Assembly: GCA_015233895.1 (NCBI GenBank)
Contig: JADFXG010000001.1
Coordinates: 248,001-312,000, forward strand
Length of the DNA: 64,000 nt
Source: Nitrospirota bacterium
GTDB taxonomy: Bacteria > Nitrospirota > Thermodesulfovibrionia > Thermodesulfovibrionales > Magnetobacteriaceae
Direction: 5' to 3'
In this document: piece by piece, positions 1 to 64,000 of the stretch
How positions within the stretch are numbered: position 1 is the stretch's first letter
How the letters are laid out: every line of letters starts with the position of its first letter
The notes under the pieces: generated by a model
Database searches by the model: none
The model's input: only the letters and a program-made list of their open reading frames with translations
What the model was told of the DNA's origin: nothing
Program-made: the position numbers and the translations under genes

Positions 1-343
1 AAATCAAGGCAAGATAGACTCCAAGCTTATAGTAAAGCCCCGGACTTACCTTTCTCATAATCGTATCAGAGGCCTGTACAAATGAGGCTATTATTCCAAT
101 AAATATAACAATCTTCAGAAAAGTAAGATCAAGGGGCACCATCACGTAGTTAAACACAAGCCAGCTAAGCGCAGCAGAGACCATCATAACTGACGTAAAA
201 GTTATACTCATTCCCACTGCCGTCTCAACCTTCTTTGTTACGCCAAAAAATATACACAGACCCAAAAACCGGGTAAAAACAAAGTTATTTATCAAAGCCG
301 AAGCTATAAATATTTCAAATAATTTCATGAACTCTTTGTCCAC
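1..343 (-). CDS. rnfA: Electron transport complex subunit RnfA, partial (C-terminus outside window)
   Basis: This is an integral membrane subunit of the Rnf ferredoxin:NAD+ oxidoreductase, which couples electron transfer to Na+ or H+ pumping. About 114 residues are present before the window edge cuts the gene. The N-terminal LINNFVFTRFLGLC segment, with its conserved membrane Cys that ligates iron-sulfur in this family, is characteristic of RnfA/NqrE. Several hydrophobic helices follow. I chose the GTG at 343 because a GGAGGG ribosome site (351-356) lies 7 bases upstream. An in-frame ATG at 328 is the alternative. The gene follows rnfE, so the order is rnfC-D-G-E-A, and rnfB would be expected just beyond the edge. 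Confidence 0.93.
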   Translation of the reverse strand, partial: MDKEFMKLFEIFIASALINNFVFTRFLGLCIFFGVTKKVETAVGMSITFTSVMMVSAALSWLVFNYVMVPLDLTFLKIVIFIGIIASFVQASDTIMRKVSPGLYYKLGVYLALI

Positions 344-388
344 TACATAGCCCTCCACTTTCTGAAACCTTTGTAAGTCTCAATAAAA

Positions 389-1036
389 TTAATGACCACC
401 AGCGCCCCCTGCTCCCTTTCCGCCATAGAACCTAATATCTATCCAGTTAAAAAATCCCATTAAAATACCTGTTGCTATAAAGCCGCCCGTGGGCAGGAGC
501 ATTATTAAAAGCGGTTTTGCATGGATTATATCAATTCCCCAAAGAGCCCCCTTGCCAAGGAGTTCCCTGAAGAAACTTATACAAATCAAGGCAAACATAA
601 ATCCAACACCACTGCCTATACCGTCAAAAAAAGACGGTACAACACTGCGTTTGCTGGCAAACACCTCAGCCCTGGTAAGAATCGAGGCAAAGGCAACTAT
701 CAACTGTATGTATAGTCCCATCTGCTTGTAAGCATCCCGTGCAAAAGCTGCCATAGAAAGGTCTGCCACCGTGACCCAGCCTGAAATTATCAACATAAAA
801 ACCGGTATTCTTATTTTAGGATGAATAAACGCCCTGATAGCCGAGACAGTTATATTAACCATTACGGTTACAAACACAACTGCTATGCCCATAAGCGTAC
901 CGGTTTTTAACCCCGTCGTAACCGCTATTGCAGGGCACAAGCTTATCGCAAGCCTGAATATGGCATTTTCTTTGAAAACGCCGATTAAAAGCAGACTCCA
1001 GTAATTAGTGCTCTTCTGTTGGCTTTGCATCTCCAT
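389..1036 (-). CDS. rnfE: Electron transport complex subunit RnfE
   Basis: A polytopic membrane subunit of Rnf, about 215 residues, homologous to NqrD and RnfA. The segment FRLAISLCPAIAVTTGLKTG near the N-terminus contains the conserved membrane Cys. Five or six hydrophobic helices follow, and the protein ends in a short Gly-rich tail. The open frame extends upstream to 1093 inside rnfG, but the ATG at 1036 has an AGGAG ribosome site 9 bases upstream (1046-1050), so translation probably starts there. It overlaps the 3' end of rnfG by about 30 bases, which suggests translational coupling. Confidence 0.94.
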   Translation of the reverse strand: MEMQSQQKSTNYWSLLLIGVFKENAIFRLAISLCPAIAVTTGLKTGTLMGIAVVFVTVMVNITVSAIRAFIHPKIRIPVFMLIISGWVTVADLSMAAFARDAYKQMGLYIQLIVAFASILTRAEVFASKRSVVPSFFDGIGSGVGFMFALICISFFRELLGKGALWGIDIIHAKPLLIMLLPTGGFIATGILMGFFNWIDIRFYGGKGAGGAGGH

Positions 1037-1604
1037 GACCGCCGTCTCCTTTGAGAGCTCCCTGCAAAAACTCAAGGCCTTTTTTAACCCCATCCTCTGT
1101 TACTGCCCTGGATGATATGGTTGCTCCCGTTATTGCCTGTACGTATTCTTTGGTTTCCTCTTTAACTACCTTTAATGTATCTAATTTCTTACCGGGAAAT
1201 TGCTTCTTAAACGACTCAGTACTTACCTCATCACCAAGGCCTGGTGTTTCAGCTTGCTTAAGTATGTCCATATTTTTTATAACGAAATCCTCTCCAACTG
1301 AAAACAAAATGTTTATGTAGCTTGAATACCCTTTACCAAATGCCTGAACAACGTAGCCAAGCACTTTTCCATCTTTTTTAGCTACAAAGTATTCAGCGTG
1401 TTTTTCATGCGGATGCCAATCGCCAAGTTTCTCAATTTTATCGGCCTCAGGCATCATCCGTTGGAGGGCTTCTTTTTTCTCTTTTTCATTTGCCTGAAAT
1501 ATCAGAGGCGAGGTCTTGGCATACACTCCGGCAAGAAGGACGCCGCCCACTATGTAGATTATCAGTAGATTAATCGTTATTTTTATTATTTCTTTTGTAT
1601 TCAT
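1005..1604 (-). CDS. rnfG: Electron transport complex subunit RnfG, FMN-binding
   Basis: A flavoprotein subunit of Rnf, 199 residues, with one N-terminal membrane anchor (about residues 9-30) and an FMN-binding domain. The motif ITGATISS (about 158-165) matches the S/T-G-A-T flavinylation sequon, in which ApbE links FMN covalently to the final Thr (T162). The motif PGLGDEV around residue 121 is also typical of the family. It starts 5 bases after the end of rnfD and overlaps rnfE. No ApbE gene is visible in the window. Confidence 0.95.
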   Translation of the reverse strand: MNTKEIIKITINLLIIYIVGGVLLAGVYAKTSPLIFQANEKEKKEALQRMMPEADKIEKLGDWHPHEKHAEYFVAKKDGKVLGYVVQAFGKGYSSYINILFSVGEDFVIKNMDILKQAETPGLGDEVSTESFKKQFPGKKLDTLKVVKEETKEYVQAITGATISSRAVTEDGVKKGLEFLQGALKGDGGHGDAKPTEEH

Positions 1605-1609
1605 ATGTT

Positions 1610-2611
1610 TTAAGCCTTCTTCTTTGCTCCGAATACTTCTGTACGAAAACCCCTGTCAATAAGAGGAGTGAAACAATTCATAATTAGGATTGAAAACATA
1701 ACACCCTCCGGGTATCCCGCCTTAAGCCTGATTAAAATAGTAAGCAAACCGCATCCAGCGCCAAAGAGCATTTGCCCCTTCTTAGTGGTTGGACAGGTGA
1801 CATAATCCGTTGCCATATAAAAAGCGCCAAGCATAAGGCCTCCGCTAAGAACATGCACCAATGGGTCACCAGTAAATATCCCCTGTTTTCCGCCAAACAC
1901 CCAGGCTCCTGCCGCTACCGATGCTAAAAAAGCCGCCGGTATTCTTAGTGTAATGTACCCTCTCAGGAGTAAAAACGCTGCACCTATGAGTATCGCTATC
2001 ACCGAGGTCTCACCGAGAGACCCAGCCCTGTGGCCTAATAAAAGCTCCGAATACAGGTGCATCTTGCTGCCAAATACCTCTAATAGTTTATCCAGCCCCT
2101 GCTCTTTAAGAATCCCCAGAGGAGTGGCTGTGGTCTTAGCGTCCATTCCAGTAAAATTAGCTATCGGCTGTGCCCATGTGGTCATTGCCCGCGGCCATGT
2201 AATCAACGCAAAAGCGCGTCCCATAAGAGCCGGATTAAAAACATTATAGCCAAGCCCTCCAAACAACTGCTTAGTTATTGCAACGGCAACAAAGGAACTC
2301 AGAAGCGGTATGTAAAACGGCAGAGTTGAGGGCATATTCATTCCTAAAAGGAGACCTGTCAGCACTGCGCTGCCGTCTTTTAACGATATGTCCTTACCTG
2401 CAAGTTTTTGGACAAAATACTCACTCAGTAGTGAACCGATTATACACAGGAGCGTTACAATAACAGCCTTTGGTCCAAAATAATACACACCCATGACAAA
2501 TGTCGGCAAAAGTGTTGCCGTAACCGTCCACATGATCTTATCGACGCTCTCACTACTTTTAATGTGAGGGCTCACAGATACTATTAATTTATTTTCTTTA
2601 CCAGCTTCCAT
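1610..2611 (-). CDS. rnfD: Electron transport complex subunit RnfD
   Basis: A polytopic membrane flavoprotein of Rnf, about 333 residues, related to NqrB. The SPHI segment near the N-terminus and the FNPALMGRAF motif are hallmarks of RnfD/NqrB. The flavin attachment region reads DAKTTATPL (codons about 2149-2117), where most family members have S-G-A-T. The acceptor Thr is kept but the Gly is replaced. The open frame runs upstream to a TTG at 2662 inside rnfC. The ATG at 2611 is preferred because it gives the usual family N-terminus (MEAGKENKLIVSVSPHI) and leaves a 25-base gap after rnfC. Confidence 0.94.
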   Translation of the reverse strand: MEAGKENKLIVSVSPHIKSSESVDKIMWTVTATLLPTFVMGVYYFGPKAVIVTLLCIIGSLLSEYFVQKLAGKDISLKDGSAVLTGLLLGMNMPSTLPFYIPLLSSFVAVAITKQLFGGLGYNVFNPALMGRAFALITWPRAMTTWAQPIANFTGMDAKTTATPLGILKEQGLDKLLEVFGSKMHLYSELLLGHRAGSLGETSVIAILIGAAFLLLRGYITLRIPAAFLASVAAGAWVFGGKQGIFTGDPLVHVLSGGLMLGAFYMATDYVTCPTTKKGQMLFGAGCGLLTILIRLKAGYPEGVMFSILIMNCFTPLIDRGFRTEVFGAKKKA

Positions 2612-2636
2612 TATCTTTCTTATAATTTTCCCATCT

Positions 2637-3953
2637 TTAAGGTTTAACCTGTGTCTTAGCAAGTTTTATCTGCTGAACTATTGGTCTTTTAGCCGGGCAC
2701 ACATACGTACAAGAGCCGCATTCAAAGCAATCGAACAGGTGATAGTCCTTAGCGTCAGCATAATGCCCTTTTTCCGAAAACAGACTTAACATCAGAGGCA
2801 TTAGCCCCATCGGGCAGGCATCAACACATCTGCCACAGCGAATGCAGTTATAAAATTTATCGCTCCCTGTGGCATCCTTTTGTTCAAGCACGACAATGCC
2901 AGAGGTTCCCTTAATTACCGGCGTGTTAAGGTCGTAAAAGGCAAAACCCATCATAGGTCCCCCAGATATAATCTTGCCAGCAGTTGGTTTAAGCCCGCCA
3001 CATGTCTCTATCAACTGTGAAACCGGAGTACCCACCTTAACTTTCAAATTCTTAGGTGACTTAATCCCTCCGCCAGTAACACTCACGACCCTTTCAATCA
3101 ATGGCTTACCGTATCTGCATGCTTCATAGACGGCATTAGCTGTTCCCACATTCTGGACAACAACGCCGACATCCATCGGCAGCCCTCCAGCCGGTACCTC
3201 TCTGCTTAATATGGATTTAATGAGCATTTTCTCGGCACCCTGCGGATACTTAATTTGCAGAGTCCGTACCTCTATGTTTGAGCCCTTTGCCGCTTCAAGC
3301 ATTTTAGTGATGGCATCGGGTTTGTTAGATTCAATTCCTACATAACCTTTGGTAACGCCAAGGATTGCCATTAAAATCTTAAGACCCTCTATGACAGACT
3401 CCGGGTACTCCAGCATGACCCTGTGATCGGCAGTAAGATACGGCTCACACTCGGCGCCGTTAATAATGACGGCATCAATGGGTTTTTCTTTTGGCGGACT
3501 TATTTTTACGTGCGTTGGGAATGTAGCACCGCCCATTCCAACGATACCGGCTGCTTTTATTCTTCCTTTCAGCTCATCCGGCGAGCGCTTAAGGTAATCC
3601 TTATCGTCCTCGGCGGGCTGCCACGCTTCATCAGGGCGGTTTGCGGCTCTTTCTACCACAACTGCTTGAACCATCCGGCCAATTGGCATCAACACAGATG
3701 TAAATGCGGTAACTTTACCGGTTATCGAGGCATGAACCGGTGCTGAAACAAAACCCTCAGGGGTTCCAATTACCTCTCCGGCTTTAACCTCCTGCCCAAC
3801 TTCAACGGAGGCCTTACACGGTGCCCCTATGTGCTGGCTTAGGGGTATCACAACCCTCTGCGGTTGGGGCATTACTTCTATGGATACCGCCGATGCCAAC
3901 TCTTTACGCTCAGGTGGATGTATGCCACCAAGCGGGAACGTCGTAAAACTCAA
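2637..3953 (-). CDS. rnfC: Electron transport complex subunit RnfC
   Basis: The peripheral NADH-side subunit of Rnf, 438 residues. It begins with GGIHPPERKE, typical of RnfC, followed by a barrel-sandwich/SLBB-type region and a Gly-rich NADH/FMN fold (IVGMGGATFPTHVK; NGAECEPYLTADHR). It ends with two 4Fe-4S motifs, CIRCGRCVDACP and CFECGSCTYVCP. The family start aligns with a TTG at 3953. A GGAGG site lies only about 4 bases upstream, so the initiation region is unusual. It is the first gene of rnfCDGEA and has a near-consensus promoter at 4006-4035. Confidence 0.95.
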   Translation of the reverse strand: MSFTTFPLGGIHPPERKELASAVSIEVMPQPQRVVIPLSQHIGAPCKASVEVGQEVKAGEVIGTPEGFVSAPVHASITGKVTAFTSVLMPIGRMVQAVVVERAANRPDEAWQPAEDDKDYLKRSPDELKGRIKAAGIVGMGGATFPTHVKISPPKEKPIDAVIINGAECEPYLTADHRVMLEYPESVIEGLKILMAILGVTKGYVGIESNKPDAITKMLEAAKGSNIEVRTLQIKYPQGAEKMLIKSILSREVPAGGLPMDVGVVVQNVGTANAVYEACRYGKPLIERVVSVTGGGIKSPKNLKVKVGTPVSQLIETCGGLKPTAGKIISGGPMMGFAFYDLNTPVIKGTSGIVVLEQKDATGSDKFYNCIRCGRCVDACPMGLMPLMLSLFSEKGHYADAKDYHLFDCFECGSCTYVCPAKRPIVQQIKLAKTQVKP

Positions 3954-4005
3954 TCAACCTCCAAATTCATACTCCAACATCATTCCTTTTACTAATAACT
4001 TGTAG

Positions 4006-4035
4006 ATTATAAATCGTTGTTTTTTTTAATGTCAA
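4006..4035 (-). promoter_or_regulatory. Predicted sigma70 promoter for the rnf operon
   Basis: On the minus strand TTGACA (4030-4035) and TATAAT (4006-4011) match the consensus exactly and are separated by 18 bases. The predicted transcript start is near 3999, about 45 bases upstream of the rnfC TTG start. It is the strongest promoter-like match in the window. Confidence 0.65.
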
Positions 4036-4100
4036 GGAATATTTTTTGATGTGATAAAATAAAAAATAAAGCAAGGAAAAGGGACTAAATTCAGTAGTAA

Positions 4101-4128
4101 ACGCAGGCCAACAATGTTAGACGATTGA
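4101..4128. repeat. Fragment of the GTTAGACGAT repeat
   Basis: ACGCAGGCCAACAATGTTAG followed by ACGATTGAAT resembles the inner part and right end of the element at 21076-21197. It lies between the rnf promoter and the SGNH gene stop. Confidence 0.45.
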
Positions 4129-4156
4129 ATTAGAATTGGAATTAGTTTATGGCGCG

Positions 4157-5398
4157 TCACCTTACATATGGCAGTAAAGTCTCAGCAACGTTTGCATAGC
4201 CCTCCTCAGATGGATGTCCGTCAACACTTTCAATGTATATTTTATTGCCTTTACTGAGGCTCTCTCTTAATTTTGTGAAGCTGTTTACACATTGAATGCC
4301 ATTTTGTTTGCAGAAAGCTAAAATATCGCCTGTAATAGTAGTTTCCATTTTCACCAGTCTGAAATACGTATCATTATCCGGCCTTTTGTCAACTTTGCAT
4401 AGATCGGCATACACCAGCTCCTTAGTAGGAATTAACAGGAAAATTAATTTAACACTATGTTTTTGTGCCTTTTCTTTCATCAATTTCATTGCATCTTTTG
4501 TTATCCTGAGACCCTCCCTTGCTACTAATTCATTATCGGTATCCATAGACATCAGGCGTGATTTTATCTGAAGCACCGTACGCAGCGTTTTGCTTTCGTA
4601 AAATGCACCTTCATTATGGTCTGATATAGCCCAGTTTTTACCCCTGTCAAAAGCGCTGCCTTTGAAGCGGTCAATGGTAAGAAAAAGTTTTAAAGGGTTA
4701 AGATTTCTTTTCAACCATTCCATTACATGCGTTTTTTCATAAAACATAAAAAAATTATCTCTCTTTTTAACAACATCATTAAACCTATGAGAGAAATCTT
4801 CAAAATAATCTTTTCCAGTTTCCATGTACTCTTTTTTGCGTAAAAATTTGTACAGGTCGTTATTGTATGCAAGCCTGAAGGCGCTTAACATGTTATTGCC
4901 CATATAGATTCCAACTACTATAGTTTTAGGGGAAAGTTTCAGCGCTTCATTCATTAACACCAGATAGTGGACAGGCCCGTATGCCATAACGGACATGTTA
5001 TAGACACTTTGTCCGGTTAGAGTTGCAAGTTGTGCCGGCCATGTTTTATTAATGGATGCGTTGTAGCCAAAAGTTTGAGAATCACCTATTGCCACAATGT
5101 CAGCTTTTTGCAGAGCAGTGCTGTTTCGGTAACCCCGTTTGTCAAGGCCAAAGCACTCCGGCGATAATCTCTGATCCAGTGTCTTATCAAAAATTGGTTT
5201 GAAATAACAGATGACTTCAGTTTTTTCAATTAATCCTGGAAATCCATTTTCCAAAAAATCTAAATAGGAAAAAAACTGTTCATTGTCATCTAATGGAGTA
5301 TAAAACGTGATTACAAAAACAGTCAGAGCACATAGAAAAATTGACGAAAAAATAAACCATGAACCTTTTAATATTAATCTCTTCAAATCTGAATCCAA
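4157..5398 (-). CDS. SGNH/GDSL-type periplasmic esterase-like protein (AlgJ/AlgX-like), partner of MBOAT
   Basis: An unnamed SGNH-fold protein of about 410 residues with an N-terminal signal anchor (LILKGSWFIFSSIFLCALTVF). The block I motif GDSQTFG carries the catalytic Ser, GNN supplies the oxyanion Asn, and DGHPSEEGY near the C-terminus holds the Asp and His. Such proteins usually work with an MBOAT in O-acetylating a cell-surface polysaccharide, and an MBOAT gene lies directly upstream. The start is uncertain. The frame is open to a TTG at 5461, overlapping the MBOAT gene by 53 bases. TTG codons at 5398 and 5386 leave little or no overlap. No convincing ribosome site decides between them. 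The polysaccharide substrate cannot be told from the sequence. Confidence 0.75.
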   Translation of the reverse strand: MDSDLKRLILKGSWFIFSSIFLCALTVFVITFYTPLDDNEQFFSYLDFLENGFPGLIEKTEVICYFKPIFDKTLDQRLSPECFGLDKRGYRNSTALQKADIVAIGDSQTFGYNASINKTWPAQLATLTGQSVYNMSVMAYGPVHYLVLMNEALKLSPKTIVVGIYMGNNMLSAFRLAYNNDLYKFLRKKEYMETGKDYFEDFSHRFNDVVKKRDNFFMFYEKTHVMEWLKRNLNPLKLFLTIDRFKGSAFDRGKNWAISDHNEGAFYESKTLRTVLQIKSRLMSMDTDNELVAREGLRITKDAMKLMKEKAQKHSVKLIFLLIPTKELVYADLCKVDKRPDNDTYFRLVKMETTITGDILAFCKQNGIQCVNSFTKLRESLSKGNKIYIESVDGHPSEEGYANVAETLLPYVR

Positions 5399-5408
5399 AC
5401 TGAGCTGC

Positions 5409-6872
5409 CTAAAATGAGAAATAAATAAAATGCCGTTTTGTAAAAACCCCGAGAAAAACAATGCTTAAGACAGCAGCGTAATACACTGACCATCTGAGGA
5501 CAGGTTTCCGCTTTGAAAACAGCTCTCTTATATCGTGATGTCTTTGCACAATGTCAACTCCTGTCACAAAAACTATAGAAAGCACAGCAATAACCACATT
5601 GGTTACACTAATACCAATCTCATTGATAACACTTGTTAAATAGCTGCTATCAACAATGTTTTGTATGTTAACAAAAAGCCCCCTGATGATAAGAAAAGCC
5701 TCCGATATATTCTTAGCCCTGAAAAATATCCATGAAAAAGTTATAAGAGAAAATGTTGTCAAAACCCTTATCAAACGATAAAAAAATTCTGCCTTATAAA
5801 TACCGGAGAGAGTTACAATTTTCTTTCTGAAATTAATAGTAAGGGATGCAAAAATATAGTAGAAAGCGTTTAAGACGCCCCAGACAATAAAATTCCAGTT
5901 AGCACCGTGCCAAAGCCCACTTACCAGAAATACCAAAAACACATTAAAATAATGTCTGATATCTGACACTTTGCTGCCTCCAAGAGGTACGTAAACATAG
6001 TCCTTAAACCAGCTTGTAAGTGAGATGTGCCACCTTTTCCAGAAATCAGATATTGATTCCGATAAATAAGGCTGCCTGAAATTGTGTTTAAGCCTGAACC
6101 CCATTACCTCTGCCGAGCCTCTCGCTATGTCCGTATAGCCTGAAAAATCACAATATATTTGAACCCCGAAAAAAACCGTGGCAATAATCATAGGCACTCC
6201 GGCATATTGCTGAGGGGACAGGTAAGCTTTGTCAACAAATGCGGCAAGCCTGTCAGCCACAACAACTTTTTTAAATAAACCATAAGTCATTAACTTGAGG
6301 CCATTGGTGATTCTTACATAGTCTATTGTGTGCTTTTCATAGAATTGTTTCAGGAGATTCTGAGGTCTTTCAATTGGGCCTGCTACCAGTTGTGGATAAA
6401 ACATCACGTACAGAGCATATATAAGCAGATTCCTTTCAGCTTTTTGATTTCCTCTATACACCTCAATTATGTAGCTTAATGACTGAAACGTGTGAAAAGA
6501 CAGCCCCAGTGGCAGCAGTATGTTTAAAAGCGGAGGTGAGCAGTCAACATGAAACAGATGAGTTACAAAGGATACGTTATTAACAAAAAAATTGAAATAT
6601 TTAAATACAAACAGCATAAGGCTTGTTGCGGCAATGCTTAGTATAAGGTATCTTCTTTTTTTCTGAACAGGTGAATTTTCTATAAGTATCCCGCAGGTGA
6701 AATCTATAGCGATAAGAGATGCAAGTATGAATATGTATGCCGGAACAAAGGCCATATAAAATATTGTGCTAGCCGCCAAAAGCATAAGATTTCTGTATTT
6801 TTGAGGGAGAGTGAAATACAAAAGCGTAACAACAGGGAAAAACACAAGAAACTGCAACGAGTTAAAAAGCAA
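5409..6872 (-). CDS. MBOAT family O-acyltransferase (AlgI/DltB-like)
   Basis: A membrane-bound O-acyltransferase of 487 residues, predicted to carry acetyl or another acyl group across the inner membrane for transfer to an extracellular glycan. The N-terminus (MLFNSLQFLVFF) is typical of AlgI-type proteins. The signature SDFWKRWHISLTSW carries one conserved His and SGLWHGANW the catalytic His (near residue 320). Around ten hydrophobic helices are visible. It starts at a TTG with an ACCTCC complement (GGAGGT) 10 bases upstream. No alginate or other exopolysaccharide genes lie nearby, so the substrate is unknown. Confidence 0.9.
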   Translation of the reverse strand: MLFNSLQFLVFFPVVTLLYFTLPQKYRNLMLLAASTIFYMAFVPAYIFILASLIAIDFTCGILIENSPVQKKRRYLILSIAATSLMLFVFKYFNFFVNNVSFVTHLFHVDCSPPLLNILLPLGLSFHTFQSLSYIIEVYRGNQKAERNLLIYALYVMFYPQLVAGPIERPQNLLKQFYEKHTIDYVRITNGLKLMTYGLFKKVVVADRLAAFVDKAYLSPQQYAGVPMIIATVFFGVQIYCDFSGYTDIARGSAEVMGFRLKHNFRQPYLSESISDFWKRWHISLTSWFKDYVYVPLGGSKVSDIRHYFNVFLVFLVSGLWHGANWNFIVWGVLNAFYYIFASLTINFRKKIVTLSGIYKAEFFYRLIRVLTTFSLITFSWIFFRAKNISEAFLIIRGLFVNIQNIVDSSYLTSVINEIGISVTNVVIAVLSIVFVTGVDIVQRHHDIRELFSKRKPVLRWSVYYAAVLSIVFLGVFTKRHFIYFSF

Positions 6873-6929
6873 GTGCTACACTACCTCCAGCTAATTGTAA
6901 TCAGAAGATCCATAGGTTTATTGTGTCTG

Positions 6930-6959
6930 ATTTTAGATGAGATAAACCTGTTAAGTCAA
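6930..6959 (-). promoter_or_regulatory. Predicted sigma70 promoter for the MBOAT/SGNH pair
   Basis: On the minus strand TTGACT (6954-6959) and TAAAAT (6930-6935) are separated by 18 bases, about 50 bases upstream of the MBOAT start. It is divergent from a TTGACA-containing region at 7006 that may serve the next gene. Confidence 0.5.
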
Positions 6960-7005
6960 GCGTACAGAGCTTTTCAGGATATAACATATCAGCTTAAAAT
7001 AGCTC

Positions 7006-7034
7006 TTGACAAATGTGTTATCTAAATGATTTTA
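7006..7034 (+). promoter_or_regulatory. Possible promoter of the orphan membrane/TPR gene
   Basis: TTGACA (7006-7011) is a perfect -35 hexamer. The -10 is poor: ATTTTA at 17 bases or TATATA further on. If it is used, the ATG at 7026 would lie inside the promoter and translation would start at 7068. Confidence 0.35.
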
Positions 7035-7067
7035 TATATAAATTTTTTTCCATTGGGATGTTTGTTT

Positions 7068-8096
7068 ATGCTTAGGTGTGTGGGTTTAGGAGATGTAGCT
7101 AAGATTGTATTCCTGGTTTTTTTTGGTGGGGTTATGGGTGGAATAGCGTCTTTTTTTCTGGAATTAGTAAGTAATGCTGGTAATAATAAGCGTCCTTCAT
7201 GTTTTTATTTGCAAAAAGGGAATGGCGGTGTGGAGGTTTCCCAAGGCAACTCTCCTACATGTGTCATAACTAACGACAACAAAAAGCTTTGTAGGAAAAT
7301 GTACATAATTCATTTGTTAGTAAGAGGTTTTATAGGGGCAGCAGGTGCATTTGGTGGTTTATTGGTTTTATTTGTAACAAGTAGATTCCCCAAAGAACCT
7401 ATATTTACTACTGGAAATATGTTGTTTTTACTGAGTTTTTTTGTAGTTAGCGGTTATGCCAGTGATCGTCTGTTACCTGCCATTAGCAACGCTTTATTAA
7501 AAAGAATAGAAGAGGTTGAAAAGAGACAAGTTGACGCAATAAAAGATGTGGAAACACTGAAATCAGAGAAAGACAAACTACATTTTAAACTTAACGTTTC
7601 AGATGCCCGCACTTTCGGATACCACGCTTTAAGCTCACCAACAACTACTAATATTTCACTTGCGATAAACAAAGTAGAAACAGTTTTATCAACGGACGAA
7701 TCGCTTAAAATTGATAGATCTATGAATTTTTTACTGGTAAATTTATATAAACAAGCTAAGAATTATGAAAAAGCTATAGATATTATCAACAAGTTTATAG
7801 AGAGTATGGATGCTGATAAGGCCAAATCTAAATCACCCGAACTTCCTGAAAAAGAAGAAGAATTTAAGAGGAATATTGCTGATGCACATTTTCACAAAGC
7901 GTGTCTCTACTCACTTCAAGCTGAAAAATTAAAAGATTCAGATGGTGCTGCATATAAACAAATGATTCAAACAGTATTTGATGAATTGAAAATGTCTTTT
8001 GATAATGTAGAAAATAAAGAAGCGGCTAAAAATAATAAAACAGATTTTAACTCTATAAAAGAAGAAGCTGCATTTAAGGAATTGGTTAATAGTTAA
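7068..8096 (+). CDS. Uncharacterised membrane protein with coiled coil and TPR-like C-terminus
   Basis: I do not recognise this gene. The protein (342 residues from the ATG at 7068, 356 from 7026) has three hydrophobic segments in its first 130 residues. A charged coiled coil follows (RIEEVEKRQVDAIKDVETLK and onward). The C-terminal half contains TPR-like helices (LLVNLYKQAKNYEKAIDIIN; HFHKACLYSLQAEKLK), a layout that suggests a membrane-anchored scaffold. Its DNA is visibly more A+T-rich than the flanking glnE and MBOAT genes, with no operon partner, consistent with acquisition by transfer. The later start is preferred because TTGACA at 7006 would put the first ATG inside the promoter. Neither ATG has a good ribosome site. 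Confidence 0.7.
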   Translation: MLRCVGLGDVAKIVFLVFFGGVMGGIASFFLELVSNAGNNKRPSCFYLQKGNGGVEVSQGNSPTCVITNDNKKLCRKMYIIHLLVRGFIGAAGAFGGLLVLFVTSRFPKEPIFTTGNMLFLLSFFVVSGYASDRLLPAISNALLKRIEEVEKRQVDAIKDVETLKSEKDKLHFKLNVSDARTFGYHALSSPTTTNISLAINKVETVLSTDESLKIDRSMNFLLVNLYKQAKNYEKAIDIINKFIESMDADKAKSKSPELPEKEEEFKRNIADAHFHKACLYSLQAEKLKDSDGAAYKQMIQTVFDELKMSFDNVENKEAAKNNKTDFNSIKEEAAFKELVNS

Positions 8097-8123
8097 TGTA
8101 TATAATCTAATCCTTATAATAAA

Positions 8124-8140
8124 GGACTGGCATTAAGTCC
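8124..8140 (-). terminator. Weak terminator-like hairpin after glnE
   Basis: GGACT (8124-8128) and AGTCC (8136-8140) form a 5-bp stem. On the minus strand it lies 14 bases after the glnE stop and is followed by TTTATT, so it could end the glnE transcript. A second short stem (TCCTT/AAGGA, 8111-8126) overlaps it and may serve the convergent gene. Confidence 0.35.
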
Positions 8141-8153
8141 CAAGTTGCGCTTC

Positions 8154-10940
8154 TTAACCTCCCATGTATCTGTTGCATATTTCAGAGGTTTCAAGAAGCG
8201 CTCGATTTAAGGAATTTTTGAAATCCAAAAGATCCACAAATCCCAGCACAGCTGAAATTGCCTGCAGTGCTGCTGTGTCTTCCCCAAGCGCTTTTTCGCC
8301 ACGCAACCGCAAAACCGTCTCAAGCTCTCTGTATAGAAGGTAATTTCCTATTAGCTTTATTGTTTCCACATGAGATAAAAAACCGTGACGGGTTAACCTT
8401 TTTAATGCCATAACCGTCCCCGGCACTATAATTGACGGCTCTTTAGATGAGTTTTTAAGCACAAGATACTGGCTCAGAAACTCAATGTCCTCAATACCGC
8501 CACTGTGAAGTTTTATGTTAAGCCCCTCATCGGGCTTTAACAGCTCCCGTCTGATTTTCTCCCGCATTGATATTATCTCAACAGCACTAATCACTGCTCC
8601 TCGCAGAGGGATAACCTCCCATTTCATGTTTAGAAATTCTCTTCTTAAATTAGAGTCTCCAGTAATTGGACGAGCCTTCACAAGGGCTTGTAACTCCCAA
8701 AAACGCGCCTTATTGAGGTAGTAGTCCTTTAGGCCGTTTATAGTATTTACAAGCTGTCCCTTTGAACCCTCTGCTCTCAGCCTTGTGTCAACCTTGTAAG
8801 TGTAACCCTCTTTTGTATAGGCTGTAAGTGTGCGCAGGATTTTTTGAGATGCCGCATTTATCCGTTCATCCTGAGCATCATCTGCTATAAACACGATGTC
8901 TAAGTCAGAGCCAAAGGTTAGTTCCCTGCCGCCAAATTTACCAAACCCTGCAACACATAGATTTAGCTCAGCCGCAGCGCTTCTTACAACTGCTCCCATT
9001 ACAGCATCAGCCACCCGGCTAAGTTCCTTAAGTGTACTGCCGGGAGTTTTCTTTCCTCGCATGTACATAATTCCAATACGGAGCTCCTCCATTTTCTTAA
9101 ATGCAGACACTGCCTCTGACACAGAACTCGTATTCTTAACCATATCTGATAGCTCCCTAACCATAACCGACAGTGGTTTTGTTAACTCCGTGCCGGATGA
9201 AAGCATATCCAGATATTTTCTGTCACCAATTACAATAGATGTCAGATACGGGCTCACTGCAAAAATCTCTACCAGAGTATTAATTAGCCACCGGTTTGAA
9301 TTAAAAAGTTCAAGATACGGCGGTGTTGCTACAAGGATTTCTGAAAATCTCCTGAGATTGCTAAATGCCATCTCAGGATTGGCTGATTGTAACGACAGCT
9401 CTGCAAAGACCGGCATTATAGCGTCCTGAAGTTTTCTGCTTTGAAGCGTTTGAAAGGAACTCATCGTCTCTCGTATCTTAGCAATACTGTGGTTTATATG
9501 TTCCGGGTTTTGGATTTGCATATCTGTTAGTTCATCAATAAGTTTTCCGGCTTTGTGTTTGTTAAATACTGTCTGTGTGGCAGAATCCTCATCTGACACA
9601 GCCTTTTGGGCTGTCCCAAACAGAGAATCGTAAATCTGCCGCACTTGATACCTATTGTTTTTGAGTGTGTCCAGAAATTCTCTTGTACCAACGTATCCCA
9701 TCTTCCGTGCTAAAGCCTCAAGCTGCTCTCTATCGGTTGGAAGTGAATGGCACTGAAGATCATCTAACATCTGAATACAATGCTCCAGTTTTCTCAGATA
9801 CAGGTAGTTATTGCATAAAATTGAGTAATCATCATATCCAATCAGGTTTTTTTGAGTCAACTTATGAAGAGCAACGAGAAGTCCTCTTTCCCTTAAAATC
9901 GGAGACTGTCCGCCATAGACAAGTTGAAGCGCTTGTGTAAAGAACTCTATTTCACGGATGCCTCCATATCCTTTCTTTATGTCTTTTTCGTCAAAGGTGA
10001 AGTCAATCTTGTTTTTGAGTTTTTTAATTTCATCAAATGAGCGTATATCAATGTATTTTCGATAGACAAAAGGAAGCGCCATTTCAAAAAAATCAGCGCT
10101 AAGAGCAAAATCCCCCGCAACATGCCTTGCCCTGATAAGAGCCAGCCGCTCCCACTCTCTGCCCCATGACTCATAGTACTGCTCATATGCGCCCAGTGAC
10201 ATTGCAAGCGCCCCTCTGCTGCCTTGTGGCCGCAGCCGCAAGTCAACACGATATACAAACCCGTCTGCCGTGTTTTGATTTAGGGCTTTACTAAGTCCTT
10301 CTACGACTTTACTGTAAAACTCATGATTGCTGATCCGGTTTGCCTTGATACCGCTTATATTTAATACACCGTCAGTGTACCCATCGGCTGTACCATAGAC
10401 ACAGATAAAATCCACATCGGAGCTATAATTAAGCTCATTTGCACCAAGTTTTCCCAAAGCAAGCACTGAAAACGCATCAGACTCCGGCTCTCCATGCTGC
10501 TTTATCAGATTTTCTTTAACCACTTTTAAGGCAGTCTCTGTAAGCACATCGGCCAGTGCACTTAACTCTTTCATAGAGGCTATCGTGCCGGTTCTGTTTG
10601 TCACATTGCGGAGCGTTATCAAAAGTAGATACCATTTTTTAAATTTTCTAAGCCTTGCATTTATCTCCATGTCAGGGAAAAATCCTGCCATCTCCGACAG
10701 CAGATATTCTCTGGTTACATCACATGCCGCATTTTTCAAAGAAAATACCAAAGACTCAGGCTCTTTTAGCGCATACACGGAAAGAAACTGGCTGTAACTA
10801 AAGACCATCGCAGTACTAAGTAACTCTTCATCGGAAAGTGATTCTGTTACATGAGGATGTTCCTTAAAAAACGCTTTTAAATTTCCATGCGCCCGTTTTG
10901 GATCAGGCGTGGTTAATGATAATTCGTTAATGTTTAACAT
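8154..10940 (-). CDS. glnE: Bifunctional glutamine synthetase adenylyltransferase/deadenylase
   Basis: A 928-residue regulator of nitrogen assimilation that adenylylates and deadenylylates glutamine synthetase in response to PII. Two nucleotidyltransferase domains are visible, each with the paired acidic metal-binding residues. The first contains ALGKLGANELNYSSDVDF (about residues 160-178). The second contains GFGKFGGRELTFGSDLDI (about 661-678). Helical regulatory regions lie between and after them. The length is close to the usual 940-950. Neither glnA nor glnB is adjacent. A palindromic repeat element lies upstream. Confidence 0.96.
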   Translation of the reverse strand: MLNINELSLTTPDPKRAHGNLKAFFKEHPHVTESLSDEELLSTAMVFSYSQFLSVYALKEPESLVFSLKNAACDVTREYLLSEMAGFFPDMEINARLRKFKKWYLLLITLRNVTNRTGTIASMKELSALADVLTETALKVVKENLIKQHGEPESDAFSVLALGKLGANELNYSSDVDFICVYGTADGYTDGVLNISGIKANRISNHEFYSKVVEGLSKALNQNTADGFVYRVDLRLRPQGSRGALAMSLGAYEQYYESWGREWERLALIRARHVAGDFALSADFFEMALPFVYRKYIDIRSFDEIKKLKNKIDFTFDEKDIKKGYGGIREIEFFTQALQLVYGGQSPILRERGLLVALHKLTQKNLIGYDDYSILCNNYLYLRKLEHCIQMLDDLQCHSLPTDREQLEALARKMGYVGTREFLDTLKNNRYQVRQIYDSLFGTAQKAVSDEDSATQTVFNKHKAGKLIDELTDMQIQNPEHINHSIAKIRETMSSFQTLQSRKLQDAIMPVFAELSLQSANPEMAFSNLRRFSEILVATPPYLELFNSNRWLINTLVEIFAVSPYLTSIVIGDRKYLDMLSSGTELTKPLSVMVRELSDMVKNTSSVSEAVSAFKKMEELRIGIMYMRGKKTPGSTLKELSRVADAVMGAVVRSAAAELNLCVAGFGKFGGRELTFGSDLDIVFIADDAQDERINAASQKILRTLTAYTKEGYTYKVDTRLRAEGSKGQLVNTINGLKDYYLNKARFWELQALVKARPITGDSNLRREFLNMKWEVIPLRGAVISAVEIISMREKIRRELLKPDEGLNIKLHSGGIEDIEFLSQYLVLKNSSKEPSIIVPGTVMALKRLTRHGFLSHVETIKLIGNYLLYRELETVLRLRGEKALGEDTAALQAISAVLGFVDLLDFKNSLNRALLETSEICNRYMGG

Positions 10941-10960
10941 TGATTTATAGAATCTGTTTT

Positions 10961-11143
10961 TGCGGGTGAAACTCGCAATTGAAACTTTTTAAGCGGCAGA
11001 ACGCCGGTTAAAAAATTCTAAATCAACAAGCACCAACCAGACATTATCCTAAAACATCCAATCGCTATAAAAAAACCTGAGGTCAAGGAGGCTAGCCTCC
11101 TTGTGGGAGAGGGTTTAAGGGAGAGGGCAAAGCCCTTTCCCTT
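10961..11143. repeat. Structured palindromic repeat element, copy A
   Basis: Four stems are visible in this intergenic stretch. Stem 1 is 7 bp (10961-10977, loop GAA). Stem 2 is TTTTTAA...TTAAAAA (10986-11014) with a G-G mismatch. Stem 3 is a perfect 20-base palindrome, CAAGGAGGCTAGCCTCCTTG (11084-11103). Stem 4 is 12 bp with one G-T pair (11117-11143). A second copy at 45382-45627 shares stems 1-3, with compensatory changes in stems 1 and 3. Both copies lie just downstream of the stop of a minus-strand operon. Confidence 0.75.
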
Positions 11144-11150
11144 ACTCAAT

Positions 11151-12005
11151 TTACCTCTGACCGTCCCACAGTCTGGGGTCAAGCACATCACGCAGACCCT
11201 CGCCAAGCAGGTTATATCCTAAAACGGTAATTAAAATAGCCATTCCCGGAAACACAGAAAGCCACCACGCTATTTCAAGGTTATCCTTACCGGCAGAGAG
11301 AATATTACCCCAGCTTGGAGTTGGAGGCTGTACGCCGATACCAAGAAAGCTAAGGGCAGATTCAACAAGAATGGCCCCTGCTATGCCAAGCACCGCTGAG
11401 ACAATGACAGGGGCAAGGGCATTGGGCAACATGTGTTTAATTATCAGTCTGAGGTCAGACGCTCCTATGCTCTTAGCAGAAAGAACAAATTCCCGGCTCT
11501 TTAGCGACAAAAACTCCGCCCTCACCAGCCGCGCCACACCCATCCACGACGTTAACCCTATCACAGCCATTATATTCCATATAGTTGAATCAAGAAAGGC
11601 AATTACCGCTAAAATCAAAAAAAACGTAGGGATTGCAAGCATAATATCCACAAAACGCATTATTACCCTGTCAACAAAAGAGCCATAAAATCCGGCTGCC
11701 GCACCTGCCGCTATCCCAGTTAAGGTGGCTAATCCCACAGAGACAAACCCCACAGAAAGTGAAATCCGGGCGCCATAGAGCATCCTGCTTAACACATCAC
11801 GGCCAAGATCGTCAGTGCCAAGAAGATGAGACATATCCGGAGCAGACAGGATGTGGTATCTGTCAATCGCCTCAGGATTATACGGACATATAAGGGGAGC
11901 AAATATAGCCGCCAGTGTCAGAAAGACAACCACCACACCCCCTGATATGGTAAGCACATTGAAACCGATTCGTTTTATGAATGTGTCTTTTAAAATTGCC
12001 GACAC
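11151..12005 (-). CDS. ABC transporter permease, OppC/DppC family
   Basis: An inner-membrane permease of 284 residues of the peptide/nickel importer class. It has an N-terminal helix, the typical LLGTDDLGRDVLSRMLYGAR segment after the first periplasmic loop, and an EAA-like cytoplasmic motif (SAKSIGASDLRLIIKHMLPN). The usual partners (OppB-type permease, ATPases, binding protein) are absent from both sides. The start is odd. The GTG at 12005 is only 1 base from an AAGGAG site that follows the radical SAM stop, while an ATT three codons later is better spaced. It is probably co-transcribed with the radical SAM gene, since their frames lie 5 bases apart. Confidence 0.9.
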   Translation of the reverse strand: MSAILKDTFIKRIGFNVLTISGGVVVVFLTLAAIFAPLICPYNPEAIDRYHILSAPDMSHLLGTDDLGRDVLSRMLYGARISLSVGFVSVGLATLTGIAAGAAAGFYGSFVDRVIMRFVDIMLAIPTFFLILAVIAFLDSTIWNIMAVIGLTSWMGVARLVRAEFLSLKSREFVLSAKSIGASDLRLIIKHMLPNALAPVIVSAVLGIAGAILVESALSFLGIGVQPPTPSWGNILSAGKDNLEIAWWLSVFPGMAILITVLGYNLLGEGLRDVLDPRLWDGQR

Positions 12006-12010
12006 TCCTT

Positions 12011-13513
12011 CTAACGGTTGTTAAGGTAGTTTCTGATAAATGACAACCCCTTTGAAGCAGCAGCTCTTAAACCCATGTCTTTCACAGCTTTTAAAGTGCC
12101 CACAGAGAGCGCTTTTTTAATCAACTTAACATTATTCCGTCTGTCAACCATCTTCTCAGCAGCAAGAGCCAGTTCCCGAAACCGCTCATGTGATATGTGA
12201 GAGCAAAAGTGGTTAGCGGGACTCTGATGGTTATACAGTGAGACGTCAAAGTCATCGTCCACAAGGCCGCGCTCCTTACAGGTGGTAAACAGCTCAGTGC
12301 CGGGATACGGTGTGAATATGCTGTAAGAGACGGCATCGCTGTCTATTGTCTCTATTGCTGTAATGGTATCTTTCAGAGTCTCTTCAGTTTCATCCGGGAA
12401 ACCTATCATAAAAAATGTCTGCACTTCAATACCATGCGACCGTATCAGCTTAGAGGCATTATAGGCATCTTCTATGGTGATGTTTTTCCGGATTTTTTTC
12501 AGCATTTCATTATTGCCGGACTCTATTCCGATTTGAATAACAAAGCAGCCGGCTTTTTTCATTCTGGAGACGATTTCATCATCAATAAGCCTGACATGGA
12601 TTTCACAGCCCCACTTAATGTCCGGGCAGCAGGCTGAGATGGCATCAGTGAGCTCATATATGTACTTGCGTTGGACACCGAATGTGTCGTCATCAAATCT
12701 GATGACGTTAAGGCCAAGTTTTCTGAGTTCTGAGATTTCTGCAGCAACGTTTTCTGGGCTCCGAAATCTAACCTTTGTGCTCCACAGGTAGCGAGAGCCG
12801 CAAAACAGACAGTTATTCGGACAGCCCCGTGTGGCAAATATAGATTTAAATGCCGACAGCTGATACTTGTCATAGTCTTTAAGTACATCTTTAGCGCTTT
12901 GATGTGGAAACGGCAGTGTGTCAAGGTCCTGGATGTATGCTCTGGGAGGAGTCACCGATATAATCCCGTTTTTTCTGTACATTAGTCCGTTTACCGTGTC
13001 AAGGCTTTCTCCGGACTGTAATTTTTTCAGAAAATCAACCAGTGTCTCTTCTCCCTCGCCAACAGCAATGGCATCAATATCCTGGCACTTGAACACATCC
13101 TTCCCCACCATTGTGGGATGAGGCCCTCCGACAATTACCACGGTTTTAGGGTTTATGTCCTTAGCTATTTTAGCTACTGTGCGTGCCGAGGCAAAGTTCT
13201 GGCTTTTGGTAGTAATCCCTATCACATCCGGGCGGTACGAGGAGATTGTTTTTTTGACCTCCTGCCACACGTTGTATTCAGTGTCTTTTAGGTTATTTAA
13301 ATAATTTCTGTAGCCTGTGCCAGCCAGAAAACTGACCTGCATGATTTCAGCATTTGGGTTGAAATCGGCATTATAGGCCATAACGTCCCAGTTGGTATCA
13401 CGTTTTACTGTGGCAGAAAGATAGCCAAGAGAAAGAGGAAATATCTCAAGTGCGTATGTATCCTTGTACAGCCTGTAAAAAGGCGGCTCTATTAATAAGA
13501 GTTTTTTACTCAT
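12011..13513 (-). CDS. B12-binding domain radical SAM protein
   Basis: A 500-residue enzyme of the cobalamin-dependent radical SAM class. The N-terminal half resembles a B12-binding Rossmann fold (RPDVIGITTKSQNFASA; VVIVGGPHPTMVG). The radical SAM domain follows with the cluster motif CPNNCLFC (CxxxCxxC), and a characteristic ECEIHVRLID-like/IGIESGN region then leads into the C-terminal half. Family members catalyse methylations and rearrangements in lipid, hopanoid, bacteriochlorophyll or natural-product metabolism. The substrate here cannot be assigned. The only co-directional neighbour is an OppC-type permease. Confidence 0.9.
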   Translation of the reverse strand: MSKKLLLIEPPFYRLYKDTYALEIFPLSLGYLSATVKRDTNWDVMAYNADFNPNAEIMQVSFLAGTGYRNYLNNLKDTEYNVWQEVKKTISSYRPDVIGITTKSQNFASARTVAKIAKDINPKTVVIVGGPHPTMVGKDVFKCQDIDAIAVGEGEETLVDFLKKLQSGESLDTVNGLMYRKNGIISVTPPRAYIQDLDTLPFPHQSAKDVLKDYDKYQLSAFKSIFATRGCPNNCLFCGSRYLWSTKVRFRSPENVAAEISELRKLGLNVIRFDDDTFGVQRKYIYELTDAISACCPDIKWGCEIHVRLIDDEIVSRMKKAGCFVIQIGIESGNNEMLKKIRKNITIEDAYNASKLIRSHGIEVQTFFMIGFPDETEETLKDTITAIETIDSDAVSYSIFTPYPGTELFTTCKERGLVDDDFDVSLYNHQSPANHFCSHISHERFRELALAAEKMVDRRNNVKLIKKALSVGTLKAVKDMGLRAAASKGLSFIRNYLNNR

Positions 13514-13624
13514 CGGAAAAGACTAACTTATTTTACGGCTTTGTGTCAATTTCATTTGACTGTTAATTCACATTACGACAAAGTCACGTTTTTTTTAGTC
13601 AAATTTTGCTAATATATCATACTT

Positions 13625-14701
13625 GTGGAATTCAAAGTCAAACTCATAGAAAAATACATAGTTAAAGAGATTTTTAACAACTTTGTGTTAAGCCTTCTTG
13701 CGTTTAATCTGGTTCTAATGATGGAGAGGATACTGAAGTTCAGTATGCTGCTGTCCGGAGTGGGAGCAACTTTGATGGATTTTGCCGGCATTATAGTGTT
13801 GATTCAACCGCAACTGTTTTTGCTGACTATCCCTATGTCTCTAATGGCAGCAGTATTGTTTACCTACGGGAGGCTTAAGTCTGACAACGAGCTTACAATT
13901 TTACGCACCTCAGGGATGTCCTTTGTTTCTATTTCAAGACCAGTGTTTGCTTTCGGTATCCTGTGTTTTCTTTTAAGCCTCTTTAACAGCTTTTATCTGG
14001 GGCCTGAAACAGCTAAAGAGCTTCGCACAAAAATCACAGAACTGATTACCACAAAATCCCCAAGAGCTATCAGAGAGGGAAATTTCTATTCGCTCTTTAA
14101 AGACGTTGTTATACTGGTAAAAAAGAAACCGTCTGAAGACACACTTAACGAGATTTTTATCTACGATAAGAGAGACCCCACCCGTCCCTGCACAATTTTT
14201 GCTAAAGAGGGAAAGATATCGGTTTACGCAGGCACTAAAATAGGGTTTAATCTTAAAGAGGGAGAAGTGTATATTACTGATGAGACTGATATAACAAAAA
14301 TAACCTTTGCTAACTACAATATGATACTGACTATGACCCCTCAGGTCAACTCCCAGATAAGCGAACTGACCCCGTTTGAGGTTCTAAAGAGAGCTAAGGA
14401 GACTAAGGGTGAGGAAAGAGTCCAGGTTTTTTTAGAGTTTCACAGAAGACTGGCACTGCCTCTGATTGTGCTTATTCTTAGCGCACTTGCCCCATCAATT
14501 GCGTTCCTTTCCAAAAAAACCGGCAGACTAGGTGAGCTAAGCCTTGCCATGGTGGTATTTCTGCTGTATTACAGCAGCCTGATTTATTTTGAGAAACTTG
14601 CCCGCACCGGCAAACTCCCACACTATGTAAGCGGATGGCTCCCTCTTACAGCCCTCCTGATTTTCACTTCTGTCTTCTTTATCAGGGCCCTCAGACGATG
14701 A
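13625..14701 (+). CDS. lptF: LPS export system permease LptF
   Basis: An inner-membrane subunit (358 residues) of the LptB2FG transporter that extracts lipopolysaccharide and passes it to the periplasmic bridge. It shows the YjgP/YjgQ layout. N-terminal helices carry the cytoplasmic coupling motif (YGRLKSDNELTILRTSGMS), a periplasmic beta-jellyroll region occupies about residues 125-260, and three C-terminal helices follow. The start is a GTG with no clear ribosome site. Its stop overlaps the start of the next gene (ATGA, 14698-14701). The F/G assignment of the two paralogues rests on order and general resemblance. Confidence 0.9.
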   Translation: MEFKVKLIEKYIVKEIFNNFVLSLLAFNLVLMMERILKFSMLLSGVGATLMDFAGIIVLIQPQLFLLTIPMSLMAAVLFTYGRLKSDNELTILRTSGMSFVSISRPVFAFGILCFLLSLFNSFYLGPETAKELRTKITELITTKSPRAIREGNFYSLFKDVVILVKKKPSEDTLNEIFIYDKRDPTRPCTIFAKEGKISVYAGTKIGFNLKEGEVYITDETDITKITFANYNMILTMTPQVNSQISELTPFEVLKRAKETKGEERVQVFLEFHRRLALPLIVLILSALAPSIAFLSKKTGRLGELSLAMVVFLLYYSSLIYFEKLARTGKLPHYVSGWLPLTALLIFTSVFFIRALRR

Positions 14702-15762
14702 AAATCCTCATCCGGCAATATGTTAAGGAGACCGTCTCGGTTATTTTTATAGTCTCGCTTGCACTTTCCTTTTTGATTGCCATGTTTGAGGTTATTGATA
14801 AACTTGATAAGCTTGTCAAGTTTTCGCCCGGCTTCAACGATTTTGCCCTGTACTGGGTTTATGTACTGCCAAGGTACTTAAAATATCTGCTCCCTATGGC
14901 TGTTCTGATGGCTGTGCTTATCGTCTTTGGCCAGGCGTCTAAGTTAGGTGAACTCGTTGCTGTTAAAGCCTCCGGGGGAAGGTTAAAGAGGCTGTTTCTG
15001 CCTGTTATTGTGTTGGCTCTGCTTGTTTCTTTTGTTGATTTTGCCGTTGATGAGCTTATTGCAGCTAAATTTAATTTTTATGCCAACAACCTGCTTTTTA
15101 AAATTAAAAATAAAAAACAACGTTTGATTTATAAAACAGAGGATGTCTGGTTTATGGAAAAAAAGGATATGATAATTAATGCCGCTTTATATCAGCCGGA
15201 GGATAAATCTCTAAATGATGTCAGCGTGTTTGTAACTAATGGCGGTAAGCTGGTTGAAATAATAAAATCCAAACGCTGCTACTTCAAAGATAACATGTGG
15301 GTTATGGATGATGCGTTAAAATATGACCTCCGTACAATGAGTGCTTCAAAAGTCAAAGATTTACATTTTGAAAATTTCAAAACCACTAACATCTATGACG
15401 ATAGCGTCATGATTTCTGATGAAATGCACTTTTTAGACCTCTACAGATACAATCTTAGGCTGAAAGCCGCCGGTTATAACAACCAGCGGGTGCTGGTTGA
15501 CTTAAATGCAAAGCTCTCGTATCCGTTTACGTGCATGGTTATGGTGCTTCTGGGTTTAGCCATCTCAGCACGGTTTAAGATGGGAGGTAACATAATTAAT
15601 GTGGGGCTTTCTATCGCCATAAGCCTGATATACTGGATTTTCTTTGCCATGGCAATATCTTTGGGATATTCAGGGATTTTACCGGCTTTGCTCTCTGCAT
15701 GGCTGATTCCAGTCTCATTTGGAGCTGTTGCAGCCTATTTTTTTAACAAAATACCGGAATAA
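14698..15762 (+). CDS. lptG: LPS export system permease LptG
   Basis: The second permease of the LptB2FG complex, 354 residues. It has N-terminal helices, a coupling segment (FGQASKLGELVAVKASGGRL), a periplasmic region (about 95-260) and three C-terminal helices. The open frame begins earlier at 14635 inside lptF, but the ATG at 14698 overlaps the lptF stop by 4 bases and gives the expected N-terminus (MKILIRQYVKE), so it is chosen. The partner ATPase LptB is not in the window, which is common. Confidence 0.93.
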   Translation: MKILIRQYVKETVSVIFIVSLALSFLIAMFEVIDKLDKLVKFSPGFNDFALYWVYVLPRYLKYLLPMAVLMAVLIVFGQASKLGELVAVKASGGRLKRLFLPVIVLALLVSFVDFAVDELIAAKFNFYANNLLFKIKNKKQRLIYKTEDVWFMEKKDMIINAALYQPEDKSLNDVSVFVTNGGKLVEIIKSKRCYFKDNMWVMDDALKYDLRTMSASKVKDLHFENFKTTNIYDDSVMISDEMHFLDLYRYNLRLKAAGYNNQRVLVDLNAKLSYPFTCMVMVLLGLAISARFKMGGNIINVGLSIAISLIYWIFFAMAISLGYSGILPALLSAWLIPVSFGAVAAYFFNKIPE

Positions 15763-15773
15763 TTTTACAATAT

Positions 15774-15800
15774 TTGACAATTTAATCAGAATGTTATAAC
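15774..15800 (+). promoter_or_regulatory. Possible promoter for the cheV cluster
   Basis: TTGACA (15774-15779) is perfect and TATAAC (15795-15800) is close to consensus, but the spacer is only 15 bases. It lies about 45 bases upstream of the cheV start, after lptG. Confidence 0.35.
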
Positions 15801-15846
15801 GTATTTATGTTGTGGCAAAGCAGCATAGTAAGCAAGGAGGTGCCTG

Positions 15847-16806
15847 ATGGCGCATGGGATCGGTGCTTTACCTGAAGTACTAAAGGTGGGCACAAACGAG
15901 ATGGAGCTGGTTGTATTTAAAATGTTTACAAACCGTGAAAGCGGACAGATGGAAACCAGGATATATGGAGTTAACGTAGCAAAGGTGCGTGAGATAATCC
16001 CTATGCCTCAGGTAACAACGGTGCCGGATACCCCTAATTACGCTGATTCTATGGCAGAGGTCAGAGGAGAGGTTATTCCAATTGTGGACTTGGGACGATG
16101 GATGAAGTTAGTTTTGCCGGATATTGAAATACGGCCAAAAGTGATTGTGCTTGAAATGCTTGGAACAACGGTTGGAATGGTAGTGCATGATGTGGAGAGA
16201 ATCAGACGGATTAAGTGGGATATGATAAAGCCTCCACCACAGCTTTTGCAATCTAAGCACGGCGGCAAGATAACCGGAGTTACAAAGATAGATGAGGGCG
16301 ATGGACTTCTTCTTATTCTGGACCTTGAGAGCGTTATACAAGACATTGGGGCATTGGTGCCAAAGGCCGGAATATCAATGGATGATGTACGGAAAATGGA
16401 AAAGAAAAAGTTAAGCGGCAATGTTTTAATAGTAGATGATTCATCGGTAGCACGGCGGATTTTAAAAGATACCCTTGAAAACACCGGCTTAAGTATAATG
16501 GAGGCAGTGGACGGTAAGCAGGCTCTCAACCTTCTTTTTGATTTTCAGAAAAAAATAGGAGACCAACCCATCGAGAGTTTTATCAACCTGATAATCTCAG
16601 ACGTTGAAATGCCAGAGATGGATGGCCTCACTTTTACAAAAAACGTCAAGAGCAACCCGTTGTTACAGAAAATTCCAATCATAGTAAACACATCGTTAAG
16701 CGGAGCAGAAAACAAGGAAAAAGCCAAGATTGTTGGGGCTGAGGGCTACCTTATAAAGTTTGATGTAGCAAATTTAATATCGGAGGTTTCGCGGTTTTTT
16801 AAATAA
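15847..16806 (+). CDS. cheV: Chemotaxis protein CheV (CheW-receiver fusion)
   Basis: A 319-residue coupling protein that links chemoreceptors to CheA and can be phosphorylated to adjust signalling. Residues about 20-175 form a CheW domain (VREIIPMPQVTTVPDTPNYA; GEVIPIVDLG). Residues about 193-319 form a receiver domain with the acidic pair in IVDDSS, the phospho-acceptor Asp in SDVEMPEMDG (D252) and the conserved Lys in GYLIKFD. A strong ribosome site (AGGAGGTG, 15835-15842) precedes the ATG. It leads a cluster with a chemoreceptor and CheW; CheA, CheY and CheR/B lie elsewhere. Confidence 0.93.
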   Translation: MAHGIGALPEVLKVGTNEMELVVFKMFTNRESGQMETRIYGVNVAKVREIIPMPQVTTVPDTPNYADSMAEVRGEVIPIVDLGRWMKLVLPDIEIRPKVIVLEMLGTTVGMVVHDVERIRRIKWDMIKPPPQLLQSKHGGKITGVTKIDEGDGLLLILDLESVIQDIGALVPKAGISMDDVRKMEKKKLSGNVLIVDDSSVARRILKDTLENTGLSIMEAVDGKQALNLLFDFQKKIGDQPIESFINLIISDVEMPEMDGLTFTKNVKSNPLLQKIPIIVNTSLSGAENKEKAKIVGAEGYLIKFDVANLISEVSRFFK

Positions 16807-16821
16807 CTGAGGTGACAAACG

Positions 16822-17448
16822 ATGAAAAAAGGACCCATGATAGAAAAGGACAGTTTTGCTCTTATTGGTAAAGAGATGAAGAGGGAGTTTGACCCTTTTC
16901 ATTTGCCAATAGTGAAGCGAATAATTCATGCCACGGGTGATTTTCAATTTGAAGATACAATAAGATTTCATCCTGATGCAGTAAAAAGCGGTGTGGAGGC
17001 AATAAGACGGGGACTGGACATTGTGGTTGATGTTAAAATGGTTGCAGCCGGTATAAACCAAAAAGCGCTTAGTAAATTTGGTGGTAATGTGGTGTGCAGG
17101 ATTTCAGATGAAGAGGTCGAAGAGACAGCCATGAAGTTTTCATTAACCAGAGCTGAGGCTGCCTTTGAGTTGATTCTGTCTGAGGGTTGTGCTTCAAACA
17201 TCGGCATAATTGCCATTGGCAATGCACCAACGGCACTAATAAAAACTATGGAAATTATAGATGCGGGAAGGTTCTCACCAGCACTGGTTATTGGCGTACC
17301 AGTAGGGTTTGTAAAGGCTGAGGAGTCAAAAGATATGCTTTCCCAAAAAAACTACCCATTTATTACTTGTCTGGGCAAAAAGGGGGGCTCTCCGGTTGCT
17401 GCTGCAATCATAAATGCCCTCATTATTCTTGCCTGCGAAAATAAATAA
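16822..17448 (+). CDS. cbiC: Precorrin-8X / cobalt-precorrin-8 methylmutase
   Basis: A cobalamin-biosynthesis enzyme of 208 residues that moves a methyl group from C-11 to C-12 of precorrin-8 to give hydrogenobyrinate (or the cobalt form). The catalytic His lies in the conserved RIIHATGDF motif near residue 35. FHPDAV, DVKMVAAGI, ALIKTMEI and the C-terminal GKKGGSPVAAAIINAL segment also fit CobH/CbiC. It sits 15 bases after cheV and before the chemoreceptor, with no other corrin gene in the window. Whether it is cobH (aerobic) or cbiC (anaerobic) cannot be told from the sequence; cbiC is assumed from the apparently anaerobic context. Confidence 0.92.
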   Translation: MKKGPMIEKDSFALIGKEMKREFDPFHLPIVKRIIHATGDFQFEDTIRFHPDAVKSGVEAIRRGLDIVVDVKMVAAGINQKALSKFGGNVVCRISDEEVEETAMKFSLTRAEAAFELILSEGCASNIGIIAIGNAPTALIKTMEIIDAGRFSPALVIGVPVGFVKAEESKDMLSQKNYPFITCLGKKGGSPVAAAIINALIILACENK

Positions 17449-17543
17449 ATTTGTCTATAATCCAAGGAGTATTTTGCATTTCCAAAACACTTTAGGAAAA
17501 GGAATACTATGGTATTAATAAATGAAATAAATGGAGGAGAGAA

Positions 17544-19202
17544 ATGCTTCAAAACATGAAAACAGGCACACGGTTAGGGCTGGCGTTTGGGATTGTCGTA
17601 GTTTTGCTTTTAATAATAGCAATTGTAGGCATAAGCAGGCTTAGCGGACTTAACGGTGATATGTCCGCTGTGGTTAAAGATGAATATCCTAAGGTAGCGT
17701 ATTGCAACGAAATAACAATAGAAATCCTTCAGATAGCTCGTCATATGCGTAATGTGCTGATAATGGAAAAGAAGGAGGAGATACAAAAGGAACTGGATAA
17801 AGTGCAGGATGCAAGAAAGAAGATTGTTGCAGATTTAGACAAACTTACCCTGCTGGTAAAAAGTGAAACGGGCAAGGCTGGACTAAAGGCCATACTTGAC
17901 GCAAGGGCAGTGTATGTTGTTGGTCAGGAGGATTTTCTAAAGCTTGCGGCAGAGGGCAAACAGGCCGAAGCAAAGGAGTTACTCTTAACTAAGGTAAGGT
18001 CATTGCAGCTTACCTATTTAGATGCCGTTGAAAAGTTAAAAAAACACCAGGAGGAACATCTGGATACTGTTGCTAAACAGGCAGATGAGTCCTATAAATC
18101 CGCCCGCACTTTAGTCATATCTTTATCTGTAATAGCTATAGTCCTTGCAACAGCAATTGCTCTTTGGATAACTATGACATTATTGAATCAGTTGGGAGGA
18201 GAGCCCCACTACATTATGAGTATAGCGGAAAGCATAGCAAACGGAGACCTTACAATTAGGTTAGAGTCCGGTAAAAAAGAAACTGGCATATTTTTAGCTA
18301 TGAAAACTATGCTTGAAAAATTAACAAGCATAGTGGGAGAGGTAAATGTATCCGCAGATAACGTGTCAACTGGCAGTATGGAGCTTAGCGGCACGGCTCA
18401 GGTGATTTCACAGGGGGCAACAGAACAGGCGGCCTCAGTTGAGGAGGTATCCTCGTCAATGCAGGAGATGGCGTCCAACATCAAACAAAATGCCGATAAT
18501 TCCCAGCAAACAGAGCGTATGGCTGCAAAGGCATCCAAGGATGCAGAAGAAAGTGGAAAGGCTGTTGAGGAGGCGGTTCATGCAATGAAAGAAATTGCAA
18601 GCAAAATCTCCATAATAGAGGAAATCGCAAGACAAACCAATCTTTTGGCTCTTAATGCGGCTATTGAAGCAGCCCGTGCCGGAGAGCACGGTAAGGGGTT
18701 TGCAGTTGTGGCCTCAGAGGTAAGAAAACTTGCTGAACGCAGCCAGAAAGCAGCCGGTGAAATCAGCACCTTGTCATCCACAACGGTAACGGTCTCAGAA
18801 AAAGCAGGAGTTATGCTTAAACAGTTAGTGCCGGATATTCAAAGGACGGCAGAGTTGGTACAGGAAATCAGTGCGGCAAGTAATGAGCAAAATGTCGGAG
18901 CCGATCAGATAAACAAGGCTATAACACAGCTTGACCAGGTAATTCAACAAAACGCCTCAGCCTCTGAGGAGATGGCCTCAACCTCTGAGGAGCTGACATC
19001 TCAGGCAGAGCAGCTTTCGGCTGCAATTGCGTTTTTCAGAACCAGCGAACAAAGAAGAGCGGCGGCAGCGCCAAAAGCCAAAAAACAACCGCCAAAGTTA
19101 GCGCACATAACGCATGAAAAGGCAAGACCCGTTGCAACAAAAACGAAAAGGCTTGAGTTATCCTCAGATAACAAAGATGACAGCGAATTTGAATCATATT
19201 AA
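17544..19202 (+). CDS. Methyl-accepting chemotaxis protein
   Basis: A transmembrane chemoreceptor of 552 residues. Helix TM1 spans about 11-30. A four-helix-bundle-type periplasmic sensor domain (about 31-187) follows, then TM2 (about 189-211), a HAMP region and the signalling hairpin. The hairpin tip ([20 protein letters not shown], near residues 358-377) is highly conserved. The ligand is unknown. The C-terminal tail is Lys/Ala-rich and has no CheR/CheB-tethering pentapeptide. The ATG has a GGAGGAG ribosome site about 5 bases upstream. The gene leads into cheW 14 bases downstream. Confidence 0.95.
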
Positions 19203-19216
19203 TGCGGAGGTGTTAA

Positions 19217-19735
19217 ATGGCAGAAGAAAACGAAATAATGCAATTTCTTACATTTAAACTGGATGATGAGGTGTTTGCCCTTCACATTGAAAAAATACGT
19301 GAAGTGCTGGAATTTACCACTGTTACTAAGATGCCCAGAACGCCGGAGTTTATGCGCGGAGTGATTAACTTGCGCGGCAGTGTTGTCCCCGTTATAGATT
19401 TAAAACAGAAATTTGGGATGTCATATACGAAAAAAGCGGTGGACACTTGTGTTGTAATAACAGAGGTTGAGATGGAGGGAGAGAAAATAGTTCTGGGCGC
19501 TATGGTTGATAGTGTTAAGGAGGTCATGGAGCTGGAAAAGTCGGCAATAGAGCCACCTCCTAAAATAGGCACGCAGTTAAGCAATGAGTATATCGAGGGC
19601 ATGGGTAAACAGGATGAGGAATTCATTATAATTTTAGATATAGATAAGATATTTTCCGCTGACGAGTTAACGATGGTTACTGATATGAAAGGACATGTGC
19701 CATCTGAGGCTGAACTTGAACTTGCAGCAGTCTGA
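19217..19735 (+). CDS. cheW: Chemotaxis coupling protein CheW
   Basis: A 172-residue adaptor between chemoreceptors and the kinase CheA. The whole protein is one CheW domain, with FALHIEKIREVLEF, PEFMRGVINLRGSVVPVIDL and FIIILDIDKIF as the characteristic segments. A GGAGGTG ribosome site (19205-19211) precedes the ATG. It is probably co-transcribed with the chemoreceptor upstream. Confidence 0.94.
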   Translation: MAEENEIMQFLTFKLDDEVFALHIEKIREVLEFTTVTKMPRTPEFMRGVINLRGSVVPVIDLKQKFGMSYTKKAVDTCVVITEVEMEGEKIVLGAMVDSVKEVMELEKSAIEPPPKIGTQLSNEYIEGMGKQDEEFIIILDIDKIFSADELTMVTDMKGHVPSEAELELAAV

Positions 19736-19797
19736 AATTATTTAATTAGCATTGTGCTGTGGTGTCGTGCTACTACAACTAAAGGAGGAGACTCATA

Positions 19798-20463
19798 ATG
19801 GAAAGGAGAGATTTTATTAAGCTTAGTGTTGCAGCAGTTAGTTTTTGCGCTTCAATTCCCAAACTGGTTTTTGCAGATGAGGATTTTGAAGCTGATGTAA
19901 AGAAACTTATGGAGGGTAACGAGAGATTTACCAAAGGAGAGTTTAAGAAACATGACTCAAGCTCCGCTAAGCTAAGTGAGCTTTCTAAAGGCCAGCATCC
20001 ATTTGCCGTTGTAGTGACGTGTTCGGATTCACGGGTTGACCCTGAAATTATCTTTGATGAGGATTTGGGAGAGATATTTGTGATACGTACCGCCGGAAAC
20101 GTGGTAGATAAAATAGCTCTGGGCAGCATAGAGTATGCTGTTGAACATTTGCACAGCCCAATTGTTGTAGTTGTGGGGCATGAGGGTTGTGGAGCAGTAA
20201 CGGCTGCTCTTCAGGCAAAGGGCAAGGTGCATGGAAATATCGGCTCAATTGTTGATAAAATCCTGCCCGCTGTTCATACTGCAAAGAAAAAGACAAAATC
20301 AGGTGAAGACGTTCTCTATAACGCCATCATTGAAAATGTAAAAAACGTAACTAAAGAAATTTCCACTAAAAGTCCGGTTATCGCTAAGGAACTTAAAGAG
20401 GGAAAAGTTAACGTGTTGGGAGCCTATTATGCTATCTCAACAGGAAAGGTTATCAGGGTTTGA
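19798..20463 (+). CDS. Exported beta-class carbonic anhydrase
   Basis: A 221-residue enzyme that interconverts CO2 and bicarbonate. Zinc ligands are visible in CSDSR (Cys, with the Asp-Arg dyad) and in GHEGCGA (His and Cys). The N-terminus (ERRDFIKLSVAAVSFCASIP) matches a twin-arginine signal (RRxFIK), followed by a hydrophobic stretch and an A-D cleavage-like site, so the enzyme is predicted to be periplasmic. A GGAGGAG ribosome site precedes the ATG. Its stop overlaps the TTG start of the FmdE gene (20460-20463), which suggests coupled synthesis. Confidence 0.93.
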   Translation: MERRDFIKLSVAAVSFCASIPKLVFADEDFEADVKKLMEGNERFTKGEFKKHDSSSAKLSELSKGQHPFAVVVTCSDSRVDPEIIFDEDLGEIFVIRTAGNVVDKIALGSIEYAVEHLHSPIVVVVGHEGCGAVTAALQAKGKVHGNIGSIVDKILPAVHTAKKKTKSGEDVLYNAIIENVKNVTKEISTKSPVIAKELKEGKVNVLGAYYAISTGKVIRV

Positions 20464-21062
20464 CCTTTAATTTTGAAGCGCTTTTAGAGGAATCGGTAAA
20501 AACCCACGGGCACCTGTGTCCTGGCCAGGTGCTCGGAGTGCGGATGTCGGTTTTAGGGCTAAACTCCGTTGGTATAGATGACCCTCGTGGGGCGCAGAGG
20601 AAAGATTTCATCGTCTATGTGGAAATAGACCGCTGTGCCACCGATGCAATACAGTCCGTAACGGGTGCAACGCTTGGGAAACGGACTCTCAAGTTTATGG
20701 ACTACGGCAAAATGGCAGCGACATTTGTTAATTTAAAAACCGGACGTGCCGTAAGAGTTTTAGCAAGGGAGGATGCCCGCTTTAAATCGGCGGAGTATTT
20801 CCCGGATGAAGCTGATATTCATAAAGCCCAACTTCAGGCTTACATGATTATGAAAGATGAGGAGCTTTTTGACGTAATGGATGTCTCAGTAATAATTCCG
20901 CCAGAGGACATGCCGGGACGTCCGCTTAAAAGGCTTGAGTGCTCCCTCTGCGGAGAGTTTGTACAAGACCTCAGACATATTGAAAAAGACGGAAAACCCC
21001 TCTGTAAGACGTGCTTTCACAATAATGCTTATTATGTGAGAAAAACAAATCCTCACTATTGA
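20460..21062 (+). CDS. FmdE family protein (formylmethanofuran dehydrogenase subunit E-like)
   Basis: A 200-residue FmdE-family protein. The N-terminal domain carries the family motif HGHLCPGQVLGVRMS, with the His/Cys residues expected to bind metal. The C-terminus has a zinc-ribbon-like pair (CSLCGE and CKTCF). Family members are annotated with formylmethanofuran dehydrogenase or molybdenum enzymes, but their biochemical role is unsettled. The start is a TTG that overlaps the stop of the carbonic anhydrase gene; no downstream start would keep the HGHLCPG motif intact. The pairing with a CO2-hydrating enzyme is suggestive but unproven. Confidence 0.85.
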   Translation: MTFNFEALLEESVKTHGHLCPGQVLGVRMSVLGLNSVGIDDPRGAQRKDFIVYVEIDRCATDAIQSVTGATLGKRTLKFMDYGKMAATFVNLKTGRAVRVLAREDARFKSAEYFPDEADIHKAQLQAYMIMKDEELFDVMDVSVIIPPEDMPGRPLKRLECSLCGEFVQDLRHIEKDGKPLCKTCFHNNAYYVRKTNPHY

Positions 21063-21075
21063 GTATTAAATGTCG

Positions 21076-21197
21076 TACCAAGCAGCATTCAGAAGTATAA
21101 CAAGGCGGCAAGGAGAAAGCGACGCAGGCGTACTTTAGTACGTTGAGGAGCTTTTGACGCATGCCAACGAAGTTAGACGATTTAATGCGGCTTGGTA
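21076..21197. repeat. Inverted-repeat-bounded element overlapping the proS 3' end
   Basis: The element is bounded by TACCAAGCAGCATT (21076-21089) and its inverted copy AATGCGGCTTGGTA (21184-21197), with one mismatch. Inside it are the short palindrome GTACTTTAGTAC and a segment GCCAACGAAGTTAGACGAT (21162-21180). Related fragments of that segment occur at 4101-4128 and 57897-57937. The right end provides the last five codons and the stop of proS. Confidence 0.65.
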
Positions 21198-22879
21198 TGA
21201 GTTTTTATTAAATCCATAACTATCTCAAGTACCTTATCTGGAGCCACTTTCAGGGATTCCTTTGATTTCCTGATTTTTATTTCTACTACGTTTTCTTTGA
21301 GTCCCTTAGGGCCGATTACAACCTGAAGTGGAATTCCTATGAGATCGGCATCCTTAAACTTTATCCCTGCCCGCTCATCTCTGTCATCTATCAAAACCTC
21401 TATTGAGTTAGCGGCAAGCAAATTGTAAATATCGTCAGCCGCTTTTTGGGTTGCAGCATCATTTACATTAAGCGGAAGAATTACAACGCTAAAGGGAGCA
21501 ATAGAGACAGGCCAGATGATTCCGTTTTCGTCGTGGTTTTGCTCAATTGCAGAGGCTGCAATCCGTGCCGGACCTATCCCGTAGCTACCCATAACTATTG
21601 GCTTTTCCACTCCGTCCTTATCAAGATACACTGCACTGAGCGCTTCTGAGTATTTAGTGCCAAGTTTAAAAATATTTCCTATCTCAATAACCTTCTCTAT
21701 CGTTAGTGGTTTGCCACAGAGTGGACAGCCGTCATTTTCATGCGCCATGTGGATGTCTTTGTAGTCAGCCGTAAAGTGAAGCCCTGGTTTTACACCCCGC
21801 ACGTGGTAGTCTTTTTTATTAGCTCCGCCTACATAGATGCCGCTTTTAAGCGTGTTATCTGCTATTATCCGTATTTTATGGCCTATTGGGCCAATAAACC
21901 CCGCCTCAACTCCGACAATACCCTCTATCTCGTCTTTTCGTGCGGGTCGGAAACCGCCGATTATCCGCTCGGTTTTCTTTTCGTGAAGTTCCTGATCTCC
22001 CCTTATTAGCGCAAGCACCGGGCCCTCTTTAGCAACCAGTACAAGAGTCTTTATAAAATTATATGCTCTAAGCCCTAAGAAACCTGAGACCTCCTCCACT
22101 GTTCTTTTTTCAGGAGTAAACACCTCTTCAAATGCAGTATCTGCAAACTCAACCGATTGCGATACAGACTCAGCAAGTTCCACATTTGCGGCATAACCGC
22201 AGGCACTGCAAATAGCCGCAGCATCCTCACCTGCCGCACTCGGCGCCATGTACTCGTGTGCCGTAGCACCTCCCATCATTCCCGGGTCAGATTCCACCAC
22301 ATAGAATTTCAAACCGCACCGGGCATAAATCCTCTTATAAGCCTCGGCATGAAGCTCATAGCTTTTGTTTAAACCGTCCGTATCGGCATCAAAACTGTAA
22401 CTGTCTTTCATTATAAACTCACGGGTGCGCAGTATGCCGCTTTTGGGTCTTGCCTCATCGCGGAGTTTGGTCTGAATCTGATACCACATCTGGGGGAGAT
22501 CCCTATAGGAGCGGATTTCTCTGCTAGCAAGCCACGTCATTATCTCCTCGTGCGTCATAGCCAGACACATGTCACGCCCTGTTCTGTCCTTCAGGCGAAA
22601 CATCTCATCTTTAATGTCATACCAGCGTCCTGTTTTTTGCCACACCTCGGCCGGATGAAGCACTGGCATGGAAACCTCCTGAGCCCCAATAGAATCCATC
22701 TCCTGCCGGATTATCTTATTGATTTTTTTCATAACTCGTAAAAACAGGGGCATATACACGTAAAGCCCTGCAGCAAGCTGTCTGACGTATCCGCCGCGAA
22801 GCATAAGTATGTGGCTTACAGCCTCTGCCTCAGACGGTGTTTCCTTAAGCGTTGGAATTAGTAGTTTAGAGTATTTCAT
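21182..22879 (-). CDS. proS: Prolyl-tRNA synthetase (bacterial type)
   Basis: A class II aminoacyl-tRNA synthetase of 565 residues that charges tRNA-Pro. The N-terminus (LRGGYVRQLAAGLYVYMPLF), the motif 2 region (RDLPQMWYQIQTKLRDEARP), the GVLRTREFIMKDSYSF-like segment (here GILRTREF), an inserted editing domain (about residues 225-385) and the anticodon-binding domain are all visible. The length is close to the E. coli enzyme. The final residues (HTKPH) are encoded by the inverted repeat of an intergenic element, so the natural C-terminus may have been replaced. Confidence 0.96.
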   Translation of the reverse strand: MKYSKLLIPTLKETPSEAEAVSHILMLRGGYVRQLAAGLYVYMPLFLRVMKKINKIIRQEMDSIGAQEVSMPVLHPAEVWQKTGRWYDIKDEMFRLKDRTGRDMCLAMTHEEIMTWLASREIRSYRDLPQMWYQIQTKLRDEARPKSGILRTREFIMKDSYSFDADTDGLNKSYELHAEAYKRIYARCGLKFYVVESDPGMMGGATAHEYMAPSAAGEDAAAICSACGYAANVELAESVSQSVEFADTAFEEVFTPEKRTVEEVSGFLGLRAYNFIKTLVLVAKEGPVLALIRGDQELHEKKTERIIGGFRPARKDEIEGIVGVEAGFIGPIGHKIRIIADNTLKSGIYVGGANKKDYHVRGVKPGLHFTADYKDIHMAHENDGCPLCGKPLTIEKVIEIGNIFKLGTKYSEALSAVYLDKDGVEKPIVMGSYGIGPARIAASAIEQNHDENGIIWPVSIAPFSVVILPLNVNDAATQKAADDIYNLLAANSIEVLIDDRDERAGIKFKDADLIGIPLQVVIGPKGLKENVVEIKIRKSKESLKVAPDKVLEIVMDLIKTHTKPH

Positions 22880-23017
22880 TTTTATTGAGTCCTTACTTTT
22901 TTTTAGTAAATTATGTTAAAACCAAAAATTGGCATTTAACTACAGTTATATAATATAATAAGTACGGCGATATTATAAATATGCAGCTTTTCTATAAATA
23001 AACTTGAAGGAATTATA

Positions 23018-23692
23018 ATGAAATTTGCGCCTGAGGGCATACCGTTTATTGCGGGAGCTTTGGTTGTTACTGTAGTGGCAGCAGTTTTTGCGTTTACTGC
23101 AAACAGGCACATAGTGATTTCACTTGTGTTGATGTTGATTTGTATAGATATAACCGTGTTTATGTTTTATTTTTTCCGGGACCCGGAACGAGTTGTCCCA
23201 AAAGGAGAAAATATCATAGTCTCTCCGGCAGACGGTAAAGTAATCGTAGTGTCAGAAGTTTATGAAAACACCACACTTAAAGCTAATGTAAGAAAGTTAA
23301 GCATCTTTATGTCACCCTTAAACGTCCACGTAAACCGCATCCCATATACCGGTACGGTGGTAAACGTTAAGCGGAATGCCGGGAATTTTTTTAAAGCTTT
23401 TATGGATGAGGCATCACTTACAAATGAAAACGTAACGACCACAGTTGAAACCAGCAGGGGCACAATGCTGATAAAGCAGATAGCAGGCTCAGTAGCCCGC
23501 AGGGCTGTGTGCAGAGCCACACCCGGCACCCACCTTTTGACAGGCGAAAGATTTGGTATAATAAAGTTTAGTTCCAGAGTGGATTTGTTTTTACCCCTTT
23601 CAACAGCTATAATAGTAAAAACAGGCGACATGGTTAGAGCCGGTGAGACGGTAGTAGCCAACTGGACAGAACAGAAGGAGCAAGAGCACTGA
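23018..23692 (+). CDS. psd: Phosphatidylserine decarboxylase proenzyme
   Basis: A 224-residue membrane-associated enzyme that makes phosphatidylethanolamine from phosphatidylserine. Two N-terminal hydrophobic helices precede FFRDPERVVP and SPADGKVI, with NVHVNRIPYTG in the core. The self-cleavage site that produces the pyruvoyl group is the Gly-Ser of QIAGSVARR near residue 160. The length and absence of an LGST site place it in the short (Psd-related, archaeal-like) class. pssA follows 4 bases later, so substrate synthesis and decarboxylation are coupled. Confidence 0.95.
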   Translation: MKFAPEGIPFIAGALVVTVVAAVFAFTANRHIVISLVLMLICIDITVFMFYFFRDPERVVPKGENIIVSPADGKVIVVSEVYENTTLKANVRKLSIFMSPLNVHVNRIPYTGTVVNVKRNAGNFFKAFMDEASLTNENVTTTVETSRGTMLIKQIAGSVARRAVCRATPGTHLLTGERFGIIKFSSRVDLFLPLSTAIIVKTGDMVRAGETVVANWTEQKEQEH

Positions 23693-23696
23693 GTCT

Positions 23697-24431
23697 ATGA
23701 AAAGAGGGGTTTACATTTTACCCAATGGTTTGACTCTGGTAGGGATGTTTTTTGGTTTTTACTCTATCGTGTCTTCATTAAACGGTGAGTTTGTGACGGC
23801 AGGCTGGGCAATACTGATAGCAAACATATTTGACGGCCTGGACGGCTGGACTGCCCGGATGACTAACAGCACATCACGGTTTGGAATAGAGCTTGACTCA
23901 CTCTCAGACCTCGTAGCATTTGGCGTGGCTCCTGCCATTATGATATTTACGTGCTCACTGTCACCTTTTGGACGGATTGGATGGGCGGTGTCGTTTCTTT
24001 TTGTTAGTTGCGGCGCTCTGAGGCTTGCCCGGTATAACGTGCAGATGGTTACGGCTGAAAGTAAACACTTTACCGGTATGCCCATACCAGCAGCAGCAAC
24101 TATCCTGTCAACGTATGTGATCTTCTATGAGTATATGTTTAATAATCATCCTTACAGAAGTTATTTTGTATTGGGTTTGACTATTTTAATATCCCTCTTT
24201 ATGATAAGCACCCTCAGATTTCATGGGGCAAAGGAGATTAATTTCAGAGAGCGCAAGCCCTTTCTTTTCCTTGTTGCCATGATAATCACTCTTACTGTTG
24301 TGGTCATGCACCCCCCTATAACGCTTTTTGTCCTTGCAATCAGCTATCTTGCATGGGGGATAATAGAAAATACGTATTTGTTTTACCGTAAGAAACCTGA
24401 CAAGGGTAAGACAACAGAGCCAACGGCTTGA
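23697..24431 (+). CDS. pssA: CDP-diacylglycerol-serine O-phosphatidyltransferase
   Basis: A polytopic membrane enzyme of 244 residues that joins serine to CDP-diacylglycerol to make phosphatidylserine, the substrate of the upstream Psd. The CDP-alcohol phosphatidyltransferase motif D-x2-D-G-x2-A-R-x8-G-x3-D-x3-D is complete, beginning at DGLDGWTAR (about residues 45-53). At least six hydrophobic helices are visible. It is in an operon with psd; leuA follows after a repeat element. Confidence 0.95.
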   Translation: MKRGVYILPNGLTLVGMFFGFYSIVSSLNGEFVTAGWAILIANIFDGLDGWTARMTNSTSRFGIELDSLSDLVAFGVAPAIMIFTCSLSPFGRIGWAVSFLFVSCGALRLARYNVQMVTAESKHFTGMPIPAAATILSTYVIFYEYMFNNHPYRSYFVLGLTILISLFMISTLRFHGAKEINFRERKPFLFLVAMIITLTVVVMHPPITLFVLAISYLAWGIIENTYLFYRKKPDKGKTTEPTA

Positions 24432-24452
24432 GCAAAAAGATAATCATTATTT

Positions 24453-24535
24453 TGTCATTCCTGCGAAAGCAGGAATCCATGTGCCTTAACAGAAGTATTA
24501 AAAGGCTGGATTCCCGCTCGGAGGCGGGAATGACA
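24453..24535. repeat. Paired-hairpin GTCATTCC repeat between pssA and leuA
   Basis: Two perfect 8-bp hairpins, ATTCCTGC-GAAA-GCAGGAAT (24457-24476) and ATTCCCGC-N6-GCGGGAAT (24510-24531), are arranged as inverted copies of each other with matching ends (TGTCATTC and GAATGACA). This is the widespread GTCATTCC...GGAATGAC type of small non-coding repeat. It ends 16 bases before the leuA start, and no ribosome site is seen in that gap. Confidence 0.75.
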
Positions 24536-24551
24536 GATAAAAAAACAGCTA

Positions 24552-26081
24552 ATGTCCAAAATAATTAAAATATTTGACACAACGCTCAGAGACGGAGAGC
24601 AGTCTCCAGGAGCTGCTATGAGTGTTGAACAAAAGGCACAGATAGCGCGTCAACTGGCACGCTTACGGGTGGATATAATAGAGGCCGGATTTCCCATATC
24701 CTCAGAGAGTGATTTTGAAGCAGTGAAAAAAATATCAGCCGACTTACGGGATGTAACTGTGGCAGGGCTTGCCAGAGCGCTTAACGGCGATATTGACAGG
24801 GTAGCTGAGGCGATAAAGGGCAGAGATAACGGCAGAATTCATATTTTCCTTGCCACAAGTGATATACACCTTAAGTATAAACTCAAAATGGATAGAAACG
24901 AGGTGCTTGAGGCAGCCGTAAGTGCCGTTAAATACGCAAGGAAATATACTGCTGATGTGGAATTTTCAGCTGAGGATGCAACCCGTTCCGACTGGGATTT
25001 TCTCTGTAGGATAACTGAGGATGTTATAAAGGCTGGGGCAACAACTGTAAACATACCGGATACGGTAGGTTACACAGTGCCGGAGGAGTACAGTGAGTTA
25101 ATCGAATATCTGTTTAACAAAGTACCAAATATAGATAAAGCAGTGATTTCCGTACACTGCCATAATGATCTGGGATTAGCAGTGGCAAACTCACTGTCTG
25201 CTGTGCTTAAGGGGGCAGGACAAGTGGAGTGTACAATAAACGGGATAGGAGAGAGAGCTGGAAACGCCGCCATGGAGGAGATTGTGATGGCACTAAAAAC
25301 CCGTCCCGGGTTTTTTAACGCTGACACTAAAATTGTCACCAGTGAGATATACAAAACAAGCCGGCTGGTGTCAAAGATAACAGGGATGACGGTGCAGCCC
25401 AATAAGGCCATAGTAGGGGACAATGCGTTTGCCCATGAATCGGGTGTGCATCAGGACGGGTTTTTAAAAGAGCGGTCAACTTATGAAGTGCTAAAGCCTG
25501 AGGATGTTGGAATTCCTAAGAGTAAGCTGATACTGGGAAAACTCTCGGGCAGACATGCCCTCAAAGACCGCCTGCAGGAGCTGGGTTATGTTTTAGACGA
25601 GCCGGGCCTGGACGTGGCGTTTGAGAGATTTAAAACGCTTGCCAATCAAAAGAGACACATATTTGATGAGGACCTTGAAGCTTTGGTTGCTCAAGAGGCG
25701 TGCAGAGCGGATAAGGGTTTTTGTCTTACGCATCTTTACGTATCAGGCGGGACGGATAAAAAGCCAACAGCATTGATACGCCTTACAATAAACGGCAGAG
25801 AGTGCGAAAAGGAGTGCGCAGGGGACGGCCCTGTAGATGCCGCATACAGAGCAATAGGGGAATTAACGAATACAAAAAGCGCATTAAATAAATTTGAGAT
25901 AAAGAGCATAACCGGAGGAACTGACGCTCTGGGTGAGGTTTTTGTTACACTGGAGGAGAGGGGCAGAGTGGTAAGAGGCAGTGCTTCTGACCCGGATATA
26001 GTTGTTGCCTCTGCTAAGGCATATATAAATGCCCTCAATAAACTTGAGGAGAAAAAAATAGACGTAAAAAAAGGCGTTTAG
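24552..26081 (+). CDS. leuA: 2-isopropylmalate synthase
   Basis: The first committed enzyme of leucine biosynthesis, 509 residues, condensing acetyl-CoA with 2-oxoisovalerate. The HMGL-like TIM barrel carries FDTTLRDGEQSPGA, the metal-binding HCHNDLGLAVANS and AHESGVHQDG. The C-terminal LeuA allosteric domain (about 370-505) is present, so leucine feedback is expected. Citramalate synthase is a less likely alternative. The start has no clear ribosome site and lies just after a paired-hairpin repeat. The convergent gene ends 14 bases after its stop. Confidence 0.93.
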   Translation: MSKIIKIFDTTLRDGEQSPGAAMSVEQKAQIARQLARLRVDIIEAGFPISSESDFEAVKKISADLRDVTVAGLARALNGDIDRVAEAIKGRDNGRIHIFLATSDIHLKYKLKMDRNEVLEAAVSAVKYARKYTADVEFSAEDATRSDWDFLCRITEDVIKAGATTVNIPDTVGYTVPEEYSELIEYLFNKVPNIDKAVISVHCHNDLGLAVANSLSAVLKGAGQVECTINGIGERAGNAAMEEIVMALKTRPGFFNADTKIVTSEIYKTSRLVSKITGMTVQPNKAIVGDNAFAHESGVHQDGFLKERSTYEVLKPEDVGIPKSKLILGKLSGRHALKDRLQELGYVLDEPGLDVAFERFKTLANQKRHIFDEDLEALVAQEACRADKGFCLTHLYVSGGTDKKPTALIRLTINGRECEKECAGDGPVDAAYRAIGELTNTKSALNKFEIKSITGGTDALGEVFVTLEERGRVVRGSASDPDIVVASAKAYINALNKLEEKKIDVKKGV

Positions 26082-26095
26082 ATTGCAGCAATATA

Positions 26096-28702
26096 TTACA
26101 TAGTAAACGAGTAATTACCCTCTAAAAATGCCTTAACGTACCAGTCCTTAGCCTCCATAGTGCTTATCGCCATATCCAACTGTCTGGAACAGCCAAGCAG
26201 ACGGCCAAGCATTTCAAGTTTTTCCTCCGTCTCTTCTTTTGAAGCACCGTTTAGTGTGGCTATTACAAGGTCTCCCTTAATGTCCGCCTTAAAACCAAAT
26301 GCCTCCGTCACTTCTTTAATAAATAACGCTCGCCTGCCTCTTCCGTCCACACCGGCGCCGCCTCCGTTAAAACGGAAATTGATATAGTTGTTGATGTAAC
26401 TCTCTCCGCAAAATGAGTCTATTATTGAATAGTGATACGCTAACTTTACACTTAAATTAATATAACTGTCGGTAATAATGACATATACCTTGCCGCCCTC
26501 CTCAGTGACTCCTGTGCTTACAAAAGAGCGCATCATTACCGAGGCAAGCCCTCCCATATCTATCGCCACAGGACCTGACCAACGCACACCCTCCTGAATC
26601 ATCCCCCGCCACAGTGCCCTAAACGGCATTGAACTTATATGCTCTATAGATAACCTCTTCAAAAACTTAGCTTCATCAATCACTCCGCCGTCAAGATCTA
26701 TAACATAAAACCGCAGCGGTATCCGTGCCGACACAAGCTCCTGAGCGGAACTCCCGCTTTCCGTAAGTTTCCCTATACGAAACATCTCCTTAACCGATAT
26801 TTCATGTACAAATCTGATTATGTCGTGCACAGTGCTGATGTCATCTGCTGAAACATCGGCCTCGCTGATTGTGGCAAGATTAAGATGAGTGATGTTTCGC
26901 ATCGCAGTTTTTATTACCGATGCTGATTGCAGGTATTCATCGGAAACAGCATTTTCCGCTGCAATTGTTGTATTAACCTCTATAGTGCGCCCATCATATA
27001 TACGCCCTGAGTCTGCATCAACTGTTACAGTGTTTACGCCCTTAAGCTTATCTCGAAGGTCTCTTACGTTTATTACCATAGGGATACCGAACTCACGCGC
27101 CACTGTTGCCAGGTGGCTGGTACGGCTGCCGGTCTCTATCACAAGAGCCGAGGCTAAAGACATCAGTCTCACATAATCGTTAGAGGAACTCTTTGCCACA
27201 GCTACTGCCCCTTTAGGAAACTCTGCAATATGATAGAATCTGTCAATGAAGTAAACCGGTCCGGAGGCAACTCCGCGACTGGCTGTCTCCCCCTCTGCTA
27301 TGATAACCTTTTTTGCTGATGCTGCCGCCTGACGGGGAGTTCTTGGATTTGCAGGGGAGAAAACCCTCTTAGCGTGCAGGGAGCGCGCCTGTAAAATTAC
27401 CACCCTGCCCTTTTCATCAATAGCCCACTCTATATCCTGAGGAGTTTCAAAGTGCTTCTCTATTATGCAGCCGAAATCGTACAGAGTTTCGATTTCATCC
27501 TCAGACACAGCAGGACGTTTACGGAAATCCTCGGGAACAGGAACCTCCTTTACGCTACTACTTTCGTCCAACACCAGTTCCACGCTTTTGTTGGTTATGA
27601 TTCTATTGATTATGGTACCGTCCGTTTTACGGTCTAAGATGTACACGTCAGGGGGGATTGTTCCATCCACTGCATACCTGCCCTGTCCCCATATAGAGCT
27701 TAAAATTGCCTCGTCCTTATCGGGGCTGCCAGGATTTAGCGTGTAAAGCACACCGGCTGAGCGGGCATTAACCATCTCAAGGACTAACACCGCCATAGGA
27801 ATGTCTCTGTCCATGATGTTTTTGGCAAGGCGGTAGTAGAGTGCCGTTTTGCCATACTTACTGGCTACGACCTGCTTATACGCATCTGTCAAAGACTCCA
27901 CAGGCACATTCAATATGCTCTTAAACTGCCCTGCAAATGAAGACTTGCCGTCCTCCCCTACTGCGCTTGATCTAACAGAAAACCTCTTATTGTTGCCTAT
28001 CTTTGCTGCCTCACTCAGTATCTGCTCCTCTATCTGCGCAGGCACACTGGAACTCATAATCAATCTCTCTATCTCCTCAGATGCCAAATCAATCTCTTCA
28101 TATGAGTCCATAGAAAGCGGGGCAAGCAGAGATTCGATTTTGCGGTTGAGGCCGTTTACAGACATAAACTCCTTATACCCGGATACCATAATCGAAAAGC
28201 CACGTGGAGTGGGCAGGTTCAATACGTTAAGAAGCTCACCGAGGTTAGCTGCCTTGCCGCCGGTGTCTTTTATATCTTTTGCCGTTACCTTTTCAATTGG
28301 CATAACAAAGTTGCACGCCTGCTGCATGGGTTCATCCTCAAGTATAGCCATGGTGTTTTCCTTAATGTGTTCAAGTACCGAAAAGAGAAACATATAACGG
28401 TCGTCTGTCATATCATTCAAACTCTGTATGAAACTAAAGGACGTGCTAAAGATTCTTGCTAAATATGATTTCAAAGCAAGCACGGTTATTGTTTTATTTT
28501 CTATTTCCTCTTCAATTACTGCAAGGGTGTTTAGAAGCTCGTTGTTTTTTAAAAGAAGGTCCTTATAACTGTAGTATCTGCTCCTGAGTTTATGATAATC
28601 GTCGTCAGGAATAAGAAGCTCATCTGAAAAATCTTTATTATTAACTATACCACCTAAACTCCGAAGCAGCGATCCGGCTTTGCCGATAAGATACCCTATC
28701 AT
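26096..28702 (-). CDS. PEP synthase-like protein lacking the PEP-binding TIM barrel (paralogue 1)
   Basis: A large protein of 868 residues. After a helical N-terminal region (about 1-130) comes a PPDK_N/PpsA-type ATP-grasp domain, with GGKAANLGEL, SVRSSAVGEDGKSSFAGQF and DIEWAIDEKGRVVILQAR. A mobile domain follows, with the phosphohistidine motif GSRTSHLATVAREFGIP (His about 515-520). The last 300 residues do not show the Cys and other signatures of the PEP/pyruvate barrel. They share blocks only with the neighbouring paralogue (VHDIIRFVHE, HISSMPFRALWRGM, INFRFNGG). Known relatives phosphorylate their own His from ATP; the acceptor here is unknown. Its ATG overlaps the stop of the paralogue (28699-28702). 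Confidence 0.85.
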   Translation of the reverse strand: MIGYLIGKAGSLLRSLGGIVNNKDFSDELLIPDDDYHKLRSRYYSYKDLLLKNNELLNTLAVIEEEIENKTITVLALKSYLARIFSTSFSFIQSLNDMTDDRYMFLFSVLEHIKENTMAILEDEPMQQACNFVMPIEKVTAKDIKDTGGKAANLGELLNVLNLPTPRGFSIMVSGYKEFMSVNGLNRKIESLLAPLSMDSYEEIDLASEEIERLIMSSSVPAQIEEQILSEAAKIGNNKRFSVRSSAVGEDGKSSFAGQFKSILNVPVESLTDAYKQVVASKYGKTALYYRLAKNIMDRDIPMAVLVLEMVNARSAGVLYTLNPGSPDKDEAILSSIWGQGRYAVDGTIPPDVYILDRKTDGTIINRIITNKSVELVLDESSSVKEVPVPEDFRKRPAVSEDEIETLYDFGCIIEKHFETPQDIEWAIDEKGRVVILQARSLHAKRVFSPANPRTPRQAAASAKKVIIAEGETASRGVASGPVYFIDRFYHIAEFPKGAVAVAKSSSNDYVRLMSLASALVIETGSRTSHLATVAREFGIPMVINVRDLRDKLKGVNTVTVDADSGRIYDGRTIEVNTTIAAENAVSDEYLQSASVIKTAMRNITHLNLATISEADVSADDISTVHDIIRFVHEISVKEMFRIGKLTESGSSAQELVSARIPLRFYVIDLDGGVIDEAKFLKRLSIEHISSMPFRALWRGMIQEGVRWSGPVAIDMGGLASVMMRSFVSTGVTEEGGKVYVIITDSYINLSVKLAYHYSIIDSFCGESYINNYINFRFNGGGAGVDGRGRRALFIKEVTEAFGFKADIKGDLVIATLNGASKEETEEKLEMLGRLLGCSRQLDMAISTMEAKDWYVKAFLEGNYSFTM

Positions 28703-31254
28703 GCCTGGCTTAGGTGGTATCTCCCATGGAGGAAACTTGTGGAGTAATGCCGTACTAATTGATCGTCACAGACAAGGGTATCAAACTGTTGAATATAGGC
28801 AGTTAATCGTCCTAAGGAATTAAGCAGAAGTTCCATCTCAGGGCGAGAAATGTTATCAGTGCGGGCTATAATAACAGAGCCCTTTATATCAACTCTCATG
28901 TCTAATTCTCTCAATACGGTGGCTATAAGATCTCCTAACTGCGATTTTTTTTGAGTTCCGCCCACAAATCTGAAATAGACATGGCTTTCTTTAATATTTT
29001 CACTACAGTAACTGTCAATCATAGTGAAATTATGCCCAAATTTCAGTGTAAGATTAACGTATTCCTGCGACACTACCGCAACGTTATCTCCGCTGCGGCA
29101 CAAAGCCCCCCTGCCGTACCGTCTTGCAGCAACCGGCACAGCGATTGAATCGGCAGAAGAGTGCCACACACTGGGACACATCATGCCCTCTGCAATCGCC
29201 CTGAAAGGAATAGACGTTATATGCTCAGGCTGTGCCTTACCGTTAACCCCGTTGAGCCCGCCGCCAATATCCACTATACATATTTCCATTGGTATCGGTA
29301 TATCCAGCTTAACGGCGCCGTTGTCGTGTAATATCTCTTTGTAACGGCCTGCATTGGTAAGCTCCTCAACGCCCTTTTCATGAATAAATCTGAGGATGTC
29401 GTGGCATGTCTGACACCCCTCAGATGTGAAGCCACCAGAAAGAGGGTCGGTAAGGTTAAGAGGAGTCATGTATCTCAGTATTTTTTTCAGAATCTTAAAT
29501 TCCCTCTCCTCTGCAAAATTAATATCCTCTGTGATATTATATCTGATAAGCTCCTTTATTGTCCCGTCATACACCTTATTGTCTTCAGCGTCAACGGTAA
29601 TTTCCTGGCCATTTTGCAGCACAGAGGTTGCTGTACCGGTGTTTACAATAGTAGGCACATGAAACTCACGCGCTATGTTTGCCATGTGGCTTGTTGGGGT
29701 GCCAACGTCTGTAATAATAGCGGCAGCCTTTGGCATTATCTTTATAAACTGCGAGGAGTCATGCTTAGCAACAAGTACAGAGCCGCTTTTAAAGTCTCTA
29801 AGGTCCTCCATACGCCTCAAGACAAACACCTTACCAGCCCCAATGCCGCGGCATGAAATTATGCCTTGATTTTCAAAAATTATATTATATTTTTTCAGGG
29901 TTGTATAAATATCCTCATGCCTTTTCAACTGGCTTTCGGATATCTTAAGAGGCCTGGACTGTAGAAACACTAACTCACCACTGCTGCTAACTGACCATTC
30001 AATATCCTGAGGTTTTTTAAAATAATTTTCTATAATGACAGCATGGCGCACAATCGCTTTTATCCTGTCTTCACTGAGACATGGCCTCTGTGAGTCAACC
30101 CCGGATACAGGCACATTTTTTATGCCTCCGCCTTTGTCACAAACTGCCATCACATTTTTTTTGCCGATTTTCCTTTCCAAAATTTTATAAGGCTCATTTT
30201 TTTCAACAATATACACATCGGCATCCACAATGCCGTCTGTGACTGTCGTGCACAGCCCCCGGTTTGCGCTTATAATGACAATATCTTTTTCAATGTTGTC
30301 AGGGTCAGAGGAATATACAACTCCGCTTACGTGGGGCTCTACCATTTTCATACAGCCTACACTCATAGCCGCCATCATGTCACTTTGTGGTGCATGGTGT
30401 TTTTGGTATGCCAGTACCTCTTTAGAATATAAACTTGCTATTACAGTTTTATACGCCTCAGCCAGACTTGCTATCTCAGCAGGCACGTTTAACACTGTGT
30501 TAAACGCTCCGGCAAATGACAATTCTGAGTCCTCCATATCTGCACTGCTCCTTATTGCTACAAAAGTGACCTTGCCGCTACCGCCGCTTAATCTTGTCAG
30601 AGCCGTATCCAGCTCTGCCTCCATATGTGCAGGTAACCTGCCGCTCTTAACCAATTGTTGCGCTTTTTCGAAAAAAGCGTCATCTAAACCATTACTTACA
30701 GATGTATATTCTGCTTTCAGTGATTCTATTTTTTCCTCAAGATGGTTATACTCCATAAACTCTCTGAATGCTCCGGTTGTTATAGCAAAACCATCCGGAA
30801 TGTTAAGATTAAGGTAGTTACCGAGCTCGGCAAGGGCGGCATTTTTCCCTCCTACCGCATCCGACATTTCCCATGTGATGTTTCTGTAAAACAGAACCGT
30901 TTCTCTTAAATCCACCGGCGCCTTATCCTGAAGAATTCTGTTAACCTGGGTATTAATCCTTTCAAACACCCTGTGAAGATATAGGTATTTGTTCTGAGAA
31001 AGAGCGTTTAAGTTGTAGATGGACTGAAACACGGTATCGGAAAACTCGGAATAGGACTTTTTTATATAGTTAATATCAAAGATATAATTACCGCCGAGTT
31101 TGTTTCCCATATCGGACATAATCTCAAGCGCATGGTTGTTGCTGTTTAGCATTTGCCGAAAACGGTTATATACAACCCTCAGGGAGAGTTTCATATCGGA
31201 GGTGGGTTCCTTTCTGGAAAATGCCACCATGATTTTTTTCATAACCTTAGTCAT
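28699..31254 (-). CDS. PEP synthase-like protein lacking the PEP-binding TIM barrel (paralogue 2)
   Basis: An 851-residue protein with the same layout as the gene after it. A helical N-terminus (about 1-130) precedes the ATP-grasp domain, with VGGKNAALAELGNYL, VAIRSSADMEDSELSFAGAF and DIEWSVSSSGELVFLQSRP. The swivelling domain has GTPTSHMANIAREFHVP with the phosphohistidine kept. The C-terminal region of about 290 residues is shared with its neighbour (CHDILRFIHEKGVEEL, HITSIPFRAIAEGM, VYFRFVGG) and not with PEP synthase. It probably does not make PEP. It lies 8 bases after a receiver-domain gene. A start at the fifth codon (ATG) is possible. Confidence 0.85.
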   Translation of the reverse strand: MTKVMKKIMVAFSRKEPTSDMKLSLRVVYNRFRQMLNSNNHALEIMSDMGNKLGGNYIFDINYIKKSYSEFSDTVFQSIYNLNALSQNKYLYLHRVFERINTQVNRILQDKAPVDLRETVLFYRNITWEMSDAVGGKNAALAELGNYLNLNIPDGFAITTGAFREFMEYNHLEEKIESLKAEYTSVSNGLDDAFFEKAQQLVKSGRLPAHMEAELDTALTRLSGGSGKVTFVAIRSSADMEDSELSFAGAFNTVLNVPAEIASLAEAYKTVIASLYSKEVLAYQKHHAPQSDMMAAMSVGCMKMVEPHVSGVVYSSDPDNIEKDIVIISANRGLCTTVTDGIVDADVYIVEKNEPYKILERKIGKKNVMAVCDKGGGIKNVPVSGVDSQRPCLSEDRIKAIVRHAVIIENYFKKPQDIEWSVSSSGELVFLQSRPLKISESQLKRHEDIYTTLKKYNIIFENQGIISCRGIGAGKVFVLRRMEDLRDFKSGSVLVAKHDSSQFIKIMPKAAAIITDVGTPTSHMANIAREFHVPTIVNTGTATSVLQNGQEITVDAEDNKVYDGTIKELIRYNITEDINFAEEREFKILKKILRYMTPLNLTDPLSGGFTSEGCQTCHDILRFIHEKGVEELTNAGRYKEILHDNGAVKLDIPIPMEICIVDIGGGLNGVNGKAQPEHITSIPFRAIAEGMMCPSVWHSSADSIAVPVAARRYGRGALCRSGDNVAVVSQEYVNLTLKFGHNFTMIDSYCSENIKESHVYFRFVGGTQKKSQLGDLIATVLRELDMRVDIKGSVIIARTDNISRPEMELLLNSLGRLTAYIQQFDTLVCDDQLVRHYSTSFLHGRYHLSQA

Positions 31255-31262
31255 TTGGTTTA

Positions 31263-31682
31263 TTACCTGCCTAATGCAGCCACAGCCGCATTTTTTGATT
31301 CGTTTAGTTCCCTTTCTGCCCTGCCGATAACCTGTTTAATTGTGTCAATCTCAACGGGTTTTGAAAGAACATCAAACACTCCTTTTCTAAAAGCCTCTCT
31401 GACCATTTCAGTCTCGGCAAAACCTGTGAGAATAATGACTTTAGATGCAGGGTTCTTTTCCTTTGCCGATACAAGAACTTTCATCCCATCCATGCCATCC
31501 ATCCTAAAGTCAGTCAGTATGATGTCATAATGCTTATTGTTTAACTCCTCCACAGCATGTGCACCATCACCAAACACTGCGACCTCAAACCCTGCCTTTT
31601 CCATAATCTGTTTAAGGCGCTTACAGACGATGCTCTCATCGTCTATGACCATAAGGCGGCATTTATCCTCTTGTCTGCCCAT
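31263..31682 (-). CDS. Stand-alone response regulator receiver protein
   Basis: A single receiver (CheY-like) domain of 139 residues with a short C-terminal tail and no output domain. The acidic pair (VIDDES), phospho-acceptor Asp58 (ILTDFRMDGMDG), the conserved Thr (ILTGFAE) and Lys (LSKPVEID) are all present, so it should be phosphorylatable. It starts 2 bases after the TauE/SafE gene and runs into the PEP-synthase-like genes, so it probably controls this operon's products by protein contact. Its cognate kinase is unknown; the NarL-type kinase transcribed divergently is one candidate. Confidence 0.92.
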   Translation of the reverse strand: MGRQEDKCRLMVIDDESIVCKRLKQIMEKAGFEVAVFGDGAHAVEELNNKHYDIILTDFRMDGMDGMKVLVSAKEKNPASKVIILTGFAETEMVREAFRKGVFDVLSKPVEIDTIKQVIGRAERELNESKNAAVAALGR

Positions 31683-31684
31683 AT

Positions 31685-32773
31685 TTATTCCACGCTCGCT
31701 GAGTAACTGACCTCAACTATACCTTTTTCCCTTACTTTTGCCCTGAATGTCCAAAAGAGGATTAGAAATGTGGCGATAAGTCCGCTTCCAAAGAGAAAAA
31801 TCTTGCTTCCCATCTCAAGTGCGGAAACTGTAGAGGCATCGAGGTTTATCCAATTTAAATTTTTGCAGTTGACAGGCATTGCAAGCAGCCGTGATACGAC
31901 ACATAAAAGTATAAGCACTGCCGTAACCAACCTGATGTAGAGTTCTTTTACCACTTTTGTAGCCACTGCTCCAAAATATATTCCCGGTAAAGAACCAGCA
32001 TACAGCAAAAGCACCAGTCTTAAATCCACATACCCACTGAGGGCATAGTTAAAGGTACCCCATCCTCCCGTAAACACGGCAAGAAAGAGCTCCGTGCCTG
32101 CTGCCAATGCCGTTGGCACACCAAACAGATAAATCATAGCCGGGACGCCAATAAACCCTCCCACACCTATTGTTCCTGCCATATAACCAGTAGCTAAACC
32201 CACAACAAGGATAGAATACAGGGAGATATCCACATTGGCTACTTTAAAGTGTATCATAGGTTTAAATTGAAATTTTCTGGATATTTTCAAAAACTTATCC
32301 GATGGCCCGCTGCCAGGTTGTCTCGTTGACCTCAGAGCGTCCTTTAGCATAAACGTGCCGATTATACTAAGCACGACAACAAAGAAGGTACTAACATAAA
32401 GGTCTGAGCCGTCTTTTCCCATTTTAACAAAAAAGAACTTGTTTACAAAAACCGCAAGGCTTATTCCTAATGAGGCAGTAATGAGCAGGAAAATCCCCAG
32501 CTTTTTATCAACATTACCCAGTTCACTATGCTTTTTAGAGCCCATCATTGCCTTTCCAAACTTATGGGCAATATTGCTGGCAACTGCGATAACGCCAGGT
32601 ACGCCTAAATTCATCATTCCCGGGGTCATTAAAAAAGCCCCGCCTGAGCCAATAAACCCTGAAATTGTCCCGCCAATAAAGCCAAGCACAACCAAACCCA
32701 GCATGTACCACGGATGAGCACCTAAAATCTGTGTCAGCATACCCGCTCTTTCGATTATATGTGGATCTATCAT
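31685..32773 (-). CDS. TauE/SafE family sulfite/organosulfur exporter-like permease
   Basis: A polytopic inner-membrane protein of 362 residues of the TauE/SafE (DUF81) family, whose members export sulfite, sulfoacetate or other anions. The two Gly-rich repeats of the family are visible (GFIGGTISGFIGSGGAFLMTPGMM and, in the second half, TIGVGGFIGVPAMIYLFGVPTALAAGTELF). Roughly eight hydrophobic helices and a central cytoplasmic loop are seen. A GGAGGAG ribosome site precedes the ATG. No sulfur metabolism gene is adjacent, so the substrate is not set by context. Confidence 0.88.
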   Translation of the reverse strand: MIDPHIIERAGMLTQILGAHPWYMLGLVVLGFIGGTISGFIGSGGAFLMTPGMMNLGVPGVIAVASNIAHKFGKAMMGSKKHSELGNVDKKLGIFLLITASLGISLAVFVNKFFFVKMGKDGSDLYVSTFFVVVLSIIGTFMLKDALRSTRQPGSGPSDKFLKISRKFQFKPMIHFKVANVDISLYSILVVGLATGYMAGTIGVGGFIGVPAMIYLFGVPTALAAGTELFLAVFTGGWGTFNYALSGYVDLRLVLLLYAGSLPGIYFGAVATKVVKELYIRLVTAVLILLCVVSRLLAMPVNCKNLNWINLDASTVSALEMGSKIFLFGSGLIATFLILFWTFRAKVREKGIVEVSYSASVE

Positions 32774-32813
32774 TTAAAAACTCCTCCTGTTACGGTGTAT
32801 ATAAAGCCCGTAT

Positions 32814-33440
32814 TTATTTTTCAAGGTTAAACATCTTTGGCAGGATATGAACAGTGTTTCCCCATACCCAGGCATGAACAACCACTATAGCCAGTACGGC
32901 AACAGCCCCTGGGACACTCATAGTCATAAATAACCTTATGTTAAGTGTCTCAATCCTTGGATAAAGTACACCGTACATCACCATCGAACACAGTGCATAG
33001 ACAACAAACATGCCCCAGTTAACGCTACCGTGTTTATCCGCTTTAGCGTGGGCTACGTTTAGCGAGCGGGCAGTTGTAACCGGACAGGACAGTGCTTCTT
33101 TTAGTGTCTTTAAAGTCACTCCGGTGTTTTTTAGCGCATCTGAAAAAACGGTGTCACCTGCCAGTACAAGACTTGCCGGCATCAGTGCCTTAACTTTGTC
33201 TATAAACACCTCCGACTCCACACTTACAACATAGGAGTTGAAACTTATCCCATCCTGTGCAAATCTCTCTTTGACTGAATTAAGTTGTCTTTCCAGCTTG
33301 TTTAATTGCGTTCTGTCCCCGGTCCGGGTTGGTAATATGCCGATTATTGCGGTATCAGCAGCTTTTGATGCTTTTATTGCGTATTGCAGCACGGGGGAAT
33401 TTATATCCCAACTGTCGTCAATTACTAAAATCTTTTTCAA
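32814..33440 (-). CDS. UspA-like domain protein with two C-terminal membrane helices
   Basis: A 208-residue protein. Residues 1 to about 135 resemble a universal-stress-protein fold (MKKILVIDDSWDINSPVLQY; SLVLAGDTVFSDALKN), but the Gly-rich ATP-binding loop is not obvious. Two hydrophobic helices follow (about 145-165 and 172-195) and would anchor it to the membrane. The start is a TTG with a GGAGG ribosome site 6-7 bases upstream. It is placed between the cytidylate-kinase-like and TauE/SafE genes in the same operon, so it may sense a metabolite or partner for the transporter. That role is inference. Confidence 0.75.
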   Translation of the reverse strand: MKKILVIDDSWDINSPVLQYAIKASKAADTAIIGILPTRTGDRTQLNKLERQLNSVKERFAQDGISFNSYVVSVESEVFIDKVKALMPASLVLAGDTVFSDALKNTGVTLKTLKEALSCPVTTARSLNVAHAKADKHGSVNWGMFVVYALCSMVMYGVLYPRIETLNIRLFMTMSVPGAVAVLAIVVVHAWVWGNTVHILPKMFNLEK

Positions 33441-33477
33441 GCCTTACCTCCTTTTTTTATAAAGCCAACACATTTGA

Positions 33478-34302
33478 TTACCTAATCATACTGGAAGCAT
33501 ACTGTGCGAATACATCCTCGGTTACGGTAATTTCAACTCTGTGTATGCCGGGTATTTCTGCTATCGCTGTATTTATATCGTTAACCCGCTTTTTGTACTC
33601 TGCTTCAGCTGCCTTAGTGTGAATATACAATATGCCATTTGACCGAACATCTATCTCGTGGTCTATATTAATGAGTGCGGCCTTAACACGACTGGCCAGT
33701 TCGATGTTTTTAAGACAGTGTACAGAATAGTTTGACGCCTTATACTTTGGCAGGAGTGCTTCATCAGATATCAGGGATACTACGCTTTCCGTATCTGATT
33801 CCTTAAGTTCAACCACCAAATCGTAGACAGACTGATCGCTTTCATTGATTTTATATAGAAGACTATTCACTTTATGGCGATTCCTGTCCAGTTTAAGCAG
33901 TTTTTTTGCGGCTTCATTTTCCGTGATGTTTTCAACTGTTTGCATTCGTTGCACTCTTATAGCAGTGTCGGCATGAATTCGTACTTTCAGCACGTGTGCC
34001 ACTGCTCGGATAAGTGCCTCCCCTGCCGGCCCGTAATACACGATATTGTCCTTAAGAAAATACTTAGCCAAAGCCGACTGTAAATACGCTGCGAGTTTTA
34101 CCCGTTTAATAAGTGACATTCCCAAAAAAGAAGGGGCATTTTCCACAGCCTCTCTGAGCTCACTCTCTGATAAGTTGAACTGCTCCGAGGCTAATGTAAT
34201 TATCTCACTGCCCAAACACTTATATCCCATCTGGAGGGCAACACCCTCTGCTATTTTCCTGCTCATACCGTAAGCCGCACCGCTTATAGTTATTACAGAC
34301 AT
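33478..34302 (-). CDS. Cytidylate kinase-like protein with BON-like C-terminal domain
   Basis: A 274-residue protein, the first gene of the minus-strand operon. The N-terminal 190 residues resemble the Cytidylate_kin2 family. The P-loop region reads ISGAAYGMSRKIAE, lacking the usual GKG/GKS lysine arrangement, so nucleotide phosphorylation is doubtful. The C-terminal 80 residues (ELASRVKAALINIDHEIDVR; ILYIHTKA; IPGIHRVEITV) look like a BON domain, which binds phospholipid or other ligands. The ATG at 34302 has an AGGAGG site 6 bases upstream and is preferred over the TTG at 34308. Confidence 0.75.
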   Translation of the reverse strand: MSVITISGAAYGMSRKIAEGVALQMGYKCLGSEIITLASEQFNLSESELREAVENAPSFLGMSLIKRVKLAAYLQSALAKYFLKDNIVYYGPAGEALIRAVAHVLKVRIHADTAIRVQRMQTVENITENEAAKKLLKLDRNRHKVNSLLYKINESDQSVYDLVVELKESDTESVVSLISDEALLPKYKASNYSVHCLKNIELASRVKAALINIDHEIDVRSNGILYIHTKAAEAEYKKRVNDINTAIAEIPGIHRVEITVTEDVFAQYASSMIR

Positions 34303-34388
34303 TTCCAACCTCCTTTAGCGCTTCTGAAACACGGCATCTTTAGAGCGCTTTTCAGTAAATATTCTCTCTGCATTAACGGCCCTACTTA

Positions 34389-34546
34389 TACCGAGTTGCA
34401 ATCTAAACTATAATTTAAAGAGGAGATTACGACGTCGCTACGCTCCTCGTAATGACAGATAGGGAAGCTCATGTACAAGCCTCACGCCGTCATTGCGAAC
34501 CCCCGCAGGGTGTGTGGCAATCTCCTCTTTTGAGCGCAACTTGGTA
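34389..34546. repeat. MITE-like inverted-repeat element between divergent operons
   Basis: The stretch 34309-34731 carries no gene. It holds an element whose outer ends are TACCGAGTTGC (34389-34399) and the inverse of TACCAAGTTGC (34536-34546). Longer inner arms (34417-34455 and 34490-34530) share AAAGAGGAGATT and end in GTAATGAC/GTCATTGC. Related copies lie at 57948-58256, with one end alone at 45483-45520. No coding capacity is seen, so it would need a transposase in trans. Confidence 0.65.
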
Positions 34547-34663
34547 TTTAGTAAACCAATCCGACGGATATATCCACGCGTCTGACTTATTTTATGGTTA
34601 ACATTAGCCCAATATCAACACGTAATAATATATATTTAAGGTAGTCAAAACACCTAATTTTTA

Positions 34664-34678
34664 TAGGTAAATTACCTA
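34664..34678. promoter_or_regulatory. Palindromic candidate operator upstream of the NarL-type kinase gene
   Basis: TAGGTAA-A-TTACCTA is a perfect 7-bp inverted repeat around one base, about 55 bases upstream of the kinase start. A related half-site pair (CCTA...TAGG) overlaps it at 34653-34667. NarL/FixJ-type regulators bind short inverted repeats of this size, so the adjacent response regulator may control its own operon here. No -10/-35 pair was fixed. Confidence 0.35.
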
Positions 34679-34731
34679 TGGCTATTTGCCCGTATAAGCG
34701 TTATAATTTACATCGTGGAGGGCTTTTTGTA

Positions 34732-36207
34732 GTGGAACAGATATATTTTGCACATGATTTAGACGTAATTTATTTTGTCTATGGCCTGTCATTTTTTATA
34801 ATGGGCTATGGCATCTTAACCCAAAGTAAATCAAACAGCATCTTTAAAATCAGTGGAATTATCTGGCTTTTGGGCGTATTTGGAGTACTGCACGGTATTA
34901 ATGAGTGGCTTGACATGTGGGTTGTTATTAAGGGCAGGTCTCAACTGATTGATTACGCAAGATGGGGGTTTCTTATCGTTTCCTACTGTTTCCTGCTGGA
35001 TTTTGGATTAAGAATGTGTATGCGAAACATAAAACCTGAATTCAATCGTAAGTATTCATTAGACATCTGGTTAGTATTAGTTGTTTTACTTGTGATAGCG
35101 GTAATTTCACTTCAATCGGACAACTTTTTAACTACTTCAAATATTCTGTCAAGGTACTTTATGGGGCTAACTGGTTCAGTTCTTACCGGGGCTGGATTTA
35201 TCATATATTATCACACTGAGGATGAGAAAATAAAAGGTGCAACCTATATGAAGTACAAGTTTTGGGTATTGGCACTGTCTTTCCTTGTCTATGGCATACT
35301 GTGCGGGTTAATTGTCCCCAAAGGCAGTTTTTTCCCTGCAAGTGTTTTGAATGTCGTGTGGTTTCATTCGGTAACGAACCTTCCTGTGCGGTTTATCAGA
35401 GGGATTTTTATAGCTATATCGGCATTAAATATCGGCAACATTCTTTCCACTTTTCAACGGGAAACTAACTACCAACTGCAAGAGGCACTTGCTTACAGAA
35501 AGACTATCGAAGATGAACTGATAAAATCACAGGAACAACTCCGCTCTTTTGCAATCCGCCTCCAGTCACTGATTGAAAAAGAAAGGACCAGAATTGCCAG
35601 AGAACTCCATGACGAAATAAGCCAGTCCCTTACGTCGTTAAAGATAGACATAGACGAACTGCTTGTCCCTGATGTTTCAGGTGATAATTCTCTGATGATT
35701 TCCCAAATTCTTGACATCGAGAAATCAATTGATTCCGTAATTGACCGTATGCACGACATAGCAACAGACCTGCGCCCAAGTATTTTAGACCAGCTCGGCC
35801 TTCTTGCAGCCATAGACTGGCAGGCAAAAAAGTTTACGCAACGCACGGGGATTAAGTGCGATGTCAGATACAACAGTAACATCACATCTTCACTTGGCAG
35901 CTTTGGCGCTGAATCCTCTACGGCACTCTTTCGTATATACCAGGAGGCGCTTACAAACGTATGCCGCCACGCAAATGCAAATAAAGTTACCGTGTTCATG
36001 TATAATAATGATAACGGGCTTGTTGTAAAAGTAGTTGACGATGGTGTTGGAATAGAACGGCAAAAGGTATTTGACCATAATTCCCTTGGACTTATGGGAA
36101 TGAGAGAGCGTGTAGCTTTGTTTGGATGGCAAATGGAGATTAAAGGAAAAACAAATAAGGGAACGGTTGTAAAGCTGCTTATTCCCGAGGGCTCAATTGG
36201 GCAATGA
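34732..36207 (+). CDS. Membrane sensor histidine kinase, NarL-partner (HisKA_3) type
   Basis: A 491-residue kinase. About seven hydrophobic helices (residues 10-245) form a membrane sensor with no periplasmic domain. A coiled coil follows (about 250-285), then the dimerisation/phosphorylation helix RIARELHDEISQSL with His293 as the likely acceptor, and an HATPase domain with EALTNVCRHA, VVDDGVG and GLMGMRERV. I chose the GTG at 34732, which has a GGAGGG site 9 bases upstream (34717-34722). The open frame reaches an ATG at 34678 with no ribosome site. The stop overlaps the response regulator start (36204-36207). Confidence 0.92.
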   Translation: MEQIYFAHDLDVIYFVYGLSFFIMGYGILTQSKSNSIFKISGIIWLLGVFGVLHGINEWLDMWVVIKGRSQLIDYARWGFLIVSYCFLLDFGLRMCMRNIKPEFNRKYSLDIWLVLVVLLVIAVISLQSDNFLTTSNILSRYFMGLTGSVLTGAGFIIYYHTEDEKIKGATYMKYKFWVLALSFLVYGILCGLIVPKGSFFPASVLNVVWFHSVTNLPVRFIRGIFIAISALNIGNILSTFQRETNYQLQEALAYRKTIEDELIKSQEQLRSFAIRLQSLIEKERTRIARELHDEISQSLTSLKIDIDELLVPDVSGDNSLMISQILDIEKSIDSVIDRMHDIATDLRPSILDQLGLLAAIDWQAKKFTQRTGIKCDVRYNSNITSSLGSFGAESSTALFRIYQEALTNVCRHANANKVTVFMYNNDNGLVVKVVDDGVGIERQKVFDHNSLGLMGMRERVALFGWQMEIKGKTNKGTVVKLLIPEGSIGQ

Positions 36208-36848
36208 TAAATATTCTGTTAGTTGACGACCATCCTATTGTAAGAGAGGGAATTATAAAGATTCTTCACAGACAGCCAACCATAGAGACAATTATAGAGG
36301 CCAAAACCTCAAAAGAGGCGATCGCACAATTAAAGAAATTCCAATTCAGTATCGTAATTTTGGATATTTCTTTGCCCGACAAGAGTGGCCTTCTGACACT
36401 GGAGCAGATAAAACATGACTATCCCGGCCTGCCGGTTCTCATGCTCAGTATGTACCCGGAGGAGGAGTATGCGATACAATCGCTAAAGCTGGGGGCCTCG
36501 GGCTATTTGACCAAAAAAGCGATGCCGGAGGAACTGCTTAAGGCTATAAAGAAAATCGCATCCGGCGGCAAATATATAACTGCAACTCTTGCTGAAAAAC
36601 TTGCATACGAACTTGACAGCAAAACCGATAAGCCTCTGCATAAATACTTAACCAACAGAGAATTCCACGTAATGGGCATGATAGTATCAGGGAAAACTCC
36701 AAGGGAGATTGCACAGCTGCTGTCATTAAGTGTAAGAACTATCAACACCTACAGGGGCAATATTCTTGAAAAACTTCAGTTAAAAAATAATGCCGAACTG
36801 GTACGTTACGCAATCGAAAATAAACTGTCCGACACGTATCAGGCATGA
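36204..36848 (+). CDS. NarL/FixJ family response regulator
   Basis: A 214-residue transcription factor. An N-terminal receiver domain has the acidic residues in LLVDDHP, the phospho-acceptor Asp54 (ILDISLPD) and the Lys in LTKKAMP. The C-terminal LuxR-type helix-turn-helix (LTNREFHVMGMIVSGKTPRE through VRTINTYRGNILEKL) binds DNA. Overlap with the kinase stop (ATGA) shows translational coupling, so the pair forms a two-component system. Its targets are unknown. The divergent PEP-synthase-like/TauE operon and its own promoter are candidates. Confidence 0.93.
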   Translation: MINILLVDDHPIVREGIIKILHRQPTIETIIEAKTSKEAIAQLKKFQFSIVILDISLPDKSGLLTLEQIKHDYPGLPVLMLSMYPEEEYAIQSLKLGASGYLTKKAMPEELLKAIKKIASGGKYITATLAEKLAYELDSKTDKPLHKYLTNREFHVMGMIVSGKTPREIAQLLSLSVRTINTYRGNILEKLQLKNNAELVRYAIENKLSDTYQA

Positions 36849-36879
36849 AGCACAATAACTTATCTGCTCAACTGTAATA

Positions 36880-37656
36880 ATGTTTAAAGAAATACTTCAA
36901 TATAGAGAGCTTCTTTACATGCTTACGCTGAGAGATATAAAAATCCGGTACAAGCAGTCTGTGATGGGTTTTCTTTGGGCGTTTTTTCTGCCTATGGTAA
37001 TTGTGGCCTCAGGATTTGTCGTCAAAGCGGCCTTCTCTCTTACTACAGGTAAACCTCTGCAATTTCAGGGGCTTGCTGCTATGGCAATTAAATCCATCCA
37101 CTGGTCGTTATTCATAAACTCAATCCGGTTTGCCACAAACAGTCTCATTCAAAACGGAAGGCTCATCGTCCACATATATTTCCCGCGGGAGATACTACCC
37201 TTGTCCTCGGTTTTGGTTAATCTTTTCGATTTCTTTATTCCACTATTTGTGATTATGTTTATTTTTGCAGTGACAGGGGTTGGGATAAGTATCTACACCT
37301 TATGGTTTCCGGTTTTACTCATATTATATATAATGTTTATCGTGGGCGCGGGGCTGCTTTTATCGTGTGCTAACTTGTTTTTCAGAGATGTAAAGTACAT
37401 TGTTGAGGTGGTGTTAGCGTTTGGGATATTTTTTACACCGGTGTTTTATGATGCCTCCATGTTTGGAAAATGGGAACGCATTTTATTACTAAATCCGGTT
37501 GGGAGCATTTTAGAGAGCATAAGCCGTGTGTGCGTGTACCACCAGAGCCCCGATGTGTTTTGGCTTTGCTATTGTGTTTTGTGGTCGGCAGGGATTTTCT
37601 TTATAGGCCTAAGGGTTTTCCATAAAGCCGAGTCCTTTTTTTCGGAGATTTTATAG
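36880..37656 (+). CDS. ABC-2 type polysaccharide export permease (Wzm/TagG-like)
   Basis: A 258-residue inner-membrane permease with six hydrophobic helices and the N-terminal LRDIKIRYKQSVMGFLWAF segment typical of polysaccharide or polyol phosphate exporters. The C-terminal AFGIFFTPVFYDAS and LLNPVGSILESISR blocks fit the same family. With the ATPase that follows 1 base later it forms an exporter that moves lipid-linked O-antigen-like or other surface glycans to the periplasm. No glycosyltransferase genes are adjacent, so the glycan is unknown. Confidence 0.92.
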   Translation: MFKEILQYRELLYMLTLRDIKIRYKQSVMGFLWAFFLPMVIVASGFVVKAAFSLTTGKPLQFQGLAAMAIKSIHWSLFINSIRFATNSLIQNGRLIVHIYFPREILPLSSVLVNLFDFFIPLFVIMFIFAVTGVGISIYTLWFPVLLILYIMFIVGAGLLLSCANLFFRDVKYIVEVVLAFGIFFTPVFYDASMFGKWERILLLNPVGSILESISRVCVYHQSPDVFWLCYCVLWSAGIFFIGLRVFHKAESFFSEIL

Positions 37657-37657
37657 T

Positions 37658-38893
37658 ATGTCTGATACGGCGTTAGAATGCTCTAATGTGAGTAAGAGTT
37701 TCAAAAAGGGTGAGAGATTTAACTCTCTGAGGGATTTGCTGCCGGGCGCTTTAAAGAGTTTCTTTTTGCGGGACAGCCAACTGCGTCAGGGGGAGTTTTG
37801 GGCGCTTAAGGACATATCATTTGACATCACACGTGGTGAGGCCTTTGGCATAATAGGGCCAAACGGAGCCGGTAAGAGCACCTTATTAAAACTGATTGCC
37901 AAAATACTTGTGCCTAACACGGGGGCAATAAAAGTATCGGGGAGGCTTGCAGCGCTTATTGAGCTTGGTGCAGGGTTTCATCCGGATCTAACCGGCAGGG
38001 AGAACATTTATCTAAACGGCGCAATACTTGGAATGAAAAAACGTGAAATAGACCGCAGGTTTGACAGCATTGTGGAGTTTTCCGCACTTTCCGGATTTTT
38101 AGAAACTCCGCTCAGGCACTATTCAAGCGGCATGTTTGCCCGCCTTGGGTTTGCCGTTGCCACCCATGTGGATGCCGATATTTTGCTTATTGATGAGGTG
38201 TTAAGTGTTGGGGATGCCGGGTTTCAGGTAAAATGTATTTCCAAGATGCATGAGTTGATAGCAAATGGGAAAACCGTAGTGTTTATCAGCCACAACGTAA
38301 GACAAGTTGCCAGACTATGTAACCGTGTGCTGGTGTTATCTAAAGGCGAAACGGCAGCCCTTACAAGCGCTGATGATGCGATAAACCTGTACTACAGCCT
38401 TGTAAGCGGCACATCGTCAAAAGACAGTGAGCCACAGGATAAAACCATCACAGTTACTCCCACCGATGCACAGTGTAATCCAGTGGAGTCGGTACAGTTT
38501 GGAGACGATATTAATCTCCTTGTAAGATGCACTCTGCCAGCGGGTTTTCCCAAATCATATCTCATTGTAAAGGTAGGAAACCACTACGGAGTGGACTTTC
38601 TGTCGTTTAATTCTGAAAGAGCAGGGTTAGAGATGCGTCCCGGCGCAGTTGAACTTCTATGCCAGATAGAAAATCCCAAACTTCTCCCTAACAGATACAG
38701 AATGACCGCCTGGCTTATGGACACTCTTACCGGACAGGTAATAGATTACTTCTTACATCAGGGGAAAGATCTTATAATTGAGCCACCCGGAGCTGAAATA
38801 CTAAAAACACTTCCTAACCCTGAGGCTACAGTGTTTGATTCAAACTATGCGTGGACTGTAATGGAATCCAAAGCGGAGAGAGAAAATAGGTAA
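37658..38893 (+). CDS. ABC transporter ATPase, Wzt/TagH-like, with C-terminal carbohydrate-binding domain
   Basis: A 411-residue ATPase partner of the permease. Residues about 1-245 form the nucleotide-binding domain with Walker A GPNGAGKSTLL, signature YSSGMFARLGFAVA, Walker B ILLIDEVLSVGD and the switch His in ISHNV. Residues about 265-400 resemble the Wzt C-terminal beta-sandwich that recognises the capped non-reducing end of the O-polysaccharide (FGDDINLLVRC; RMTAWLMDTLTG). The ATPase starts immediately after the permease stop. The two genes converge with the HD-GYP gene. Confidence 0.93.
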   Translation: MSDTALECSNVSKSFKKGERFNSLRDLLPGALKSFFLRDSQLRQGEFWALKDISFDITRGEAFGIIGPNGAGKSTLLKLIAKILVPNTGAIKVSGRLAALIELGAGFHPDLTGRENIYLNGAILGMKKREIDRRFDSIVEFSALSGFLETPLRHYSSGMFARLGFAVATHVDADILLIDEVLSVGDAGFQVKCISKMHELIANGKTVVFISHNVRQVARLCNRVLVLSKGETAALTSADDAINLYYSLVSGTSSKDSEPQDKTITVTPTDAQCNPVESVQFGDDINLLVRCTLPAGFPKSYLIVKVGNHYGVDFLSFNSERAGLEMRPGAVELLCQIENPKLLPNRYRMTAWLMDTLTGQVIDYFLHQGKDLIIEPPGAEILKTLPNPEATVFDSNYAWTVMESKAERENR

Positions 38894-38925
38894 GGGAAAT
38901 GGCGTTGCCCTGAAGGCTGACTTTT

Positions 38926-40392
38926 CTAATGTTCGTCTTTGAATTTATCTGCAATTGCAACGAACTTTTTTTCAAGTGCAATGAAAGCATCTGTAACATC
39001 GGGGTCAAAGTGGCTGCCGCGTCCTTTTATGATAATCTCTTTGGCAACATCGTGAGAAAAAGCATCTTTATAAACCCGCTTTGTGATGAGGGCGTCATAA
39101 ACGTCAGCAAGCGCCATAAGCCGCCCACAAATAGGTATATTGTCTCCTTTAAGACCCACAGGATAGCCGGAGCCATCCCATTTTTCATGGTGATAGCAGG
39201 CTATCTCTTTTGCTATGTCCAAAAAGGAATTGTAGCCGATTGCCATCTCGGCCTTTAAGAGAGCGTCTCTGCCATAGACCGTGTGCATTTTCATCTCCTC
39301 AAATTCCTCATCGGTGAGTTTCCCGTTTTTAAGAAGCACTGCATCACGTATTCCCACCTTTCCTATGTCATGAAGGGGAGCGGATTTGTACAGAAGTTCA
39401 ATAATTTCATCTGAGAGGTATCCGGAAAATCTGTGGTTATTTTTCAGATACATGGCAATTGCTTTGATATATCTTTGTGTGCGCAGGATGTGCTTTCCGG
39501 TATCACTGTCTCTTGTCTCAGCAAGGCTTGCCAAAGACAATATGGTAACGTCACGGGTCTTTTGTAATTCCTCTGTGCGTTCCCTTAGTTTTTCTATCAT
39601 TTTGTTGGAATATGTGGCCATAACTCCAAACTCGTCATTTGTGCTAACGGCTACCTTTTGGTTTAAATCGCCGTTAGCTACTGCCTCAAGCACGTTGTTT
39701 TCAATTTTAAAGAACAGTTTAAGGTTCTTTGTGTGAGAAATTATCAGATTAATGTTTTCAATGAGAATGATTACAACAACAAATGCGGTTTCAATCAATA
39801 CTTCTTTTGTAAAAACGGAATTAACCGGTTCTGCATTGTGCGAAAACAGATCAAAATTCCTGTGAATAATCAAAAAGACAACAAGCATCATAAATAACAT
39901 ATTTAAAGTGGCAGCGATGATTATTTTTGAGGTAAGCTGCATAAAATCTCCGGTGACTTTTATATCCTTTCCGGTATGCCTTATCTCCATATTTATAATT
40001 CTTTCCCGTTCAAGCCCAAGATCAATGGCTGCATAAAAACCGAGGGCCAATGCGCCAACAAGAACTTTTATACCGCTGACAGCAGGAAAAGCATAAGCAT
40101 AGAAGTTGTACAAAGCAATGCTGAGCGTAGAAAGTGTGAATAGTCCGTAGTCAAGAACAATCTGGCGTTTTATCTGAGAAATGTACTGGCTGCCTAAGAT
40201 GCCATGTTTTAGTAAGACAGTCCTGATAAGAAATGCTATTCCAAAAGACACCGCAAAAAACACCAGGCGCTTTCCTATGACAACCTCTGCACAGTAAGGA
40301 CACACACGCGCGCTATATACACTTAATATCACAACTGCCAGCGCATAATGAACTGCTGCCCGGTATGACAGATGAAAGTGTATATCCCTCAT
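38926..40392 (-). CDS. Membrane HD-GYP domain cyclic di-GMP phosphodiesterase
   Basis: A 488-residue predicted c-di-GMP hydrolase. About five hydrophobic helices (residues 10-205) form a membrane input region. A HAMP-like linker (LEAVANGDLNQKVAV) and coiled coil follow, then the HD-GYP domain. Metal and catalytic residues appear in RDSDTGKHILRTQRY, APLHDIGKVGI (HD), YHHEKWDGSGYP and LMALADVYDAL, with the GYP motif intact, so activity is expected. It is transcribed alone, divergently from the TolC-like gene. Confidence 0.92.
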   Translation of the reverse strand: MRDIHFHLSYRAAVHYALAVVILSVYSARVCPYCAEVVIGKRLVFFAVSFGIAFLIRTVLLKHGILGSQYISQIKRQIVLDYGLFTLSTLSIALYNFYAYAFPAVSGIKVLVGALALGFYAAIDLGLERERIINMEIRHTGKDIKVTGDFMQLTSKIIIAATLNMLFMMLVVFLIIHRNFDLFSHNAEPVNSVFTKEVLIETAFVVVIILIENINLIISHTKNLKLFFKIENNVLEAVANGDLNQKVAVSTNDEFGVMATYSNKMIEKLRERTEELQKTRDVTILSLASLAETRDSDTGKHILRTQRYIKAIAMYLKNNHRFSGYLSDEIIELLYKSAPLHDIGKVGIRDAVLLKNGKLTDEEFEEMKMHTVYGRDALLKAEMAIGYNSFLDIAKEIACYHHEKWDGSGYPVGLKGDNIPICGRLMALADVYDALITKRVYKDAFSHDVAKEIIIKGRGSHFDPDVTDAFIALEKKFVAIADKFKDEH

Positions 40393-40524
40393 CTTTATAT
40401 TATACCATTAGCTTTCTCTATTGTGCTTTCGTCAGTGGGATGGGAGGGTTCCATTGGCAAAGCACTGGCTTATCATCCAATTCATTTGACAAAAATCCGC
40501 CGTTTTTATAGAATATAATGAGTG

Positions 40525-41889
40525 ATGAAAACCAGCTTTGAAAAGCAGTTTATACCCATGATGGCTTTTCACTTCGTTATTTTTTTGTTTTTAACACATG
40601 GGATTTGCTTTGCACAAATGTCTGCGCCTTCACCCTCAGCCGCAGAAACCATGACAATTTCTGAGGGAGTAGCCATTGCCGTTTCAGACGAAAACCGGAT
40701 TGTAAAAATAGCGTCTCAAAGCGTTAATATCTCCGAGCGGGAAACAGACATTGCCGCTGCACCGCTTTTGCCCTCAGTTAATGCTGAAATATCGCAGGGG
40801 TTTTTACAACATACACCTACAGCCATCTTTGGTTCCATGCAGGTGCCGATGGGTAACAGAGATTCCCTCTCTTATATGGTAAGCGCTAAGCAAACCATTT
40901 TTGACTTTGGCGCAAATATTTCACGTTACAAGGCCTCTGTCTCGGCTCTTGATGCAGTTAAGTATGACTACGAACGTACCAAAAACCTTGTTGCACTTGA
41001 GTTTATCACAGGCTGTTATGATACGCTTGAATTTGAAAAACTCGTTACAGTGTCACAGGCTGAAACTGAGAGGCTTGAATCGCACCTGAGAGTTGCCCGC
41101 TCTCTTTTTAAAGAAGGAGTGATTACAAAAAATGACCTCCTTCAAGCTGAGGTGAAACTCTCCGATGCAAAGCAGCGGCATCTCTCACTGAAAAACATGC
41201 AAGCAGTTTCAGTCTCTAAGTTAAACAATATCTTATCGCGGCCATTAGGTTCACAATTACACATTGTTGACGAGGAGGAGACAACCCTCTCCGCTATGTC
41301 AGTTGAGCATTTTTGGGAAATGGCTGAAAACCAAAGACTGGAGATAAAAATTCTGGACAAGCAACTTAACGCATTGAATCTTCAGAAAAAAAGTAAAACC
41401 GCCGCATTTTTCCCCACATTCTATGTGCAAGGTGGCTACGGCTATATGCAAAATGACTACCAGGTGTATGAAAATAACTGGTCTGTAATGGTAGGGGCCA
41501 GTGTTAATCTCTTTAGCGGCGGGAGCACTAAGGCTGAGGTATCAAAGTTGAAACTGATGACAGAGAAACTCGCTGAGGAAAGAAAAAAACTCGTTGAAGA
41601 TATCCGGCTTGACGTAGAGCGGTATTACCTTAATATGAAAAACGCTGAGGAAAAACTCGCCGTATTAAAAGATTCAATTGAACAGGCAACTGAAAACCTG
41701 CGGATTAACAAGATTCGGTATGAACAGGGACAGGGAACTGCCACAGATGTCATAGACGCTATAACGCTTCTGGCCAATGCTGAGACCAACTATTTCAGCG
41801 CCCTCTATGAAATGAAACGCGCTTCTGCTGGGCTTCTCTATTTAAGCGGAGCGGATATGGCTGAAGTGTTCAAAAAGAAAACACTATAA
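40525..41889 (+). CDS. TolC family outer membrane efflux protein
   Basis: A 454-residue outer-membrane channel protein. A signal peptide is visible (about residues 1-31, ending GICFAQ). Two repeats of long coiled-coil helices interrupted by beta-strand segments follow, matching the OEP fold. Examples are the ENRIVKIASQSVNISERE start and the RYEQGQGTATDVIDAITLL repeat near the C-terminus. A GTG one codon earlier (40522) is an alternative start. It lies 32 bases upstream of an HlyD/EmrA-type adaptor. An inner-membrane permease gene is not adjacent. Confidence 0.9.
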   Translation: MKTSFEKQFIPMMAFHFVIFLFLTHGICFAQMSAPSPSAAETMTISEGVAIAVSDENRIVKIASQSVNISERETDIAAAPLLPSVNAEISQGFLQHTPTAIFGSMQVPMGNRDSLSYMVSAKQTIFDFGANISRYKASVSALDAVKYDYERTKNLVALEFITGCYDTLEFEKLVTVSQAETERLESHLRVARSLFKEGVITKNDLLQAEVKLSDAKQRHLSLKNMQAVSVSKLNNILSRPLGSQLHIVDEEETTLSAMSVEHFWEMAENQRLEIKILDKQLNALNLQKKSKTAAFFPTFYVQGGYGYMQNDYQVYENNWSVMVGASVNLFSGGSTKAEVSKLKLMTEKLAEERKKLVEDIRLDVERYYLNMKNAEEKLAVLKDSIEQATENLRINKIRYEQGQGTATDVIDAITLLANAETNYFSALYEMKRASAGLLYLSGADMAEVFKKKTL

Positions 41890-41921
41890 ATAAAACTCAG
41901 AGATGAAGGATAAAACATAAC

Positions 41922-43019
41922 ATGGAGCAAGCAACAGATAATACTTCAGATAGTGGTAATAAGAAAAAAATTGCGATAACAGTCTTAACAACGATAATTG
42001 TAGTCGGAGGGCTGATCACCCTTTTTTACCTGAGGTACAAGGCTCATCATATCTCAACTGACGATGCCTTTGTCGAGGGTACGATTCACACAGTGTCAGC
42101 AAAAGTCTCCGGTACGGTTAAGGGCATCTATGTGACAGACAACCAGTTTGTCAAAGAGGGGCAGTTGCTTGTAGAACTTGATGATACCGATTATGCGCTG
42201 CACTTAAAAGAGTCAGAGGCTGCATTAAGTGCTGAAAGAGCAAAGGCAGGCGAGGCAGACTCACGGCTTGATGCTGCCAAAGGCCAGCTTTATGAACATG
42301 GTGCAAAGACAGCTATTGCACAGGCAAATGTCGCTCTTTCAGAAGCTAACCTCAAACAAGCGCAACTGGATATAAAAAGAGCGGAAAACCTTTACAAAGA
42401 TGAGGCTATTTCTAAGGAGAAATACGAAAGGGCTCAGACAAATTACACAGTCCTCACTGCGGCTAAAAACTCCGCTTTGGAGCAGCTCAGACAGGCGGAG
42501 CTTGCAGTTAAAACCCAGCAATCGGTCATAAAACAGACAGAGGCGCTGCAGAGCTCACAGCTCTCTTCAATCAAACAGAAAGAGGCGCTCGCAGAGGAGG
42601 CAGCCCATAACCTGAGTTACACAAAGGTATATGCCCCAGCCTCCGGATATGTGAACAAAAAAAGCGTAGAAACCGGAAACCGCATTCAGGTTGGCCAGCC
42701 ACTTATGGCAATAGTTGCACTTGATGACATCTGGGTGGTTGCCAATTATAAAGAGACACAGGTTGCAAAGATTCGCCCCGGACAGCAGGTTGAAGTATCT
42801 GTGGATGCCTACCCCGGAAAAATATTTAATGCAACCGTTGACAGCATAATGGCAGGTACTGGGTCGGTGTTTTCACTTTTTCCGCCAGAAAACGCCAGCG
42901 GCCATTACGTTAAAGTACTGCAGCGTATTCCTGTAAAAATTGTTCTTGATAACACTACAGTAAAAGAACACGTGCTGAGGGTAGGGATGTCTGTTGTACC
43001 AACTGTTATCGTGAAGTAA
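41922..43019 (+). CDS. HlyD/EmrA family membrane fusion protein
   Basis: A 365-residue periplasmic adaptor with one N-terminal membrane helix (about 20-42). A biotinyl-lipoyl half-domain (DDAFVEGTIHTVSAKVSGTV), a long helical hairpin (about 90-215), the second lipoyl half (YAPASGYVNKKSVETGNRI) and a beta-barrel domain follow. It would link an inner-membrane pump to the TolC-like protein encoded just upstream. The usual EmrB-type MFS permease does not follow; the next gene is unrelated. Confidence 0.92.
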   Translation: MEQATDNTSDSGNKKKIAITVLTTIIVVGGLITLFYLRYKAHHISTDDAFVEGTIHTVSAKVSGTVKGIYVTDNQFVKEGQLLVELDDTDYALHLKESEAALSAERAKAGEADSRLDAAKGQLYEHGAKTAIAQANVALSEANLKQAQLDIKRAENLYKDEAISKEKYERAQTNYTVLTAAKNSALEQLRQAELAVKTQQSVIKQTEALQSSQLSSIKQKEALAEEAAHNLSYTKVYAPASGYVNKKSVETGNRIQVGQPLMAIVALDDIWVVANYKETQVAKIRPGQQVEVSVDAYPGKIFNATVDSIMAGTGSVFSLFPPENASGHYVKVLQRIPVKIVLDNTTVKEHVLRVGMSVVPTVIVK

Positions 43020-43206
43020 GTATTTAAGCTTACCGTCTTTTTAGCATCTTATATGCCGCCATTTTCTAACCCATACCGAAAGTGTTAAAATACTTTATCT
43101 ATTTTAACGGAGAGCATTTTATAACGCAAAAACAAATGGAGAGTAAAAACGTACATAATTTCTTTGAGAGTAGGGAGCCTATCCATGAGACAGATTAGGT
43201 TACACC

Positions 43207-43305
43207 ATGAGGAATAACATACTTATTCTCAATCTGTATATATTAGCAGAGCTGATTTCAGAACAAATATGTATTAAAGATCCGGAAATTTTTGTGGAGG
43301 TATAA
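43207..43305 (+). CDS. Possible 32-residue leader ORF before the DUF4365 gene
   Basis: An ATG-initiated frame encodes MRNNILILNLYILAELISEQ followed by 12 more residues. It ends 2 bases before the GTG start of the next gene, and the ribosome site of that gene lies inside its last codons. No ribosome site precedes its own ATG. It could be a coupled leader peptide or chance. The rest of the gap (43020-43206) shows no clear feature. Confidence 0.25.
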   Translation: MRNNILILNLYILAELISEQICIKDPEIFVEV

Positions 43306-43307
43306 CT

Positions 43308-43805
43308 GTGAATATAAATCAACAAAAAGAACAGTTTAGCAACGCATATCTTTGCGCTGTAACAGCAGTGGCTGGTTATACATGCTATAAGCCAAATGTA
43401 GATATTGAAAGTGTGGACTGGGGTATTACAGCAGTGGGAGTAAGCGGAACATTTAAATCTCCCAAAATTGAATTGCAGTTGAAATGCACGTCACAAAACG
43501 TTATGGGTGATGAGTTTATAAGATTCCCACTTAATATTAAAAACTACGATGATTTAAGGCATATAAACTACATGGTCCCACGTATTTTGGTAGTTGTTGT
43601 GGTACCAGATAAAATAGAGAAGTGGTTGAATCACTCAGAGCTTGAGCTCACAATGCGGCATTGCGGCTACTGGATGTCATTGTATGGTGAGAAAGAAAAG
43701 GATAATACGGAAACTGTTACTGTTTATTTGCCGCGAAAGCAACAGTTTACCGTTGACAACCTGAAACATATGATGTATCGTATAGGTAATGGAGAATTAC
43801 CATGA
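43308..43805 (+). CDS. DUF4365-like protein with PD-(D/E)XK-type nuclease motif
   Basis: A 165-residue protein resembling DUF4365 domains. QFSNAYLCAVTAVAGYTCYK at the start is typical of that family. The pattern D38 (SVDWGIT) followed by IELQLKCT (Q57-x-K59) fits the (D)...(E/Q)xK core of PD-(D/E)XK nucleases. The start is a GTG with GGAGG 7 bases upstream (43296-43300). The stop overlaps the ATG of the next gene (43802-43805). The nuclease role is inference from fold motif only. The DUF4365 label is from memory of family appearance. Confidence 0.7.
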   Translation: MNINQQKEQFSNAYLCAVTAVAGYTCYKPNVDIESVDWGITAVGVSGTFKSPKIELQLKCTSQNVMGDEFIRFPLNIKNYDDLRHINYMVPRILVVVVVPDKIEKWLNHSELELTMRHCGYWMSLYGEKEKDNTETVTVYLPRKQQFTVDNLKHMMYRIGNGELP

Positions 43806-44944
43806 AAACTTCCTTTTACGATAAACAAACACTTTTAGCTCTTAAGCCTTTAGAAATAATCGCATACCTCCGTTCAAAAGGATGGCAACAGTCAAAAATC
43901 AATACAGGCAAATGGACAACATGGGTAAAGGATGGTGACTTTGAGGCGATACTACCGCTAAATCGGGAATTCGGTGATTTTGCTTTGCGCATGGCGGATA
44001 TACTCAAAACTCTTGAGGCTGTTGAAGAGCGGTCTCAATTGGAAATTGTTAACGACTTACTCACCTCATCTGCCGATATTATACGCTTGCATATAAAAGA
44101 TGCAGAGTCAGACGATGGAACAATTTCAATCGAGGCTGGTGCACAAATAATAAAGAGTTCATGTGACTTGATTATAGCTGGTGCATGTGCAGCGATTGAA
44201 AAAAGAGAAGTTTTCCAAACCAAAAAACCAACTAAGGCAGCAGACTATTTAAAAAAAGTCCGGATGGGACAAACTGAACGCGGCAGCTATGTAATAACAG
44301 TCATTTCACGTGTTCCACCAGTGCTAAGCTTACAAGAGAGCGAACGTCTTTTTGAAATAGATGAGCCTTTTGAAAGACAGGTAACAACGACTTTGGTTAA
44401 AGCTGTAGCAGCAGCAAATAATGCTGCAAGCAATGCTGTGTCAACTGGAAGTTTTGAGGGTTTTAAATCTGCAGTTAAAGAAGGAGTGAGCGCCAATCTT
44501 TGCGATGCTATTTATGGGATTGCATCTGAAGGACAAACCTCTCGAGATTTAGAAGTAAATTTTTCATGGTCTGTAAGTCGTCCTGTAAACGATGCAACAA
44601 TTAAAAGTAAAATAACATTCTTATCAGATAGCATGCCAGTGTTTAAAGAAGCTGCAAGGCTATTTCGTGCAATAACAACAACACGTGACGATTTCGAACT
44701 TCGTGGACAGGTTGTAAAACTCGAACGGGCTGAGGGTGCGCCTAAAGGGAAAGTTACCATAGTAGGTAATGTTGATGAGCAACCAAGGAACGTTATAATA
44801 GATTTAGAAGATAATGATTACCATAAAGCTGTACAGGCACATGATAATCAAGAGATAATATCCTGCACAGGTTTGCTTACGCGAGAAGGACGTTCTTACG
44901 AGTTACATGAACCACGAAATCTCAGAGTAGATGAGAACACATAA
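43802..44944 (+). CDS. Uncharacterised partner of the DUF4365-like protein
   Basis: I do not recognise a named family for this 380-residue soluble protein. Its N-terminus (LEIIAYLRSKGWQQ ... WTTWVKDGDFEAILPLNREF) looks like a small alpha/beta domain. A helical middle (about 55-235) includes the Ala/Asn-rich stretch AVAAANNAASNAVST. The C-terminal 80 residues have a beta-rich, OB-like look (FELRGQVVKLER, KGKVTIVGNV, IISCTGLLTREGRSYEL). No signal peptide or membrane helix is visible. The 4-base overlap with the DUF4365-like gene implies coupled translation and a joint function. Confidence 0.75.
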   Translation: MKTSFYDKQTLLALKPLEIIAYLRSKGWQQSKINTGKWTTWVKDGDFEAILPLNREFGDFALRMADILKTLEAVEERSQLEIVNDLLTSSADIIRLHIKDAESDDGTISIEAGAQIIKSSCDLIIAGACAAIEKREVFQTKKPTKAADYLKKVRMGQTERGSYVITVISRVPPVLSLQESERLFEIDEPFERQVTTTLVKAVAAANNAASNAVSTGSFEGFKSAVKEGVSANLCDAIYGIASEGQTSRDLEVNFSWSVSRPVNDATIKSKITFLSDSMPVFKEAARLFRAITTTRDDFELRGQVVKLERAEGAPKGKVTIVGNVDEQPRNVIIDLEDNDYHKAVQAHDNQEIISCTGLLTREGRSYELHEPRNLRVDENT

Positions 44945-45040
44945 AAGCTAAGACGTGCGGCCTAAGACTCAACTTTCAAGATATAAAGGATAAAAATTAG
45001 TAAAAACTACACCCAATGACGGAGATATTCGTTGATGTTA

Positions 45041-45250
45041 TCAACCAGACGATGAAAAAGACTTAGTTATGCTCTTGCTCGGTTTCTCTTGCCGCTTTTT
45101 GATTGAATTGATTATAGCCCATGATTCCTCTTCTGATACGGATATACCCTCGATGGCGCAAGAGGAACTTACCGACGTAATAAAATATTCCCAACACTTG
45201 TCCGGATCCTTCAAGTAAGGGTTTGTCTCGTACAGGGACTTCCTCTTCAT
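45041..45250 (-). CDS. Small uncharacterised protein (69 residues)
   Basis: A possible small gene in the 730-base interval 44945-45674. The protein starts MKRKSLYETNPYLKDPDKCW and continues with SVSSSCAIEGI, a phrase seen at the N-terminus of small conserved bacterial proteins and, as SSxIEG, in Fic-associated regions. A TATAAT sequence lies 5 bases before the ATG and there is no ribosome site, so the start is doubtful. It is convergent with the DUF4365 module. Confidence 0.4.
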   Translation of the reverse strand: MKRKSLYETNPYLKDPDKCWEYFITSVSSSCAIEGISVSEEESWAIINSIKKRQEKPSKSITKSFSSSG

Positions 45251-45381
45251 GCTCTATTATACAACATAAATATGTAAAATTTGGCAGCTTCTTTCTCGGC
45301 CAAAACAGCAAACCAAGGCTCTTGCACTTCAGTACAGGATTGCAATAATATTTATAAATCTTTTAATCTTTTCGTCTGTTT

Positions 45382-45627
45382 AGCGGGCAGAGCTCGCTGT
45401 GAAACTTTTTAAGCGGCGGTACGCCGGTTAAAAAAATATTTACCAACAATAACAGTCAAAATGGCAAATATATTAAAAGCTGAGATTGCCACACCCCCTT
45501 GCGGGGGTTCGCAATGACGGCTTGAGATTATCGCTGACAAAAAACCTGGGGTCAAGGGGACTAGTCCCCTTGCGGCAGGGGAATCACCTTTAGGGGAAGG
45601 GATTATAAGGGAGGGGTGAGGCACCCC
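45382..45627. repeat. Structured palindromic repeat element, copy B
   Basis: This copy matches the element at 10961-11143. Stem 1 is AGCGGGC-AGA-GCTCGCT (45382-45398). Stem 2 is TTTTTAA...TTAAAAA (45406-45434). Stem 3 is the perfect palindrome CAAGGGGACTAGTCCCCTTG (45553-45572). A further stem GGGGTG-AGG-CACCCC lies at 45613-45627. Between stems 2 and 3 it carries about 49 extra bases, including one end of the GCAATGAC repeat (45483-45520). It lies just after the mdtC-like stop on the minus strand. Confidence 0.75.
45483..45520. repeat. Solo end of the GCAATGAC MITE-like repeat, nested in copy B
   Basis: AGATTGCCACACCCCCTTGC followed by GGGGGTTCGCAATGAC is one arm of the element seen whole at 34389-34546 and 57948-58256. 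It interrupts copy B of the structured element, which suggests later insertion. Confidence 0.55.
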
Positions 45628-45674
45628 CGCCGTTATGGGCAGCGCCATCCCTTATATAATATAATTTTCTTCTT

Positions 45675-48600
45675 TCATTCTACTCTGCGTTTTCTGAACC
45701 TTTGTACCCATAACCTCAGTCTGTCGAGGTACAAATAAATTACCGGCGTTGTGTAAAGGGTCAGCATCTGGCTCAAAATTAATCCGCCGACAATTGTAGT
45801 CCCCAGAGGGCGGCGAAGCTCTGAGCCAACACCTGTGCCAAGGGCAAGGGGCAGTGTCCCTAAAAGTGCCGACATCGTTGTCATCATAATCGGCCTGAAT
45901 CTTAGAAGGCATGCCTCATAGATTGCATCCTTAGGGCTTTTTCCGTGTCTGCGTTCGGTATCCAGTGCAAAATCCACCATCATTATCCCATTTTTCTTCA
46001 CAATTCCTATCAGAAGTATTATCCCTATGATTGCTATTATGCTTAACTCCATTTTGAATATGAAAAGGGCTGCCACCGCCCCAACTCCTGCTGAGGGAAG
46101 CGTGGAAAGAATCGTTATCGGATGAACATAGCTTTCATAGAGCACTCCGAGCACAATGTAAACAGCAATCAAAGCGGCAAGTATCAGCAAGGGCTCATTA
46201 GCAAGGGAGTCTTTAAACGCCTGCGCTGTGCCGGCAAACGTTCCACGCACAGTTTTTGGCATTCCCATCTCTAAAGCAGCTCTCTCTATTGCCTTTACCC
46301 CATCGCCAAGCGCTGTACCCGGAGCGAGATTAAACGATATCGTTGTTGCCGGAAACTGCCCCTGATGATTTACCGCTAAAGGGGTTGGAGTTTCCTCGTA
46401 TCGGCTGAAGGCACTCAGCGGAATACGTCTTCCATCCACGGTAAAAACATTGATGTCTTTCAGCGTGTCAGAGTACTGCCAGTACTGCGGAGCAGCCTCC
46501 ATTACCACGTGGTATTGGTTTAGCGCCGTGTATGTAACAGAGACCTGCCGCTGACCGTAAGAGTTATACAGGGCAGCATCTATAGCCTGTGGAGTTATGC
46601 CAAAGCGTGAGGCCGTGTCGCGGTCTATCGCAAGTGTAACTTGCCGCCCCCCAACCTGTAAATCACTGTTGACATCAACAATCTGTGGCATGGTTTTTAA
46701 TTTCCCGGTCAGTTTCTGTGTCCACATATTAAGCTCAGCTATGTTTTCCCCCTGAAGAGTATATTGATACAGTGCGCCACCTATGCGGCCTCCAATACGA
46801 ATGTCCTGCACGGGCTGAAGAAACGTGGGCGCTCCTGCAACAGTGTTAAGCTTTTTGCGCAGCCTTTTCATGATTTCCTGAGCGGAGGATTTTCGTTTTT
46901 CAAACGGAGTAAGGGAAAGGAATAACCGTCCTGTGTTTGTGGTTGAGCCCCCACCGCCGCCGCCTCCGGTAAATCCCAGCACATGCTCGATATCCGGATC
47001 CTTTTGTATGATGTTGATGATTTGCGTAAGTTTGCCCTTCATCGCCTGAAACGATGTGTCCTGTGAGGCTTGAATGCTCCCTGCAATTCGTCCGCTGTCT
47101 TGTTCCGGGAAAAACCCCTTTGGCACCGTAACAAACAGATACACGCTGGTTATTGCCGTAAGTATCGTTAAACAGAGCATTAAAAATGAGTGACGAAGCG
47201 CTACATTTAAACTCTTTTCATAGAGATGCAATATCTTGTTAAAGAAACCCTCACTAATAGCATACAAAAACCCGTGCTTACGTTCCTTTTTATCCTTAAT
47301 AACGGTAGCACACATCATAGGTGTTGTCGTAAGAGAGACTGCCAAAGAGATTAGTATTGCTACTGAAAGCGTGACGGCAAACTCCTTAAAAAGCCTCCCA
47401 ATCATCCCCTGCATAAGTAAAATCGGAATAAACACCGCTACCAGTGACAGACTCATAGAAACCACCGTAAAAGCAATCTCTCTTGAACCAATCACCGCCG
47501 CCTCATGCGGAGACATCCCCTTTTCCCTGTATCGCGATATGTTTTCAAGCACAACAATAGCGTCATCCACAACAAACCCTGTGGCAACCGTAAGAGCCAT
47601 CAGAGAAAGATTATTTAAAGAATAACCCAACAGATACATCACGGCAAACGTACCGGTAATGGAAACAAACACGGCAACACCAGGCGCTAATGTCGCTCTG
47701 AAATCCCTTATAAACCAGAATACGACAAGTATCACTAAAATACCAGAAAGTACCAGCGAGCGCTCAACTTCTTTAAGGGAGCCTCTTATTGGAGGCGTCC
47801 TGTCAAGCACTACAGATAAATCCACGGCAGCAGGTAAAATTGTCTTTAACTGAGGCATAACATCCCGAATGCCCTTCACTGTCTCTATAATGTTGGCTCC
47901 TGGCTGTCTGAAGATAACCAGCATAACAGCCTGCCTTCCGTTAACCGAACCGGCAACACGCAAATCCTCAACCGAGTCCTCCACAGAAGCGACATCGGAA
48001 AGACGCAGCACTGTACCATTATCTGAAGAGATAATAAGAGGAAGGTACTCTTTTGCGCCATGCAATTGGTCATTGGTTACAATTTCCCAGGTTTTATCTC
48101 CCTGAGATATTTGTCCCTTTGGGCGGTTAACATTATTGGAGGCAATCACGCTGCGAACTGTCTCAAGTCCAACGCCGTATCTGCTTAACGCATTAGGGTT
48201 TAGCTCTACCCTTACGGCAGGCAGCGACCCACCACCGATAAACACTTGGCCAACCCCTTTCATCTGAGAGATTTTCTGCTGGAGCACGCTGGATGCAATG
48301 TCATACATCCGCGACTTACTGACAGTGTCAGAGATGAGCGCCAGTATGAGAATCGGGGCATCAGCCGGATTAACTTTCCGGTATGAGGGGTTAGTGGGAA
48401 GGTTTGCCGGAAGATAACTGCGTGCTGCGTTGATAGCGGCCTGAACGTCACGCGCAGCGCCGTTGATATCTCTGTCAAGCTCAAATTGAAGCGTAACCGA
48501 GGTTGAACCCCTGTAACTAGTTGATGTCATCTCGGTAACACCGGCTATGCGGGTAAACTGTTTTTCAAGGGGAGCGGCAACAGATGTCGCCATTGTCTCA

Positions 48601-48767
48601 GGGTCCGCTCCGGGAAGAGCAGCATTTACCGATATTGTCGGAAAGTCCACCTGTGGAAGCGGAGAGACAGGGAGACACATAAAGGCAATCACCCCAGCTA
48701 AAACCACAGCTATCGTTATAAGAGTGGTTCCTACCGGTCTGCTGATAAATGTTTCAACAAATTTCAT
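45675..48767 (-). CDS. RND efflux permease, MdtC/AcrB family
   Basis: A 1030-residue inner-membrane proton-driven pump of the HAE1 RND class. It has 12 hydrophobic helices in two repeats, each with a large periplasmic domain. The N-terminus (FISRPVGTTLITIAVVLAGV), the proton-relay helix segment ([22 protein letters not shown]) and the final TM region ([20 protein letters not shown]) are typical. It is a same-length paralogue of the upstream pump, as in MdtB/MdtC systems where the two form a mixed trimer. It is the last gene of the adaptor-pump-pump operon. Confidence 0.94.
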   Translation of the reverse strand: MKFVETFISRPVGTTLITIAVVLAGVIAFMCLPVSPLPQVDFPTISVNAALPGADPETMATSVAAPLEKQFTRIAGVTEMTSTSYRGSTSVTLQFELDRDINGAARDVQAAINAARSYLPANLPTNPSYRKVNPADAPILILALISDTVSKSRMYDIASSVLQQKISQMKGVGQVFIGGGSLPAVRVELNPNALSRYGVGLETVRSVIASNNVNRPKGQISQGDKTWEIVTNDQLHGAKEYLPLIISSDNGTVLRLSDVASVEDSVEDLRVAGSVNGRQAVMLVIFRQPGANIIETVKGIRDVMPQLKTILPAAVDLSVVLDRTPPIRGSLKEVERSLVLSGILVILVVFWFIRDFRATLAPGVAVFVSITGTFAVMYLLGYSLNNLSLMALTVATGFVVDDAIVVLENISRYREKGMSPHEAAVIGSREIAFTVVSMSLSLVAVFIPILLMQGMIGRLFKEFAVTLSVAILISLAVSLTTTPMMCATVIKDKKERKHGFLYAISEGFFNKILHLYEKSLNVALRHSFLMLCLTILTAITSVYLFVTVPKGFFPEQDSGRIAGSIQASQDTSFQAMKGKLTQIINIIQKDPDIEHVLGFTGGGGGGGSTTNTGRLFLSLTPFEKRKSSAQEIMKRLRKKLNTVAGAPTFLQPVQDIRIGGRIGGALYQYTLQGENIAELNMWTQKLTGKLKTMPQIVDVNSDLQVGGRQVTLAIDRDTASRFGITPQAIDAALYNSYGQRQVSVTYTALNQYHVVMEAAPQYWQYSDTLKDINVFTVDGRRIPLSAFSRYEETPTPLAVNHQGQFPATTISFNLAPGTALGDGVKAIERAALEMGMPKTVRGTFAGTAQAFKDSLANEPLLILAALIAVYIVLGVLYESYVHPITILSTLPSAGVGAVAALFIFKMELSIIAIIGIILLIGIVKKNGIMMVDFALDTERRHGKSPKDAIYEACLLRFRPIMMTTMSALLGTLPLALGTGVGSELRRPLGTTIVGGLILSQMLTLYTTPVIYLYLDRLRLWVQRFRKRRVE

Positions 48768-48801
48768 TTTGAATTACTACTGATAAACTCTGGAAATATT
48801 T

Positions 48802-48834
48802 TTCATCTGCGTTCATCTGCGTCATCTGCGGATT
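48802..48834. repeat. Short CATCTGCG tandem repeat between RND genes
   Basis: CATCTGCG occurs three times in the 65-base gap between the two RND permease genes, at 9-10-base spacing. The array abuts the stop codon of the upstream pump gene. Confidence 0.4.
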
Positions 48835-51800
48835 AATCTTTTTCAGAGGTTTTCCTCAGCCCTTTCACTCGGTTGGATAATCTATCAAAAGCAAGATAGA
48901 TAACCGGTGTCGTATAAAGGGTCAGAATTTGGCTGAGTATCAGTCCCCCTATTATTGTTATACCAAGAGGGCGTCTTAGCTCTGAGCCTGTGCTTCCGCC
49001 TAAAGCCAAAGGAAGCGCTCCAAGCAATGCTGACATTGTTGTCATCATTATAGGCCGGAACCTTAAAAGACACGCATCATAGATTGCCTCATCGGCGCTC
49101 TTACCATCCCGCCTCTGTCCCTCTAAAGCAAAATCCACCATCATGATACCGTTTTTCTTTACAATTCCAATAAGAAGGATTATCCCTATTACGGCTATCA
49201 CATCCAAATCCATACGAAACATTAAAAGAGAGAGCACAGCTCCCACTCCGGCTGAAGGCAGAGTTGATAGAATCGTAACGGGATGAATGTAGCTTTCATA
49301 AAGAACGCCAAGCACAATATAGACTGTAATAAGAGCAGCCAAAATAAGCAGCGGCTCATTAGAAAGGGATGCTTTAAAGGCCTGAGCCGTGCCATAGAAG
49401 GCCCCGCGTATGCTTGCCGGAAAGTTCATACTCCGGGCGATTTCCTCGATAGCTTTAACAGCATCGCCCAGTGCTTTGCCCTGCGCCAGGTTGAATGATA
49501 CCGTTGCCGAGGGAAACTGCCCCTGACGGTTAATAACAAGAGGTCCTGTAGTTTCCGATATTTTGGCTATTGAGCTAATCGGAACCTGCCCGCCGTTTAT
49601 TCCGCGAATATATATATCATTTAGCCCAAGCACGTTTTCCCTGTAATTATCCTTGACAGCAAGTACTACCCTGTATTGGTTAAGTTCGGTAAAAATCGTA
49701 GAAATCTGCCTCTGTCCAAAAGCGTCATACAGGGTATCGTCAATTAACTGCGGCGTTATCCCGTACCGTGATGCGCTGTCACGGTTTATATCAATAAATA
49801 ATCTCAGCCCGTCATTTTGCTGGTCGCTGCTTACGTCTCTTAACTCAGTGCGCTGCTGCAGGTTTTTAACTAAAGACGGGACAAGCGAATTTAATTCATT
49901 TATATTTGGGTCTTCTAAGGTATATTGAAACTGGGTAGCGCTTATTTTGGAATCTACCGTTAGGTCTTGCACGGGCTGCATAAAGAGGGTTATTCCCTGT
50001 GCGCTTTCTAATTTAGGCTTAAGACGGCGGATGATATCACTTGCGCTTATTTTCCGCTCGGCAAGCGGTTTTAGATTTATAAGAATCCGTCCGCTGTTTA
50101 GTGTGGTGTTAGTGCCGTCAACTCCTATAAATGAAGACAGGCTTTCCACCGCCGGGTCTTGTGCGATTATCTCTGAGAGTGCTTGCTGGCGCTTAGCCAT
50201 CTCGGTAAACGATATGGATTGCGGAGCTTGTGAAATTCCCTGTATTACGCCTGTGTCCTGAATTGGGAAAAATCCCTTTGGAGTTACAATGTATAACAAC
50301 ACCGTAAGAAGGAGTGTAGAGACAGCAACGATGATTGTAAGATTCTGGTGTTTTAACACTATTTTAAGCGTTCTGCCATAGGCCGCTATAACTCTGTCAA
50401 AATAATCCTGAGTGGCATGATACAGTTTCCCATGTTCTGCCGCCGTGGTGTGTTTAAGAATTTTAGCGCACATCATAGGGGTCAGCGTAAGAGAGACCAA
50501 TGCGGATAGAACAATCGTAACTCCAAGTGTCACTGCAAATTCTCTAAACAGGCGGCCTACAACATCTCCCATAAAAAGAAGTGGAATAAGCACGGCTACC
50601 AATGAGACGGTAAGAGAAATGATGGTAAATCCAATTTGTTCAGAGCCTTTAAGGGCAGCCTCAAGTGGCGACTCACCCTCCTCGACATACCGCGAGATGT
50701 TTTCAATCATAACTATTGCGTCATCCACGACAAATCCGGTAGATATTGTAAGGGCCATAAGAGACAGGTTATTTAAGCTAAAACCAATCAGATACATAAT
50801 GCCAAAAGCTCCGGCAAGCGAAAGCGGCACCGCTACCCCAGGAATAACTGTGGCAGGTAGATTACGCAGAAAAACAAAAATCACCATAACAACTAAAACT
50901 ATTGCCAGCACCAGCTCAAACTGAACGTCCTTGATTGACTGGCGAATCGTAGTGGTACGATCGGTCAGTACAGATACCTTAATGGATGAGGGCAGTGAGC
51001 TTGTAAGCTGTGGCATTAATTTTTTGATACGGTTAACAACCTCTATGACATTAGCGCCGGGCTGCCTTTGAATGTTTACAATTACGGCAGGCGATGTGTT
51101 CATCCATGCGGCTTGATTGATATTTTCAGCATCATCACCAATATCGGCAACATCAGAAAGATGAACCGGTGCGCCATTTTTGTAGGCAACAATAAGCGAT
51201 TTATAATCTTTAGCGGAAAAAAGCTGATCATTAGCTCCTATAACGTAAGCCTGACGAGGGCCGTCAAAACTCCCCTTAGCCTGATTAACGTTAGCGGCAG
51301 CTACGGCAGCTCTTACATCTTCAAGAGTCAGCCCATAGGCAGCCAGGGCTGTGGGATTAGAGTGGATGCGGACGGCAGGCTTTTGGCCTCCGCTTATGCT
51401 AACAAGACCTACACCGGAAAGCTGTGAGATTTTCTGCACAAAGCGCGTTTCAGCCAAATCCTCCACCTCTGGAAGAGACATGGTGTCAGAGGTAAGCGCA
51501 AGTGTAATAACAGGAGCATCAGCCGGATTAACCTTGCTGTAAACAGGCGGATTAGGGAGATCTCTTGGCAGAAAATTAAAACCAGCATTGATTGCCGCCT
51601 GAACCTGCTGCTCTGCAACGTCAAGGTTTAAATCGAGACTGAACTGAAGTGTTATGACGGAGCTTCCGCCGGAGCTTGACGAGGTCATCTGAGTAAGCCC
51701 GGGCATCTGTCCAAATTGGCGCTCAAGCGGAGACGTGATTGATGAGGTGACAACCTCAGGGCTTGCGCCCGGGTAAAATGTGCGAACCTGAATCGTAGGA

Positions 51801-51925
51801 TAATCAACCTGAGGGAGCGCCGAAACCGGTAATTGACGGTAGGCCACAGCACCGGCCAGCAGCACGGCTATCATAATGAGCGTGGTAGCCACGGGTCTCA
51901 TGATGAAAAGACGTGAAATATTCAT
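48833..51925 (-). CDS. RND efflux permease, MdtB/AcrB family
   Basis: A 1030-residue proton-driven multidrug pump. It has the RND N-terminus ([20 protein letters not shown]), the relay segment [22 protein letters not shown] with paired acidic residues, and the C-terminal [20 protein letters not shown]. It starts at the stop of the adaptor gene (TAATG, one shared base), so the two are translationally coupled. With the adaptor and second pump it resembles MdtABC. An outer-membrane TolC partner is not in this operon; the TolC-like gene at 40525 is one candidate. Confidence 0.94.
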
Positions 51926-53142
51926 TACTTATGCTTTCGTGTGGTGTTATCTTGCTGAGATCTGAGCTGTACCTTCCCGCCGTCGGTTAGTCTGTCAGCA
52001 CCGCTAACAACAACTAACTCGCCGGGAGCTAGTCCCTCTTCAACAGATGTTATGTCATTCTGGCTTTCACCAGCTTTAATCAATCGCACAGAGGCTGTGC
52101 TGTCATTCGCCTTTACAACATACACAAACATACCCTTTTGAGTACGCTGAATGGCGGCTGACGGCACAAGGACGGCATTGTGTTTAAGATCAAGAAGTAG
52201 TTTTATGTTAACAAACTGGTTAGGGAAAAGTTCGTTGTGTTCATTTGGAAATTTGGCTTTGAAGCGTACAGTTCCGGTGTTTATGTCTATTTGATTGTCA
52301 ATAGTCAGAAGTTGTCCTGTAGCAAGTTTGCGGCTTTGCTGCCTGTCGTAAGCATCAACCACAATCGGAGCGCCTTTTTGTAACTTTTCTAGTGCACGGG
52401 GAATGTTGTCCTCGGCAATGGGAAACACCACAGAAATTGGCTTTAACTGAGTGACAACAACGATTGGGGTAGCATCGTTTGCGTGGATGATGTTTCCCGG
52501 GTCAACCTGTCTTAGTCCGACTCTACCACTTATCGGTGAAGTTACCTTAGAATAATCCAGTTGAAGCTTAGCATTATCAACCTGTCCTTTATCGGCTTTG
52601 ATAGTGCCTTCATACTGTTTGACCAGCGCCTCCTGGGTGTCGAGCTGTTGTTTTGAGACGGAATCCTGCTTAAACAGTACCCTATATCTTTCCACATCAA
52701 GTTGTGAGTTTTTAAGCAGCGCCATATCCTTAGCTAACTGCCCTTCGGCCTGAGTCAACTGGATTTCAAAAGGCCGTGGGTCAATTACTGCTAAAACATC
52801 CCCTTTCTTAACCAATTGACCCTCTTCAAACAGAATTTTCATCAACTGGCCATCAACGCGGCTCTTTATGGCTACAGTGCTAAGCGGTATAACTGTGCCA
52901 AGACCGTTAAGATATGTTCCAATATCACCGGTTTTAACCTCAGCTACCTCAACAGGCGGAATCTGTGCCGGAAATTTAGAATTCTTACCGCCAGATGGTT
53001 TACCCTCTGTTTTTTTATCTGAATCAGCACCAAATACATAGACAGTCAGTGAGGCCAACAGGAACAACACCAACGATATGGTTATGCTGCGTTTCACCCT
53101 TGAGCGTGAATTTGTCAGTTTTTGATTTGTATTTTTAGTCAA
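51925..53142 (-). CDS. RND efflux periplasmic adaptor, MdtA/AcrA family
   Basis: A 405-residue adaptor with one N-terminal hydrophobic segment ([19 protein letters not shown]). The lipoyl half ([20 protein letters not shown]), the helical hairpin (about 125-190), the second lipoyl half ([18 protein letters not shown]), the beta-barrel and the membrane-proximal domain are in the usual order. The apparent start is a TTG at 53142 with no good ribosome site. It is the first gene of the RND operon, 109 bases downstream of batE on the same strand. Confidence 0.93.
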
Positions 53143-53251
53143 TGTATTTTCTTATGAACTCTTGTGAATTATACTCTATTAGAATTCTTTTTTCAATAGT
53201 TAGACACATCATAACAGAAAAAGGTTTAGCGTGTATTGCTACAAACTTACA

Positions 53252-54019
53252 TTAAATTACGCCAATATCACTGATACGTACCCATCCTGTTTTACCATCA
53301 GACCGTTTAATTTTATACCACTCGTTGTTGACATCAACCACATCTGCCATCATTCCCTCGTACATGGTAAAAAAAACGGTTGCTTTCTCAAAAGGCTCAT
53401 ATCTGACGTCTGCTCTTTCAACTAACACTACTGCCTCTTTTAAGCTGATTCGCTCATAAAATACGTAAGACGACAAAAGAAACAAACACGTAGCTATCAA
53501 TATTATCATGTTTGCATATTTTTTTATCTTCTCAAAGTAAATACTAATAGTAAGTATAGCCATAATAAAAACGTAGAGTAACAGCAGAAAAACAGTCAGC
53601 CCGTTTGTAGTAAAAATATCGAAAACCTTGTCTATGCGGCGCTCTATCCATGATTTAATATTTCCAATGCTTTGTCGGTTTTTTACTAAAGAATCGGCAT
53701 ACTCAGAGTTTGCCCTTAAATCGTTATCTGAGGGTATGAGTCTCTTTGCCTTTTCGTAATATAATATTGCATTGCCGATGTTGTTCTTTTTGATGTAACA
53801 GTTCCCCATGTTGTAGTACAGGTTGCCGCTTTCGTAGCCCTCTTTAACCAGTGTTTCGTATTGTTTCAGGGCATCATCGTATTTTCCGGAAACGTAAAAT
53901 GCCGAAGCCTTTTTAAATACTTCTTCTGCACTATCAGCTGCCACCATCTGAGGCAGTATAGCTATGGCAATGATGAGCATTAGCAGAAATAATTTAAAGT
54001 GTCTTTTCATTCGTCTCAC
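53252..54019 (-). CDS. batE: BatE-like TPR and SH3-domain protein
   Basis: A 255-residue last member of the Bat operon. It has a signal peptide (about 1-28), TPR repeats (EEVFKKASAFYVSGKYDDAL; LYYNMGNCYIKKNNIGNAIL), two hydrophobic helices (about 140-190) and a C-terminal SH3-like domain (MYEGMMADVVDVNNEWYKIK ... WVRI). The GTG at 54019 overlaps the batD stop by one base; an ATG three codons later is an alternative. In related bacteria Bat proteins are linked to stress and aerotolerance, but their mechanism is unclear. Confidence 0.85.
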   Translation of the reverse strand: MRRMKRHFKLFLLMLIIAIAILPQMVAADSAEEVFKKASAFYVSGKYDDALKQYETLVKEGYESGNLYYNMGNCYIKKNNIGNAILYYEKAKRLIPSDNDLRANSEYADSLVKNRQSIGNIKSWIERRIDKVFDIFTTNGLTVFLLLLYVFIMAILTISIYFEKIKKYANMIILIATCLFLLSSYVFYERISLKEAVVLVERADVRYEPFEKATVFFTMYEGMMADVVDVNNEWYKIKRSDGKTGWVRISDIGVI

Positions 54020-55842
54020 TAAAGCGTCCTTTCAGTTTTATCGATAAAATCTTCAAGGTGTTTAAAAATCCTTTCCATTTCAGAGCTGCTGTCAACTGAG
54101 CCGCCTTTAGCGTATCGCGCTAACTCGCATGCTCTTAGAATCTCTTTAAGCAACTGTGTTTCCACGCCTTTTTGCTCTAACAGAGCACAGATTTTCTCAT
54201 CTGCTGCCTCACCCGGTGGCAGGTGGAGCTTATTACCCAGGTATTCATAAACGGTTTTGTGCACCGTGTTATAGAATTCCTCTTCTTTTCCAGTTTTAAG
54301 ATACTCACGGGCTGCTCTTATTCCCTGCCGTGCCTGCTTAGGAGCCCTTAATCTCCTTACATATTGTATATCGTTACGCAGCCGCTTGCTCCTTTTTGCG
54401 TATATAAGCGCTAATATGTAGATTAACAGGGGCAAAAACCAGAGTGATAAAAACATAGGATTTCTGTAAAGCATCTGCTGCATGTCCGATATTTTAACAA
54501 GATTTCCGGGATGTTCCTTTATAAACACCACATCCTTTGCAAACACCTCTTTTTCAGTGGGAGCAGTGCCCTGAACTTTTGGCTGCTCCACGATTTTAGC
54601 CGCAGTTGCCGTAGCCGCTCCTGTCACATTTAATGGAAACGGCCCCTTTTTTACTGTCCTGTATGCTTTTTCATCCGGGTCAAAATACGAAAACACAACC
54701 TCAGGGATTTCCGTAATTGTGTTTGTCAGAGGTATAACCGCCTCCTCAAAACTCTTAGAGTTTTTATCCTGCTTAATCTGAGGTTCGTAGTATTTAAGAC
54801 CGGTTTTCTCTTCAAGTTCCGGCTTTGTAATGGTGTTAATATTACCTTTTCCCGTATAGGTCACTTTTAAAGTAACCGGGTCTCCGGTTCTTACATTTTC
54901 GGGAGTGACGGAGGCATTCATTTCAAATTTACCGATTGCTCCACTAAATCCCTTCGGTTTTCCCTCCTCAGGCAGTGGCAGGACTTTGACGGCGACAGTC
55001 TCTGATTTTAATTTAACAGGCTCCGGCCTGACCGAAGAAAAAACATTGTTAAAGAAATCATCGTCAAACATCCCGCCGGGAGACATCCTCCGGTTTTCCT
55101 TTATCATGATGTTACAATCCAGTGAGGCAGGCCCAAGTTTCATAGAGCCACTTGCGGTGGCTGCAAAGGCAGTTGTTGTAAACTCCAGAGTTTCATAAGT
55201 TACTCCATTTATGTTTTCTGTGGTTTGAACTGGTTTTTCAAAAGAGCTGACTGAAACCCCATCACCAGTCACCTGTGGAAAGGTCACGTCACGTACTGCA
55301 ATGTCTTTAACGTAAAGTTTAACCCTTACCGTGAATATTTCGTTTACATAAACTGATGTCTTAGATGGTTTCAGAGTTATAAATAGCCGGTCTTTCATGC
55401 CTCCGGTATCTTTAGATGCTCTCTTTTGCTGCTGAGTGTTAGCCGTCTGTGGCTGAGACGCTCCATTGTCTGTAACTGTTAAGGTTATAGCATTAGAAGA
55501 GTAAGTCTTACCTTCATATTGTGTGGAGAGCGGACCTATTTTAAACTCCCCTTTTTTCATCGGCACTAAAGAGTAGTTATAGGAAACCGCGCTTGACATA
55601 GCGCCGTTTATTATAGACATCTGAGTAGAGGATCCCATGTAGTTAACTGAGAAATCATCAATTTGTGGCGGATTAGGCTGCGGCACCCCCCTGTCTCCGG
55701 TAAATGTCAAACTTAACTGCGTACCCTCGCCTATTGAAAGTGTAGTTTTACCAACTGATAACTCAAATTTCAAATCGGCAGCATGCAATGCAGGAGCCGC
55801 TGTCAACAGTATTAATAACAACAGCACTGTCAGTTTTTTCAT
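54019..55842 (-). CDS. batD: BatD-like protein (oxygen tolerance family)
   Basis: A protein of about 607 residues with a signal peptide (MKKLTVLLLLILLTAAPALH). Repeated Ig-like beta-sandwich modules follow (LSVGKTTLSIGEGTQLSLTF; VYVNEIFTVRVKLYV; NVRTGDPVTLKVTYTG). A membrane helix (about 465-485) and a cytoplasmic helical tail complete it, as in BatD proteins. The frame is open to a TTG at 55860, but the ATG at 55842 gives the signal peptide directly. A TATAAT lies just upstream, so it may have its own promoter. It is separated from batC by an inserted 2.4 kb. Confidence 0.85.
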   Translation of the reverse strand: MKKLTVLLLLILLTAAPALHAADLKFELSVGKTTLSIGEGTQLSLTFTGDRGVPQPNPPQIDDFSVNYMGSSTQMSIINGAMSSAVSYNYSLVPMKKGEFKIGPLSTQYEGKTYSSNAITLTVTDNGASQPQTANTQQQKRASKDTGGMKDRLFITLKPSKTSVYVNEIFTVRVKLYVKDIAVRDVTFPQVTGDGVSVSSFEKPVQTTENINGVTYETLEFTTTAFAATASGSMKLGPASLDCNIMIKENRRMSPGGMFDDDFFNNVFSSVRPEPVKLKSETVAVKVLPLPEEGKPKGFSGAIGKFEMNASVTPENVRTGDPVTLKVTYTGKGNINTITKPELEEKTGLKYYEPQIKQDKNSKSFEEAVIPLTNTITEIPEVVFSYFDPDEKAYRTVKKGPFPLNVTGAATATAAKIVEQPKVQGTAPTEKEVFAKDVVFIKEHPGNLVKISDMQQMLYRNPMFLSLWFLPLLIYILALIYAKRSKRLRNDIQYVRRLRAPKQARQGIRAAREYLKTGKEEEFYNTVHKTVYEYLGNKLHLPPGEAADEKICALLEQKGVETQLLKEILRACELARYAKGGSVDSSSEMERIFKHLEDFIDKTERTL

Positions 55843-55968
55843 ATCTTTAATATTATACAAAAAAATTGTGGAGTTTGAAAATATTTAGCATGAGCCGAAT
55901 TAAAATCTTATATTACAGACTCATAGAAAGAGCTTGCAATTTGGTGATAAATATGTCAACATTCAGTA

Positions 55969-56331
55969 ATGAGGGATACTCGGCTAATTTCGTGGATAAA
56001 AGCAGCACGAAGGGATTTTGAAGAATTTCCCAAATTCGTGCAGGTTGGTATAATGAGAGCGCTTACGATGGCAGCCGAGGGCGGCAAAGCGGACATAGCC
56101 AAGCCTTTTAAAGGTGTTGACGACGGTGTCTTTGAAATAGCACTTAAACATCGAGGGGAGGCCTTCCGCCTCCTCTATGCCATGAAAATTGACGTGAACA
56201 TTTGGGTCATTCATGCCTTTCAGAAAAAATCAGAGTCGGGGGTCAAAACACCTCAAATGGAGGTTGACCTTATCAGAGAACGCTTAAAACGATTAAAGGA
56301 GGCTCTACAATGGAAGACGATTTCGAATTGA
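55969..56331 (+). CDS. HigB/RelE-like toxin (Gp49 family)
   Basis: A 120-residue protein of the phage-derived Gp49-like/HigB toxin family, whose members cleave ribosome-bound mRNA. Typical features are KAARRDFEEFPKFVQVGIMR, GVFEIALKHRGEAFRLLYAM and the C-terminal VIHAFQKKSESGVKTPQ. The start ATG has no strong ribosome site. It overlaps the antitoxin gene by 22 bases, toxin first as in higBA. It lies opposite to the flanking bat genes. Confidence 0.88.
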   Translation: MRDTRLISWIKAARRDFEEFPKFVQVGIMRALTMAAEGGKADIAKPFKGVDDGVFEIALKHRGEAFRLLYAMKIDVNIWVIHAFQKKSESGVKTPQMEVDLIRERLKRLKEALQWKTISN

Positions 56332-56630
56332 TACACGGCAGCGGGAACGTGTTCCGCGACTTTGGACATCCTAACGCCAGCGTTGAACAGGCGCGTGCCA
56401 TCATTGCGGCAAAAATCATCAGCATTCTGGACGAACGCAAGCTCACAACACGCGAGGCCGAAAGGCTTACAGACGTGTCTCATTCGGAGTTTTCGCGCAT
56501 TCGAAATGCGCGGCTTGCGCGCTTTACTCTTGACCGGATGATTACGATTCTTGAAAAACTTGACGAAGATATTGAAGTGGATGTTACCTTCAAACCACGT
56601 CATTCTCTGCAACAAGGTGTGCACGCCTAA
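56310..56630 (+). CDS. HigA-like XRE-family antitoxin
   Basis: A 106-residue helix-turn-helix protein that is expected to neutralise the upstream toxin and repress the pair. The XRE-type domain spans about residues 28-92 (AAKIISILDERKLTTREAER, then SHSEFSRIRNARLARF). A strong AAAGGAGG ribosome site precedes the ATG. This pair is visibly more G+C-rich than the HEPN-motif gene that follows, suggesting separate origins. A 9-base direct repeat, AAGGCGCGA, lies at the gene end (56629-56637) and at 56706-56714. Confidence 0.85.
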   Translation: MEDDFELIHGSGNVFRDFGHPNASVEQARAIIAAKIISILDERKLTTREAERLTDVSHSEFSRIRNARLARFTLDRMITILEKLDEDIEVDVTFKPRHSLQQGVHA

Positions 56631-56723
56631 GGCGCGATGACCGAGCGACCGGCCTTGAGGTTAAAAATGTAGCTCTTTGAAGAGCGTGACGACCACCCAT
56701 GTCACAAGGCGCGAAAAACTATT

Positions 56724-56753
56724 TTGACACTCTTATCCATTTCGATGTATATT
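56724..56753 (+). promoter_or_regulatory. Possible promoter of the HEPN-motif gene
   Basis: TTGACA (56724-56729) and TATATT (56748-56753) are 18 bases apart. Transcription would start about at the ATG at 56760, so the mRNA may be leaderless. Confidence 0.4.
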
Positions 56754-56759
56754 GAGTAT

Positions 56760-57794
56760 ATGAATTTACTGAATTACATTCATGATAATGTAAAAATGAA
56801 ATCAGAAGAAAACTTAAAGCGTCCGGTGGGAATCCTACAACTTGAAATAAATTCTGAGGACATATTCGATAGATCTAAAATCAGTTTTATACTTTTTAGT
56901 AGAGTTGAAGGCAAATTTTATTACAGACTAGAACGTGATGAATTGCTAAATATATGCTTTTATCATTCTTCTCCAGGCACTGATACAAGAGTGTCTTCTG
57001 TAAACATAGAACCATTAACAGGAAATGACAAGATAAATTGTACAATCTCTTGGCATCCAGATTCTATCTCATTAAAAATAGAAGGGCAAAATCCTAAACT
57101 TCTAAAACAAAGCACCGGTATAATCTCAGATAAGAAGTTTAGAGTTGATACAGATGGGAATTTAGTTCAAATAGGTGATGTTGGCGTAAGGACAATGAAT
57201 GTTAACATAGTAGAAAATAGAAAGAGAACATTACAACCAACCGCTATTGATGCATGGAATAATACCATTGAAGGAATAAATATCCTAATAAGCGGTGAAT
57301 CTAATAATCCTGAGACGGCTCATATTTATGATGTGGTTAATACAAACTTTATTATAGTGATGCTTGTGACTGGTTTTGAGACATACTGCAAAAAACGATT
57401 TATAGAGTTGGAAGAGGAAGGAATAATTGTAAGTATTGATAAATTATTTTATGAGTTCATATCAAATCGCGAGAGAGACAATGGTGCAGTTGAAAGAATT
57501 AAAACAGAAGCTAGTGCTAAAGGTATTTCACTGCTGAAAAAGCTTATCGAGGAAAATAGAATTGACTTCCAAAACTACGAAAGATGTAAAGATGCGTATA
57601 ACAAAGGTTACAATATAGTATTTGGTAAAAGCCTAAATTTAAAAAACACTTTATTGGAACAGATTCAAACTAACATAAAATATAGACATAAAATAGTACA
57701 TGTTTCTGCTATAGATGTTATCTTAGATCGAAACAAAGGGCTTGTGTTTGCTAATAAAGACTATGCCCAAAAAGCTATCGCTGCATTTACATAA
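56760..57794 (+). CDS. HEPN-motif protein, putative RNase (RiboL-PSP-HEPN-like)
   Basis: A protein of about 344 residues that I cannot name. Residues 1 to about 190 look beta-rich. The C-terminal half is helical, with TGFETYCKKRFIELEEEG, a typical opening of RiboL-PSP-HEPN domains. Near the end, YRHKIVH gives the R-x4-H pattern found in HEPN ribonucleases (R309 and H314 from this start). The reading frame is open upstream to a TTG at 56724, which overlaps a promoter-like TTGACA, so the ATG at 56760 is used. The DNA is A+T-rich, unlike the HigBA pair beside it. Defence or abortive-infection function is inference. Confidence 0.7.
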   Translation: MNLLNYIHDNVKMKSEENLKRPVGILQLEINSEDIFDRSKISFILFSRVEGKFYYRLERDELLNICFYHSSPGTDTRVSSVNIEPLTGNDKINCTISWHPDSISLKIEGQNPKLLKQSTGIISDKKFRVDTDGNLVQIGDVGVRTMNVNIVENRKRTLQPTAIDAWNNTIEGINILISGESNNPETAHIYDVVNTNFIIVMLVTGFETYCKKRFIELEEEGIIVSIDKLFYEFISNRERDNGAVERIKTEASAKGISLLKKLIEENRIDFQNYERCKDAYNKGYNIVFGKSLNLKNTLLEQIQTNIKYRHKIVHVSAIDVILDRNKGLVFANKDYAQKAIAAFT

Positions 57795-57896
57795 TTTATT
57801 AACAGTCTGCACAAGGCTACATTAAACTTACACATAATGAATTAGAGCTTCACTTCCGCTTTAGATAACAACCATACAACCGCAAATGCCTCAATA

Positions 57897-57937
57897 AAGT
57901 TGAGGAGTTTGTAACGATGCCAACACAGTTAGACGAT
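57897..57937. repeat. Partial copy of the GTTAGACGAT repeat
   Basis: GTTGAGGAGTTTGTAACG followed by ATGCCAACACAGTTAGACGA matches the inner part of the element at 21076-21197 and a fragment at 4101-4128. It directly precedes the left end of the 57948 element. Confidence 0.5.
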
Positions 57938-57947
57938 AGAAGGCAAC

Positions 57948-58256
57948 TTGAGACCGTTGCAAAATTCCCAAAATGGGGGAAAAGTATTTCCCAATTAATA
58001 CCGAGTAGCAGCCTAAAATATAATAATGATGAGATTACCACGTCGCTATCGCTCCTCGTAATGACGGATAGGTACGCCCACGCACAGCCCACGTCGCTAT
58101 CGCTCCTCGTAATGACGGATAGGTACGCCCACGCACAGCCCACGCCGTCATTGCGAACCACCGCAGGGGGTGTGGCAATCTCATCCTTTTTCTATAACAT
58201 TTTGTTATATTTTTGAACTCAACTTTGGTGTTATAATATTTTTGCAACGGTCTCAA
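57948..58256. repeat. Compound inverted-repeat element with 51-bp tandem duplication
   Basis: The interval 57795-58264 has no gene. It contains an element bounded by a perfect 17-base inverted repeat, TTGAGACCGTTGCAAAA (57948-57964 and 58240-58256). Nested inside is a copy of the GCAATGAC-type repeat (about 58028-58184), whose left arm has a 51-base unit repeated twice in tandem (58039-58140). The outer right end lies 9 bases from the batC stop. Confidence 0.65.
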
Positions 58257-58264
58257 AATTGGTA

Positions 58265-59110
58265 TTACCAGTCTTTTGTAACCTTTGGGTAGCCGCCTTT
58301 TTTCTCATCAGCCAAAGCACGTGGCAAACTGTCGTTTTCAAGGCCGTTTAGAAGTGTCTTAGCCTCTTCTTTTGACATTTGACGAGGTTGTTTACCCTTT
58401 TCACCCTGCTTATTGTCCTTGTCTTCAGACTTATTTTCCTGAGGTGATTTTGAGGCGTCATTTTTATCCTGTTTCTCATCGGATTTATCCTGTTGCTGCT
58501 GGTCTTTTTTGTCGTCTTGTTTGTTTTCGTCTTTATCTTTTTTATCTTTATCGCTCTTATCGTCTTTTTTGTCTTGATCCTTCTTATCATTTTTCTTGTC
58601 GTCTTTTTTAGTCTGCTGTTTTTGTTCTTTTAATTGACGGATTTTTTTAGTTACGAGTTCATAATTATATCTGGCATCCTTCTCTTTGTCGTCAAGTTCC
58701 AGTGCCCGTTTGTAATATTGCAGTGCCTCCTCATACGATGATATTGCCTCTGAGGGATTGGTTTTCTCTGTAGATTTTCCCATCATATAGTGGGTGTTAC
58801 CAACGTTATAGTTAGAGCGCATCTCTAAGGATTTGTTTTTGCTTGTCAGCGATTTTGTAAAATGGTTTAACGCCTTCTGATAGTCGCCCTTTTTGTAATA
58901 AGCCGTGCCAGCATTATAATTGATAACGTCTGAGTCCGGAGTTTTTTTAAGTGCATCGTCATATTTCTTGATTGCCTCATCGTATTTACCACTTTTGTTA
59001 AGCGCATTGCCCTCTGATGCCGGATTATCAAAAATGGCTGCATTTGCAACAATAGGCATCATAATTAAAATTGCCGCCAAAACCGCTGCTTTAATTTTTG
59101 CGTTTTTCAC
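58265..59110 (-). CDS. batC: BatC-like TPR protein
   Basis: A 281-residue protein with a signal peptide (about 1-24), TPR repeats (EGNALNKSGKYDDAIKKYDD; INYNAGTAYYKKGDYQKALN; ALQYYKRALELDDKEKDARY) and a long Lys/Asp/Gln-rich low-complexity segment (about 165-245). The GTG start has a GAGGA site 6 bases upstream. It overlaps batB by 20 bases. It is the last gene before the insertion that separates it from batD. Confidence 0.87.
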   Translation of the reverse strand: MKNAKIKAAVLAAILIMMPIVANAAIFDNPASEGNALNKSGKYDEAIKKYDDALKKTPDSDVINYNAGTAYYKKGDYQKALNHFTKSLTSKNKSLEMRSNYNVGNTHYMMGKSTEKTNPSEAISSYEEALQYYKRALELDDKEKDARYNYELVTKKIRQLKEQKQQTKKDDKKNDKKDQDKKDDKSDKDKKDKDENKQDDKKDQQQQDKSDEKQDKNDASKSPQENKSEDKDNKQGEKGKQPRQMSKEEAKTLLNGLENDSLPRALADEKKGGYPKVTKDW

Positions 59111-60116
59111 GAATTCCTCTATTAATCAATGCCTCTATTATTAGCAAAATCAAAGCTGCGGCAAGCGGATACTGGAATTTCTCATTGTAACGCCTTTCCA
59201 TTTTATCCTCTGTCGCAAAATTTTTACCGCTCGCGATTTTTTCCTCATAGATGAGATCAAGTCCAAGATCAGCACCGGTTGCCTTTATATAGGCTCCTCC
59301 TGTGGCAAGTGCAATTTTTTCAAGCGTGCCCTCATCCAGCCGGGACTTTACAATGTTGCCGTTTTCGTCTTTTAAGAAACTTACTCCGCCTTTTTCATCG
59401 GTTATCTGAATCAGTTCACCTTCTGCGGTTCCAATCCCTACCGCATATATTTTAATCCCTGCGGCTTTTGCCCTCTCGGCAGCCTCTACTGTACCGCCCT
59501 CAAGGTCCTCGCCATCGGTTATCAAAATCAGTGATTTCATTTTTGTGCTCTTTTCCTCACCGCTTATGCTGTAAACCTTTATCGCCTCGTCAATTGCGCT
59601 TGCAATGTCAGTGCCTCCAACAGGAACAGATTTCACATTGAGGTCGTTTAAGGCAAGCAAAAACCCGTTATAATCGGCCGTAAGCGGAGCAAACAGAAAC
59701 GCACGACCTGCAAATCCGATAAGCCCCACACGATCGCCTTTTAGTTTTTTAAGCAAACCCTCAACGGCAAGCTTTGAGCGCAGCAGCCTGTTGGGTTTGA
59801 CATCGGCAGCAAGCATACTTTTTGAGACATCAACTGCTATCAACACATCTGAGCCCCCTCGTTTTACCCCCTCCAGATGAAAACCAAACTGCGGCCTCAT
59901 CAGTGCAACTATACAAAGAAAAATGGAAATTATAATCAGAATAGCTTTTACATAAACCCGCCTGTAACTTAATCCCTGGGTTATATCTTTTAGCAGCTCA
60001 GACGTAGCAAAGCCGTTAAGTGCCCTCTTTCTGCTTTTAAATGCAAGCGCATAAAATATCGCCACAACAACAACGCCCCACAACAGATGCACTAACTGAT
60101 AATTTCCAAATCTCAT
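59091..60116 (-). CDS. batB: BatB-like von Willebrand factor A domain protein
   Basis: A 341-residue membrane-anchored VWA protein. Two N-terminal helices (about 7-24 and 55-75) precede the VWA domain (about 88-290) with the metal-ion-dependent adhesion residues DVSKSM and the downstream Thr/Asp (FAPLTADYNG; LILITDGEDLEGG). A C-terminal helix (about 313-331) ends the protein. It overlaps batA by 4 bases. BatA and BatB are expected to act together at the inner membrane. Confidence 0.93.
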   Translation of the reverse strand: MRFGNYQLVHLLWGVVVVAIFYALAFKSRKRALNGFATSELLKDITQGLSYRRVYVKAILIIISIFLCIVALMRPQFGFHLEGVKRGGSDVLIAVDVSKSMLAADVKPNRLLRSKLAVEGLLKKLKGDRVGLIGFAGRAFLFAPLTADYNGFLLALNDLNVKSVPVGGTDIASAIDEAIKVYSISGEEKSTKMKSLILITDGEDLEGGTVEAAERAKAAGIKIYAVGIGTAEGELIQITDEKGGVSFLKDENGNIVKSRLDEGTLEKIALATGGAYIKATGADLGLDLIYEEKIASGKNFATEDKMERRYNEKFQYPLAAALILLIIEALINRGIREKRKN

Positions 60117-61162
60117 GGCATTGTCCTTAAAAATGTATTTTTTAACAATACCTCAAGCAATAACAAAAAAAGCGCCGGTATCAGAAAAAAGTGAAAATAC
60201 TCCTTATAGTCAAAAAACCTCTTCTCTTCAAAACTGGTTTTTTCGAGTTTATCTATTTCGGTATAGATTTTCTTAAGCGATGCAAAATCCGTCGCCCTGA
60301 AGTATTGCCCTCCGGTTAGTTTTGCAATTGCAGTCAGAGTTTCGTCATCAACATCACTTCGAATCTGTTGATAGACGGTGTTACCAAAGGGGTCTTTCAT
60401 TGGATACGGAACTGGGCCTTTTGAGCCAGCGCCAACCGTATAAACTTTGATATTAAGAGCTCGCGCCGCCTCGGCTGCCATCATAGGAGAGATAGTGCCG
60501 GTGTTGTTAATGCCATCGGTAAGAAGGATAACGACCTTTGATAAGGATTTTGTGTCTTTAACTCTGTTTACTGCGGCTGCCAGTGCATTTCCAATAGCAG
60601 TGCCGTCTTCAATCATTCCAATTTTCAGCCTGTCCATATTTTCAAGCAAATAGGTATAGTCTGTCGTAAGCGGACTTGCCGTGTATGGACGGGAGGCGAA
60701 GGCTACCATCGCTATGCGGTCGCCATTACGGTTTTTTATAAAATCCCGCACTACCTCCTTCACAGCATCCAGACGGTTCTGGCGTTTACCTTTAATGGAG
60801 AAATCCTCGGCAAACATACTCGTGGATAAATCCACGGCAAGCGCTATGTCTATCCCTTTAGTCTCAACCGTGGTCATATCAAGCCGCTGTTGTGGCCTTG
60901 CCAGTGCCAAACACAACAAAATCACAGCGATTATTCTTAAAATCACGATGTACTTGACCGCTATTGTCCTAAATGCCGGTGTAATACCGGCAAAAAGAGT
61001 GAGTGTGGAAAACCTGACACTGGGAACAGATGTTTTTCGCTCCTTTATGATGAGTAATGCTACAAGAAGCGGTATTAAAATGAGCACAATCGGATCTTTA
61101 AACATGAAATCAGAAATCGGATGCGTTTTAAAAATCAAAAAATGCTTAATAAAATCCATCAT
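60113..61162 (-). CDS. batA: BatA-like von Willebrand factor A domain protein
   Basis: A 349-residue VWA protein with helices near the N-terminus (about 24-40, 67-87) and one near the C-terminus (about 325-342). The adhesion-site residues are DLSTSM and SPLTTDYTYLL, with VVILLTDGINNTG. The start is ATG-ATG at 61162, overlapping the stop of the upstream gene by 4 bases. It is a paralogue of the next gene. The MoxR-type ATPase of the operon is its likely partner. Confidence 0.93.
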   Translation of the reverse strand: MMDFIKHFLIFKTHPISDFMFKDPIVLILIPLLVALLIIKERKTSVPSVRFSTLTLFAGITPAFRTIAVKYIVILRIIAVILLCLALARPQQRLDMTTVETKGIDIALAVDLSTSMFAEDFSIKGKRQNRLDAVKEVVRDFIKNRNGDRIAMVAFASRPYTASPLTTDYTYLLENMDRLKIGMIEDGTAIGNALAAAVNRVKDTKSLSKVVILLTDGINNTGTISPMMAAEAARALNIKVYTVGAGSKGPVPYPMKDPFGNTVYQQIRSDVDDETLTAIAKLTGGQYFRATDFASLKKIYTEIDKLEKTSFEEKRFFDYKEYFHFFLIPALFLLLLEVLLKNTFLRTMP

Positions 61163-62055
61163 AACACTTGCGTCTCCCGCGTTTGATCTACAAACTGTTT
61201 AGCTGCGGCAAAGCTCATCTCTATCTCGTCTGTTGTCGGCCCGTACTTAGCGAATTTAACCATATCGGAGCGGTTTAGAAAATCCCTCAGTAATGCCTTG
61301 TGAGCATCTGTAAGCTCTGTTGAGTCCTTTACCATGGCAAGAAACTCAATGGTAGTCATTTCCGGGGCTTTAAGGAAAAATCTGTTTTCTATATACGTTC
61401 TTACAATTAAGGATAGCTCTGTGAAGTAGTCCTTTATTAACCCCTCCTTAATGAGGTTTTTCTCATGAAGTTTTTGTAAAGCCTGATATGCTATTTCATG
61501 AGGGCGCAAAGGCGGCGGAAGTTTTTTTCTCAAGAGTCCCCGCCGTTTTATCAAATAATAAATCAACGCCGCAAGTGCTAACGCAATCAGCACTCCGGCA
61601 GCAATCCATGTGTAAACAGGTTTCCATTCGAAATCCTCAGGGCCCTTAATGTCGGCAATTTCTGTTGCATTATCGGGCAACTGCGTTATTATCTTGATGT
61701 GTACCGGAGGAGTCTTGACCTCTTTCTGAACCCCACCATCTTTATATTTTAGCGTATAGGCCGGAATCGTATATTGTCCAACGGTAAACCCTCTCATCAC
61801 GTACCATTTGGAATATTTTTTAGTAAATATACCGCTTGTATTAGTGCCACTGTTTACAACCGTCAGGTTATCAACACTTTCTCCAACATCTGGAAACACA
61901 ACATCCACAGCGTTTTTTATAGAAATTGTGTAAGTAAATTTCTCGCCAATTGCTACCGACTCTTTGCTTACCGAGGCAGCAGGCTCAGTCACCGTGGCAG
62001 CAAAACCGTTTGCCGTAATGAGAACGAAAAATATGGATAAAATTAATCTTATCAC
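61159..62055 (-). CDS. Bat operon membrane protein with periplasmic Ig-like and cytoplasmic helical domains
   Basis: A 298-residue protein, probably of the DUF4381-like group found between DUF58 and batA genes. It has a signal peptide (about 1-19), a beta-rich periplasmic region (SVSKESVAIGEKFTYTISIK; GQYTIPAYTLKYKD), a membrane helix (about 152-170) and a cytoplasmic helical domain (EIAYQALQKLHEKNLIKEGL; FTELSLIVRTYIENRF). The start is a GTG one base after the DUF58 gene. The last four bases overlap the batA start. Confidence 0.8.
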   Translation of the reverse strand: MIRLILSIFFVLITANGFAATVTEPAASVSKESVAIGEKFTYTISIKNAVDVVFPDVGESVDNLTVVNSGTNTSGIFTKKYSKWYVMRGFTVGQYTIPAYTLKYKDGGVQKEVKTPPVHIKIITQLPDNATEIADIKGPEDFEWKPVYTWIAAGVLIALALAALIYYLIKRRGLLRKKLPPPLRPHEIAYQALQKLHEKNLIKEGLIKDYFTELSLIVRTYIENRFFLKAPEMTTIEFLAMVKDSTELTDAHKALLRDFLNRSDMVKFAKYGPTTDEIEMSFAAAKQFVDQTRETQVL

Positions 62056-62056
62056 A

Positions 62057-62941
62057 TTAATAATGGCTTAATTTCCACTCTCTCATTTTGAAAAATCTAA
62101 TCAATGTTTTTAAATAATGCACATCCGTGGTTATATCAACGTGGTCAATATTACACGAGCGAAACATTTTTTTGCGTTGGTTAAATATTTTTGAGGCGTT
62201 TTCTTTGTATTCGCTTCTTACTCTTTTGTTTGATGTATCAACAAGAAAAATCTCTCCGGATTCTGCATCCTCAAGCGTAATCATTCCGGAATTGGGCAGT
62301 TCCAGTTCAATCGGATCGGTAAGTGTTACGGCTATAACGTCGTGTCTTTTATTGGCAACGGCGAGGGCTTTTTCGTATTTTTGGGCGTGAAAATCAGAGA
62401 CTATAAACACAACTGCCTTTCTGTGAATAATCTTATTGAGATATTCTAAAGCCGAGGCGATGTCAGTGCCTTTACCAGTCGGCTCAAGGTAGAGGGATTC
62501 ACGTACTACTCTGAGGATATGCTTAATTCCTTTAGCTGGCGGAAGGAACTTTTCCACTTTATCGGTAAAGGCGATAAGTCCCACCTTGTCGTTATTTTTA
62601 TTGGCAGAAAGTGCCAGCACAGCACAAAGTTCGGCGGCAAGGCTGCGCTTAAGTCTGTTAACTGTGGCAAAGGAGCACGAGCGAGAAAGATCAAGGAGAA
62701 ACATAATTGTAAGCTGCCGCTCCTCAACAAACTTTTTAATAAATGGCTCTCCCATTCTTGCCGTCACATTCCAGTCAATGGAGCGGATGTCATCCCCGGC
62801 AACATACTGTCGCACCTCGTCAAACTCCATCCCCATGCCTTTAAACACACTCCGGTAGTGGCCGGTAAAGAAGTCGGCAGCCATTTTGCGGGTCTTTAAC
62901 TCCACCCTGCGGATGTTTTTAATTACCTCTGCTGTCAGCAT
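62057..62941 (-). CDS. DUF58 domain protein of the MoxR/Bat operon
   Basis: A 294-residue cytoplasmic protein with the DUF58 signature (GMEFDEVRQYVAGDDIRSID, then WNVTARMGEPFIKKF). A VWA-like core has DLSRSCSF and FIVSDFHA. DUF58 proteins always occur with MoxR ATPases and VWA proteins, and are thought to help assemble or activate membrane or metal-containing complexes. It starts 7 bases after the MoxR gene. Confidence 0.93.
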   Translation of the reverse strand: MLTAEVIKNIRRVELKTRKMAADFFTGHYRSVFKGMGMEFDEVRQYVAGDDIRSIDWNVTARMGEPFIKKFVEERQLTIMFLLDLSRSCSFATVNRLKRSLAAELCAVLALSANKNNDKVGLIAFTDKVEKFLPPAKGIKHILRVVRESLYLEPTGKGTDIASALEYLNKIIHRKAVVFIVSDFHAQKYEKALAVANKRHDVIAVTLTDPIELELPNSGMITLEDAESGEIFLVDTSNKRVRSEYKENASKIFNQRKKMFRSCNIDHVDITTDVHYLKTLIRFFKMREWKLSHY

Positions 62942-62948
62942 ATCGGCT

Positions 62949-63944
62949 CTAAGGGACAGCCACCTCTTCGAAAATACGGCGTACTATATCGTCAGAGGTT
63001 ACATTTTCTGCCTCTGCCTCGTAGCTAACAATGACACGGTGGCGTAAGACATCGTGCCCAATGGACTTAACATCCTGCGGAGTTACGAACCCTCTGCCCT
63101 GCATAAATGCAGCGGCTTTTGAAGCAAGTGCCAGATAAATTGTAGCTCGCGGAGATGCCCCATATTGGATTAAGCCAGAAAGATCGGAAAGTTTATAGTC
63201 TTGCGGTTTGCGTGTTGCAAAAACTATATCAACGATGTATTTTTCTATTTTTTCATCCATATAAATTTCATCTATAACCTTCTGGGCATCTGTGATTTCC
63301 TTAGGGGTAACAACGGTTGAAGCGGTGACATCAGGAGAGGTAAAAGCCATGAGTTTGAGGATTTTATGTTCCTCAGCGTGGCTTGGATAAGTGATTTTAA
63401 CTTTCAGCATAAAGCGGTCAGTTTGAGCCTCAGGCAGAGGATATGTGCCCTCCTGTTCAATGGGATTTTGTGTGGCAAGCACCAGAAACGGCTCGTTGAG
63501 CTTATAGGTGTTATCACCGATAGTGACCTGCCGCTCCTGCATAGCCTCAAGGAGCGCGCTTTGCACTTTAGCCGGAGCGCGGTTTATCTCGTCAGCAAGT
63601 ATGATGTTAGAAAAAACCGGCCCCTGTTTAGTTGTAAATGTCCCCTCTTTAGGGTTATACACCTGAGTGCCGATGATATCGGCAGGGAGCAAATCCGGCG
63701 TAAACTGGATACGTTTGAATCCGGTATTTATGGCCTTTGCAAGGGCTTTAACGGCAGTGGTCTTAGCAAGCCCCGGCACTCCTTCTAAAAGCACATGGCC
63801 ATTAGCCAGAATTCCAATTAGTAACCGCTCAAGGAGCTCCCTCTGCCCTACGATTACTTTTTCCAGTTCCGACAAAAGCAGGGTTACAAAGGCACTTTCC
63901 TTTTTGACTTTCTCATTAATTGCCATGATGTCCTTATCGGCCAT
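62949..63944 (-). CDS. MoxR family AAA+ ATPase
   Basis: A 331-residue AAA+ ATPase, first gene of the Bat operon. Walker A is GVPGLAKTT, Walker B with the DE pair is ILADEINRAPAKVQSALLEA, sensor 1 is LATQNPIEQEGTYPLPEAQ and the arginine-rich C-terminal lid contains GASPRATIYLALASKAAA. It is expected to act as a chaperone for the VWA proteins encoded downstream. A GGGAGG ribosome site lies about 8 bases upstream of the ATG. Confidence 0.95.
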   Translation of the reverse strand: MADKDIMAINEKVKKESAFVTLLLSELEKVIVGQRELLERLLIGILANGHVLLEGVPGLAKTTAVKALAKAINTGFKRIQFTPDLLPADIIGTQVYNPKEGTFTTKQGPVFSNIILADEINRAPAKVQSALLEAMQERQVTIGDNTYKLNEPFLVLATQNPIEQEGTYPLPEAQTDRFMLKVKITYPSHAEEHKILKLMAFTSPDVTASTVVTPKEITDAQKVIDEIYMDEKIEKYIVDIVFATRKPQDYKLSDLSGLIQYGASPRATIYLALASKAAAFMQGRGFVTPQDVKSIGHDVLRHRVIVSYEAEAENVTSDDIVRRIFEEVAVP

Positions 63945-64000
63945 CTTTTTGACCTCCCGTATATTAAAAGTGTTGTCTTGAAACCTATCGTTTTTTTATT

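Follow-up and report, generated by a model that had tools for sequence, protein, structure and literature searches.

A dispersed repeat of two hairpin modules in a Nitrospirota genome: a putative REP/MITE-like element with signs of template switching between its arms

The stretch of Nitrospirota DNA analysed here, 64,000 nt long and referred to as the window, carries two plus-strand copies of a hairpin-rich repeat, each lying directly 3' of a gene encoded on the minus strand (copy 1, stop at 11151; copy 2, gene end at 45675), as the original prediction had stated. Rereading of the window sequence located both copies at the coordinates first reported, 10961–11143 and 45382–45627, where they had been described as sharing three stems. 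Both copies are real; the unit, however, is larger than described, spanning about 200 bp and comprising four hairpins (H1 to H4), the last of which had been overlooked, and it starts 5' of the positions originally given, at ~10946 in copy 1 and ~45353 in copy 2. Copy 1 (10946–11144, plus strand), from which part of the 5' box is absent, contains H1 (10961–10977), a 7-bp stem with a conserved G-T pair (TGCGGGT-GAA-ACTCGCA), followed by H2 (10986–11014; TTTTTAAGCGGC...CGCCGGTTAAAAA), the 20-base palindrome H3 (11084–11103; CAAGGAGGCTAGCCTCCTTG), and H4 (11116–11144), situated 7 nt from the stop codon of the minus-strand gene (11151–11153). Copy 2 (45353–45656, plus strand) begins with the 5' box TATAAATCTTTTAATCTTTTCGTCTGTTT (45353–45381), where the family has its sharply defined 5' boundary, and continues with H1 (45382–45398; AGCGGGC-AGA-GCTCGCT), H2 (45406–45434), the H3 palindrome (45553–45572; CAAGGGGACTAGTCCCCTTG), and H4 (45604–45656), which has a long loop of 35 nt and lies ~19 nt from the gene end at 45675. 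In the middle of this copy, at ~45482–45520 on the plus strand, an unrelated repeat is nested (GATTGCCACACCCCCTTGCGGGGGTTCGCAATGAC). Between the two copies, H3 differs at four positions, corresponding to two base pairs, and is perfect in both, while H1 exchanges T-A for A-T and T-A for C-G and retains its G-T pair; both observations reproduce those originally made. This nested sequence belongs to a second dispersed repeat (GATTGCCACACCCCC..GGGGGTTCGCAATGAC), which occurs inside copy 2 (about 45475–45526), at ~34481–34531 and ~58141–58189 of the window, and within other copies of the hairpin repeat.

A 223-nt query retrieved 45 matches in the same genome (E values from 4e-113 to 6e-5). Model R1, built on the 5' half, matched this genome 39 times at E <= 0.001, with scores of >= 68 bits in 34 cases, and model R2, built on the 3' half, matched it 58 times. 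The repeat thus defined consists of a 28-nt box followed by H1 and H2, an AT-rich spacer, and then H3 and H4, and its hairpins are near-perfect and very variable in sequence among copies. Among the 60 genomes searched, R1 (box, H1 and H2) was detected in all four genomes of the genus and in none of the 56 others, and R2 (H3 and H4) was detected in 20, namely 18 of the 19 genomes of the taxonomic family and two of the 41 others, each of the latter two with a single, weak match; in five genomes of this search R2 matches numbered at least 74 per genome. The full unit is therefore limited to the genus, and the 3' module is spread through the family. The 5' boundary is sharp: across 65 copies, the DNA preceding the box is unrelated and carries almost no information (from about zero up to 0.5 bit), and inside the box 1.3–2 bits are reached within three bases in most columns. 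At three loci (L010, L035 and L036), however, the ~200 bp before the 5' box are common to all three and include a motif resembling CTTTTTGGCGACAACTCGGTAT; this common stretch is perhaps a third module. None of the matches listed in the Nitrospirota literature on REP sequences or miniature inverted repeats concerned such repeats, which is weak evidence of absence. The make-up of this repeat family is new; its kind, REP/MITE-like, is known.

Compensatory base changes, which are usually regarded as the strongest evidence that an RNA is functional, are not confined to the two window copies. Alignment A1 (5' module) comprised 32 copies, and A2 (3' module) comprised 26 of them, the six omitted having an irregular or unrecognised H4. 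Cells changed on both sides of a retained pair numbered 21 in A1 and 45 in A2, against 4.5 and 9.7 in shuffled alignments, with 0 of 500 shuffles as high in either case, although kinship among copies may inflate these counts. Paired cells amounted to 94.4% in A1 (shuffles, 89.8%) and 98.3% in A2 (shuffles, 88.7%), and sliding the partners by one to three columns lowered pairing to 40–59% and 45–70%, respectively. Furthermore, 45 distinct H4 hairpins, whose arms are 8–13 bases long (10–12 in most) and change length together, are Watson-Crick in 468 of 501 pairs. Absence of compensatory changes from further copies had been named as the observation that would count against the original prediction, and further copies do show them. 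The proposal that two GC-rich hairpins merely resemble each other by chance has a negligible probability and was rejected on copy number (45 matches of the query, and 39 and 58 of the two models, in one genome) and on these pairing statistics.

Placement relative to genes was assessed after collapsing orthologs, which reduced 82 copies to 61 loci (among the 21 dropped, L078 and L086 are less certainly orthologous), with genes taken as uncurated open reading frames chosen by length. The 3' side of the repeat faces a gene end at 38 of the 56 loci having a gene on that side (p 0.010), and the distance from H4 to the end of the convergent gene has a median of 13 nt, being <= 45 nt in 36 of the 38. 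The original description of the two window copies as lying just 3' of a minus-strand operon hence extends to most other loci of the repeat. No such closeness is seen on the 5' side (median 132 nt; Mann-Whitney p 2.7e-10), where the neighbouring gene points its end at the repeat in 34 of 59 loci (p 0.30). Terminator-like sites were predicted on the plus strand of 35 of the 82 copies, compared with 5.2 in shuffled sequences and with four of 82 on the other strand; most of the 35, though not all, correspond to H4, and a simple terminator scan of the two window copies found none. Judged from these predictions, H4 could probably stop transcription arriving from the 5' side. As in intrinsic terminators, a T-rich tail comes after H4 on the plus strand in many copies; H4 differs from them in being the final segment of a longer conserved repeat and in mostly lacking a complete T run. 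A terminator serving the abutting convergent gene, suggested by the T run that follows H3 on the corresponding strand, was also considered and rejected, only four of the 82 copies passing.

These features bear on the possibility that the repeat is a structured RNA transcribed from the plus strand, either a small RNA or a common 3' UTR element terminated by H4, with its stems under selection, a reading that we regard as possible but doubtful. The strand asymmetry of the terminator-like sites agrees with it, as does the H1 G-T pair, which nearly all copies retain: it is present in 32 of 32 copies in A1 and is resolved in L098 and L106. Mismatches also lean towards G-T over A-C in H1 (85 versus 2, nearly all at this one pair), in H2 (26 versus 9 over copies), and in the distinct H4 hairpins (20 versus 4, the hairpins not being phylogenetically independent), and the excess in H4 and H2 favours strand-specific selection. 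H3, however, has no strand bias (14 versus 12, in a list that includes a few misassigned hairpins), and folding energy is equal between the strands (43 of 82, p 0.59). Nor does the repeat have a conserved promoter, information being at background upstream of the 5' box, and the upstream gene, as given above, points its end at the repeat in no more than 34 of 59 loci. No Rfam family reached its gathering score in the window, and among seven loci the best Rfam match at the repeat was Clostridiales-2 RNA, at 28.6 bits, below the gathering score of 58.6. An RNA role is possible in view of the invariant H1 G-T pair, the G-T excess in H4, and the terminator-like H4 on one strand.

The copies themselves suggest another origin for the complementarity of the arms. 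Orthologs L034 and L119 have identical H4 arms around a loop that is inverted, AGC to GCT. The H4 of L016_3499 reads exactly as the reverse complement of the most frequent H4 form, found in 11 copies, and ~20 bases 5' of this hairpin are complementary to the copy's own 3' flank. At L019, L014 and L026, the H3 arms are lengthened to 16–20 bp, the usual CCTGGGGT or CCGGGGGT before H3 being replaced by the complement of the copy's own 3' flank, and these three flanks differ from one another. H2 loops in 76 copies read GAA (54), GTA (13), TTC, the reverse complement of GAA (3), and others (6). H3 is inverted in L117 and L080, the latter inversion concerning a single base that may be a plain substitution, and in L076 the H4 arm is extended relative to orthologs L032 and L101. 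Template switching between the arms of inverted repeats is described in PMC8794818 and PMC8604942 as yielding changes of this sort, compensatory without selection. Taken together, the loop inversions, the inverted hairpin, and the flank-copied arms point to template switching. In addition, the H3 type differs within the ortholog pairs L034/L119 and L036/L090, from which we infer exchange between copies.

Since several copies carry these footprints of arm-templated copying, the compensatory changes observed here do not imply selection on structure. The original conclusion that selection acts on structure is supported only in part: the retained H1 G-T pair and the preponderance of G-T over A-C mismatches speak for it, whereas arm copying could produce the compensation without it. 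Moreover, something maintains the H1 G-T pair, because template copying would erase it. With dozens of copies in each genome, the family could serve to gauge how far template switching mimics covariation.

Dispersal in many copies, the sharp 5' end, and the genus-limited full unit make a mobile REP-like unit the best supported of the options originally put forward. The repeat resembles REP, BIME and REPIN sequences in being extragenic, present in many copies, made of paired hairpins, located near gene ends, and subject to compensatory changes in its arms, which have been described for REPINs (PMC3116915). H3 and H4 taken singly fit REP sequences, as 20–40 bp extragenic palindromes in a high-copy 3' module. 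On the other hand, the whole unit is ~200 bp long, carries four hairpins in two modules, and is limited to one family and genus. A GTAG or CGTC tetranucleotide at one hairpin end is given as a hallmark of REP/REPIN sequences in PMC3733652. The consensus of the repeat lacks the GTAG tag; CGTC occurs in the 5' box ~6 nt before H1, with its G only 62% conserved, and no tag tetranucleotide was found at H3 or H4.

Movement of a classical REP/REPIN family by a RAYT (Y1) transposase would account for the high copy number and for extragenic hairpins behind genes, and two Y1-like genes are present in the same genome. In REP/REPIN families of the GTAG class, copies of the repeat flank the RAYT gene. The repeat studied here, however, adjoins neither of the two Y1-like genes, the nearest listed 3'-module match on their contig (C4) being ~46 kb away, and their flanks and inserts carry a different palindrome, GGGCGACC..GGTCGCCC. 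Across the family, the 3' module occurs in only three of 27 Y1 loci (windows of ~3 kb), separated from the gene by some 400 bp or more; four genomes (G002, G004, G010 and G014) are rich in the 3' module without a Y1 match, and G009, with seven Y1 matches, has no 3' module. An association with a REP transposase, for which the original prediction had proposed a test, was thus found neither in this genome nor in the family, and we consider mobilisation by RAYT improbable. The two Y1/RAYT-like genes are adjacent to each other (L054, 1390–2019 and 2315–2950; G000 contig C4, ~134–135 kb), with GGGCGACC..GGTCGCCC around and inside them. Some copies of the repeat also have, in their spacer, palindromes GGGGCAGCCCC resembling those at these genes.

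Comparison with MITEs, among which those derived from IS200/IS605 elements have subterminal hairpins, reveals a similar mixture. Like MITEs, the repeat is short, non-coding and dispersed, has a discrete 5' end, and lacks an internal autonomous gene; unlike them, it has no terminal inverted repeats matching an autonomous transposon, its two ends being unlike each other, and neither target duplication nor a partner insertion sequence was found. Among the loci retrieved, none was seen to hold a larger element combining these ends with a transposase gene, and no mobilising enzyme was found for the repeat. At 14 loci of this genome compared with G001 to G003, neither a target-site duplication nor a clean empty site was observed. 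The 5' module was absent from 12 of 13 G003, 10 of 10 G001, and 9 of 9 G002 regions, a comparison biased towards absence because the loci were chosen for lacking a copy matched on both flanks, and in which four G003 regions are cut off close to the site by the end of their contig and one (L134), with a 19-bit match at E 0.087, was scored as absent. The junction at L018/L129 resembles a deletion in G003. Where orthologous flanks are present, the repeats are often old and common to both genomes, and they are almost identical between the orthologous loci L110/L114, L031/L081 and L011/L077. In the last case, comparing G000 with G003, ~2.7 kb around a facing pair (about 700 to 3400) is nearly identical and the surroundings are 86–98% identical; because the high identity extends beyond the repeats, this is likely a recent recombined tract and not a transposition. 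Since no clean junction was found and orthologous elements are often old and shared, movement is deduced from dispersal.

On balance, we favour, somewhat more than we doubt, the interpretation of the repeat as a non-coding, non-autonomous REP/MITE-like dispersed element of ~200 bp with two hairpin modules, whose arms are kept complementary partly by template switching. The unit would have been dispersed through transposition by an enzyme acting in trans. After insertion, template switching during replication, in which one arm of a hairpin is copied from the other, would together with exchange between copies preserve much of the complementarity of the arms, so that selection need not be the sole cause. 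If H4 halts transcription from the 5' side, insertion behind a convergent gene could be harmless or even useful. Transport as phage or plasmid cargo was rejected: there were no matches in phages or plasmids, and one exact pattern searched in viral contigs returned none.

Copies of the repeat also occur in nearby pairs. Among pairs within 3.5 kb, the 5' ends face each other in four of five in this genome (simulated P 0.0002) and in two of three in G001 (simulated P 0.0017); in each genome the other pairs comprise one back-to-back and no tandem arrangement. The enclosed genes are accessory, encoding a Phd-like antitoxin, a HicA toxin, a SIR2-like protein, a VCH_CASS14 cassette protein, and unknowns, together with one protein that we take to be DUF4062-like. 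A 236-aa cargo family, present in four of 21 genomes, is enclosed by facing copies in each of the three genus members having it, at two distinct loci, and a 262-aa cargo protein is present in one of 21 genomes. Such an arrangement could mean that the copies serve as boundaries of accessory gene cassettes or as sites of their recombination, the facing inverted copies marking or moving the enclosed gene. However, facing order is also expected from the anchoring of H4 at two convergent gene ends, no integron integrase scored above the TIGR02249 cut-off in any of four genomes, and the single copy that G003 has at one locus resembles the outcome of a deletion; we therefore consider this explanation of the repeat very improbable. 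Integron attC sites are structured, palindromic, and in direct orientation. The repeat resembles them in its structure, its palindromes, and its flanking of cassette-like genes in some pairs, and differs from them in that its pairs are inverted and no integrase above the cut-off accompanies them. A more speculative proposal, to which we assign a low probability, is that the facing pairs constitute a cassette system of the genus, in which a gene enclosed by two inverted copies, be it a toxin-antitoxin gene, a SIR2-like gene or another accessory gene, would be gained, lost or transferred as a unit by a recombinase or by recombination between copies, single copies being vacated sites. The facing pairs at accessory genes and the position of the 3' module behind stop codons across the family offer further testable points. 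Facing copies around accessory genes were observed at L011 (1184–2639), L014 (1182–2205), L016 (1170–3733) and L124 (about 320–2320), as well as at L095 (1556–2971), L102 (1555–3227) and L089 (1555–3325). One locus is represented in three species (L039, L102 and L117) by different states: a pair of copies enclosing the 262-aa gene, a pair with only a short remnant, and a single copy.

Follow-up and report, generated by a model that had tools for sequence, protein, structure and literature searches.

Two PEP synthase relatives with a replaced barrel in a six-gene Nitrospirota operon that may control a TauE-type permease

Among described systems, the nitrate cluster of Desulfovibrio vulgaris and D. 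alaskensis (DVU0251-DVU0245 and Dde_0597-Dde_0605; Korte et al. 2014, PMC4001038) encodes a DUF169 protein, a TauE permease, a hypothetical protein, PtxB, a histidine kinase, a receiver, a pyruvate phosphate dikinase (PPDK)-like protein and a dual-specificity phosphatase. Growth became indifferent to 100 mM nitrate when DVU0246 (PPDK-like), DVU0247 (receiver), DVU0250 or DVU0251 (TauE) was interrupted; the mutants were single transposon insertions, none of them complemented, and for DVU0250 pooled and isolated results disagree (PMC4001038). Korte et al. suggested a leaky thiosulfate transporter (PMC4001038), a view repeated in a later paper (PMC9723548). Because each disruption led to nitrate resistance, these data suggest that the permease, the receiver and the PEP synthase (PpsA)-like protein are all needed for permease-dependent anion entry. 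A second D. vulgaris system, the molybdate-responsive DVU0539-DVU0545, has a histidine kinase/regulator pair divergent from a Usp operon that also encodes a putative sulfate-exporter-family transporter and a membrane-helix protein (PMC10102598).

Our analysis concerned a 64,000-nucleotide stretch of the genome of a sulfur-metabolising Nitrospirota bacterium (hereafter the window), in which ORF calling recovered six tightly spaced genes on the minus strand at 26096-34302. From 5' to 3' they encode a cytidylate-kinase-like protein (33478..34302), a Usp-like protein with C-terminal hydrophobic (membrane) segments (Usp-TM; 32814..33440), a TauE/SafE permease (31685..32773), a stand-alone receiver (31263..31682) and two PpsA-like paralogues, P2 (851 aa; 28699..31254) and P1 (868 aa; 26096..28702). 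The intergenic gaps from the kinase-like gene to P1 are 37, 40, 2, 8 and -4 bp, which bears out the packing described in an earlier note made from the DNA letters, where gaps of at most about 45 bases had been given. The kinase-like ORF starts at an in-frame ATG with a TTG two codons upstream at 34308, and a leuA-type gene is convergent with P1 at a distance of 14 bp. As in the nitrate cluster, a TauE permease, a stand-alone receiver and a PpsA-like protein occur in one cluster; unlike it, the window operon has no PtxB-like protein, dual-specificity phosphatase or in-operon histidine kinase, and carries two PpsA-like genes as well as the kinase-like and Usp-TM genes. The DVU0539-DVU0545 system differs in that PpsA-like and kinase-like genes are not reported there (PMC10102598).

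P1 and P2 are 31% identical across 845 residues, and their Pfam matches are confined to PPDK_N (PF01326; E 3.3e-83 and 7.2e-72, respectively) and PEP-utilizers (PF00391; 6.1e-19 and 9.7e-20). In P1 these correspond to an ATP-grasp domain at residues 147-444 (27371..28264, minus strand) and a phosphohistidine swivel domain at residues 495-566 (27005..27220, minus strand). Both domains are PpsA features, and the motifs VRSS/IRSS, SFAG, DIEW, QAR/QSR and TSH were all seen, the last being T528-S-H530 in P1 and T521-S-H523 in P2 and aligning with the TCH His motif of PpsA. The retention of ATP-grasp and phosphohistidine residues proposed earlier was therefore upheld for both proteins by Pfam and by motif inspection. 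Domain order and motifs equal those of PpsA and PPDK, in contrast to the remainder of the polypeptides, where the PEP/pyruvate barrel is gone and an extra N-terminal helical domain and a new C-terminal domain (CTD) are present. The helical domain (~110-130 aa), which lies outside the PpsA match and had been missed previously, is common to 130 of 137 family members.

The PEP/pyruvate barrel PF02896 gave no match in P1 or P2 at E<1, canonical NCBIfam PpsA models end at profile position 464-476 of 784-798, and P2 aligns to the PpsA structure 2ols over residues 120-559 only. For the paralogues the NCBIfam PEP synthase models give 342/331 and 321/312 bits against cut-offs of 598/739.75. Profiles, PDB sequences and a structural model (below) ruled out a complete or a degenerate barrel, and P1 and P2 are not PpsA by membership, the barrel being absent. 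That they are nonetheless ordinary PEP synthases with diverged barrels and unrelated neighbours is highly improbable: PEP synthase supplies the best family names, but the barrel is missing by profile, PDB sequence and fold, an enzyme that has the complete barrel is encoded separately in the same genome (G000:C1:160018-161067), and the gene association described below goes far beyond chance. P1 and P2 probably do work with the first half-reaction of PpsA. A third CTD-bearing PpsA-like protein in this genome (L039 8565-11090, G000:C9) has TGH in place of TSH and lies near another TauE gene (L039 5525-6715) and near two-component genes that include a receiver.

The CTD occupies residues 575-868 of P1 (26099..26980, minus strand; alignment A3 and model), where it replaces the barrel, and residues 565-851 of P2 (28702..29562, minus strand; alignments A1 and A3), so that the last ~290 residues are common to both proteins. 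Neither CTD has a convincing match in Pfam, NCBIfam or PDB sequences, 101 diverse copies gave zero Pfam or NCBIfam model matches (PF02896 included), and a CTD profile found nothing convincing in the PDB. An AlphaFold2 model from the 101 sequences (pLDDT 86.2, pTM 0.76) predicts helices followed by runs of neighbouring strands, with none of the beta/alpha alternation of a barrel. Foldseek returned no match to it at E<=0.001 in the PDB or in BFVD (viral models); as candidates for a known fold, weak PDB matches to 2plg, 4h5b and C-Ala domains were set aside with TM <0.25 on the query. The claim that the paralogues share C-terminal blocks distinct from the TIM barrel is thus borne out by profiles and by the non-barrel model, structure prediction and HMM search having found no complete PEP-utilizing barrel there.

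The CTD carries the motif HDxxRFxHE, in which His626, Asp627, Arg630, His633 and Glu634 of P1 are invariant in 101/101 sequences (alignment A3). These five residues fall along a single predicted helix at helix-like intervals, a pattern suggestive of one functional face. In a collection of species-level genomes, one scan found at least 562 confirmed CTD stretches, the best 80 of which come from records labelled Nitrospirota, Thermodesulfobacteriota, Myxococcota, Acidobacteriota, Zixibacteria, Latescibacterota and others; the CTD occurs in 41/59 Desulfovibrionaceae genomes, in up to nine copies. The phosphohistidine is retained in nearly all scorable members and the ATP-grasp motifs are kept. 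The CTD is a large undescribed family spanning several phyla, and no paper naming it or the six-gene set was found among the open-access papers searched. A class of ~1060 aa proteins (L045, L046, L047, L048 and about 20 others) has ~210 extra C-terminal residues, with weak lectin-like Pfam matches (PF21708, PF06439) in the two proteins scanned, and mostly has no TauE gene nearby.

The studied enzymes with an ATP-grasp/His pair phosphorylate small molecules, rifampin phosphotransferase acting on rifampin, and TauE-family members have been described as sulfite and sulfonate exporters. P1 and P2 could by the same token be small-molecule dikinases that phosphorylate, through the His, a metabolite held on the CTD, with TauE exporting or importing that metabolite or a relative of it in catabolism or detoxification. 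NCBIfam matches of both proteins do include rifamycin phosphotransferase and prodigiosin ligase, and CTD conservation resembles that of a putative binding site; the rifampin phosphotransferase model NF041857 gave 194.6 and 185.9 bits, far under its cut-off of 999. Rifampin phosphotransferase and prodigiosin ligase PigC resemble P1 and P2 in having the ATP-grasp and His modules together with a replacement for the acceptor domain. In rifampin phosphotransferase this replacement reportedly lies between the two modules; in P1 and P2 the new domain comes after the His domain, and neither its sequence nor its fold showed a relation. Against a dikinase role, the recurring receiver and histidine kinases, the pairing of the paralogues and the degenerate partners, which are non-catalytic, look regulatory, and contexts vary between CTD clades. 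We consider it possible, but the less probable explanation.

The gene neighbourhood of the CTD was surveyed around 132 unique proteins, of which 52 have TauE within 10 kb, 53 a stand-alone receiver within 3 kb and 13 a cytidylate-kinase-like gene within 10 kb. Outside six-gene loci TauE lies within 10 kb in 33/104 CTD loci, and 37 TauE genes were observed in 1.62 Mb around these proteins where about 3.2 were expected, given the density of some 427 TauE genes across about 213 Mb of Nitrospirota relatives; an exact P value means little here, because that density is Nitrospirota-derived while many loci belong to other phyla, the loci are akin and the best 80 favour P1-like copies. What counts is the contrast with true PEP/pyruvate-barrel enzymes of related genomes, where TauE was found near 0/20 loci (383 kb). 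Barrel-swapped PpsA relatives beside a TauE-type permease are thus an arrangement present in several phyla, and other genomes conserve the association of the genes. Within the examined sequence TauE is absent from about two thirds of the CTD loci, many of them shortened by contig ends, and for that reason the CTD protein may also act without an adjacent permease. Two further settings recurred in the survey. A trio (L057 5248-9869, L151, L153, L154, L166) comprises a TauE of ~420-470 aa, a ~237-260 aa protein for which Pfam scans, where made, gave nothing significant, and a PpsA-like protein with the CTD; other CTD clusters, in relatives (L054 13222-18810, L053, L044), hold MshEN and DUF202 membrane proteins, true Usp and Alph_Pro_TM near the receiver and TauE genes.

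Phylogenetic analysis placed P2 and P1 in two separate, well-supported clades. P2 and P1 genes lie side by side in Nitrospirota, Desulfobacteraceae (L066), Abyssobacteria (L070), Desulfofervidaceae (L126) and one Desulfovibrionaceae genome (L168), and the two form an old tandem pair. In a Latescibacterota locus (L089 5907-7730) the gene upstream of a full P1-type gene encodes a 608 aa protein in which the ATP-grasp is gone and AGD replaces TSH, and a 368 aa partner (L067 19627-20730) consists only of the N-terminal and a divergent C-terminal part, with ATP-grasp and phosphohistidine gone. Both degenerate partners keep the gene position of the pair; their loss of ATP-grasp and His suggests complexes with one regulatory partner.

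The other operon products were also characterized. The receiver (PF00072, 4.8e-28) retains its phospho-acceptor Asp58 and switch residues (alignment A2). TauE belongs to its family with 124.9 bits against a cut-off of 32.6 (PF01925, 5.3e-36) and is 66-84% identical among related loci (alignment A5). Usp-TM (208 aa; alignment A4) has no Pfam match, to the Usp family PF00582 or any other; its profile matched true Usp proteins only weakly, in L044 and L060, and its family was found in none of 149 Desulfovibrionaceae genomes. The kinase-like protein matches Cytidylate_kin2 (PF13189, 1.1e-27), and its phosphate-binding loop is degenerate in an alignment with Acidobacterial copies, so it may be a pseudokinase; Pfam found no BON domain, contrary to the earlier assignment. 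In L067 and L089 the kinase-like and Usp-TM proteins form one polypeptide, followed by TauE (hmmsearch 3.6e-4 and 1.7e-6, hhalign 96%), and because of this fusion their products probably cooperate at the membrane.

TauE, receiver and CTD PpsA-like protein occur together in the window operon and in a Desulfovibrionaceae locus (L156). The latter has the order DUF169-TauE-240 aa protein-PtxB-histidine kinase-receiver-CTD protein-phosphatase, the same as the nitrate cluster, and by this match DVU0246 and Dde_0604 may carry the CTD; the annotated length of DVU0246 is 744 aa, which falls about 80 short of its relatives in this analysis. In L156 one strand holds the TauE, receiver and PpsA-like genes, with TauE upstream of the receiver and PpsA-like pair. 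If the D. vulgaris layout is the same, insertions in the latter two would be non-polar on TauE, and both proteins would be needed for permease function. A role in transport control is well supported by analogy with the genetics of this related cluster, and to that extent the earlier suggestion of a signalling or transport-control system fits published data; its further element, another operon product as phosphoryl acceptor, is possible, and the evidence also allows for a small molecule that the CTD binds as substrate.

The reading that we prefer, at a probability of about 0.5, is that the operon encodes an ATP-fed phosphohistidine system controlling a TauE-type oxyanion permease. In it P1 and P2, which probably form a heteromer, would move a phosphoryl group from ATP onto His530 and His523 in the manner of PpsA, and from there, instead of to pyruvate, to an acceptor that the CTD binds or forms, the HDxxRFxHE helix face being the likely acceptor site. 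The outcome of this transfer would be needed for the permease to work, switching it on or driving it, with a relay that probably runs through the membrane-anchored Usp-TM/kinase-like pair, and the stand-alone receiver may gate P1 and P2. A sulfur oxyanion, for instance thiosulfate or sulfite, is likely to be what the permease carries, and the presence of dsrA in the window genome is consistent with this; as a discriminating correlate dsrA was dropped, nearly all relatives carrying it.

Alternatively, P1, P2 and the receiver may act on expression by signalling to a regulator, for which a divergent histidine kinase/LuxR pair is one candidate; the permease phenotype would then reflect lost transcription. 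Pfam identified such a pair, absent from the earlier note, beginning ~370 bp upstream of the operon (histidine kinase, 34678-36207; LuxR-type response regulator, 36204-36848; both plus strand). It also flanks the operon in three relatives (L041, L042, L043), four genomes in all, and is likely to exert transcriptional control of the operon; a D. vulgaris kinase/regulator pair controls the divergent Usp-transporter operon in DVU0539-0545 (PMC10102598), and a role in permease-gene transcription would account for the mutants equally well. The receiver, however, stands alone without an output domain and the operon itself has no histidine kinase, and we regard this alternative as unlikely. Control of the permease by phosphotransfer might extend to a separate phosphohistidine regulator class, in which paired PpsA-derived ATP:protein phosphotransferases, equipped with a new acceptor domain, and a receiver switch or energise TauE permeases. 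This broader proposal is tentative; if true, it would amount to PTS-like control of anion transport powered by ATP rather than PEP.

The CTD family is tied to the sole phenotype known for a related cluster, the entry of nitrate into sulfate reducers, which is relevant to souring control, and it offers a direct test of the effect of the PpsA-like and receiver genes on the permease, the question remaining from the 2014 nitrate study. PEP synthase annotations of CTD genes in sulfate reducers are likely wrong, as the family is matched by PEP synthase models and has no PEP site.

Upstream of the operon, a sigma-70 promoter scan scored no better than shuffles. The intergenic region that separates the operon from the divergent histidine kinase contains, at 34417-34531, an inverted repeat (GAGGAGATTAC...GCAATCTCCTC, with GTCATTGCGAA) that folds better than shuffles (z -2.45) and whose 11-mer occurs three times in the window; it looks like a small mobile repeat.
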